Source of the DNA: Chrysochromulina tobinii
Taxonomy: Eukaryota; Haptophyta; Prymnesiales; Chrysochromulinaceae
Length of the DNA stretch: 41,820 nucleotides
Reading direction: 5' to 3'
NCBI GenBank assembly: GCA_001275005.1
Contig: JWZX01003044.1
Location: 1-41,820, forward strand
Positions 1 through 41,820 of the stretch are shown here, piece by piece. The translations under genes were made by a program, and so were the position numbers. Each line of letters starts with the position of its first letter. Positions within the stretch are counted from its first letter, which is position 1. The notes beneath the pieces are model-generated. The model did not search any database. It saw only the letters and a program-made list of their open reading frames with translations, and was not told where the DNA came from.

Positions 1-410
1 AATGATATAATCAAGATATAAGATGATATATAATGATATCTTGTATTGAAAATTCCCTTTTCTTGTATTGAAAATTCCCCCAATCCCGGCGCTCCAGGGT
101 CCGGTGAGTTACTTCAGCTACACACGGACACGCACGTTGCGGATTGCGCTTACCGCTTTGCGGTTATTTTATATTTATGGACGATAAACGTCGCGCGGCG
201 ACCACGTCGTACGTCGGTCATCGCATGTCCGTAGACGTCTTCAAAGATCTTCGCTTCGGGTGTTATTCGGGTGACGCTAAGGGTGACGCTTATTAGAGAT
301 CGCCGGTGCGTGACCCAACCGACCCGTAGGTTGTTATACTACTGGCGTTCTACTGGCGCACAATCCGCTACAGCCCGTACCCCGCCGTTAATAATATGCG
401 TTAACGAGCC
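1..410. other. AT-rich left edge, no gene seen
   Basis: The first 60 bases are very AT-rich compared with the rest of the window. They contain a direct repeat of a 19-bp unit (positions 39-57 and 61-79, period 22). I see no supported coding region or RNA gene here. The short open frames have no recognisable protein features. This is the 3' flank of the THUMP gene. Confidence 0.5.
39..79. repeat. 19-bp direct repeat, period 22
   Basis: The unit TCTTGTATTGAAAATTCCC occurs at 39-57 and exactly again at 61-79, with three intervening T residues. Its function is unknown. Confidence 0.8.
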
Positions 411-1601
411 CTATTGCCGTCTAAGGACATGTGCACACGCCGTAAGCGACCCAATCAACATGTGATGCCGCCCGACCTTCACCCAAGCGGGGTCGGCCGA
501 CACCGCCTCCTCGAGCTCTGCTTTGCAAGTCGTGAGGAGCACGGCGCAGCCTCCCTGCCTCAAGACGCGCCTCCATTCTCGAAGGGCCGCACTGTACAGC
601 CCCAGCTTGCGACCGTGCTTGCGCCCAAACGGCAAGTCGCTTAGCACGACGTCCACGCTGCCATCGTGGAAAGGCAGTTGGGTCGCATTGGCGTGCAAGA
701 GTAGCAGCGGCAGCATCCCTTGTCGCGCTGCGGCATGAGCGTTGGCGGCCGCTCCCTGAAGCTGATCACTGCTCTTGTCGCAGCCGACGTATGCAGACGC
801 TCGAGGCTGCAGCCGAGCGGCTTCGAGAAGAATGCCCGCTCGTCCGCACATGGGATCGAGTACTCGACAGCCCTGCCGCAGCTCGGCGAGCGCCGCGAGC
901 GCCCACCCTATCGGCGCGTGCAGTGCAGGGACGGGGCAGTAGCTCCTTGCACTCAGCCGTCCTGTCGTGAGCCTATGTGACTCGGTGTGGGCCGGAAGTT
1001 CGATCAATATTTGCGCGCTGCTCTACTGCAGCAGAATATCGAGCTCGTAACCACGCGCCGTGGCGCGAAAGCCGCCCGTCGAAGCATCATGCCACGCCTC
1101 AGCCAGCATCCGCCCGAGGTCCTGCCGTGACACGCAACTGCCGTCGTTGACGCCACCACGACGTGCCGTCACGCGGAAAGGCACGCTGCTGGCTTCAGCA
1201 ACATCGAAGCCGACCGCAATTCGCCAAGCCTTCTCGAGCGTCGCCGCCTGTGGAATCACGTGACTGGCGAGCAGGTCACGAAACGCGTCCGAGAAGGCCT
1301 CGTCGCCGGCAGGCATGCTCGGCATAGGCGATAGCCAGCAGAGCAGGCTCACGCTCTCGGCAGAGCAGAGCAAACGCACGTCCGCGAGGGTACAGTCGGT
1401 GCGAAAAGCCACTCTGCCCTGCAGGACGGTGACGTGCGTCGCTCCGAGCGCCTCTGTGACTTCAGAGGCCGCAAGATGCTCGAGTCCGATGCCCACGTGA
1501 ATCACGTAGTGCGAGCCGTCGCCATGCAAAGGGAGAAATGGTGAAACGAGTGTTGGACACGGGCTCTCAGTTGGCCAATATCGTGATGCCGGCAACAACA
1601 T
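411..1601 (-). CDS. THUMP-domain tRNA (guanine-N2)-methyltransferase, interrupted by one in-frame TAG
   Basis: This resembles the THUMPD2/THUMPD3/Trm14 family, which methylates guanine N2 in tRNA using S-adenosylmethionine. The ATG at 1601 opens a THUMP-like N-terminal half (HYVIHVGIGLEHLAASEV, later FRVTARRGG). The C-terminal half has the Rossmann methyltransferase motifs DPMCGRAGILLEAA (SAM binding), GCDKSSDQL and SDLPFGRKHG (the DLPFG catalytic-loop motif of the family). The two halves are in the same frame and are separated only by a TAG at 1025-1023, at a point (ELDILLQ/SSAQILIEL) where family members run straight through. Without that stop the protein is about 396 residues, a normal length for the compact members. 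The real stop at 411-413 is also TAG. A nonsense mutation, stop readthrough or a sequence error could each explain the break. The family call is firm; whether the gene is functional is open. Confidence 0.75.
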
Positions 1602-1916
1602 GACCACTTATGGGGCACGACGGACCCGCGGTCGGCCCCCCTCCTGCCATCGTTTTCGGCAGTGACTTCACGTCTCTTCGCAGAAGCGAGCGCGCGCCGA
1701 TCTGCGATACATGTAGTTATGCCTACCATAGACGAGCCCCTCAGCAAAAACTTTTCGTAACCTTCCGACGGAATCGAGAGGCCTGGGACGCCTTTCGCTC
1801 GCTTTTTGTGGACGCTGTCAGGCTGACAGACGTCTACGCCCATTTCGCCCCAAGCGCCGCCCGCCTCGTTGCCGAGCGCCTGAGCGCCGCTGCCCCGGCG
1901 GCGGATCCCTCGTCTG
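1602..1916. promoter_or_regulatory. Divergent intergenic region between THUMP and F-box genes
   Basis: About 315 bp lie between the ATG of the minus-strand THUMP gene (1601) and the ATG of the plus-strand F-box gene (1917). It must hold both 5' ends unless upstream exons exist. A long open frame runs through it on the plus strand, but it has no protein-family features. I see no clear TATA box. Confidence 0.35.
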
Positions 1917-4304
1917 ATGGCATCCTCGAGCTCGTCTCCCTGGACGGATGGCCCTCGCCATGGCACTGCCTGGGATGCTGGCGGCGACAATGGTGGCCTA
2001 GTGGGAGAATTCGAGGACTTGTCGTTGCGCCCACCTGTCCTGAACCATTCGGCCAGGTGCGAGCAGCCGCGTGATGGCTTCGCGGGCATCGATGACGAAC
2101 CCAACTCTCCGCCGCGCTACCGAAGCATGGACTTGGGTGACTTTGAGGCGACTGTCTACCGCTCCGCTGCCCGTGACGAGAGCTACCGCTCGGACGATGA
2201 CGACGATACGAAAATCCCCGTCTACCGCTCGATATCGTCCGGACGGCTCCCCCAGGCGCATCTGGTGGTTCGCCACCCGTGGGACAAGGTCGTGACGCCG
2301 TCGTCCGATCTGGACCTGTGCACACCTGCGCCCAGCAGGAGCATGGACTGGGCTTCTCTCACGCAAGCCACGGTGCTGCTGCCGCGCGAGGACGCTGCGG
2401 AAAAATTCGCCTTCGAGCTGCCGATCGACCTGCTCGAGGCCGTGCTCAGTCTGCTCTCCTCCAGCCCCGGTGCGCCACCCTCACACGTGCTCGCCCCTAC
2501 AAGCATGCAAAAAACACATAAAACATACACGCCCACAACCATAAAACTCCCCCTCTCCAGCTGGCTGATTGCGTGGTCGATCGCGCTCGCTTGACCGCCG
2601 ACTTACCGACCCCGTGCGCATTTCCTCCGTGCAGATCTCTTCATCGTGATGCGCGTCTGCAAGGCATGGCGCCGTGAGGCCTGCGCCCATTACCTGCGCC
2701 GCGTCGCCATCGTCCCTCCAACGCCCGACGCGCTGCTCCGCGCCGTCTCCCTCGCGCGCGCGGGGGATACGCTGCGCCTGCTGCCCGGGGAGCACCGGCT
2801 CACATCGGAGCTGACCCTCGACACTCCCCTGCGCGTGCTCTCCGATGCCGAGGCCGAGCGCGCTCTCGCGTCGCTCGTGGCCGCTTCCACCGCAGCCTCA
2901 CCATTGGCGAACCCCACCGTCCGCGGCAAAGCGCCGGTCACCGCCGTCGCTCCGACCCCGTCGCCGCTCTCGTTTTCCGGAGCCGCGACGGCGGCCGCCG
3001 TAAGGGACGCCGGCGCACCCTCCTCGTCGAGTGGCGGTGGCGACGTGGTTTTGGTCGGCACTCTGCACGTGCTCCTGCGCACCCGATGCACCTCCCTTGT
3101 CGCTGGGATCACGCTGTGCCGGATGGGCGACGAAGTGGGATACCCCAACGCCGTCACGTACGCCGAGGGCGGACTTTTGCGCATGGAGCGCTGTCGCATC
3201 ACGTGCGGCGGACCCGCCACCAGCGTGCCTCAGGCACTGCTTGCCTTTGCCGGCGCGCCCGAGCCGGGAGCAGTGCGGCGGCCGTGCGCCGTCTCGGACG
3301 ACGGGCCGAGCACGGACGAGCAGCCGGCTGCGAGTGAGGGCGGCGGCCGACTGCGCCAGAGCCTGCGCCAGAGCAGCGAGACTGACCTGGGCGAATGGTC
3401 GAGCTCCGGCAGCCTCGCGACCACCGATGCGGTGCCCTTGCCGCCCCCGACCTTAACTGGCCGCTCGCAGGGCGCCATCGGCGGCTTTTGGGGCGGGGGC
3501 GGAGGCGGCGGCGGCAGCGGCTTCGGTGGCGGCTTCGGTGGCGGCTTCGGTGGCGGCTTCGGTGCGCTTGTGGTAGAGGGCGCTGCCGAGGGCAGCGGCG
3601 AAAGCGCCGACGTCATGCCTGCACGCGGTCCATCGGATGAGCGCTCGTCGTGCCCTCAGTCGGGGGTGTGGGTGGGTGCCGCCGCGTCCGTCGTGCTCCA
3701 GGGCTGCACGATCTCGGCTTGCATGGGACCCGGCGTCAAGATCTACCGCGGCCGACTGCTCGCGCAATGCAACACGATCGCTTTCTCGTCGCGCGGCGCC
3801 AACGTCGTCGCCAACGGCGGGTATGTCGAACTCGAGAACAACGACATACGCGGCGCCAATGGCGACGGCGTCTCCTCCTGGAACAACTCGGTGATGCGCA
3901 TTGAGCGGAACTCGATCCATTCAAACTCGGGCGCAGGCATCGCTGTGAACACTGGCGGCGGTAGTGTCACCATCGCCCACAATTCCGTCTTCGACAACGC
4001 GTGCCAGGCCGTCCTCTTTACCACATCCTCGGCGCATGCAACGCTCAAGGACAATGACTTTGACGGCGCCACGACCAAGGAGGGGCCGCCACCGCCACGC
4101 AGAACCAGCCGCGCGCACACGGCGGCGGCCAAGGCGGCGGCCGACACGGCGGCGGCGGCAAAGGCGCAGCAAGAGGCAGAAGACACTCAGCTTGCTGCAG
4201 CTTTCGCTGCGAGCCTCGCCGTCTCCGTCCCTGACCCACCACCTCCCCCGCCATCTCTAGCCGGACGTGTCAGCAAAGCAATGAGGGAGTCCGGCCCTAC
4301 TTGA
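1917..4304 (+). CDS. F-box protein with parallel beta-helix repeats and C-terminal UIM (two exons)
   Basis: This is probably a substrate receptor of an SCF ubiquitin ligase. Exon 1 (1917-2469) has an acidic, low-complexity N-terminus with four YRS motifs and ends inside an F-box (LPIDLLEAVLSLLSS). Exon 2 (2635-4304) completes it with DLFIVMRVCKAWRRE. The phase-1 GT-AG intron 2470-2634 joins them into an uninterrupted F-box at about residues 165-205, giving 740 residues. Residues about 215-270 look like the first strand of a carbohydrate-binding-type beta-helix. A Gly-rich stretch (GGGF repeats) follows, then right-handed beta-helix repeats at about 530-660 (N-N-D-I, N-S-I, N-S-V ladders), as in FBXO10/FBXO11. 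A UIM-like helix with the L-x-x-A-x-x-x-S pattern (QLAAAFAASLAVS) lies near residue 700, followed by a poly-Pro tail. The start at 1917 is the first ATG in frame; an upstream exon is possible. Confidence 0.8.
2470..2634 (+). other. Intron of F-box gene (165 bp, GTGCGC...GTGCAG, phase 1)
   Basis: Splicing joins CCC G to AT CTC TTC and restores the F-box across the junction. The open frame of exon 1 reads on into the intron without family similarity, which supports the boundary. The 5' site GTGCGC recurs in two other introns of the window. Confidence 0.8.
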
Positions 4305-4711
4305 TGTTCAGTCATCGTGTGCATTGCCGGGGCTGCCGAGGCAGCAGTGATCTTCGCGTTCATTCACAGCTTTGCGGGCACCCCGCAAAGCGGTGAATGT
4401 CCTTCCCGGTGGCGGATCATGAGTTCGAGATAAGAACAGAGTGGCATGTTTCTTGCGACGCGAGTTGTTGGTCGCGGGCGCTGTAGGTCGCCTTTTCGCG
4501 GGGCTGCACATGCGTTCCTGTCACGACAGACTGCGATTCTCGTCTTCATCCACAAACTAGAAACTAAGACATAGACACTCGAGAGGATGCGGTTAACACT
4601 AGTTCACTAGTTCACAGGCCGCGGAAGTCGCGGAAGCCTCGCCACGGTCCCAATCCTGCTGTGGAGGCATCGGTCGTCAAGGCCTCCTGTCGGTCCAGGC
4701 TCGTGTCAGAC
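4305..4711. other. Intergenic, 3' of F-box gene and 5' of RabGGTase alpha
   Basis: About 400 bp lie between two genes in the same orientation. The only structure I see is an 8-bp tandem ACTAGTTC ACTAGTTC at 4598-4613. There is no supported gene. Confidence 0.4.
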
Positions 4712-5803
4712 ATGCACGGTGTCAAGAGATTCACACCAGAGAAGCGCGCAGCGTTGCGCAAGGAGAACGAGGAACGTGCGGCCTCGTACCGTAGCCGCTC
4801 CGCCGCGGCCATGGAGCGTCGCGCAGCCAAGGTTTATGACGCCGCTTCTCTTGAGGCGGTCGCCAAGGTGGTGACGGAGAACCCGGACTTTGCAACCATG
4901 TGGAATTTTCGGCGCGAGGTGCTTGGGCACATGTTTCCCGACGCTGACGTCGCGGCGCGCAAGGCCGCGTGTCTTGCGGAGTTCGCGCTCACGCAGGAGT
5001 GCCTTGGCATCAACCCAAAATCGTATCCAGTGTGGTACCACCGCGAGTGGGTGCTGCTGTGGGGCGAGTGCGAGTGGCAATGGCCCGTGGAGCTCAAGCT
5101 GACCGCCAAGCTGCTCGCACTGGATGACCGCAATTTCCATTGCTGGACGTACCGGCGCAACGTTGTGCGCGTGGCGGGCGTTACTGCTGAGGCCGAGCTG
5201 GCCTTCACCACCACCAAGATCCAGGCCAACTTTTCCAATTACTCCGCGTGGCACTACCGCTCGAAGCTGCTGCCCGCAGTCCATGCGAGCGCAGGCGCGG
5301 AGGGCGCCGCCCAGCTCGGCGCCGTGCTGCGAAATGAGCTCGAGCTCGTGCGCAATGCCTTCTTCACCGCCCCGGAGGACTCGTCCGCATGGTTTTATCA
5401 TCGGTGGCTGATCGCGCAGCTAGCGCCCGGCGCGGCCGCAGCTCTTCCACCGGCCGAGTTCGAGGCGCTCGTGCGCGCCGAGCTCCAGATGGTCGACGAG
5501 CTCCTCGAGCTTGAGCCCGAATGTAAATGGCCTCTCGCGGCCGCAGCCTTCCTCGGCCGTACGCTCGACACGCACCAGATGGGCTCGGAAGAGACGACTG
5601 GTGCCGCCGCCACACGCATCGGCGAGCTGCGACGAGTCGACGCGCTGCGGGCGCGCTACTACGATTCGGCGGGCGAGGCCACGCCCACCATGGCGCGCAT
5701 TGGCGCCTCGACGCCCACCATGGCGCCCACAGGCAAGTGGTACCGCCAGAAGGGCAACTTCTACTCGACAGAGCCCACAGAGTTGGCCTCCGAGCTTCAC
5801 TGA
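4712..5803 (+). CDS. RABGGTA: Rab geranylgeranyltransferase subunit alpha
   Basis: This is the alpha subunit of RabGGTase (Bet4 in yeast), which with a beta subunit and the escort protein REP attaches geranylgeranyl groups to Rab GTPases in the cytosol. The N-terminus MHGVKRFTPEKRAA is the typical opening of the family and fixes the start at 4712 rather than at the upstream GTG (4661). PPTA-type helical repeats follow: NPDFATMWNFRREVL, NPKSYPVWYHREWVL, DRNFHCWTYRRNVV, NYSAWHYRSKLL and SSAWFYHRWL. The 363-residue protein lacks the Ig-like and LRR domains of the mammalian subunit and so has the shorter, yeast-like architecture. Near the C-terminus a 30-bp in-frame duplication gives TPTMA twice. 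No intron is seen. The identification is strong. Confidence 0.93.
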   Translation: MHGVKRFTPEKRAALRKENEERAASYRSRSAAAMERRAAKVYDAASLEAVAKVVTENPDFATMWNFRREVLGHMFPDADVAARKAACLAEFALTQECLGINPKSYPVWYHREWVLLWGECEWQWPVELKLTAKLLALDDRNFHCWTYRRNVVRVAGVTAEAELAFTTTKIQANFSNYSAWHYRSKLLPAVHASAGAEGAAQLGAVLRNELELVRNAFFTAPEDSSAWFYHRWLIAQLAPGAAAALPPAEFEALVRAELQMVDELLELEPECKWPLAAAAFLGRTLDTHQMGSEETTGAAATRIGELRRVDALRARYYDSAGEATPTMARIGASTPTMAPTGKWYRQKGNFYSTEPTELASELH

Positions 5804-6256
5804 GTCCGCGGGTCAATATGGAAAGTTGCCTACGAGAAGATAGTGGCGACACGATGCGCGGGGCTTAGCTGACGCCGCGAGATATGCCGAGACGTGATGC
5901 CGAGCAACGATCAGGCCCCGGTGCCCAAGCGCAACCGGAGTGAACGAGCGACCAGAACGGGACAGCGCGGACCCGACCGCGGAACCGCGCGGTCCGCGCC
6001 GCGTCCCGCCCGCCCTCTCCCGCCTCCCGGCACTCCGCTCTCCGGGGCAGCGCCTACCGCCGTACCGCGACTGGACCGCCTCGTCGCGCGCGGCCTTCCC
6101 TGGAGGCCAGAGCCGGCCTCGCCAGTCTAATTTTGTTTTCCGTTTTGATTTGTGTTTCGTCACAAACAACTGGTTTCGCGTTTATTGTGGTCTCACTCTG
6201 CTCTCTGTAACTGTATGCTCTCTGGCCTAAGAAATCACGCCCGTAGGCCGCTATCC
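5804..6256. other. Convergent intergenic region, no gene seen
   Basis: This region lies between the 3' ends of RabGGTase alpha (+) and the EF-hand protein (-). A strongly GC-rich block (about 5940-6120) is followed abruptly by a T-rich stretch on the plus strand (6126-6165). That stretch could contain 3'-processing signals, but I cannot name one. Confidence 0.4.
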
Positions 6257-8449
6257 CTATGCCGCCATGCCGGGCATCGTCGTCTCGGGCAGTCTCTCGC
6301 CGGAGCCAAGCGATCGAGCGAACATGTCAGTACGCTGCGAGAACATGGACACGTTGGCCGCCCCGCCCGTGCGCGCGCTCGCGGGACGCTTGTTGGCGAC
6401 GATCGCGTGAGCGGTCGCGGAAGCGCGTGCGGAGAGCGCCGGTGAGTGCGACGCGGGCGGTACAAGCACGCGGCCGCCCACCTCACGCCCAGCGCCCACC
6501 AGCCGACCGCGCGAGCCGCCGGCGCCACTGAGCGGCGTGGCCCCTTGGTCGGCATCGGCGGGCAGATGGCGCAGCAAGATCTGCTCTGAGGTGGAGACAT
6601 AGGGCGTGCGCGCCGTCTCCTCGATGCAAGTGGGCACCTCGCGAAACTCGGCGGTGCCGTCGAGGTGCCCTTGCGAGCCTCCACCTCTGTGGGCGGAGGC
6701 GCTGATGGGGCGCGAGGGGCGGCGCGCCGTCGACGAGATGGGCTGGCCGGGCGGCAGCGGGTATGGCACCGTGAGAAGTGGCTGGATGCCCAAGGGCTGG
6801 CCTGGCTTGGGACGCTGCTGCAGCTTGTGGACCAGGTGCAATAGCTCCTCATGGTTGGCTTTGGATTGTTGGATGATGCGGATCTTCTCAGTGGCCTCGG
6901 CCATCTGCTGGTCCTCTACCCGCGCGCGCATCTCAGCGTCGCGTCGCGCCTGCGCCATTCGCTCCTCGATCTCGCGCGCCAGCACGTGCAGCTGCTCGGT
7001 CAGGTGGTACTCGGTCGTACTCGCTGCCGCCGCCAGGGTACGATGCGTCACCTCATGCTGCGCGAGCTGCTTGCGGAGCGCGGCTATCTCGAGGCGTGCC
7101 GCCTCGAGCTCCGCTCTCGCCGCCTCCAGCTCCCTGCCGTCCGGCTTGTTCAGCAGCTCCTCGCGCACTGCGTCGCGCTCGAGGGCCACTTCCTCTCGGA
7201 GCTTGCGCGTATGCGCGTTGATCTCCTCGCGCATCGCATGCGCGTCCTTCGTGATCTCGCCGCGCAGGATGGCGCTCGCCTCCTTGACCTGATCGCCGAG
7301 CACCTCCAGGTTCGGTCCGAGAGCCCAGTGCAGAAACTCCCTACGCCGCTTCCCATCGATCAGCCCGAGCCACGCACGGAAAGCCATGCCGGCGACTGAG
7401 ACGCCCCAGCAGACGCGCTTCTTCGCCCGCAGCTTACGCATGTACCACTCGAACCAGGCGCGCACCACCTGCGCACCGAAGAGCTTCACCTTGCGCATGA
7501 GCTGCTTGCGCAGCACGGCCTCGCGCTCGGCGATCTGCGCACGCGACGAGTCTCGCCACGCGCCGAAGGCCTTGCATTCAGTGCCGCGGAGAAGCATGGC
7601 CATACCCTTTGCGAGCCCGCGGTTGCGCTCGGCGACGGCGGCGCGCACGTGGCGCTGCCATGCGACGAACGTCCTCACCATGCCCTGGAAGAGCCATGTG
7701 GTGACGAACTTTTGGAGGCCGCGCTCGTGCCGGACCGACGTGCGCCACGAGTCGATGATGTGCTGCTTCCACCATTCGTCACGCCCCATTAAGTACATCC
7801 TCAGCTTCTTGTTCTTCGCCTCCTTGTCGCCAAAGTGCGCGGTGCGCCACCTATCGAAGACCTTCAGCTTGAGCGCTGTATCGCCGCCGCGGATCATCGC
7901 CGCCGCGCGGCTCATCTGCGCCTTCTTGGTCGACACTAATTTGTGAAGTGCATGCAGGCACTTGCGGCACGGAGCGTACCGCAGGTTGCCGATCACCGCC
8001 ATGCGCTGCGCGTTCAACCTGCGAACGAGGTCGCGCCAAGCGTTGAATGCGGCCGTGGTGCACTTGCCCCTCCACTGGTTGATGGTGCCCTTCATCAGCT
8101 TGAGCTTGGTCTCCTGCAATCCAGCGTAGGCACCATTGATTCGCTCTGACAGGCGCACGACCGTCTGCGTGATCACACGCAGCAGCGCGCCGAGGCGCGG
8201 ATCGAGTGGCGCTAGGCCGTGCATCTCGCCAAACTCGATGGCTCCGCTGGAATCCAGATCGAATCGGCGCAGCAGCATCTTCCAGCTCACCTCGTGGCTC
8301 AGCCCGGGAGCGTGCAGTGCGGCGACGCCTCGCTCCCAGTCCTCACGCGAGACGCTCCCGGATTCCTGGAAATCGAGCATCGTCAGCAGAGTGAGCAGGA
8401 ACGACAGATTGTTCCTCTCCGAGTTGAACTCGTCGTCATCGGAGGACAT
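6257..8449 (-). CDS. EF-hand protein with Sfi1-like Trp repeats and coiled coil
   Basis: This is a 730-residue probable cytoskeletal protein. The start is the ATG at 8449 (MSSDDDEFNSER); the frame extends upstream only to a GTG. Two EF-hand loops are visible. DFQESGSVSRED (residues 26-37) has Asp at position 12. DLDSSGAIEFGE (64-75) is canonical and should bind calcium. Residues about 130-390 hold at least seven spaced F/V-x-x-W-R/Q helices (FNAWRDLVRR, FDRWRTAHF, IDSWRTSVRH, FVAWQRHVRA, FGAWRDSSRA, VRAWFEWYMRK, FRAWLGLID). This is the pattern of Sfi1-type centrin-binding repeats. A coiled coil follows at about 400-570, then a Pro/Ser/Arg-rich tail with RPASARTGG-type basic motifs. A basal-body or centrosome role is inferred from the repeats. 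The 5' end faces the lumen-protein gene across 166 bp. Confidence 0.7.
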   Translation of the reverse strand: MSSDDDEFNSERNNLSFLLTLLTMLDFQESGSVSREDWERGVAALHAPGLSHEVSWKMLLRRFDLDSSGAIEFGEMHGLAPLDPRLGALLRVITQTVVRLSERINGAYAGLQETKLKLMKGTINQWRGKCTTAAFNAWRDLVRRLNAQRMAVIGNLRYAPCRKCLHALHKLVSTKKAQMSRAAAMIRGGDTALKLKVFDRWRTAHFGDKEAKNKKLRMYLMGRDEWWKQHIIDSWRTSVRHERGLQKFVTTWLFQGMVRTFVAWQRHVRAAVAERNRGLAKGMAMLLRGTECKAFGAWRDSSRAQIAEREAVLRKQLMRKVKLFGAQVVRAWFEWYMRKLRAKKRVCWGVSVAGMAFRAWLGLIDGKRRREFLHWALGPNLEVLGDQVKEASAILRGEITKDAHAMREEINAHTRKLREEVALERDAVREELLNKPDGRELEAARAELEAARLEIAALRKQLAQHEVTHRTLAAAASTTEYHLTEQLHVLAREIEERMAQARRDAEMRARVEDQQMAEATEKIRIIQQSKANHEELLHLVHKLQQRPKPGQPLGIQPLLTVPYPLPPGQPISSTARRPSRPISASAHRGGGSQGHLDGTAEFREVPTCIEETARTPYVSTSEQILLRHLPADADQGATPLSGAGGSRGRLVGAGREVGGRVLVPPASHSPALSARASATAHAIVANKRPASARTGGAANVSMFSQRTDMFARSLGSGERLPETTMPGMAA

Positions 8450-8615
8450 CCTCCTTTCGCTCGACCCAGCACCGGGTTGTTGACCAGCGCAAACCGGGAG
8501 CTCACCACAACGCGCGGCCTTCGAATGGAATTGACTTCTTCGGTTTCTCACGCTCGGTGCATTCGGTAACGTTTACATGTATCACTACATTGCACCTGAG
8601 GCTCGGAGATTTCAC
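8450..8615. promoter_or_regulatory. Short divergent promoter region
   Basis: Only 166 bp separate the ATG of the EF-hand gene (8449, -) from the ATG at 8616 (+), or 127 bp if the plus gene starts at the ATG at 8577. Both promoters and 5' UTRs must fit here, so it is a candidate bidirectional promoter. I recognise no specific element. Confidence 0.4.
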
Positions 8616-9031
8616 ATGAGGCATTTCATCTTCGCGCTCCTCGCCGCCATGATGACTGTCACGGCCGGCTTGAATTCAGCCTTGGCCGCTACCAGCCGGC
8701 GAGCAGCCGTCGCCGGGATGGCGTCGGTTCTGCTGCCAGTAGCGCCGCGTGCAGCTCGCGCCGGTAAACTATTTCCTCCTGCACGTCAACGTTCTGGTGC
8801 TGCTCACACACTGTCTCCTCTGCCGTGCGCTGCCTACTTGTGCACGCAGATGGGTCCAAGACCGACAAGTCTTTTACGGAATGCTTGTCCAAGTGCCTTT
8901 ACGAGAAGACGAAGATCACCAAAGGCATCGGGCAGGTTGAGGTGGTGAGCCGTGCGGACGCCATGCTTGAGTGCAAGCCGAAGTGCGCGACGAGCAAGGC
9001 TCAGCTCTTGATTGGGCAACCGAAAAAGTAA
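8616..9031 (+). CDS. Putative thylakoid-lumen twin-CX3C protein (two exons)
   Basis: The spliced product is 109 residues. Residues 1-24 form a hydrophobic signal peptide ending ALA/A. A twin-arginine signal follows (SRR at 27-29, hydrophobic AAVAGMASVLLPVAP, then ARA/D cleavage at 49/50). A signal peptide followed by a Tat lumen signal is the expected arrangement for a lumenal protein of a secondary plastid. The mature part has two CX3C pairs (Cys 61/65 and 91/95), a helical-hairpin pattern suited to two disulfides. Intron 8764-8849 (GT-AG, phase 1) falls in the codon for Asp50, exactly at the predicted Tat cleavage site, so targeting and mature parts are on separate exons. I do not recognise the family and assign no function. 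An in-frame ATG at 8577 is an alternative start. Confidence 0.7.
8764..8849 (+). other. Intron of lumen-protein gene (86 bp, GTAAAC...CGCAG, phase 1)
   Basis: Splicing joins GCC G to AT GGG TCC and gives ARADGSKTDK, a good lumenal cleavage site followed by the Cys-rich mature part. Unspliced, the first frame continues into an unrelated sequence. No direct repeat is seen at its boundaries. Confidence 0.75.
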
Positions 9032-9445
9032 AAGGCTCTTGCAGGCATTCCCGCGTTCCCTCTACATGGCGCCAGGGTGTCGCAACTGCACAGATGACGT
9101 GTCTACGCGTTTCACGCGACCCAACGAGAACATCAACGAATATATATATATAGTGACTCCAGTCAAAAGCACCACAGGCACTCCCAGAGTCACACTAATC
9201 TCCGCATCACCGCATACGCTCGCCGAACGACAACGAGAAACCGTCACGTCGCCCACACCGTAATATCTCGCAACCATCTGCACATGCCACATCGCACTGT
9301 GTGTCTCTACTCCGGTACTCGACTCTCCTCTTCAATCTATGGCAGCCGCAGACACTTGCCACGGCTCCATGGTCACCCGTGGTGCGACCGAGTGCTGCCA
9401 GGCGCTCGCTCGCACGCGCAAAGTGCCGTTCGTCGAAGCGCACAC
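9032..9445. other. Convergent intergenic region with (TA)6 microsatellite
   Basis: This region lies between the stop codons of the lumen-protein gene (+) and GluRS (-). It contains TATATATATATA at 9141-9152. No supported gene is seen. Confidence 0.5.
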
Positions 9446-11159
9446 CTAAGCGGCCGCGGCCGCGACGGGCGCGGGCAGCTTGCTCAGCGCCGTCTCGAGC
9501 GCCTCCATGCGCTTCGCCAGCGGCACGATCGGCATCTCGTCAAGTTGCAGCGACTCGTGTGCGAGCCCGAGCACGGCGAGCTGCGCCGGGATGTCGGGAC
9601 CGATCATGCGACCCGTCATCACGATGCGGAGCGGCATGAAGAGGTCTTTACCCTTACGACCAAGAGCCTTGCCGGCCGCCGTCACCCACTTCTTCCACGC
9701 GCCCTCGAAGTCGGGCGCATCGAGCGCGGGTAGCTCGCCGGCCTGGTAGGCGCGCACCACTGCACGGCCCACCTCGAGCACGGCGGCGTCCTTGACGAAG
9801 GGCGCGGCGGCCTCGGACGCCAGTGTCTCCTCGAGCGGGTACGAGAGCGCATCTCGCACGAGGGGCGCGGCGTCGTTAATGAGCTCCACCTTCTCGGCGA
9901 CCATGCTCGCAACGGCCGTCGCAAAGGCGCTCGCACCGGGCGCATCGGCAGCAAACGTCTTGGCCTCGGCCCACTGCTGCGAGATGAGGCCGGTGAGCTC
10001 GGCTTTGGGCAGCGCGCGCAGGTGCTGCCCGTTGATCCAGCGCAGCTTCTTCATGTCGAAGACGGCGGGGGATTTTGTGATCCTGTCGAGCGAAAAGGCC
10101 TGCACGAGCTCGTCCACGGTGTAAATCTCCTTGTCTGTGCCGTCGTTCCAGCCGAGCAGGCACAGGTAGTTGATCATCGCCTGCGGCAAGAAGCCCTCGA
10201 GCCGGAACTGATTCACCGACGTCGCGCCGTGCCGCTTCGAGAGCTTCGATCGATCCTCGCCGAGGACGAGCGCCAGGTGGGCATACGTGGGCACCGTAAA
10301 GCCGAGCGCTTCGAGCACGAGCACTTGGCGCACGGTGTTGGTTAGGTGCTCCTCGGCGCGGATCACGTGGCTCACCTGCATCGTCGCATCGTCCACCGCC
10401 ACGCAGAAATTGTACACGGGCATGCCACCCGAGCGGAGCAGGATGAAGTCGCCAACGGTCGCCGCGCAGTCCCAGGAAACCTCGCCGCGCACCTTATCCT
10501 GGATGGTGACCTTCTTGCCGCGCGGCACCTTGAAGCGCACCGTGTACGGCTCGCCTGCGTCCTTTCGCCGCTTCACCTCTGCGGGGTCCGCGTCTCGCCA
10601 CGTACCATCGTACTGCGGGTTCTCGCCCTTCGCCTCGGCCTCGAGCTTCTTCTTCTCAAGCTCCTCGACCGTGCAGAAGCACGGGTAAGCGTGTCCGCTT
10701 TCCATGAGCTGCTGCGCAAACTCCTGGTAGATTCCGGCCACCATGCGCTCCGACTGACGATACGGGGCCTTCGGTCCGCCGGCAACCGGCCCTTCATCCT
10801 GCTTGAGGCCGAGCCATTCGAGGTCGGCGAGCACCGACGCCTCCGACTCGCGCGTGCTGCGTTTCTCATCCGTGTCCTCGATCCGGACCAGGAAGTCGCC
10901 TCCTTCCTTCTTCGCCTTCAGCCAGGCGAAGAGAGCGGTGCGCGCACCGCCCACGTGCAATGAGCCGGTCGGCGACGGAGCAAAGCGTGTACGGGTATTC
11001 GTCGGGCTCTCGACGGCGCTTGCCCGCGCCGCCTCCACGACGCGCGAGGAGATCGCCTCGCGCGGCTTGCTGCTGGAAGGGCGATGCGGCCATATAGGCT
11101 GCCAGAGTGCATAGCGGACGCGCGCTCACGGCCAGCAGGCCAAAGAGGCGTCGGGCCAT
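9446..11159 (-). CDS. Glutamyl-tRNA synthetase, bacterial/organellar type
   Basis: This class I synthetase charges tRNA-Glu with glutamate. The exon 9446-11065 gives FAPSPTGSLHVGGARTALF (HIGH motif as HVGG), the bacterial landmarks RIEDTDEKRS and YRQSERM, and DRSKLSKRHG (KMSKS as KLSKR). The all-helical anticodon-binding C-terminal part is also of bacterial type, not the eukaryotic cytosolic form, so plastid and/or mitochondrial translation is the likely role. The catalytic frame opens without an ATG. An ATG at 11159 in another frame begins MARRLFGLLA, a plausible start of an organelle-targeting peptide. A candidate 64-bp GTGAGC...AAG intron (11066-11129) would join it to PREAISSRVVEAARASAVES and give 549 residues. 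The enzyme call is firm; the first exon is a proposal. Confidence 0.9.
11066..11129 (-). other. Candidate first intron of GluRS (64 bp)
   Basis: On the minus strand GTGAGC follows CTG CTG GCC, and the intron would end at CAGCAAG. Its length (1 mod 3) brings the ATG-containing frame into the catalytic frame. Other AG acceptors nearby (for example one that gives 31 bp) are too short or give the wrong frame. It is needed only because the catalytic frame has no ATG of its own. Confidence 0.45.
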
Positions 11160-11426
11160 CGCGAAGCGATGGTAAATGAAGGAAAAGTAGAAGGCCTTTT
11201 GAGGTGCCGGAGATCGGATTGGCGTAAGTTCGCGTAGCGACTTACTGGACAGCAGCACCATTTCGAAGTTCGCATCGCTGTCTTCGGTGTCCTTTTCCAC
11301 ACTAATGAAGTGAAATGTCGTTACGGATAGGAAGCAAGTTCCGCGCTCCATCGGCAAGATGCTACCCATCCACCGCGCCCCGCCGCCGCGCCGCCGTGGG
11401 ACTGCCGCCCCCTGTCCTCACACGTG
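11160..11426. promoter_or_regulatory. Divergent promoter region GluRS / PPC-domain gene
   Basis: About 267 bp separate the proposed GluRS start (11159, -) from the ATG at 11427 (+). I recognise no defined element. Confidence 0.35.
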
Positions 11427-14093
11427 ATGGCTCATTCAGCAATGGCTCCCGGCTGGGACGTGGGCGAGATGCCCAACGTGGGCATGCCCTACATGGAGTA
11501 CCCGCTGTATGCTCCGCAACAGTACAGCCAGCGCGACCAGGATAACATGCGCACGCTGGATCCACACGCTGTCAAGCTCGAGGAGCAGCAGCGTGAGCAG
11601 AGGCGTTCTGAGACCGGGTGGGCTTCATCGACGCGTGGCGCGTACAAGCCCCTCGGCCCGCCCGACCTCACCCTGCCGGAGTCGGGAAGTGAGCTGCGGC
11701 GGATCAAGTACGCGGCAGCCGAACCTTCCAAGCCACACCTCGTTATGCCTGGCCAGCGCAAACGAGGTCAGGCGGCCGTGCGTGAGGTCGGCGAAATCGA
11801 GCAGCTCGAGCTTGACCAGCCAATCAGGGCGTCGGTGCGCCAGTTTTGCTATGCGTACTACGTTGTTACGCTGCGAGAGCGCTGCAACTTGCGCATCTCG
11901 GTCAAGGCGATCTCGGGCGATCCAGATGTCTTCGTGTCGACCGATTCATTGTTCCCGACCATCGATGATCACTTGTGGCGCTCGGGAGGCAAGGGGGACG
12001 ACGTGGTGCTCATCGAGACGGACCACCCGCGCTACGTGACAGGCCCTCTCGCGGACTACCACATCGGCGTCTACGCCATCTGCGACTCGGAGTTTGAGCT
12101 GACAGCGACGCTCGCCGAAGTGCCCCTCACGAACAGCATGAAGAAGTTCGATGGGGCATTGGGCAATGGTTACGGCACGCTGACCCAGCTGTTGAGCAAG
12201 GCCGAGGAGCGCCGCCGGCTGTGCTCCTTCGGCAGGCCCGCGCTCGTCAAGCCCGTCATCAAAGACACAAGCACCCTCTACCGCCATCTTCCGGCGCACC
12301 TCAAGACGAAGCTCCAGCCAGCGAAGCCGTCGGCTGCGCCTTCGGCCGCTCCCGTCGCCGCGAGTCCGGAGCCGTCTCCCGCCTCGCCGCCCCCCGCAGC
12401 CGCGCCTCGCCGCCAAGCTTCCTTCAACCTCCCATTGGGCGAGTCGACCTCCCCCAACGCCTCCCCCAACGCCTCCCCCGACAACTCCCCCGACATCTCC
12501 CCCGACCACTCCGCCCAGGGAGGCGAATGGCCCGGGTCCGGTGCGAGGCCTGCCCATACTCCGCTCTCGGTGCTGCTCACGCCGTACCTAGCGACCGCCT
12601 ACTTTGGTGCGGGCCTCACGCCGCGCATGGGCGGGCCCAAGCAGGCCGTCGCCGCGCTGCCGGCCGCGACGCCGTCCGCACAGTCGGCCAGTGCCCATGG
12701 CGGTTCCATCGATCGCCGCTCATCGATCACTATCACGTTGACCGAGCCGCCTTCAGCGCACGCGCCGAGGCCGCCGATGCACCCGTGGTTGCCGGGGGCG
12801 TCGGAGCCGTCGATGATCTCCGAGCTGGAGGAGGTGGCTTCGCGAGCCTCACCCGACCTGAGACCGCTGATCATGAACCTGAGGCACACGGCGCTGAAGG
12901 AGGACATGGCTAGACAGATGGAGCGGGTCGCCTGCGCGCTGGAGGCGGAGCGTGGCTTCATCCTCGACTTGAAGCACACGGCGCTCGAGAACATGCTCCG
13001 TGCGACGCAGGAGAAGATTTCTCGGGGTGGCGAAGTGTCCGTCGCGGCGGAGGATCCGACCGACTCGTTACGCGCCATGCGCTCCGACGCGAACCGAATG
13101 TGCGAGGCGTTACTCAACGAGCTACGCGAGGTGGCGCAGTTCGAGCACCTCAGGGAGCAGCAGCAGGCCCGGGCCTCACCTCTCAAAGGAGAGAGCGCCC
13201 CCAAGAGTGGACGGCAGAGGACGTGCAGCAACGAGGTCGAGCCGAGCTCCGAATCTCCGCGCGGCGCGATCGAATCTCCGAGGCGGAGATCGGGGCAGAT
13301 CGGATCGCCGAGGCGGAAGACGGGGTGCAAGAGTCCGAGCCGTGCGAGCAGCATGCTCTCGTCGCCGAGCCCGCACGCTAGCGACGGTACGGTCGACGGT
13401 ACCGGTACGCTCCCGCTCTTGTCGCCCTCTTCTCGTGCACACCTCCCTGGTGGCGCCCACGGCGGCGCGTCGATGGGCGCGGCGGGGGCGGCGGTCGGCA
13501 GTGACGCGAGTCGACTGTCGTCAAACTACCCGGTCTGCCTGCCGCTGCTACAGCTGAGCAGCCCAACACGTCGCGTTGGTGCGACCGAGCCCGCTCGCTC
13601 CCTTGGCGGGCTCGCGATGCCGATGCCTCCACGCGAGGCGGGCCGTGCGCATGGCGCGCCTGCGCCGTCGACCGTTAGACCGGAGGCTCCGGGGACGACG
13701 GCGTCGCCCTCATCGCCCTCGTCGCCCTCGTTGCCCTCGTTGGCGGATGGGAGGCACGGCGCGATGTTCGTGTTCGAGGAGGTCTTGCCACCGCCCATAG
13801 AGTTCTCTCTCAACGCACCGAGCCCACCCGACCTCAGCAAGAGCCTCGCCACCTCGCCGCGTTCGAAGCGCAAGGCCGCGCCAGCACCTGCGCCAGTGCT
13901 CGAACTACCACGGCCCAGCGATGGCGATGCGAGCGACGTGGCAGGAAGTAAGCTGGCGGTGCGGACGCACGTCAAGAAGGACAAGCAGCTGTCGCGCCCC
14001 TTCTTGATCAGTGCAGCCGCCGCCCCCCCCGTGCGGATGACAGTGCCTCCTCCTGCCGCGCCTCCCGCGGTGATGGTCCCGTCCGATTCATAG
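11427..14093 (+). CDS. Large low-complexity protein with N-terminal PPC-like beta-sandwich domain
   Basis: The protein has 888 residues from the ATG at 11427; the preceding GTG is not needed. Residues about 130-230 resemble a bacterial-type prepeptidase C-terminal (PPC) domain: DPDVFVSTDSLFP, then W-R-S-G-G-K-G-D-D, then YHIGVYAICDSEFELTATL. These match the family's D-P-D-L-Y-V and Y-x-I-x-V strands. The rest is mostly disordered, with SPNASPNASPDNSPDISP, an SPRR/SPRRK cluster (residues about 610-650) and SPSSPSSPSLPSL, so there are many proline-directed phosphorylation sites. A helical segment at about 450-580 has two copies of a LKHTAL / LRHTAL motif. There is no signal peptide or membrane segment. 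PPC domains are usually extracellular in bacteria; similar intracellular copies occur in protists. The function is unknown. Confidence 0.7.
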   Translation: MAHSAMAPGWDVGEMPNVGMPYMEYPLYAPQQYSQRDQDNMRTLDPHAVKLEEQQREQRRSETGWASSTRGAYKPLGPPDLTLPESGSELRRIKYAAAEPSKPHLVMPGQRKRGQAAVREVGEIEQLELDQPIRASVRQFCYAYYVVTLRERCNLRISVKAISGDPDVFVSTDSLFPTIDDHLWRSGGKGDDVVLIETDHPRYVTGPLADYHIGVYAICDSEFELTATLAEVPLTNSMKKFDGALGNGYGTLTQLLSKAEERRRLCSFGRPALVKPVIKDTSTLYRHLPAHLKTKLQPAKPSAAPSAAPVAASPEPSPASPPPAAAPRRQASFNLPLGESTSPNASPNASPDNSPDISPDHSAQGGEWPGSGARPAHTPLSVLLTPYLATAYFGAGLTPRMGGPKQAVAALPAATPSAQSASAHGGSIDRRSSITITLTEPPSAHAPRPPMHPWLPGASEPSMISELEEVASRASPDLRPLIMNLRHTALKEDMARQMERVACALEAERGFILDLKHTALENMLRATQEKISRGGEVSVAAEDPTDSLRAMRSDANRMCEALLNELREVAQFEHLREQQQARASPLKGESAPKSGRQRTCSNEVEPSSESPRGAIESPRRRSGQIGSPRRKTGCKSPSRASSMLSSPSPHASDGTVDGTGTLPLLSPSSRAHLPGGAHGGASMGAAGAAVGSDASRLSSNYPVCLPLLQLSSPTRRVGATEPARSLGGLAMPMPPREAGRAHGAPAPSTVRPEAPGTTASPSSPSSPSLPSLADGRHGAMFVFEEVLPPPIEFSLNAPSPPDLSKSLATSPRSKRKAAPAPAPVLELPRPSDGDASDVAGSKLAVRTHVKKDKQLSRPFLISAAAAPPVRMTVPPPAAPPAVMVPSDS

Positions 14094-14632
14094 GCACAAG
14101 GATGGCTCGACTATAAGGAGAGGCCGACACGTTGGATACGAGGCTTGTCGTGTGTTCCACGAACGCTCGGCGACGAAACACCGAGATCCTTCCGAGATCC
14201 GGAGATGCCACCGGAGATGTCGGTATGCGGTGAACAATCGCCCGGTATTAAGCGCGATGAGCCGGCCCGGGACGGCTGCTGGACGGATGGACGGCTGCTG
14301 TGACGTGGCGGCCACGGCGGGCGCACCGCGGGCGGTAGCGGTCGCGCCCCGCCGGGTGCGCGCCGGCGCGCGCGGCCGGTGAGCGGGGTGTGGCTCCGCG
14401 GTCGGGTGTCGCGCGCCTCGCCCGACTGGGTGCGCGGCCGGGCTCGTCTCGTCCCTGCATTACGTATTCGCAGTCCAGTCAAAAGGTGTCTAAACTCACG
14501 CCTAACAGACAAACACGCGTGCATGATAGAAGGAGTCGGCAACTCGAGCCCCAGCTCTCGACTCCAAGTCGTCGTCACGATTATCTTCATCTGACATCTC
14601 TCGCGCCTTCGCTCCGGCCCGGCGCTTTCTCC
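14094..14632. other. Convergent intergenic region, GC-rich, no gene seen
   Basis: This region lies between the ends of the PPC gene (+) and the ODA docking gene (-). It contains the 11-bp repeat GACGGCTGCTG at 14271-14281 and 14290-14300 and a CG-rich block around 14340-14400. I see no supported coding region. Confidence 0.4.
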
Positions 14633-16430
14633 TCACCTGCCGCCCTTCTTGACCGCTCCGGTGCCCTTCTTCGCCTCCTTTCGCTTCTCCTTGTTCTCCC
14701 GCTTGTGCAGCCCGCGCATGGTCTTCGCTTTGAGTTCGTCACGGCTGTACGGGCGGTCGTCGTCGTCCTCATCTGAATCCTCTTCGGAGTCGTACGCCTC
14801 GTCAGTGGTCGTGGGCGCCTGGATACTGATGGCGTTGCGGCCGGCCGGCACCTGCGGGCCCTGGCCGAGGATCGAGGAGACGGGCGGCACCGGGTTCCCC
14901 TGCGCGTCGAGCACGCCTTCGCGTGCCTGCGTGGCCGCATACAGCTGCAAGATCTCGTTGGTACGCTGCTCGATGATGCCCAGGTACTGCATCATGTTCG
15001 CTTCCGTGACGCCTTCGTTGCCGAGCATTTCCAGGTTGGCGGGCGTGTTGCAGCCGATCTTGTTGAAGATCGACTGGATGCCCACCTTGAGCGCGTTCAC
15101 CGTCTTCATCGCCGCCTCGTACTTCTTCTCATACTGCTCCGCCTTGGCCTCCGTGCGCTGGAGACGGTCCTCGAGATCCTTGAGGATCTTCTTGCGCTGG
15201 TTATCCGTGTTGAGGCCCTGCCCCTTGTACTTCTCGATCTCGGCCTTGATGTCCGCGATCTGCTCCTCGAGCTTCTCGCACTCGCCGTTGAGCTCGTTCA
15301 CGTAGTTGAAGAGCGCAAAGTTCTGATCCTCGGCGTTGATGAAGGTGGTGACGAGCTCGTCAATGTCCTCGATGCCGGTGGCCGCCTGGATCTTGGCGAA
15401 GGCCTCCTCGTACGACTGCACCTTCTCCATCGAGGCGTGGATGGACGCCTTGTCCTTCGCGATGCCCCAGTTGCCGCGCAGCACCTTCTTCTTGAGCGAC
15501 TGCTCTTGCTCGACGGTCATGTCGCCGCGGTGCTCCTGCTGAGAGAGCTTCTCGCGCTCCTTCTTCATGAAGTCCTTCATCTTGCGGTCCTGCTCGATCA
15601 TCTTGCCAAGCTCTTTCCACTCCGCCTCGAAGTCACTCTGTTCCTTATCCGCCTGCGCCTTGAGGGCCTGCATCTCCGACTGCGCCGCGTCGCGTGCCTC
15701 GTACGCCTTGTTCGAGATCTCGATGATGCGCGCCATCTCCTTCTTCTTCTCGGCGAGCTCCTTCTCGAGCTTCTTGTAGATCTGATCGTACACGAGCCGC
15801 TCGCGCCGCAGATTGTCGATGTTCTCGCGCAGCCGCTTGTTGTTCGCGAGCGCCTCGTTGTACCGCTTCAGCGCCTTGTCAAGCCTGTTCTCAAGGATCT
15901 GGATCTGCTTGGCGATCGCCTGGTTGTTCTCGCGCGAGGCATTGATGCCGCCCATCTTCTGCCGCTGGTCCCAAATCTTCTTGTGCATCACCTCCATCTG
16001 CTTGTCCAGCTCCTGGATGCGCCGCTTCTCGAGCTCGATTTTGCGCGTATACATGTCGCCGGTGTCCTGGAGCTTGGCGATCTGCGCCTGCGCCGAGACG
16101 CTGTCGTACACCTTTGCATGGCGTCGCTCGAGGGAGAGCTCCTCCTTCAGCTGCTCATTGTCATCCTTGAGCTTATCGATCGTCGCCCTGCGAGGTCGGG
16201 ACGCGCGGCAGCGGTGAGCATGCCGGGCACGCTTTGACAAAGGCGCCTCGGAGGAGCACAACGTGTGTGGGAAATCAGTGCGGCCGTGTGTGGGCCATTA
16301 GTGCGGCCGAGTGGTGCGCGCAAAGCGCGCACCGTTCGTTGGCGAGCAGCTGCTGGCTCTCTGCGGAAAGCCTCACGCCCCCTTTGCTCGCCTGCGACGC
16401 ACGGCTGAGCTCGCCTTCGACTCCTGACAT
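14633..16430 (-). CDS. Outer dynein arm docking complex coiled-coil subunit (ODA1/CCDC63/CCDC114 family)
   Basis: This is a structural subunit of the docking complex that anchors outer dynein arms to axonemal doublet microtubules, equivalent to Chlamydomonas ODA1 (DC2). Exon 1 (16333-16430) starts MSGVEGELSRASQASKGG and ends SQQLLANE. Exon 2 (14633-16187) continues RATIDKLKDDNEQLKEE. The phase-2 intron 16188-16332 joins them in frame. The 550-residue product is almost entirely coiled coil, with the family signature GIEDIDELVTTFINAEDQNF and then LFNYVNELNGECEKLEEQI. It ends in an acidic stretch (EEDSDEDDDD) and a Lys-rich tail. Its length matches the algal protein. The start is the only ATG suitably placed upstream of the splice junction. 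The gene shows that this organism builds motile flagella with outer arms. Confidence 0.9.
16188..16332 (-). other. Intron of ODA docking gene (145 bp, GTGCGC...TCGCAG, phase 2)
   Basis: Splicing joins CG to G GCG ACG and gives LLANE-R-ATIDKLKDDN, a continuous coiled coil. The intron contains a 23-bp tandem duplication (16263-16308) whose two copies carry CACTAAT and CACTGAT on the sense strand, both resembling branch-point sequences. Confidence 0.85.
16263..16308. repeat. 23-bp tandem duplication inside an intron
   Basis: The units at 16263-16285 and 16286-16308 are identical except for three bases in the middle. On the sense strand each carries a branch-point-like CACT(A/G)AT. Confidence 0.75.
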
Positions 16431-16620
16431 GGAGAGTCGGTTCACTCTGGGACAAACAACTGGACTGCCAGACCATTCACATTCATACTGCAAAAAAGCG
16501 AACATGAATGAACAAGGGCGACGCGGATCTAGCTTTCCTTACTTGTAGGCGCGGCCCTGTACCATTCTGAGAAGTTTTGGTGGCGCGCGCTCTGCAGCCC
16601 TGACAGGTAGGAAGGCAGCC
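16431..16620. promoter_or_regulatory. Divergent promoter region ODA docking / ICMT-like gene
   Basis: 190 bp separate the two ATG codons (16430 - and 16621 +), a compact head-to-head pair. No element is recognised with confidence. Confidence 0.35.
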
Positions 16621-17450
16621 ATGTTCAGCCCGACGCTTGAGCCCGACTGGTCAGAGCAAGATGGCCGCCCGGCCTCGGTCCCAGGCTGGATCCCCTCGAT
16701 CCAGTCGCTCAAGGCGCCGTTCCCAGCCTCGATCATCAACATGAAGGCGAACATCACGGGGAGCAAGAGCACAAGAGATAAGGTGATTGAGGGCGCCTTC
16801 GTCGTCACGGAGGGCATCGCCTTCCTAATGGTCATCCTCGGCCTCGTGCCGGGCTACCTGCCCTACAACCTGACTCGATTCTTGGGCTTTGCTCTCATGG
16901 TCCTGGGTGCCTTCTACTTCCTGGCCGCGGTGGCCTTGGTCGGCGCGAGGCTGTCGTTTCTGCCCTCTCCGCTCAAGTACCAGGACGTCGTGGGCAATGA
17001 CGGCGCTCAGTCGACGCGCCTCGTAAAAAATGGCGTTTATGGCCACTGCCGGTGCGCGCGAGCTCTGCGCACCTGCCGCAAATAGCCCACAAAAGCCTGC
17101 AAGCCACCCGTCACTGGCTCGTTAATACCGTCTGGCATCGGTCGGTCTCTCTGCCCCGCAGGCACCCTATGTACTTTGGTGTCTTGGGCTTCTGCTTGGG
17201 CTGGTCGATGGTCCTGATCAGTGTCGAGCGGCTCTTCTGGTTCGCAGTGCTCTACATTGTGCTCGATGCCAAGGCGGACATCGAGGAGTCCCTCCTTCTC
17301 AAGGGCGAGTTCGCCGCCGACTACGAGCCTTACGTTCTGAGCAAGCCCAAGTTCATCCCGGGCCTGTATCTGCTCCTGACCGGCAACACTGACGGGGACG
17401 TTCCTCTCGATGGCGAAGATCCTTCGAACGTCAGCAAGATCGCGGAGTAG
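16621..17450 (+). CDS. ICMT/PEMT-family integral membrane methyltransferase (two exons)
   Basis: This is a 239-residue membrane protein of the isoprenylcysteine carboxyl methyltransferase / phospholipid methyltransferase superfamily. Exon 1 (16621-17051) encodes two membrane segments (IAFLMVILGLVPGYL and FLGFALMVLGAFYFLAAVALV) and ends NGVYGHC. Exon 2 (17162-17450) starts HPMYFGVLGFCLGW. The phase-2 intron 17052-17161 creates the family signature G-V-Y-x3-R-HPMY (Arg144-Tyr148). The second signature follows downstream as IEESLLLKGEFAADYEPYV, the E-E-x2-L-x4-F-x2-Y-x2-Y pattern that contacts SAM. Its substrate (prenyl-cysteine, phospholipid or other) cannot be read from the sequence. The short size and ER-type topology suit an ER membrane enzyme. 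Confidence 0.82.
17052..17161 (+). other. Intron of ICMT-like gene (110 bp, GTGCGC...CCGCAG, phase 2)
   Basis: Splicing joins CG to G CAC CCT ATG and gives the RHPMY signature. The donor GTGCGC and the exon end CG are identical to those of the ODA docking intron. Confidence 0.88.
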
Positions 17451-17894
17451 AGCCGCCGACGCACAATGAAGGGATGCAGGCTCGACCTTATGGCATGGAT
17501 GTAGTCGCGCCATCAGGCCGCCTTGGGAACGCATGCGATCGAGGTGCATCACAAGACCGCAGACGCGACGGACCGCGCCACTCGTATGGCGCGACCGGAC
17601 GTGGTCTACCACAGTATTGTAAGGGCAACTAGTATTCATAAGGAGCCATGCGGCCATCTCGCGTGCACGGCTGTTGACGGCCGGCCACGTCGGAATGTGA
17701 CTATTCTGAGTACTGTAAGCATATAAGGTATGTGCGTGCGAGGAAAGCATGAGATCAGGTCAGGTAGGATGTTGAGCCATTCACAGCCCTGGGCTGCCGC
17801 TTCGTTTCGTTTCTTACAAGTTTGGCAGGTCAACAGTGCGCGGCGCAGACGGAACGCTATTCCGTCCGGGCGCGGCGCGCGCGCCGTCTACGCG
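17451..17894. other. Intergenic, no gene seen
   Basis: This lies between the ICMT-like gene and the next plus-strand ORF. That ORF's frame is open from 17730, but the peptide before the ATG at 17895 has no clear features. Confidence 0.35.
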
Positions 17895-18719
17895 ATGGGT
17901 AAGGAAGAGAGAGGCTACACACCCCGTTCTGGAGAGAAGGGCGCGACTCCGAACGTGCACATCGCCGGGTCCTGGAATCCGCTCGCAGGCAATCAGTGGA
18001 CCGGGCAGCAAATGACCCTCAACGAGTTGAGCTCCCGGCCGGCCTCGTCGACCCAGCGCTACAGGGATGGTACCATCCGGCCGAATCGCGCCGAAAAGCT
18101 GCTGGTCAACGAGCCGCATGGCCTGAATGCGAAGCGCGGCCTGAAACAGCACGAGACGAAGCAGAAAGATGGCAGCCCATGGGAGAAAACACCGGCTTGC
18201 TTTGACCTAGGCTTTGGCGCGGACTGGATTACAACGACCGGCGGCCAGCACTCTGGCCCGCCCGATGACGCGTATGCACGGCCCAGCCGCCATGCGGACG
18301 CCCTGGCGCGCCGCTGCACGCCGCACATGTACCAGTGCATCCAACAGACCAAGGCTGTGCCGTCGTATGCATACGTGGCCAAGGCTGGCGCCGCTGTTGG
18401 CCCCTCGACGGGGCCGACGGCGCCGGACTGGGCGATGAACCCAGCGACCGTGGTGGGCACATCACGCGCGACTACGCGGCTCAACCCTCCGACGCAGTCG
18501 CCGCGCCTCCTCAAAGCAGAGAACGACTTAAGGATGCAACTGCTCGAGTTGCGCATCCGCTCAGAACAGCGCGCGAGGCAGGCTGCGCTTGCCCTCGCCA
18601 CCGACATCGAGAAGCAACCTCTCTGCGACCCGGGGTATACGCCCCTTCCTTCGCCACGCATGGTCCTTAGCCCGCGTCTCGTGCTCGCCAGTGGGAGACC
18701 GCACACCTCTGCTGTCTAA
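17895..18719 (+). CDS. Unrecognised 274-residue protein
   Basis: I do not recognise this protein. From the ATG at 17895 it reads MGKEERGYTPRSGEKG. The N-terminal half has conserved-looking motifs of a soluble basic protein (NVHIAGSWNPLAGNQW, RPNRAEKLLVNEPHG). The middle is Cys/Tyr-containing (CTPHMYQCIQQTKAVPSYAY). A helix follows near 215-245 (LKAENDLRMQLLELRIRSEQ) and a Pro/Ser tail (PLPSPRMVLSPRLV). There is no signal peptide or membrane segment. The frame is also open upstream to 17730 with an in-frame ATG at 17769, so the start is uncertain. The coding frame stays open over 800 bp with a typical GC3 bias, which supports it as a real gene. Confidence 0.55.
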   Translation: MGKEERGYTPRSGEKGATPNVHIAGSWNPLAGNQWTGQQMTLNELSSRPASSTQRYRDGTIRPNRAEKLLVNEPHGLNAKRGLKQHETKQKDGSPWEKTPACFDLGFGADWITTTGGQHSGPPDDAYARPSRHADALARRCTPHMYQCIQQTKAVPSYAYVAKAGAAVGPSTGPTAPDWAMNPATVVGTSRATTRLNPPTQSPRLLKAENDLRMQLLELRIRSEQRARQAALALATDIEKQPLCDPGYTPLPSPRMVLSPRLVLASGRPHTSAV

Positions 18720-19278
18720 TCCGCCGCCCGCGTCCGGTGGCTCGTGCACGCGACGCTGCGCGTCGTGCGACGGGCGGCGGGGCGGGAGGCTCGGTCGACC
18801 CGACGACAGGAGTCGAGGGCGTTTTTTAGAGCGTTTTGTACATGTCTGATCATGCGATTAGATGAGATCCTCTGTTTGAATACGTAGTCAGGAAACTGTC
18901 TACTGTGGATCACAATGACGATCTACTTCAATGTCGAATGATGTCGTGTGGTCCATACATTTTTAGATCTCCCCCAGCATCCAGGGGAGGCGGTAATTTA
19001 CGTGACTCGTGTGTCGTGAGTCGGTGACGCGACCTCCGTGCTTGAGCTCCGTCGAATCCGCGAGATCCATGCGAGATCCGTGCCTCGTTGCCGTTCTCGT
19101 CCGGGTGTGTCGCCACTCGCTCTCTGAGACAGCCGCGCTGAAGACTGCTGTGCTGGTTGCTGATCACACAAACCCGGCGCTGCCACCCACCAAGCGCCGC
19201 TGCCCACAGCAGTGGCACCCTCGCGAGCGCCGTCGCGGGCACCATTGCGAGCGCCTTCTGCTTCGGGAGCTCCCTCAA
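18720..19278. other. Intergenic, no gene seen
   Basis: This lies between the 3' end of the unknown plus-strand gene and the tandem repeat at the 3' end of the LRR gene. A minus-strand open frame covers 18928-19278 but shows no family features. Confidence 0.35.
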
Positions 19279-19379
19279 GACGAGGGGGTCGGCAGAGACC
19301 TGAGCAGCCTCATGACGAGGGGGTCGGCAGAGACCTGAGCAGCCTCATGACGAGGGGGTCGGCAGAGACCTGAGCAGCC
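19279..19379. repeat. 35-bp tandem repeat (2.9 copies) spanning the LRR gene stop codon, each copy with CAG|GT
   Basis: The units are at 19279-19313, 19314-19348 and 19349-19379 (partial), essentially identical. On the sense (minus) strand each copy reads ...GCTGCTCAGGTCTCTGCC..., so each carries a potential acceptor-donor AG|GT. The first copy contains the last codons and the TGA of the LRR gene. Because the unit ends each frame in the same peptide (RSLPTPSS stop), splicing out one or two units would not change the protein. Confidence 0.85.
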
Positions 19380-21344
19380 GAATCAGCTCGCCCATCTCGC
19401 CGCTCATACCTCCCATCGCGCCCATGCGCGCCGGCGGCGCGCCGCACTTCCAGAGCGAGCTCGGGTGCTCGGGCAACAGCCGCTCGCGCATGGGTGCGAG
19501 CTGCTCGCTCACCTCGGCCCACCGGGGATCGGCTTGGAGCAGCGTCTTCGCCTGCTTGTCCGTGGCAGCGGCCTTGTCAATTGCGCACGCCATCTCGAGC
19601 CACAGGGGGCGCGAAGCAAGAGGCACGCCGCCCGGCGCGCCCTCATCCGAACAGAGCGCCGCACTCAGCAGCGCGGGCAGCGACGATGTAGTCTCGCTCG
19701 CGCCGCTCGCGCCGCCGCCGCCGCTCAGCAGGGCGATGCGCAGCGGCTTGGCGAGGAGGGCGGAGCGCACGAGACGGAGAACGGCGGCGCCGAACACGCC
19801 GCTCGCCGGGTGGCGGTAGAGCACATGGATGGCTGCGCTCAGCACGGGCGGGCTGGGCTCCGCGAGCGCCGTCGTGAGCACCGGCCGTTTCGCATTCACG
19901 AGCTTCTCGAGGATCTCGACGACGAGCAGCCGGCGCGCGCCGAGCCGGCGAGCCCATGCATCGGCCACGGGTCCCTCGCCGTAGCTCACTCGCGGGCGCG
20001 GAGGGGGCAGCAGCAGCGCATGGAGCACGCGCAAGTGCTGTGAACACCACTTGAGCCCACGCGGAAGCAACTTCGTGTTCGCCACCGGTGCATCGCTCTC
20101 AGCCTCCACGTGGCTTAGCACGACACGCAGTGCGTCGACCAACTCGGCGGCGTCACCGTCATGGCTGGGCACGCCCGTCGCGCCGAAGCTCGCGAGCAGC
20201 GCGATCGCCTTGTCAAAGTCCGGCGGTTGCATGCTCGCGAGGACGGGTGTGCCCACCTCGACGCGTCCATCCGCACCTGTGGATAAGGGAGCAAGGCGCC
20301 GTGGTGAGCACGTGCATGCTCAGCCTCTCCGTCCGGTGAGGGGGGCACTCAGACGCGTCCATCCGCACCTTGCGCAGGCGGGCCTTGCCAAGCTGGCGGC
20401 ACATCGCCCGCTGAGCGACATGCAAAGTAGGTGTCGACGGCTCGAGCGGTTCGAGCATTCTCCCCAGCGCCGCCCGTGCTGCCGGCGGGCGGCTGGGAGA
20501 GCTCGGGGAGGACGAGCGCCACCTCGGGCCGCTCCTCGAGCATCTTCGCGCACAGCTCGGCGCCAACGTCCCCGAGAGGATTACCCACCAGAGAGAGGAG
20601 GGTCAGTCGTGGCGCGAGGCGCCCTTCGGCGGTCAGTGCAGCGCACAGCTGCGCGGCACCCGCGTCCGACACGACGTTGTGAGCCAGGTCGAGCGTCTGG
20701 ATGGCGCACTGGGCGCCGCGTGTGCGCACGGCACTTGCGAGCATGCGCAGCTTCTTGTCCCCCAGCCCGCAACGTGCGAGTTGAGCCACGGGCGCCTCGC
20801 GCCCCTCCTTGAGCGCATCGAGGAGCGCCTGGAAACGAGCGTGGGCATCCTCCGTCGGACCGGAGGGCGCCGCCGCAGCGGTCGTACCGCCGCTGCCGCT
20901 GCCGCCGTCTGCGATCGAATCGGTACCGCCACCGGCGGCCTTCTTGCGAGCGGCTGCCGCCTTCGCCTTCTCCCGTTTCTTCTTTGAGGCGCTCATCCCC
21001 TCATCAGGATCCTCGTTGCCTTCACCCGTGTCAGCTGGCTCCGGTGCTGCAGCTGGCGCTGCCTGCAAGGGTTCCGATTCCGCCAGAGGCATTGGTTCTG
21101 GTTCTGGTGCTGGCGGCGCTGGCGGCGCTGGCGGCGCTGGCGGCGCTGGTGGCGCTGCTGGCTTGGCCTCATTTGCAGGTGATTCGTCGTGCAGATCATT
21201 TCCATCGGCTGCGCCCTCACCCGCCTTCTTCTTCTTCTTCTTCTTCTTCTTCTTCTTGGCAGCGGCATCGGCAGCATCTCCGACTTCGTCCTCCTCGTTC
21301 TCCACCTCTTCGTCCTCCATGGCCGTCGACTTCCACGTGGACAT
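19345..21344 (-). CDS. LRR (RNI-like) protein with Lys-rich and Pro-Ala-rich N-terminus (two exons)
   Basis: The spliced protein has 635 residues. Exon 1 (20369-21344) starts MSTWKSTAMEDEEVENEED. It continues with an 11-Lys run from a (CTT)11 tract (21225-21257), a PAPPAP repeat and a second basic cluster (SKKKREKAKAAAARKK). RNI-type leucine-rich repeats follow at about 175-290 (LARCGLGDKKLRMLASAV, IQTLDLAHNVVSDAGAAQL, LTLLSLVGNPLGDVGAEL). Exon 2 (19345-20276) encodes a helical region beginning VEVGTPVLASMQPPDFDKAIALL that I cannot assign. The phase-1 intron 20277-20368 joins them as QGADGRVEVGTPV; unspliced, the frame stops after GADGRV. The splice junctions lie in a 19-bp direct repeat. The stop codon sits in a 35-bp tandem repeat. 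The function is unknown; the LRRs suggest a protein-binding role. Confidence 0.7.
20277..20368 (-). other. Intron of LRR gene with 19-bp direct repeat at both junctions (92 bp, phase 1)
   Basis: The sense sequence AGGTGCGGATGGACGCGTC occurs at 20370-20352 (exon 1 end plus intron start) and identically at 20278-20260 (intron end plus exon 2 start). The spacing is 92 bp, exactly the intron length. The cut falls at AG|GT in both copies. The exon 2 copy is translated (GADGRVE); the intron copy runs into a stop. This geometry is expected if an exon segment containing AG|GT was duplicated to create the intron. Confidence 0.75.
21225..21257. repeat. (CTT)11 microsatellite encoding poly-Lys
   Basis: Eleven CTT triplets on the plus strand are translated as eleven Lys (AAG) in the LRR protein on the minus strand. 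It is likely length-variable. Confidence 0.9.
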
Positions 21345-21836
21345 TCACACTTCTTTCACAACGTTCAAGATCGGCTCCTCGCCCCCCAGCCACTCTCGTT
21401 CAACAACAAAGAGACACAAGAGACAGGATGGACACGCATTTGCTCTCGGACGCAGTTGTCAGAGCCACGTGCAAATTGCAAGCATCACCTCGCGACCGTT
21501 TATCTGAAACAGTTACACAGGCGTGCACTCGCGGCCGCTTTCAAAGGAGGGCTAGTAATTGCCCCAGAATGATAGGTATCCGCTAATAGACGGTATCAGT
21601 ATACTCATCGTCAGGACTCACCATGTGGGACTCACTAACTTAATCGCCGCGAGAACCCCGTAACTCGACGCTCTGCTCTCGCCTCTGCCATCTGCGAACT
21701 CCGCAATCCGGTCTCCGGGCTCAGAGAACGCGTACGCGGACATACCATTGCGGTTGCGGTGGCTGACCAAAGTAACCGAACCTCGAGGGCCTCAAAACAT
21801 CTATCTGCTCCTTCCATGGGCGCGACGTCGCCAAAT
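21345..21836. other. Intergenic, no gene seen
   Basis: This lies between the LRR gene start and the 3' end of the small membrane-protein gene. Both are on the minus strand, so it should hold the LRR promoter. No specific element is recognised. Confidence 0.35.
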
Positions 21837-22412
21837 TTATGAGGCGCATTCGCGAGGCTCGCCATTCTTGAACCAGGGCGTCGCACGCTGCAGCCATGTT
21901 GGGGATGGGCATGAAGGTGGTGGTGCTGGTGGGGCCCAACCGAGCCACTGTACCATTGCTTCCTTGGCTGCTGCGACTGAGCCGTACCGCTGGCGGCTCC
22001 AGGTGAGCACAAACACAAGTAGCAGCTGTCCAATGAGGACTTTCGACGGCAATGCCACCCGTGTAGTCTCACGCGCAATGCGGGCGCGCTCGTAGCGTTC
22101 AGTAAATTGCGCCTCAAAATCCTTCGCGCGACGTTCAGCCTCGGCCTTCGCACTCTCGGATGGCTTCCCGAGCGGCCATACTTCGCGCATGTCCTCATCG
22201 CTGAGCGCAGTGATACCATTCTCAGCCGCAAACTCCTGCAGTTCTTCACGGGATGCGCCCCATATCTGAGCACTGTCTGTGAGCTTCGTCAGCAACAGCA
22301 TCGAAAGTTCTTGCGTTGTCAAGTCCTCCACCGTTGGGCGTTTGGATGATGTTGCTGCAGCCGAGTCATCACTTGTACACACCGCGGCTGCATCAGTCAG
22401 TTGGGCAGCCAT
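21837..22412 (-). CDS. Small protein with one membrane segment, family not recognised
   Basis: The protein has 191 residues from the ATG at 22412 (MAAQLTDAAAVCTSDD). A Ser/Thr/Ala-rich N-terminus is followed by a helical region (TTQELSMLLLTKLTDSAQIW, then EELQEFAAENGI and LSDEDMREVWP). A charged helix comes next (AEAERRAKDFEAQFTERYERARIARE) and then a single hydrophobic segment at about 138-150 (KVLIGQLLLVFVLTW). The last 40 residues are Pro/Trp-rich. It looks like a tail-anchored or single-pass membrane protein. I know no family. The C-terminal end could be altered by an unseen intron, because the final residues lack obvious structure. Confidence 0.5.
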   Translation of the reverse strand: MAAQLTDAAAVCTSDDSAAATSSKRPTVEDLTTQELSMLLLTKLTDSAQIWGASREELQEFAAENGITALSDEDMREVWPLGKPSESAKAEAERRAKDFEAQFTERYERARIARETTRVALPSKVLIGQLLLVFVLTWSRQRYGSVAAAKEAMVQWLGWAPPAPPPSCPSPTWLQRATPWFKNGEPRECAS

Positions 22413-22940
22413 CGAAGCCCCGATCACGGATCAACCACACGCACTGGCCACGGAACAAAAGTGTGTTGCGACTACAGTAGGAATCCTTGGACGCACGCAC
22501 GCACAGGCCGTCCTCGCGGAAAGACTCGTCTTCGAAGACTTTCTAAGTTTGGGACTAGCTTTAGCTACCGGTACTTCTGACGCTGCGCTTTTTAGTGCTC
22601 GGGCGCCGCGCGGCAAAAACGCCGAACCCTGCCACAATAGAGAATCCAAGGTTGGATAACAGTACTCACACTTGTACTACAGAGTACAGTCACTAGGTGT
22701 GTATGTCTCTGTGTCATGGATACAAGCGTCAGTCGAGACACATACGCCCACGCGTCATCAGGTCCGACGAGAGAGGTTGTCCACAGCGCCTCGCCGCGCG
22801 CCGGGTCTCGCCCTTTGCGTCATCAGCTGCATCCGAATCTCCCACACGCACGTGTCAGCGCTGACCGCCTCGGAGCTCAGTGGCCTTTGGTTGGAAGCAC
22901 GCGGCAGATCGGTGCGCGCATCAAGGGCCGGCGGCCAGAA
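22413..22940. other. Intergenic, no gene seen
   Basis: This lies between WDR11's 3' end and the small membrane-protein gene start (both minus strand). It contains an ACGCACGCACGC run near 22494-22505. Open frames here have no family features. Confidence 0.35.
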
Positions 22941-25900
22941 TCACTGTGGCTCCTCCCGCCGCTCCTGCAGCCTGGCGAGTTGCACGACTAGCTGCTGCGC
23001 CTCCACTGGTGCCATCAGTACCTCATCCTCCGAGCCAGCCGACCCCACCGCGTCTGAAGCTGTCGAGGCGAGCGCACAGTAGCGTGCTGAGAGCGCGTGC
23101 AGGTTGAGCCGCGACAGGAAGGCGGCGTACTCGAGGACCACTCGCGCTGCACCACGAAACGCAAATCCGTTGGGCGTTCCACGGCGCGCCGGGTGAGGCT
23201 CCCGCAGTGCACACAGGAGGAGCGCCGCCTTGTCGAAAGCGCTTTGCTCGAGCAGCCGCTCAGCGACCTCCTGCACTCGCCCGAGGGAGAGAAGTACCTC
23301 GATGCCGCGCTGGTGCTCGCCTGAAGCGAGCAGGTGCTCAGCCCACTTTCCTAGGACCGTATCCCGCTCCGACGCAGGCAGCGATGCCTTTGCGAGGGTT
23401 GCGGCATGCTCCCAACGGCCAGCTCGCTGTAAACGCTCGCATGCCTCAGCTCCTCTGCCAATCAGGAAGAGCAACGGCACGGCCAGCGGCAGCTTGCCTG
23501 CGGCGCACAGTCGGTCGGCACTGGAGGTGATCGCGGCGACCTGATGAGGGAGGCAATTCGAGTTCATTAGAAGCCATTCGAGGCCATCAGAGGCAATCAG
23601 AGTGCCATCAGAGGTGATCGCAGCGACCTGCATCTGCGGCGACACAAAGCCGGCCACAAGGCACGCGAGGAGAAGGTCGCGCTCCGTCTCCATGCTCGCC
23701 TCTGAGGCGTCCGAGCCACCGCCCGCCGTGAGGAGCAGCGAGATGGCAGGCAGCTTGGCGTCGAGTGAGATCGCATGGAAAGCCCCGCGGCGACACCCGT
23801 CGGCGGGAGGTGCGCGCGACGGAGCCATGCGTTCCTCGAGACGGTCAAGCTCGGCCGTGCGCACCTCCGCCGGCTCGCGGAGTGCGCCGTATATGGGGGG
23901 TAGATGAGGCGGTTCGAAGCCGCGGTCGTCGGATGGCGCGGCGCCAGCGGCGACCCCTGCGCCTTGCCCACCCTCAGAGGGTTCCGACGCCGTGGAGAGG
24001 TCACCGCAACCGATCGGCAGCGCGGGCGTGTCCGGGAGGTGTTGCCCCGGGGATGGTCCCGGGGATGGCAGCGGCGGCGGCGCGCTGGCGCGCCAGAGCA
24101 ATGCCTCCGCGACCGACCAGAAGCGCGCGTCTTGCTCGCACCCGAGGAGCTCTGCGGCGAGCCGGCAGCGCGTCGGCAACGTCGGCGCACCCCGCAGCTG
24201 AGCGACTCTCTCGCTCGGAAGGTCCGGGAGTGGCACGTCTGCCTTCGGTTCGAGTGAACCCCAGATATCGAGGTGGACCAAGTACGTCTGGTGGAGCAGT
24301 CGTTCGCGCCGCGAGGCGAGAGGTAGGCACTGACTCGCCGCTATCAAGCTCGTGCTTTCAGTGAACGTGAGCACCGGAGTGTTGCCTCGCGAGAGGTCTG
24401 CACGGAGCAGCCGGATGCAGCCATCGTCACACGCGATGAGCGGCTGGCCGGCCGTCGTGAAGCCGATCGCGATGGCGCGCGAGGGTGGCTGGGGCATCGC
24501 GCCGCTGATGATGCCCCGAAGAGAAGAGGACGGCTGGGGCAGCGTCCACGGTGGCGCGTGTGGCAACGTCCAGAGAGCCTGGTCCCCATCGGCAAAGAGG
24601 ACGAGGAGGAGCCACGCCGCCTTGGTGGGGCTGGGCGCATGCAGCGCGATCGACTTGACCATGCCGCGGTGCGTTGCGAGTGAGTGCCGGCACGCTGGCT
24701 CGGTGGCATGCCAAACCGAGAGCATCCCCTCGAGCGTGCCGCTGATGACCCACGGGCCACCGAGGGCGAGGGCCGTCACCACGCCATCCGCCAACTCGAG
24801 CTGCTCCGTCGAGCGATCTCCCGAGCGAGACGAGAGCAACTTGATCCCTCGCACCTGTATGTGGAAGAGCGAGCCATCCGGCACTGCGAACACCAGCTCC
24901 TCCGAGTCAATCAGCTGCGGGTCGGAGGCGGCGGGGTCGTCTGTCTTTGGGGCGGGCACGCTGCTCGCCGCGCTCAAACGCGAGGCGTCCGGCAGCCCGG
25001 GGCGCCAATCGAGCGCCGCGCCGCTCGGGAAGGCCACAAAGTGCGTCGCGAGAGGCGTGCGGGAAGGCAAGTCCCAGATCTGCAGCGGAGCGTCCTTGAA
25101 AATCAACACGAGCCGACGACCAGAGGGGGAGAGGCGCGCCCCGATTAGGCTGACGGACGCGCCGCGCCCGAGTGGGCACGCCTCCTCGCACCGCCCTGAC
25201 GGCAGCCGCAGCCACTGCACCGAGTTCTTCCACTGATCGCGCCCCTCCTGCACCGAGCTATAAGAGAGGACAGAGCGCCGGCCCAGCCATTGAAGCCCCT
25301 TGGCCGCTGACGCATGCACGTCGAACGCGCCGACGACCTCGGGCTTGCAGGCTGTGCGTCTTGCCGCGCCGCTGCTCGTCTCATCGCCCGCCCGCCCGAG
25401 GTCGATGAGCAAAATATGGCCGCTCTCCACACCGACGGCAAGGCAGCGCGAGGCTGTGTCCGTCGCGGACGATGGCAATCGAGTGTCGGCAGCAGGCTGT
25501 ACTGCAAGCGAGGTGATGGGAGATCCGATGCTTGCAAGCAGGCCGCATTGCTCTAGCTGCCACCCCTCGCCCTTAGCGCGGCCACCGGGCGCCGTAGCGG
25601 GCGGCTGATCGTACGGGAGGCGCCACAGCCAGATGCGTCCATCCGCCGAGAGGCCTCCGAAGCGCTCGCCGTCCGGCAGGCTCGGCCGGAAGCCCAGCAG
25701 GGAGCAGCCGCCCCCCTTGAGCAGCGGCACCATGGCGCGGAAGCCAAAGACCACGCGCACGTCGGGCGGTGCGGCTGGCAGTCGACCGCCTGGTGGTGGA
25801 CCGCCCTCGCACGCGGCATCGACTCCGAGAGTCACCGCTCCTTCCTCCCTCCGTCCCTCCTCCCTCCGTCCCTCTGCCCCTGAAGGCCGACCCTGGGCAC

Positions 25901-26864
25901 ACCGTTCCCAGCGAGAGAGGCATCCATCGTGGTGGGTGCCAAGCACCGTGGACGGTAGCGCGAGCGACTGCGCCATCGAGGTGAAGTCGTGGTCCGTGCG
26001 GTCGAGCCACACGTTGCCTAGGACGGTGCCTGCACTCAAATCCCACAGGATCAGCTCGCGCGGGAGCAGCAGGTAAAGTTGCGAGCTCTCATGCAACGAG
26101 TACTCGAGCTGCAGCAGACGCCCCTTGTCGGCAGGCTGCTGCCGACCGCGAGCGCCGCTGCTGCTGCCGCTGCTGCCCGCGTCCTTCTCGACGCCCGCGG
26201 CGTGACCAGGCACGAGGTGCGCAACCGACTGCATGGTCAGCCTCTGGGGCGGCTGACGAACCTCGAGAGGCCCGAACTGCATGAGGATGCCCTTGCCGCA
26301 AAACGCCGCCACGCGGCCCCCATCATGAGCGTCGAAGGCAGCGTCGTAAATGCTTTCCGGAAGGTCGACACGCCAAATGAGCGAGGCCGGGCCGACAAGT
26401 TTTCCGTCTACCAGGTGGCCAACCATCTGGCCGACCTGGTAGGCGGCGATCACGTTCGGCGAGTGCACGCAGACCAACACGTCGTGCCGACGCGGCAGCC
26501 AGTGCATTCGCAGCGTAGCTCGAGCGGGGGAGCCGCCAACGTCCGAGAGCCAGCAAAGAGGCACGCCGCGCCGCACGTCCCATATGGCACACTGGCCAGA
26601 CGCGTCAGCGGAGGCGAGGAGCACCGTGTCGGCATATCGCTCGTTGTCAAGCATCGTACATCGGGCCGTTGGCCGGGGCGCCCATCGTACCTCGCACACG
26701 TGCGCTTTGTGGCCGTCGAGGGATTGCACAATTTCTGCCGTCTCAGGGTCAACAATATTGATGACATGCTGCACGCCCACTGCCAGTAGCCCGTTGCGCC
26801 AATCGAGTGCATTGCGATTACGCTCGTGCGCGAGACCGGTGATCGTGCATGGCGAGGGCGGCAT
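22941..26864 (-). CDS. WDR11: WDR11-like WD-repeat protein
   Basis: In other eukaryotes WDR11 is a subunit of the WDR11-FAM91A1 complex that acts at the Golgi in endosome-to-Golgi vesicle capture; it also has ciliary roles. The N-terminus from the ATG at 26864 matches the family opening (MPPSPCTITGLA, DWRNGLLAVGVQHVINIVD, then SLDGHKAHVCEVRW). Two beta-propellers of WD-type repeats follow. The C-terminal alpha-solenoid has the family landmarks AGKLPLAVPLLFLIGRG, ERLQRAGRWEHAATLAK, VLLSLGRVQEVAERLLEQ and FDKAALLL. An in-frame ATG at 26975 would add 37 residues and is less likely. The open frame of 1307 residues includes a 29-codon segment (23541-23627) that is better read as an intron, leaving 1278 residues. 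A poly-purine tandem (about 25845-25880) encodes REEGRREEG in a loop. Confidence 0.88.
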   Translation of the reverse strand: MPPSPCTITGLAHERNRNALDWRNGLLAVGVQHVINIVDPETAEIVQSLDGHKAHVCEVRWAPRPTARCTMLDNERYADTVLLASADASGQCAIWDVRRGVPLCWLSDVGGSPARATLRMHWLPRRHDVLVCVHSPNVIAAYQVGQMVGHLVDGKLVGPASLIWRVDLPESIYDAAFDAHDGGRVAAFCGKGILMQFGPLEVRQPPQRLTMQSVAHLVPGHAAGVEKDAGSSGSSSGARGRQQPADKGRLLQLEYSLHESSQLYLLLPRELILWDLSAGTVLGNVWLDRTDHDFTSMAQSLALPSTVLGTHHDGCLSRWERCAQGRPSGAEGRREEGRREEGAVTLGVDAACEGGPPPGGRLPAAPPDVRVVFGFRAMVPLLKGGGCSLLGFRPSLPDGERFGGLSADGRIWLWRLPYDQPPATAPGGRAKGEGWQLEQCGLLASIGSPITSLAVQPAADTRLPSSATDTASRCLAVGVESGHILLIDLGRAGDETSSGAARRTACKPEVVGAFDVHASAAKGLQWLGRRSVLSYSSVQEGRDQWKNSVQWLRLPSGRCEEACPLGRGASVSLIGARLSPSGRRLVLIFKDAPLQIWDLPSRTPLATHFVAFPSGAALDWRPGLPDASRLSAASSVPAPKTDDPAASDPQLIDSEELVFAVPDGSLFHIQVRGIKLLSSRSGDRSTEQLELADGVVTALALGGPWVISGTLEGMLSVWHATEPACRHSLATHRGMVKSIALHAPSPTKAAWLLLVLFADGDQALWTLPHAPPWTLPQPSSSLRGIISGAMPQPPSRAIAIGFTTAGQPLIACDDGCIRLLRADLSRGNTPVLTFTESTSLIAASQCLPLASRRERLLHQTYLVHLDIWGSLEPKADVPLPDLPSERVAQLRGAPTLPTRCRLAAELLGCEQDARFWSVAEALLWRASAPPPLPSPGPSPGQHLPDTPALPIGCGDLSTASEPSEGGQGAGVAAGAAPSDDRGFEPPHLPPIYGALREPAEVRTAELDRLEERMAPSRAPPADGCRRGAFHAISLDAKLPAISLLLTAGGGSDASEASMETERDLLLACLVAGFVSPQMQVAAITSDGTLIASDGLEWLLMNSNCLPHQVAAITSSADRLCAAGKLPLAVPLLFLIGRGAEACERLQRAGRWEHAATLAKASLPASERDTVLGKWAEHLLASGEHQRGIEVLLSLGRVQEVAERLLEQSAFDKAALLLCALREPHPARRGTPNGFAFRGAARVVLEYAAFLSRLNLHALSARYCALASTASDAVGSAGSEDEVLMAPVEAQQLVVQLARLQERREEPQ
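23541..23627 (-). other. In-frame intron of WDR11 with duplicated junctions (87 bp, phase 0), introner-like
   Basis: On the sense strand CAG|GTCGCTGCGATCACCTC opens the segment, and CAG|GTCGCCGCGATCACCTC follows it, so a 20-nt unit (19/20 identical) is repeated at both junctions. The segment is 87 bp without stops, so it reads through as 29 extra residues with VAAITS duplicated. Removing it gives VSPQMQVAAITSSADRLCAAGK, which fits the WDR11 family without an insertion. Its end GCCTCCCTCATCAG and its internal CTGATTGCCTC and CTGATGGCCTCG recur in intron 29109-29196. Confidence 0.72.
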
Positions 26865-27605
26865 AGCGCCTTTCCGGGTGCGGCTGTCTTCGCACAAGAC
26901 TTCGTTCGAAGACTTCGTGTGTGGGGGAAGGGCCGCCCAGCCCCTTGGTGGGGGGCGCGTCTTCCCTCGCCTCATTCATTATTAGGAAAACACACCACGC
27001 ATAAAACAGCATTCACAGCAGGAGAGAGATGCTGCGAAGGACCCTCGAAATGAGACACATCATGCAGACGGAGTCGGAGAGCGGATCACGACTGACGACT
27101 GCACGTGCACCCTCACATGAACGAAGATGAAGCGAATTGCCATGCGAATTCCACACATGCACCGTGATATCGATTAGATATCGAAAGGATTAGAGTTGTC
27201 TGTTCGAAACGGTCAAACAACTGCGCTTTATCCGGATATGTCATGCTTGACCTTGTTCCGAGCATCCGAGGTGAGAGAGTCTGTCTTTCAGAGTACACTT
27301 CATACTAACATTTGACTCTTCACTCTAGTATACAACGAACTCCGGAACACGACACACTAGGACGAGGAGAGCGCACAGATACCCGTCTAGCGTCTTCTCA
27401 CAGCTCATCACGCGGCGCGCAGCGGCGGCGGCGGCGGCGGAGGCGGCGGCACCTTCCTCGCGGGCCAGCGGTACGTGCGGTCCCGAAAGTAGTCGCTCGA
27501 GCGTCTGCAAGGGCGTATTGTCTCGCATCGTCGCGCCAGTTGGCGGCGAGTTTGGGGAGCCGACGATTGACGATCGCGACATGCCGAAGTGAATGGATGT
27601 TTGTC
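26865..27605. other. Intergenic upstream of WDR11
   Basis: This contains the WDR11 promoter side and the 3' flank of the next minus-strand gene. It includes a GCG-triplet tract around 27415-27455 and a doubtful small minus-strand ORF (27325-27582). No other structure is supported. Confidence 0.35.
27325..27582 (-). CDS. Doubtful small ORF (85 residues)
   Basis: The ATG at 27582 opens MSRSSIVGSPNSPPTGATMR, then an amphipathic stretch (PLQTLERLLSGP), a poly-Ala run from a GCC-type triplet tract and a hydrophobic end (CALLVLVCRVPEFVVY). There is no family similarity. It begins 24 bp after the stop of the upstream minus-strand gene and could be that gene's 3' UTR. Confidence 0.2.
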   Translation of the reverse strand: MSRSSIVGSPNSPPTGATMRDNTPLQTLERLLSGPHVPLAREEGAAASAAAAAAARRVMSCEKTLDGYLCALLVLVCRVPEFVVY

Positions 27606-28091
27606 CTAGTTGGCACTCGCAGCATGCTCCTCCAGCAGCGCTAGCGCCTTGAGCAATCGCCAGGTCGGCGCGTCTTGAAGCGCTTGTCGAATTTCACTCA
27701 GCAGCGCGGTCCTGTTGTGCCCATCCTGTGTCGCATGATGGGATGCCGATGCACTTGTACTGCTGCTGCCGCGTCCACCTTGCTGTACCCGCCTCAAAAT
27801 AGCAAGCTCCTCGAGGTTGAGCTTTGTGCCGTTCGCGTACGACATCCACAGTGTGGCCGTTTGAGATTCGTAAGTTTCCGCAAGCCAAAGTTTGATCGAA
27901 TTTAACGTCTGATTACTAGCAAGATCATGTACACTTAGCCTCCTTCGCCCCTGTTTCGTCGAAAGTTGAACATGTACTTCCTCGACGCTTATGTTGTCAC
28001 GTGCGGACGGCTCCGAAGGATGCTCGACGTTTGTGAGAATCGACGAGACGCGCGGCGGCGGCTCCGCGGGCATGCACGACGACACTAGCAT
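27606..28091 (-). CDS. Small unrecognised protein, possible ubiquitin-like fold
   Basis: The protein has 161 residues if it starts at the ATG at 28091, or fewer from 28073. Residues about 35-110 (VHVQLSTKQGRRRLSVHDLA, then LNSIKLWLAETYESQ and LWMSYANGTKLNLEELAIL) have the strand-strand-helix-strand order and the 'L-x-Y-x-G-x-x-L' spacing of a ubiquitin-like beta-grasp. No diagnostic family residue is seen, so this is tentative. A Ser/His-rich linker and a C-terminal helix (LLSEIRQALQDA, LLKALALLEEHAA) follow. Its 5' end overlaps the start of the divergent gene at 28072, which makes the true start doubtful. Confidence 0.45.
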   Translation of the reverse strand: MLVSSCMPAEPPPRVSSILTNVEHPSEPSARDNISVEEVHVQLSTKQGRRRLSVHDLASNQTLNSIKLWLAETYESQTATLWMSYANGTKLNLEELAILRRVQQGGRGSSSTSASASHHATQDGHNRTALLSEIRQALQDAPTWRLLKALALLEEHAASAN

Positions 28092-29449
28092 GCACGACGA
28101 CACCAACGACCTCCTCAGCTACTGGGCTGAGGCAAAGCGCGCCAAGGACTTTGTCAAGTCCGACGCGCTGCGCGAACAGCTGCGTGCTCGCGGTGTCGAG
28201 CCTGAGCGCAGCGCGGCGGCCCCGAAGACAAGGTTGAAACTCGACGATCGATCCACAGTTGACGGGCCAGTGTTGGAATACATCACCGCTGCCGGCTACC
28301 AATCTGCACTGCCGCTCACGTATGTCAAAGCCTCCGATGTGCTGGCAGCGGCGAGAGCAGCGACCGGCATCACGGATGCCTGCGACAGCTTCATCCTCGC
28401 CTCACTGCTACGCCTGCTCGAGCAGGCCACTTCTTGCAAGGTGGTGCGGACCAAGGCATCGCATGCCAACCCGTGGACGGGCATCGCGGATGTGTATTGG
28501 GGCGTGACATGCTCGTCGCTCCCAGCCGCGCCGCTTGCGACGCCAGAGTGCTACGAGTGCAAGGACAACAAAGAGGAGAAGAAGGCTCAGCGAGCCGCGT
28601 GGCTGCGCGCGCGTGGCAAGCCGGAGCCAGACCCTCTGCGCAGCCGCATCGTCGGTAAGAATGCCGACGCGCACTATTCAATGTATACCAACGAGCTTCT
28701 CAGCTTGACGTGCGCGCCCAAGCTGCTTGAGCTCAAGCTGTTTCCATCTGCGAAGGAGCTCACGGAGAGTTTTTCATGCTTCGCCGCGGTGCGCGCTCAC
28801 CTGAGCAACGAGTTCCGGCCCGACGACCCGAGCGTGCTGCTCGTGTGCGTGGGCGATGGACTCACGCCGCGTACCGCGGGCCTCTTTTGCTTTCGGACCA
28901 AGTGGAAGTGCATCTCGGTCGACCCTCTGATGCGCGGGCCGCTCGGATTCCACAGTGACGAAACCCGCTGGTCGGAGCACATTGAGCGGCTCACAGCGCG
29001 TCGCGTACGGCTACAGGACGCGGCGCCAGTGCCGGCTGGCAAGTTTGTGGGCGAGCGCGTGCTGCTCGTGCTCCCGCATGCACACATAGGCCTAGACGAG
29101 TGCCTCCAGTGCGTGCGAGGGTCCGCCCAGCTCGGCGCGGTGCTGATAGCCATCTGATTGCCTCCCTGATGGCTACCTGATGGCCTCGCTCATCAGGTAC
29201 GTGCGATGGTCCGCCCAGCTCGGCGCGGTGGTGATGCCGTGCTGCAACTGGTACCTGGGCGCGAAAGGGTGCGGGCCACCGCTGCATGAGGACGATGATC
29301 TCGGCGTGATCTCGCCCCACCGGCAGGTCAGCATCTGGAGGTGGGCCCCGGGCGATGCACTGCCCCCTGCCGTCCCGCCACCCGATGCGGCGCCTCCGCC
29401 ACCCGATGTGGCGCCTCCGCCACCTCTGGACGAGACGCGGTTCACATGA
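28072..29449 (+). CDS. Putative Rossmann-fold (SAM-type) protein with CysRS-tail-like N-terminal helix (two exons)
   Basis: Exon 1 (28072-29108) starts MHDDTSMHDDTNDLLSYW. Residues about 14-45 (WAEAKRAKDFVKSDALREQL, then RARGVEPE) look like the C-terminal helix pair of cysteinyl-tRNA synthetases. A helical region follows, then a Rossmann-like core (VLLVCVGDGLTPRTAGLFCF, KWKCISVDP) with a glycine loop and an acidic residue at the end of strand 2, as in SAM-dependent methyltransferases. Exon 2 (29197-29449) gives YVRWSAQLGAVVMPCCNW and a Pro-rich tail (three PPPD/PPPL units). Skipping intron 29109-29196 replaces an early stop (LGAVLIAI) with LGAVVMPCCNW, which suits the last core strands and a PCC-type catalytic loop. 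The total is 429 residues. An ATG at 27991 would extend it. The substrate is unknown. Confidence 0.6.
29109..29196 (+). other. Intron with 39-bp duplicated junctions (88 bp, phase 2), introner-like
   Basis: Positions 29109-29147 (intron start) and 29197-29235 (exon 2 start) are 36/39 identical at a spacing equal to the intron length. Donor GTGCGTGCG and acceptor CTCATCAG|GTACGTGCG both sit at the edge of a copy. The rest of the intron is built of about 11-bp units (TGATAGCCATC, TGATTGCCTCCC, TGATGGCTACC, TGATGGCCTCGC) and ends TCATCAG. The 3' 14 nt match the WDR11 intron end at 13/14. Splicing restores the reading frame to 29449. Confidence 0.8.
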
Positions 29450-29926
29450 GGGTGATTCCATGTAGGAAACCCCTTGGCCCAGGTGGGAAGGAACGAGGAC
29501 GTTCCACAGGACCGCGGGGCGTTAAGGGGCGGATTGCCAACTTGCATCATTGGCGTTGCCGGATCCATCCGCGGATGGCGCGCTTGAAATCACGCCGCGG
29601 TTCGGGGTTCGCCCTGCGTGGCGGCGTGGCCGTGCACAGCGCGGATCGTGTTACGACGCCGATAGTCGGCGCGTGGCGCATGCGCTTCCGCAGTCGCGGA
29701 CCGTCGGCGCGTTCCCACCTGCGTTCGGGCCCGTTGTTTCCGGCGTTCGCTGGGTTTGAATCGCGTGCGGTCGCGGATCGTCTGACTAATCTAAAATACG
29801 TAATAGCGCGGCTAGATTGCTAGATAAATACCTATGACGCCTAAACATACCCGATCTATTGGGCGGGGTCAGCCCACAGCAGTGGGGCCATTGCCTGTTG
29901 AATTGCCTGTACCCATTTCAGAAAGT
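29450..29926. other. Convergent intergenic region, no gene seen
   Basis: This lies between the 3' ends of the Rossmann-type gene (+) and SNM1 (-). It is GC-rich up to about 29770 and then AT-richer. No supported feature is found. Confidence 0.4.
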
Positions 29927-31633
29927 TCAAGCGAGCAGCAGCGGCACGCCCGCATGCTTATCGCCTCGCCAGCCGCCATCGACCGTCGAGACGATCCGAC
30001 GTGGCCGAAGGGTTTGCACACAGTCGCGCAGCTCGTCAAAGGACGAGTGCTCCGAGTAGGCGACCTCGCAGATGGTGACGTCTTGGCTCAGCCGGACGGT
30101 GCGGCCCGCGGCGCCCGCGGAGGCGCCGCCGCGGCCGAAGCACCAGCCCGTCGGCCGGAAGGCGACGCAGCCTGTGAAGCGGCCGCCGCTCGCCCTGAGT
30201 AATGCCTTGAGTCGATCAGCCTTGAGGTGGCACATGGGCACAACTCTCCAGCGAGTCGAGGCGACATCGCTCGTGAGGACCGCCGCATACTCCGGCGCGA
30301 GCGCGCAGCACTCGAGCAGACGCTCCTTGGCACGTTCGACGCCGATGCGCACGCCGCACTGCTTGCCCACCTCGAGGAAGACACGCTCCTTGCCGATGGA
30401 GTAACTGCCAAAGAGAATCAGCGTGCGCGGCGCATCGAGCAGCAGCTTGCACCGGTCGACCACAGCTTGCACCACCGCCGCCTGCGTAGGGAACCTGTGC
30501 TTCGGGTCGCAGTAGGTCGTGTCCAGGTACAACATGTCGATCGGGCGGCGCAACGCACGCAGCGCTGGGTTGGCGAGCATGCTCGGAGTGTACCGAAAGT
30601 CACCAGTATGTAGCACGATACGCCCGCCGGACAGCTCGAAGAGAAGAAGCACCGCTCCCGGGCAATGGTTGGCGTCGATCGGCGTCACGCGCGCGCCGCA
30701 CACTTCAGACGGCACGTCCATTGGCAGCACGATCATCTGCGAGGGCGCCACCCCCAGCCGACGAACAACGAGGGCCGCGGTCACAGCTGAGGCGTAGATG
30801 GGCGCGCCCCACCGTTTGGTGATGCCCTTATAGTGATCGGCGTGGAAGTGGGTGAGGAAGTGCACGTCCGATGACTGCGCGCCCCACGCGAACCCGTCCA
30901 CAACGAAGGGCGTGCCCTCGATGCGCTTGAACGGAGGCACGATGCGGGCTCGGCCCCCGCCCCCGCCCCCGCCTTGCCAGCCAGCGCCACGCCCACGGCT
31001 CCCGCGGCCACGGCTACAGCCGGCCTCGGCACTGGCAGACGCCGCAACGGAGGCCTTGTTCGCGGAACCCGCAGCAGCCGCAGCCTGCATCAGGACCTGC
31101 AACGCGTCACGAGGAGGAGGTGGCGGTGGCGGAGGTGGAGGCTCGGTCCGACGGGCCCACATCGTGCGGGCGGACTGCATGAGCACTCGGAAACAGTCCT
31201 CATCAGAAGCAGCCACCATATGGCTCGCTGGGCCTGGAGTGGCAACTGCTCGTGATGGGAGCGTGTCTGCTTGCGTCTTTGGCACGACTGCGAGTGGCGT
31301 CTCTGGCATGACGGCGAGTGGGATGGGAGCGGCAACTAAGTGAGCCGGTGGGGCTGAAGCCGAGCTTAATCGCTTTCCGCAAACCATGATGTGCCTGATG
31401 CGGCACACCTTGGTGTCCAGGCCGCTGAGATCTTCAAGGCAATGGGTACACATGAATTTTATGCGGTGCGCGTGCTCACTTGTGTCGTGTCGTGGCTCTG
31501 ACGTGTTGAGCGCCAACAACTTTGCTCGTTTAGGCGCGGGGCACCCTTCAGGAGTGGCTTGATGCTTTCTCGAGGGGTTTATTTGCGTTTGCAGATCGTC
31601 AGCGTCAGCAGCATCAGTAAGCCAACCGAGCAT
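29927..31633 (-). CDS. SNM1/DCLRE1-family DNA cross-link repair nuclease
   Basis: This is a metallo-beta-lactamase/beta-CASP 5' exonuclease that acts in interstrand cross-link and DNA-end repair in the nucleus. It has 568 residues from the ATG at 31633; the frame opens upstream only to TTG. Residues 62-85 (CTHC-x15-H-x3-C) resemble a UBZ4 ubiquitin-binding zinc finger, as in SNM1A. Pro- and Gly-rich linkers follow. The catalytic part then shows HFHADHY (residues about 262-268), DANHCPGAVLLLF, HTGDFRYT, YLDTTYC, a beta-CASP region (LILFGSYSIGKERVFLEV) and YSEHSSFDEL. These are the zinc-binding motifs of the SNM1 family in the correct order, so the enzyme should be active. The UBZ plus nuclease layout points to the SNM1A (DCLRE1A) subgroup. 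The linkers carry two VLMQ-x-A segments. Confidence 0.9.
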   Translation of the reverse strand: MLGWLTDAADADDLQTQINPSRKHQATPEGCPAPKRAKLLALNTSEPRHDTSEHAHRIKFMCTHCLEDLSGLDTKVCRIRHIMVCGKRLSSASAPPAHLVAAPIPLAVMPETPLAVVPKTQADTLPSRAVATPGPASHMVAASDEDCFRVLMQSARTMWARRTEPPPPPPPPPPRDALQVLMQAAAAAGSANKASVAASASAEAGCSRGRGSRGRGAGWQGGGGGGGRARIVPPFKRIEGTPFVVDGFAWGAQSSDVHFLTHFHADHYKGITKRWGAPIYASAVTAALVVRRLGVAPSQMIVLPMDVPSEVCGARVTPIDANHCPGAVLLLFELSGGRIVLHTGDFRYTPSMLANPALRALRRPIDMLYLDTTYCDPKHRFPTQAAVVQAVVDRCKLLLDAPRTLILFGSYSIGKERVFLEVGKQCGVRIGVERAKERLLECCALAPEYAAVLTSDVASTRWRVVPMCHLKADRLKALLRASGGRFTGCVAFRPTGWCFGRGGASAGAAGRTVRLSQDVTICEVAYSEHSSFDELRDCVQTLRPRRIVSTVDGGWRGDKHAGVPLLLA

Positions 31634-32113
31634 GGCAAAGTTCAATTTCTCAGAGAAGGTGCTTTGAGTATGAAGGATAATCCATCGAGTGTGAAGCTTT
31701 AAGCGGCCCGGCCCGGCGGCTTATCGAGTATGGCTGTGATAATAGGGGGTCCAGGGGTCCCCGAGCTAATGGTAACCGCATCCATATGTACGCCGGTCCG
31801 GTGTCTTGGGTGTCGAATTATAATTTATAAACATTGGCTGTGAAGTGTCTTAAGTGTCGACAGTCGAAGTTGAGAGGAAACACACATTGCGCTCGAGCGG
31901 CGTGCAGGCGCAATTGCATCCCTCATCAAGGGACGCCACCCAGGCCGCCCCCCGCTCTGTGGGGAAACGTACTGTACCGGTAAAAAGACACCGGTGGGGC
32001 GGGAGTCGGCCAAAGGGCGACGGCCTAGGCGCTGCACGCGGTTCAGGGCGCAGTCGGCTGCCGTGTTTGCGTTCACAATCTGCGGTCACGCCCAGAACTT
32101 AATCGCTTGGCAG
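31634..32113. other. Divergent region between SNM1 and the TPR-RING gene
   Basis: This holds the SNM1 promoter and probably the first exon of the TPR-RING gene, which I cannot fix. An AT-rich patch lies at about 31815-31832 (ATTATAATTTATAA). A donor-like ATG|GTAACC at about 31770 could pair with the acceptor at 32112-32113, but the upstream peptide is unconvincing. Confidence 0.35.
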
Positions 32114-35001
32114 GCACAGTCACCTCAGTTGACGAGGCTAAAGGCCGCCTTGGTGTGCGTCTCGATGGCCAGGGCGCCCCCATCTCTGTGTCATGTCAGC
32201 ACCTCAAGAGAGAGGACAGCCCACCGTGGGACAAGTGCCGCCATGGTGGGCCACTGCCCGACCCTGCGATGATGCAAGAGTTCTTTGCACTGTTTACAGC
32301 TGCCAACCAACTCACGGCGCCCTGCCTGGAACACGTTCAACTTCTCGAGCCACATATACGGCGCTACTCTCCACCGCCCATCCTCTTCGCATCGACGGGC
32401 ATCGATGCGTACATCGAAATGGACTACTCAAACTGCCGGGGCTTTGCTGTGTGCGCGATCGTGCTCCAAGGCGTACGCGAAGAAGGCCACCGGCGCTTCT
32501 TTGCCAGCGTCGCCGCGCGATTGGGAGGCGGGGTGAGCTCTCCAGTATTGGCGACAGTAGAAGCTCAGCTGGCCAGGTGCAAAACAGCCACGGGCCTCCT
32601 CGAGGTGCTCGATTCATTTGCGAAGTGCCCCAAGGCAGTAGCAGGAGGCAGGGAATGGAGCTGCTTGCAGATCGCCGCGCACAGAGGTGTCGGGCTGAGT
32701 CAGAGCCACATCGACCCGGCACCCAGTCCCGTGGATGCCATCTATGATCGAGGTGCACATCCGCCGCCGCAGAGGACAGCTTGTTCGGCCGCGGCGCTCG
32801 CCGGAGAGAACCTCGCCCGTCTAGCGTTGCAATCTCTCGAATCTGGTCACTCGAGCAGTACGAGCACGCGCGAGAAGGCCCTGACCATCCGTGCTGCTGC
32901 CGGCGCATTGCTGGGGTTGCGTTCGGATGCGACGCACAGCGGAGAGAGGCGCGCTGAAGTGCGCGAGCTCATGCTCAGGTATTACGAGGCTGCAGAAGTG
33001 GCGGGCGGCTTCTTCATTGACGGCGGAGGCATGCCGCGGCTCGAGGCGTCGGTTACGCGATGCCTGACTGTGGGCGGCCGGCAGCTGCGCGCAGACACGC
33101 CGCTTGGTGACGAGGCGCTCCTCGCGTTTGAGATCATCAAAGAGGTGCAGAGCACGGCGGTCGCGTCTGCACTGCTGCGTGGGGGCATCGCCGCGCGCCT
33201 ATGCCACTTCATGTCCACCGAACACGATTTGGTGCTCGACCATAATGCCCTGAGCGCCTTGTGCAGTATTCTCGGGGCGGCGGAGACGACGGAGTTCGTC
33301 TCGGCACTTGGGCATGCGGCGTTGGCGCCCGTGGTGAGGCTCGCGGCCATTCTCATGCATGACTTGCTCACGGAGGACGTGCTCGACTTTAGCATGCTCG
33401 ACGTGTTGCTCCGGGTTGCGACCCTCATTGCCGGAGGCTCCGCCGAGCTTGCGCACTTGGTCGCCTCTACGAGCGTGCGTGGCATTCCATACTGCATCCC
33501 CACCTCGCTCCTTCTCATCCTCGTCCAGCACGCGCATGAGCAGCGGGCAGGCCGCACCGACGGCCCAAAGGCGGGAGCTTGCTTGAATGGGCTGGCCCAT
33601 CTCCCACCGATCTCGATGGCCCTGACCGGGCTGTACACCATCTCCCTCCACTTTGACCTTCGTGTGGTCGCGCTGTCGAACAGTGGTTCGTTTGTGGACG
33701 CTCTGGGCGAGTACGCGAGCTTTCTGCATGGGTTCGTGCATCACCAAGCAGTCGATCCGATCGCGCAGGAGTGCCTCGCGCGGCTTCGTCAATTCACGGC
33801 TTCGAGCGCCCCCCCTATGAATCCGTGTCCACTGCCGGTGGAGACGGAGGTGGAGCAGACGCGCCGGCTGAGGCAGTACGCTCGATCGCTGCACGAGGTG
33901 CGTGGGCGTGTGCGCGAGCAGCGACATGAGCAGCGCACGCGCGGTGTTGGCCCCGCCGTCGAGCGCGCGGACGACGCTCGTCAGCGCGGTAACCGTCTCA
34001 TTGAATCGAGCCGTTGGCACGAGGCGGCGGATGCGTACAGCGAGGCGGTGGCGGCACTCACAGGTCTGTTCGAAGGTCTGGAAATGGATGCCCACGCGGC
34101 GTGGTCGCTCGTGCTTGCGCTCTCGAACCGCGCCGAGGCGTTTCTTAAAATGGGGCGGCACGAAGCGGTCTTAGACGACTGCACGAACGCTTGGGTGCTA
34201 CTGGAGCGGCACGAAGGAGGCTTCGATGCAGCGAAGGCCGAGGCGATCGGCGTGAAGCTCGCACGGCGCGAGGCCGCAGCGGAGGCACAGCAGCGTGGTG
34301 CAGCACGTGCAGATGCGGCTCGACAGGCGGCGGCCGAACGCGGCCAGGCACGCACCGAGAGACGGCGCCGAGCTCGAGAGGCCCGAGTGCTGCGGCGGGC
34401 GCTCGAGACGGCGCCGATCTCGAGAGGTTCGAGCGCTGCGGCGGGCGCGCGGGACGGCGCCGAGGCAGAATCAGCGAGTGCGGAGGCTACTTCAGAGGCA
34501 CGCGCGGTTGGTGTGGGGACAACGTCAGAGGTGGAGGGGGCAGCAGACGAGCCCTACACGGTGTTGAGGGCCCTGCAGGCTGCTAAGACATCGTCGGAAC
34601 TGCGCACGGCACTCATTGCAGCCATGACGGCCGAGCGCGAGGCGCCCCTCGCCTCCGAGGCGTCCGAGATCGCCGAAGCCCTGCCGCGCGCCCGCCAACG
34701 GCTCAAGGAGCTCAAGCTTAAGGAGGATGCGGAGGCCAAGGCTGCTGCTGCTGAGGCTGCAGTGGTGGCGGCAGCTCCGGCGATGTCCGTGGCGGAACTT
34801 TCGGAGCCTGAATGCCGCATCTGCCTCGAGGGACGCGACGAAGGGGCTCTCGAGGACGTCTGCGGCCATGGGCACCTGTTGCACTTGGGCTGTGCTGCGG
34901 TGTGGCGAGAGAGGTGTCTCAAGCAGCAGCGAGAAGCGATGGAGCGTGGAGTCGCCGATCATCTGGGCCCGCACTGCCCAACATGTAGGCGAAGCATCTG
35001 A
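32114..35001 (+). CDS. TPR and RING-H2 protein, probable E3 ubiquitin ligase (5' end unresolved)
   Basis: The frame is open without an ATG until 32269. The segment before it (TVTSVDEAKGRLGVRLDG, later VSCQHLKRE) looks like a conserved beta-barrel opening of protist signalling proteins, so an upstream exon spliced at CTTGGCAG|GC (32113/32114) is likely. The middle 500 residues are helical and armadillo-like. A TPR pair lies at about residues 618-710 (GNRLIESSRWHEAADAYSEA, LSNRAEAFLKMGRHEAVLDD). A long charged helix (about 710-900) leads to a C-terminal RING: CRIC, CGH, HLGC, then CPTC. The C3-x-H and H-x2-C pattern is RING-H2-like, but the gap before the last Cys pair is unusually long. The product would be a cytosolic E3 ligase. 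A 46-bp tandem duplication (34361-34464) lies in the charged linker. Confidence 0.72.
34361..34464. repeat. 46-bp tandem duplication within the TPR-RING coding region
   Basis: The units 34361-34406 and 34407-34452 are highly similar, with a partial third copy (GACGGCGCCGAG) at 34453-34464. The unit length is not a multiple of three, so the copies are read in different frames (RRRAREARVLRRALE, then SRGSSAAAGARDGAE). Confidence 0.8.
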
Positions 35002-35257
35002 AGTTCGATAGACTGAGTGGAACGGCCCTAGACCCCTAACGGGCTAGATTCTAGAAGGAAAAGGCCCGCCTTCCCGGCCTCGAGTTTCGTCCTGCGGAAT
35101 TGCGGAAGAATTTTCCTGGAAGCGGCTAGGAAATCGAGCGCACTTGCGTTCGCGGTCGCAGTCGCTGCCGTCGCTGCGCCGTCGTTGCCGGACGTTTCGA
35201 TTTACGACGAATTTTCTCAGCGCGACCTGTCGCGCGCACCTGATCATCGGAGCAGCC

Positions 35258-37707
35258 ATGGTGTTCACACTCCTTGTCGCCAGTCTCTTCTCAACCATCA
35301 CTGTCGACGATCTTCATTCTCATTATGCTGACATCTTCCGAACGGGTAATCGCAACGCCGCATCACATCTGTGGGCAAGTTGGATTCTGGCGCAAGCGCA
35401 TCAGCTTAGCAGCGCAGACCTGGAGAGGCTTTTTTCCGGATTCTGCCCTGTGAGCGGTTCACCCGTCAACCCATCCGAATACAATTCGTTCCACTACAAG
35501 CTCCGCAGCCTCGTTCCGGGCGCGGAGCATGCCTCTGGGATCATGCACCACTGCTGCGCCCCATGCGTCTGCGACACACACGATATGATCTGGGCTGATA
35601 CAAAAACGGTGTCTCTCGCGAGCGGGTCAGCCGCACTCACGTTCGCGGTAATCGGCGATCCATGCAAACACGCCTCCGCCCTCGAGCGCACCTTTACGGA
35701 CCCTTTCTCCGGCTCTGAGACGACTCTCGGCGCGACGGCGCCAGAGGTGCAATGCAACGCCAACGGCAAGCTCAAGGGCGCAACATACAGTGATCACTCG
35801 GCCGTCATAATTGGCCTCCTCGGCGCGGCACCGGCGCTGAACACGCCACGACCCTCCGAGCCCACACCCGGCCGTGTCACCACTGTGGGGAGTCAGAGCT
35901 TTCAGGACTCACGCGAGTATGCAGGCTTCTGCGCGTCGCGCGCCTCGCAAGGTTACAACTCAGGCATGGGCATGATCTTCCGGCAGGTTGCGCAAATTTC
36001 ACCGCTCGAGGCGCCGGGCATCGCCAGCACCATCGGCGGGAGCGCCACGAGCACGAAGATCAGCGAGAGCTCAAGGTACGGATCGCCGAAGAGAGATAGG
36101 AAGGGGACCGTTGGGGAGGAGGGGCTCTAATGGGGCGGCTGGCGGCCTGAAAGTGCACACGCGCGCGCAGGACGGAGCACGCAGCCTGCCGACGCCCGAC
36201 CCCCCTCTCGCACTGGTGTGGCAGGTGTCGCACATTGCTGCCTGGCGCGCGGATCGCAAAGATCGACGATCTCGTCAAGTCGGAGCCTGTGATGATCTTC
36301 GGCATGCGGCACTCGCGCTGCCTCGCGGCCGCGTCGGAGCGGCTCGAGGGCGCGGGCGCTTGCTTTCAGCTCGAGGGCTGGGACCGGCACGACGATCCCC
36401 TTTGGCTCTACATGCAATGTCTGCACCCGAACGAATTCGTCAATGGGATGATGATGCACTCGTATGTGTACATCGGCGGCCAGTACGTGGGTAACGGCTT
36501 CGCGCTCCTGGAGTCGGCAATGAGCTCAGCCGAGCTCACGACTAAGCTGACGGCCGCCTCAGTACGCCTCACCTGCGGGCGCGACTGCGACGCACTCGCG
36601 ACTCCGCAAGACCTCACGCAGCTCGCCGCCATGAAGCGTGAGCCACTCGCGCTGCTCGGATGGTCGGGCTGTCCGTGCACCAACATCGTGCGCTCGCGCT
36701 TTGAGTCCGTCGGCGCCTGCTATGTGCAGAAGGTGTGGGCGGACGACACCGCGCCGCTGTACAAGTACCTCCAGTGCGTGCATGGGCAGCACCATCACTC
36801 CTTCGTCTTCGTGGGCGGCAACTTCGTCGGTGACGGATTCGAATTCGAGGAGGGGCGGCTGCCCGAGCGTCCGTTTGGCCAGATGCTCGATCGTGCTGGT
36901 GCGCAGCGCATGTGCCAGCGCCGCGGCGACGAGAACCTGTTTCGGCAGCCCCTAAAGTCCTGCACGCAGTCCAACGACGGCTCGACCACCGGCTGGACAC
37001 GTACTGGCTCGTGCAATTGGGATCCGAGTGACTCGGGCTATCACGAGGTGTGTGTCGCGATGAGCGACGAGTTCCTCAAGCAGTCAGCGCGGCACGATGC
37101 GAACGACCTGTCGAGTGTAGTGCAAAGCGGTGGCCACTGGTGCATCTGCGCATGGGCATGGGCATCTGCTGTTCAGCGCGATCCCCAGGCCTACGAGGGC
37201 ATCACGCTTGAGTGTGAACGCACCAACCACAAGCTTCGCGACGTGTATGAGGAGCACATCTCGACAGGTGCCGACCTTCGATCGCCTTCGGGGGCATCGT
37301 ATAAGGCCAAGGCGGCCCTCGATGCAGTCGACCGCCTATGCCCACCACGGAACGCGAGCACTTCCGCTGCTGCCGTAGGTGACGGAAAACTAGGCGAGGG
37401 GACAGCCGCGCCCGTGGTGACACCCACGCGGCAGCACATGCCGGCCCTCATTTTCTTGGCGATGCTCGTAGTGGCCGTATGGATGGGCTTGGGGTCGGGG
37501 CGCGCCCACTGCTTTGTGGTTGAGCAAACCAATTCTCACGAGCGGCTCGCGAGCGAGCGAGGCGTCGAGGAAGACAAGCTCGGGTACTACGATTCGGGCG
37601 GCGAGAGTGGTGCCGAGTGCACACATGACTCGCGTGCCAAAGCCAAGTGCCGCGCGCAGATTCGTGCTGTGCCTGCGACCCCCGAGACCAAGGCGGTGGC
37701 GTTTTGA
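35258..37707 (+). CDS. Secretory/membrane protein with Cys-rich domain, two glutaredoxin-like domains and DUF2237 (two exons)
   Basis: The spliced protein has 766 residues. The ATG at 35258 begins a signal peptide (MVFTLLVASLFSTIT). Exon 1 (35258-36075) carries a domain with FCPVSGSPV, HHCCAPCVCDTHDMI (residues about 97-111) and FAVIGDPC. I know this only as a conserved pattern in algae and other protists. Exon 2 (36225-37707) has a first glutaredoxin-like domain (KIDDLVKSEPVMIFG, HSYVYIGGQYVGNGF) whose CxxC is reduced to HSRC. A second (LALLGWSGCPCTN, HSFVFVGGNFVGDGF) keeps CPC. A DUF2237 domain follows (GSCNWDPSDSGYHEVCVAMS, NDLSSVV, HWCICAWAWASAV), then a membrane segment at about 678-702 and a polar tail. 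Intron 36076-36224 (phase 2) joins the parts. A type I membrane protein with lumenal redox domains is inferred. The fusion of the two exons into one gene is likely, not proven. Confidence 0.72.
36076..36224 (+). other. Intron joining the two halves of the glutaredoxin-like/DUF2237 gene (149 bp, GTACGG...TGGCAG, phase 2)
   Basis: Splicing joins TCA AG to G TGT CGC and gives SESSRCRTLLPGARIAKIDDL. The upstream frame otherwise ends at 36130 after a featureless basic stretch, and the downstream frame has no ATG before its first domain. Another AG downstream would break the frame. Confidence 0.65.
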
Positions 37708-38453
37708 GAGGGCGGACCCGTCATGCGGGTTTTCCGGGAAGGGAGAGGGCGCACAGCGCAGCGCGAGCCCCGCCGCGTGGCTGGCTTGCTGGCGTGCGCG
37801 TGCGTAGCGCGTGCGGACGAGCGCGAAGGGCCCCTAAGACCATCACGTGACGACGTATGACTCTGAGTGAGCAGTGCGAGTATGATGCCTCTGGTGCGCT
37901 CCGCGTCGCCTCTGCTGCGCTCCGCGTCGATCGCGCCTCGCGCGCGGTCCGGTCCCGCGATCGTCGGTGTGATCCCCGCGCCGCGGCCCGCCGCGTGTGG
38001 ACCGTTAAAATCAACGATGCGTCGTCGCGGCGCGGGGGTCGCCCGACCATTGAACACGGGCGTGCCGACTCTCTCTCGTCTCGACCCTCGTCCGTGCGCG
38101 GGCCCCTCGGCCACGCCACGCCGGCGTGGCACGCTTCCACCGTCCGCCCGCACTTGAACGTCTCGGCTCCGTATCGTATTGGCGTTTGAGCTGCAAAAAC
38201 GAATAACCTCTTATTAGACTGCGCCGCATCCCCTTTGCATACCCGCAATTTATCGATATGTTATCCACCGCACAGTGCCATATGCACTGCAGTGAGCCGC
38301 AACGTCCGACATGCCGCGTCTCGCCGCACGACGATGCCACGATCAACATGAATGTATCTCGAGGCCGGCGCGCGGGCTTGGAAATTGGTTGTGTGAAAGT
38401 GCATTCGCTCGATGCACCGCACCTCATCACGTCCGCGCCCTGCACACGATACG
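37708..38453. other. Convergent intergenic region, GC-rich with palindrome
   Basis: This is about 750 bp between the 3' ends of the DUF2237 gene (+) and the dehydrogenase gene (-). A perfect 16-bp palindrome GCCACGCCGGCGTGGC lies at 38115-38130. Open frames here are typical of GC-rich non-coding DNA. No gene is supported. Confidence 0.45.
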
Positions 38454-39674
38454 TCAAATCTTCTTCTTCAACTTGCCTTTCGCGTTCTCGGCGTCCGAGG
38501 GCATCACCAGATTCCACGCGTACCAGTGATAAATGATGGCCTCGTACACTGCCGGCGGAAGGTGACGCAACGCGTTCAGCCCGAAGAGCGCGTCGCCTCC
38601 GATCGTAAGCTCAGCCGGCGGGGCGCGCACTTGCGTGACCGCACGGGCGAGAGCCTCGCTGACACGTTCAGGGTCCCACGCCCAGTCGTCCATCATGCCC
38701 CTGGCGATCTCGAAACAGCTCTGCGCACACGCATCGCCATACATCGCCTTGACAGCCGGTGCGAGCCCACCCCACTTGCGGCTCACGGTCGAGACGCCGC
38801 CCTGTGTAAGGGGGGTGCGATGGAAGCTCGGGAGTACGGTGCACACGTGCACATTCCATAGGTTCTCCACCTCCATCCGCAGGCAGGCAGCGAAGGCAGC
38901 GGCCGCGTGCTTAGATGCCGAGTACGACGACAGGAGCGGCACGGGGAGCTTGCCCGACATGGACGAGACGATGAGGATGCGAGGGCGTGCAACGGCCGGG
39001 CCCAAGGCGGTTGCAGCATCCGCACTCTGACGGAGGAGCGGCAGGAATGCCTTGCACACGCGCACCACGCCCATGAAATTGACCGCCAGATCGCGTTCAT
39101 AGTCCTGGAGTGAGAGCCAATCAACGAAGCCGCCCGTGCCCACACCGGCGTTATTCACGACCGCGAGCACGCGGCGCGGGTCCGAGGCGTGTGCCTCTGC
39201 GATCCACGCACGCACGTCTGCGGCCACGGTCTCAACATCCGCATCTGACGTCACGTCCATCTTACAAGAGCGTGCCTTGCCCATGTTTCCCGCGGCTCCG
39301 TGATTGAGGCAACATGCAAACACAGTTAGGCCGCGCTCGGCGAGATCGATGGCGAGCGCACGTCCAAACCCTGTGTCGCACCCGGTGACGATGACTGCCA
39401 TGGCTGACCGATCTTCAACCGCAAGCTCCGTCGCAATTGCATCCGACCAAGCCTTGAGAAGGCCGTCAAGGAACACGAGTGGTGTAAGCGCTACAGCAAG
39501 CAAGCAAGTCAAGCACCAGTAAATCGCGAGCAGCAAGGGCGCCACAATTGGTTTGTGCAAAACGGCGTTGATGGTGTTGAGCACGTAGCCCGGAGGCGAG
39601 ACGCAGCGATAGGCGAAACGGAGCAGCATCACACACACCACGTTTTCATTCACAACACACCTGCCAGTAGTCAT
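38454..39674 (-). CDS. Membrane-anchored short-chain dehydrogenase (retinol/17-beta-HSD-like)
   Basis: This NAD(P)-dependent oxidoreductase of the SDR family has 406 residues from the ATG at 39674. A hydrophobic N-terminal segment (residues about 44-70, PLLLAIYWCLTCLLAVALTP) anchors it. The Rossmann core has TGCDTGFG (97-104, cofactor loop), NNAG (174-177), the catalytic Ser near 238-240 (VSSMSG) and YSASK (Tyr251, Lys255). The TGCDTGFG form is typical of the RDH/17-beta-HSD6/11-beta-HSD-like branch, which reduces or oxidises retinoids and steroids, but the substrate here is unknown. The C-terminus KGKLKKKI ends in a KKXX-type ER retrieval signal, so the ER membrane is the likely location. 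No intron is seen. Confidence 0.88.
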   Translation of the reverse strand: MTTGRCVVNENVVCVMLLRFAYRCVSPPGYVLNTINAVLHKPIVAPLLLAIYWCLTCLLAVALTPLVFLDGLLKAWSDAIATELAVEDRSAMAVIVTGCDTGFGRALAIDLAERGLTVFACCLNHGAAGNMGKARSCKMDVTSDADVETVAADVRAWIAEAHASDPRRVLAVVNNAGVGTGGFVDWLSLQDYERDLAVNFMGVVRVCKAFLPLLRQSADAATALGPAVARPRILIVSSMSGKLPVPLLSSYSASKHAAAAFAACLRMEVENLWNVHVCTVLPSFHRTPLTQGGVSTVSRKWGGLAPAVKAMYGDACAQSCFEIARGMMDDWAWDPERVSEALARAVTQVRAPPAELTIGGDALFGLNALRHLPPAVYEAIIYHWYAWNLVMPSDAENAKGKLKKKI

Positions 39675-40416
39675 GTAAGCGCGCCCCCCCCGGGACGCGC
39701 CTGCATGAGCGCCGCTGTACTGTGTGGTCCTGTTTCTAATTCACACCTACACGCACAAACCAAATTCAAAAGCGTGAAGGGCAACACCTCGCACACGTCA
39801 CAGCCGCTTCATTCTCATGCTCGCGACATGCAATGCGTGCCGCGCTCACAGACACGGTTTCATGAATACACGCAACCATAAACGGTGCGGCCGTGAACAG
39901 CAATACAGGACTCACAAAATGAGTCACATGCAGACGGAGAGCTGAGAAACAGCCACGTTTCACAGGGGACCAGGACAAGGACCAGGAGGAAATAACCACA
40001 CCACTGGCTCTACTATTCGCTGCCCGTCTCTACGCACGCCTGCAGCATCTCCCAGACGCGCCCATGACGATTGGGGTTGCGAAAAGGTCAGCTCTGAGAA
40101 CGACGATACTTGTACATGATGTAGATTGCCTCACCCCGAGACGAAAGGTAACGCGAACGCGCGAGCCACGCACCGCTGTGGTCACCGTTGCCCAGTATGA
40201 CCACAAGATGTGAGGTGATCTCACGCCGTAGCTCGCTGTTTTTCCATCAGTTTCTTTTTGTGGACTTTTCCAAATTTGGGAAGGCGCCGCTCCTTCCGAC
40301 GGAGGCGCCGTCCCAGAAAAGTTCCGTAAAAGTGCCGGCAACTCTGAGGCGCGACCTGGACCGACCTCCACCTCCAGCACCTCAGGTCACCGCCAACCAG
40401 CGGAGCAAGGGCGGTA
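39675..40416. other. Intergenic, no gene firmly seen
   Basis: This lies between the dehydrogenase start (-) and the possible zinc-ribbon gene (+). An open frame from 40188 (FFHQFLFVDFSKFGKAP) with a Pro-rich end could be an upstream exon of that gene. I cannot show the junction. Confidence 0.35.
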
Positions 40417-40785
40417 ATGCCGGCGGTTCAACAGGTGGCTGCGATGCAGAGTCGCGAGCCGCGGGGGCATTTCACGCTCGAGCCGATTGCGAAAGCGCGA
40501 AGGTCGCTGAGGAAAGCTGCGCCGAAGCAGCGCAGTCCACTTGTAATTAACTCATTCCCACCCTCGCATCTGAGCTCAATGGAGCAGAAAGGAGTGCCGT
40601 CGAACCGAGGAGCTTGCGAGACGTGCGGCGCGGAGCTCCCGTCCTCGATGAGCCAGTGCCCGCGCTGCTGGTTCGAGAAGTGGGAGGCGACAGTCCAGCT
40701 ATCGCGGTTCTGCAGAAAACAGCGGAAGGATAGCGAGGAGGGTAGCGAGGAGCTTGTCGACGTCTTCCCGTCGTCGAAAGAGTGA
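40417..40785 (+). CDS. Possible small zinc-ribbon protein
   Basis: This is an open frame of 122 residues with ATG codons at 40417 and 40579. The first part is basic (REPRGHFTLEPIAKARRSL, then RKAAPKQRS). The second part has CETC-x9-CPRCW, a compact zinc-ribbon-like Cys4 pattern, followed by a charged helix (FCRKQRKDSEEGSEELVD). There is no family match I can name. A CAG/GT-type boundary in the preceding 100 bp suggests it may be the last exon of a longer gene. It is supported by the Cys spacing and the sustained frame only. Confidence 0.4.
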   Translation: MPAVQQVAAMQSREPRGHFTLEPIAKARRSLRKAAPKQRSPLVINSFPPSHLSSMEQKGVPSNRGACETCGAELPSSMSQCPRCWFEKWEATVQLSRFCRKQRKDSEEGSEELVDVFPSSKE

Positions 40786-41820
40786 GCGGAGCAACGGCCT
40801 ATCCATGCCTACTACCCATCATCGCATGTGTGCTCATCGTTGCATGTCTGCGTTGCGCATGGCATCCATATAATTCCAATCGTGTGCATAGCAGCCATCA
40901 TGCCGAACGGCCGGCGCGCTCAGAGGATGGGCGCGCGGCGACTGGAGCGGGAGGAATCTTTGTGTTGTGTGCGGTTGGTAGCGTGTGGCGTGGTGGCGTG
41001 TGGGACTGTAGGACTGTGACCTGTAGGGTACGACCTGCGAGGGAGGGGCCTGAGGCCACTACCCGCCGACGAGGGTGTAGGGTGGCGATCGTGGAACGAA
41101 CGGCGCGGCGTGCGGCGTCCGGGCCGCGTGGTAGCCGCGTGGTGTCCTGTGTGAAGTTAGACGCAACGCGTCGGGTCGACACAATAGTGTGTAAGTAAGT
41201 AAAACACGCCAGGCGGACGGCAGGAGGTCCGCTGCAGCGGATTCGGGGCCCGCTGCCGCGCTCGCAGGCCGCCCTAAGGTAATTCCGAATTCGCAATTGC
41301 GAATTGGAATTGCAGGCGCCCCGGCGGCACCGCGAGCCGCGGCCGCGCGCGCGCGGCGGGCCCCGGGGGCGCGCGGACGTCTCGAACGGCGGTCGATCAC
41401 CGACGGCTACGCTCATCAATCTCCGAACGTCATCACACGTGTGTCTCCGACCGGCGGTAACTTGATTTGCGGATACGCGTCACCGGGTCGGAGCGTGGGA
41501 GGGGGAGGGAGGGGGGTAAATCCGTAAATCCGTAATTACGTAATAGAACGCCCAAAACGGCGCCCATTGCCCCCCCTGGGGTGGGGCATGGTCGCCCGAA
41601 TGCTTCTGCCCCCCCCCGGTGCGAAGGGAGACCGCATTCTAGTGCTAAACTTGCGCTTTCGGCATTCGCGCATCCGTCGTCGGTCGTGACGCTCGGAGCA
41701 CCTTCCATGGACCCAGTAAAGGCTTCGAAGCGACAGCACCTCTGGTGGCGCTGCAACGCAGTCAATCGCCCGCCGACGCGCGCCCCAGCCGGCCGGGCCC
41801 ACCGACGCACGCCATAGCCG
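40786..41820. other. Right edge, no gene seen
   Basis: This is about 1 kb without a supported gene. It holds a near-perfect palindrome at 41281-41311, an Alu-like-free CG-rich block (41320-41385), a G-rich purine run (41497-41517) and AT-richer sequence around 41515-41550. The open frames are of the kind seen in all GC-rich spacers here. Confidence 0.4.
41281..41311. repeat. Near-perfect 31-nt palindrome (18-nt perfect core)
   Basis: The core AATTCGCAATTGCGAATT (41288-41305) is a perfect palindrome. The flanks AATTCC and GGAATT extend the symmetry with one unpaired G, giving 15-bp arms. It is AT-rich in a CG-rich setting and could extrude as a hairpin. Confidence 0.85.

Follow-up and report, generated by a model that had tools for sequence, protein, structure and literature searches.

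Intron gain is a long-standing open question, and many of the described algal introners resemble small DNA transposons. LINE and SINE retroposons have as their hallmarks target-primed reverse transcription, target duplications of variable length, a 5′ end that varies while the 3′ end is fixed, and microhomology where the 5′ end joins the target. For earlier characterised introner families, Gozashti et al. 2022 (PMC9860276) give duplications of 3-9 bp, with or without inverted repeats. A family from a Chrysochromulina sp. (TARA MAG, Fig. 2C there) has 4-bp duplications; its elements bring their own 5′ splice site and acquire the 3′ one. For ascomycete introners, reverse splicing has been put forward as an RNA route, and the same paper reports no target duplication for these families. 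As that text describes it, similarity was judged at both intron boundaries and low-complexity families were removed, filters that would probably miss families like the one dealt with here.

Some features of two introns in the window (the whole stretch of Chrysochromulina tobinii DNA analysed, 41,820 nt), and of similar sequences elsewhere in the genome, have parallels in such systems. As with the DNA-transposon-type introners of PMC9860276, similar introns form a family spread over many places and, as in Symbiodinium, the element gives the 3′ splice site and the duplicated target the 5′ one; unlike there, the duplications are variable (17-42 nt), the 5′ end is variable and the body is satellite-like. 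The splice-site arrangement is the opposite of that given there for the TARA MAG introners, perhaps from the same genus. Fungal introner-like elements (PMC4457414) are likewise multiplying introns, and the difference from the ascomycete introners of PMC9860276 is that here the duplications are long and copies may start within the source intron. Introns from tandem duplication or double-strand-break repair (PMC3443670) also have direct exon repeats at their ends and a GT from duplicated exon, but what is inserted here has been copied from another intron and is not duplicated exon or random filler alone. Among the matches listed in a literature search conducted outside bioRxiv, most subscription journals and supplements, there were no recognised introns of this structure in haptophytes.

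The two introns and their genes

The features concerned, with introns read from the sequence, are as follows.

22941..26864, minus strand: WDR11-like gene with introner A, 1278 aa once the intron is removed
23541..23627, minus strand: introner A, 87 nt, GT..AG
23611..23627, minus strand: target duplication of introner A, 5′ copy, the first 17 nt of the intron
23541..23610, minus strand: body of introner A, ~10-nt TGATNGCCTC-type units, ending in CCTCATCAG
23524..23540, minus strand: target duplication of introner A, 3′ copy (exon), 16/17 identical to the 5′ copy
28072..29449, plus strand: gene with introner B, 429 aa spliced, homologues found
29109..29196, plus strand: introner B, 88 nt, GT..AG
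29109..29147, plus strand: target duplication of introner B, 5′ copy, 39 nt, the first part of the intron
29148..29196, plus strand: body of introner B, ending in CTCATCAG
29197..29235, plus strand: target duplication of introner B, 3′ copy (exon), 39 nt, 92% identical

Much of this had been proposed in a sequence-only reading, whose coordinates, lengths of 87 and 88 nt and GT..AG ends are all found in the sequence, as are the strings it gave as common to both introns, GCCTC(C/G)CTCATCAG, CTGATTGCCTC and CTGATGGCCTCG. The loose ~11-bp units it described are indeed repeated, with a length closer to 10 nt. Its placing of the splice junctions in direct exon repeats holds for both introns: for introner A the repeat is 17 nt counted from GT (94% identical) or 20 nt including the shared CAG, and for introner B it is 39 nt. 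The 5′ splice site of introner A comes from the 5′ copy of the duplication. Pfam bears out WDR11 as the host gene of introner A, with the first and second beta-propellers matched, and the length after splicing is that of homologue P0002. The label ‘Rossmann-type’ for the gene with introner B found no counterpart, the part before the intron having no Pfam family.

Introner A amounts to 29 codons without a stop, so its frame alone is no proof of splicing. Exactly these 29 codons are absent from P0002, P0003, P0004 and P0007 and present in P0001. With introner B the reading frame meets a TGA unless the intron is removed. The comparison with relatives that had been proposed found four introner sites in three genes (introner A, introner B and two in a ubiquitin-hydrolase gene) empty, or only joined, in relatives 88-91% identical, as expected of recent gain, the comparison being at protein level, where P0002 and P0023 could be spliced forms. 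The homologue proteins join exactly at the predicted splice junctions, and splicing of the introners is suggested by these junctions together with the GT..AG ends and the reading frames.

Family, duplications and source introns

In the 53 Mb of genome searched, with the reversed pattern as control, the 20-nt 3′ motif CTGATNGCCTCNCTCATCAG (≤3 mismatches) has 2,611 + 2,794 = 5,405 matches as against 9 + 1 = 10 for the control, and exact TGATTGCCTCCCTCATCAG has 438 + 441 as against 0, with GT following in 298 + 292 of them; these counts are of pattern places and not of introns. Sequence similar to the body of introner A occurs at at least 67 other genomic places. Carriers of family introns include the WDR11, asparaginase, FtsZ and ubiquitin-hydrolase genes, and there are many sequence-similar introns in unrelated genes. 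Within the window, the 14-mer GCCTCNCTCATCAG is present without mismatch only at introns A and B, and when ≤3 mismatches are allowed shuffles give about as many matches as the window (20.9 vs 23), while CTGATNGCCTC (≤1 mismatch) occurs 12 times vs 3.8 expected, a number reached by 0/100 shuffles. The family is unevenly spread, since the window and five arbitrarily chosen contig stretches, 66.8 kb in all, hold only the two known pattern matches where 6.8 are expected at the genome average. (The 20-stretch sample of loci was picked for its matches and so is not random.) Scanning viral contigs for the exact 20-nt pattern gave one match, taken as chance, on a bacterial contig that is prophage-like and appears to be coding at that place (the scan was a single one, and records near this genome may be absent from it). 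No Rfam family reaches gathering score within the window, and RNA folding of introner A, introner B and one body is no stronger than that of shuffles (z -0.26, -0.29 and 0.55).

The general layout is a target copy, ~10-nt TGATNGCNTC units, CCTCATCAG and, directly after the acceptor, the second target copy. The splice acceptor marks a fixed 3′ end, whereas the 5′ ends are variable. A direct repeat adjoins the 3′ end in 58/131 sense 3′ ends, compared with 129/2000 random positions and 46/512 other CAG/GT sites. This, with genomic copies in the thousands and the empty or joined sites in relatives, supports the introner-like family that had been put forward, and against what would have told against it, a lack of further copies in introns. 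The 131 ends have 70 best repeats. Measured from the 3′ end, 25 of these are offset by -4 to 0, 15 sit at the -12 limit (probably tandem copies) and 30 are elsewhere. About a third of the 22 positive-offset cases are elements with two tandem 3′ cassettes, and the remaining ones are small mismatches (introner B of the window included), arrays or ambiguous.

For measurement a sense-only set of 48 distinct elements was used, of which 33 pass a first filter (15 were excluded because the body was shorter than 25 or longer than 145 nt or the duplication contained TGATNGC units) and 30 a strict one; the three further losses have duplications matching the unit pattern, although one of them, L022 3058, is probably a true element. 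Before the strict filter the longest duplication was 77 nt, a value inflated by repeat units. (A relaxed 3′-end pass giving 102 ‘distinct’ elements was discarded as contaminated by antisense arrays of GGTCATCAG repeats.) In the 30 strict elements the duplications are 17-42 nt with a median of 25.5, half of them (15/30) identical, and intron lengths fall in the three frames as 11/11/8. In the 15 elements usable for this (k=5), microhomology at the 5′ junction is 3.9 nt where the null gives 0.45; at the 3′ junction it is 2.0 vs 0.44 nt (11 non-GT cases).

For two introns a partner intron could be identified in an unrelated gene. The intron in the asparaginase gene (C19) has a 62-nt body that recurs with 98% identity at C395, whose own duplication is 49 nt with one mismatch. 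The first part of the match is C395's own duplicated exon sequence, still in the C395 exon; the C19 intron includes 24 nt of this exon-derived duplication, ends at the C395 acceptor and carries the base T of the C395 intron copy where the C395 exon has C. These bases point firmly to C395 as source and C19 as target. As C19 copies C395 including the exon-derived part, it is the intron sequence itself that moves. In the second pair, the FtsZ gene (C107) and C1396 have 68 nt in common at 100%, again ending at the acceptor; its direction is not firm, and 8-9 nt could be microhomology. The source search covered five target introns and gave no lasting source for three, the partial matches at C1753 and C862 having proved to be only repeat units. 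When the sampled loci were searched for other source pieces, nothing emerged beyond unit-like matches, the two pairs and a single 16-mer. The 16-mer is common to L019 and the reverse transcriptase (RT) locus L040, and may be chance.

Routes by which the copies could arise

Introns A and B belong to a large and recently active family, taken here to consist of mobile spliceosomal introns. As to how it spreads, the balance tips slightly towards copying from a variable start within a source intron to its acceptor, with excised intron RNA probably being reverse-transcribed where the target has a staggered nick. The copy would start at a variable point, sometimes within the source's exon-derived duplication, run to the exact 3′ splice site, CCTCATCAG, and be set before a suitable base, usually GT, in the new gene. 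The target would be cut with a long stagger so that some 17-50 nt are duplicated, the 5′ copy, mostly beginning GT, becoming the new 5′ splice site, and the element would supply the 3′ splice site and CTGAT/CTAAT units that we take to be branch-point-like. Splicing of the new intron would then restore the old message. The template may be excised intron RNA, ending exactly at CAUCAG, with the nicked target acting as primer in the manner of target-primed reverse transcription, the second strand of the target pairing via microhomology with repeats in the cDNA, and the activity presumably borrowed from a LINE-type RT. Three RT loci match LINE-1 ORF2 chains in PDB. When the 12 RT loci (2.5-3.7 kb each; at least 14 further places exist in the genome) were examined for CTCATCAG in sense, it was seen at L043 only, in coding sequence without units.

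The variable duplication, fixed 3′ end, variable 5′ end and 5′-junction microhomology are traits of LINEs and SINEs also; unlike these, what moves is a spliceosomal intron that stops at its acceptor, there is no A-rich tail and the partner LINE is hypothetical. In its pattern the family resembles retroposons more than DNA transposons, to which new introns are usually attributed. A further wrinkle is the likeness among units of one element, 0.73 where 0.64 is expected, making some slippage likely; a plain 5′-truncated copy of one master without later slippage does not explain this.

The main rival to reverse transcription is DNA template switching, by microhomology-mediated break-induced replication or theta-type end joining, in which a nascent target strand anneals to an introner by microhomology and, having copied the introner's tail, returns upstream at a (CA)G/GT match, leaving a long direct repeat. 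It is a route to be reckoned with, if a rather unlikely one. Microhomology at both junctions, stronger at the 5′ one, agrees with it, and so do the six identical bases beyond the acceptor (GTACGG) in the C395-C19 pair and the tandem repetition of duplication plus body, e.g. in L018, L019 and L031. Source exon has possibly been carried over in L012 4553 and L022 1626, where the GT after CATCAG is absent from the 5′ copy, and in L022 4604-4639, with two 3′ ends and a non-repeat piece between. However, in both pairs the copy ends at the source's splice acceptor, with only GTG common beyond it for C1396-C107, inspection of the 22 positive-offset junctions identified no long source-exon piece, and there is no sign of local templating, bodies within one contig being no more alike than between contigs (30 elements, permutation p = 0.53). 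Under any mechanism, survivorship could leave the acceptor as the fixed 3′ end.

Transposase-driven movement of a non-autonomous DNA transposon, the MITE-type introner of other algae, is improbable here although such introners are known, including the Chrysochromulina sp. family with 4-bp duplications reported in PMC9860276. In place of a short fixed-length duplication and fixed ends, the duplications vary (17-42 nt, and 49 at C395), the 5′ end varies and may fall within exon-derived sequence of the source, and no inverted repeat longer than CTGATG..CATCAG was seen by eye. The suspicion in the sequence-only reading that something other than a simple cut-and-paste transposon was at work gains from the variable duplications of the 30 strict elements, the variable 5′ ends, the 5′-junction microhomology and the copy containing its source's exon-derived sequence. 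Origin without any mobile element, whether an exon segment was duplicated in tandem at AGGT sites or a satellite expanded, with slippage making the repeats between the copies, has in its favor that the GT does come from duplicated exon, as in the tandem genomic duplication model, and that units within one element are unusually alike; but the body is a shared repeat and not exon, and independent slippage cannot give the 34-68 nt of identical body, source-specific sequence included, found at unrelated loci, so that as sole origin this is refuted and we hold it very improbable. Least probable of all is that the segments are not introns but in-frame or selfish satellite insertions, translated or tolerated. 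Introner A being in frame without a stop would suit this, as would the splicing out in silico of duplicated GT introns, which made the longest ORF clearly longer in only 3/8 locus strands (L016, L018 and L022, the last with only 1/7 junctions inside that ORF), the others giving +3 aa (L025), no change (three) and -3 aa (L020); mechanical gene models, inflated in GC-rich sequence, were set aside. Against it, removal of introner B and of the ubiquitin-hydrolase introners, all of which disrupt the frame, gives back conserved proteins, lengths fall in all three frames, and homologues join exactly at the predicted junctions.

What the family may mean for intron gain

Taken further, the reverse-transcription reading would make these ‘retro-introners’: excised spliceosomal introns reverse-transcribed straight into nicked chromosomal DNA, any intron with such a tail seeding 5′-truncated daughters, thousands per genome. 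We put this at a little short of an even chance; if it is true, carried-over source exon sequence makes single jumps traceable. The family suggests that surveys requiring likeness at both intron ends, or dropping repetitive introns, overlook others of its kind. With retroposon-like anatomy, a traceable source-target pair and empty or joined sites, single intron births can be followed in one alga, and that one alga may allow RNA and DNA routes of intron gain to be told apart.

The two introns and their relatives in the genome

Two introns of unrelated genes had been read, from sequence alone, as belonging to an introner-like family, and their lengths, ends and common strings proved to be as claimed:

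23541-23627, minus strand: introner A, in the WDR11-like gene, 87 nt, GT..AG
29109-29196, plus strand: introner B, in the gene at 28072..29449 ('gene B'), 88 nt, GT..AG

The genome comprises 2,253 contigs (53.15 Mb), one of which, C1885, is the entire window, with 59-69% GC in 2-kb steps; the published Chrysochromulina tobin assembly is described, in the part of that account used here, as having 63.4% GC, 59 Mb and a mean of one intron per gene (PMC4580454). Further copies of the shared intron sequence, as the family proposal implies, are present at thousands of places against 10 for a reversed control: CTGATNGCCTCNCTCATCAG (up to three mismatches) at 2,611 + 2,794 (control 9 + 1), and TGATTGCCTCCCTCATCAG, exact, at 438 + 441 (control 0), with GT following at 298 + 292, these being counts of places, many within arrays, and not of introns. 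Sequence similar to introner A is present at no fewer than 67 other places. Density is uneven, with zero matches in 25 kb of five arbitrarily picked contigs.

Amplification of the acceptor cassette on its own also takes place, since there are tandem runs, with a period of 21 nt, in which nothing but the 3' cassette (CTGATTGCCTCCCTCATCAG) and one further base is repeated (L-numbers are stretches fetched from contigs, C-numbers):

L017 (C127) 6600-6686: cassette run
L013 (C54) 6018-6058, complement: cassette run
L030 (C245) 2599-2640: cassette run

In the window, a lone ATTGCATCCCTCATCAA at 31912-31929, in non-repeat surroundings upstream of an ORF (32029-34998), may be a chance match or what decay has left of an introner end.

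Anatomy of elements and junctions

In a sample of 255 kb (20 stretches picked for hits, five arbitrary ones and the window), the sequence following the 3' end is repeated upstream (score at least 14) at 58 of 131 sense-oriented ends, as against 129/2000 random positions and 46/512 other CAG/GT positions in the same DNA, a background above zero because the sampled loci contain arrays. The other 73 lack such a repeat at the exact 3' end, some being arrays or decayed. The 58 ends reduce to 48 distinct elements, of which a first filter leaves 33 and a strict one 30. Duplications in the strict set measure 17-42 nt, with a median of 25.5; both the bounding direct repeats and the long, variable duplication of the sequence-only reading extend beyond the original two introns. 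The two copies of the duplication are identical in 15 of the 30; it starts with GT in 20, and the preceding base is G in 20. Intron lengths are spread across the three frames (11, 11, 8), with an interquartile range of 73-91 nt for the 33 first-filter elements. Elements without a starting GT, e.g. in L013 and L021, need a 5' splice site elsewhere in the duplication, a GC donor or an upstream site. By eye, the 3' exon is repeated upstream in C862, C2174, C1728 and C807 also.

Where duplication and body recur in tandem, with periods of 73-77 nt, copies of one short exon piece alternate with successive introners:

L018 7087-7350: tandem duplication and body
L019 8490-8600, minus strand: tandem duplication and body
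L031 2600-2760: tandem duplication and body
L023 6635-6800: tandem duplication and body

The window has tandem duplications (86-98% matches) of 35 bp (19273-19379), 46 bp (34359-34464) and 23 bp (16262-16313), similar in length to target duplications; introner units are absent from 19273-19379, the one of the three that was read.

The repeat phase of the body extends into the end of the duplication at the 5' junction: in a self comparison of 15 usable elements (k=5) the exact match averages 3.9 nt versus a null value of 0.45, and in a pool comparison of 25 elements 4.2 versus 1.1. The match at the 3' junction is shorter, 2.3 nt in 22 GT cases, a figure inflated by two nested cases and by the CAG/GT consensus, and 2.0 versus 0.44 in 11 non-GT cases. 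Units also multiply in place or get copied repeatedly, since their likeness within elements (0.731 over 28 elements, for which a few stretches were wrongly parsed as units) exceeds that of shuffled ones (0.636; 0/5000 shuffles reach it). In a permutation comparison of elements, bodies from the same contig were no more alike than those from different contigs.

Sites empty or joined in relatives

From a WDR11 homologue, P0002 (1278 aa, 91% identical), precisely the 29 introner A codons are missing, as they are from the more distant P0003, P0004 and P0007, while P0001 (99%) has them, translated. The introner B site is uninterrupted in P0010-P0016 and in an MMETSP transcript, P0018; P0008 (98%) terminates within introner B, exactly like the unspliced reading of the gene in the window. 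P0013 (88%), without introner B, starts with what resembles a translated introner end (..LMVTDGLLHQ/VREHLS), and P0009 (93%) stops at that same place with ..NAVRLIDP, as though an introner were there. A close relative thus seems, from protein sequence, to have an introner at another position of this gene, between FNA and VREHLS, and to lack introner B, so that introner presence and absence in the gene would run both ways. With its introners removed, the C158 ubiquitin hydrolase has a complete UCH domain (168.7 bits); in P0023 (88%) neither introner site interrupts the reading, and P0024 (99%) starts and stops as though cut by these two. The presence/absence among relatives expected of introners is therefore seen at protein level: the introners at four sites, belonging to three genes, occur in near-identical sequences, and relatives of 88-91% identity have those sites empty or joined. 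P0002 and P0023 could derive from DNA or RNA; P0013, which apparently runs into an introner, looks DNA-derived.

Traced copies, routes of copying and known families

An intron in the asparaginase gene of C19 (L027, minus strand; 22-nt duplication) has a 62-nt body found also at C395 (98% over 62 nt; second copy, 100% over 58). Its first part (..TGACGGAACTCGAAAGGATCCGGA..) corresponds, with one mismatch in 49 nt, to C395's own duplicated target, present also in the C395 exon past the last CATCAG and not found elsewhere in the examined C19 stretch. Because it carries this exon-derived piece, with the T of the C395 intron copies and not the C of the exon, the C19 intron is, on sequence comparison, a copy of the C395 intron, starting within the exon-derived part and ending at the acceptor. 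Beyond the acceptor GTACGG is common, with divergence afterwards. A 68-nt stretch is 100% identical between C107 (FtsZ gene) and C1396, which also agree in a TG ahead of it and a GTG behind it. Since its exon copy holds GAACTCCG, C1396 was probably the one copied, though 8-9 nt could be microhomology in the opposite direction. No convincing source was found for a further three introns, in C1728, C33 and C54, whose 5' pieces are not repeat sequence. The best partial match for C33, C1753 (85%), and a partial match for C1728, C862 (82%), have the repeat units in common with them and not the odd piece.

Reverse transcription from excised intron RNA is tentatively favored, at a little short of an even chance. 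The template, ending in CAUCAG, would be an excised intron; reverse transcription would be primed at a target nick, and the second target strand would anneal to the repetitive cDNA. The RNA route fits because the 3' end is fixed at the acceptor, 5' ends are variable, duplications are long and variable, and there is 5' microhomology. An enzyme source exists, since the genome has LINE-1 ORF2-like reverse transcriptases: those at L039, L042 and L043 match LINE-1 ORF2 chains in PDB, the top-ranked chain for two of them being 8c8j, labelled only 'RNA-directed DNA polymerase', and an RT_RNaseH domain is present in three of nine loci scanned. A link between these loci and introners was not found, CTCATCAG being in sense in 1 of 12 reverse transcriptase loci, within coding sequence. 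CGCCCGAGACGACGCT, a 16-mer of an introner duplication in L019 (C172, minus strand, 8491 and 8564), is also in the reverse transcriptase locus L040, possibly by chance.

DNA-level template switching, which we consider less likely, accounts for almost all of the same features and is the better predictor of the 3' matches. A few junctions, at L012 4553, L022 1626 and L022 4604-4639, could hold source-exon bases, which would favor switching. Alone, it leaves unexplained why both traced copies end at the acceptor, though splicing selection might explain that. A single element at L022 4551-4639 has two 3' ends with GTGGCCGAGGTAGC between, and is either a nested insertion or a rare carried-over source exon, the latter of which would favor switching.

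Yenerall and Zhou list seven routes of intron gain; spliceosomal retrohoming and reverse transcriptase template switching stand, in the part of their text relied on, as variants of intron transposition (PMC3443670). In the cited portion of Gozashti et al., previously characterised families with DNA-transposon signs have duplications of 3-9 bp, and a Chrysochromulina sp. MAG family has 4 bp (PMC9860276), in contrast to 17-42 nt here. As that portion describes it, the survey requires likeness at the two ends of the intron and discards families of low complexity, and because of this it would probably exclude one whose 5' ends come from the target and whose body is repetitive. Among the matches listed in a literature search, none describes introns copied in part with duplications that are long and vary in length. 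As a class of phenomenon these introners are ordinary; their anatomy, with a traceable source-target pair, is unusual.
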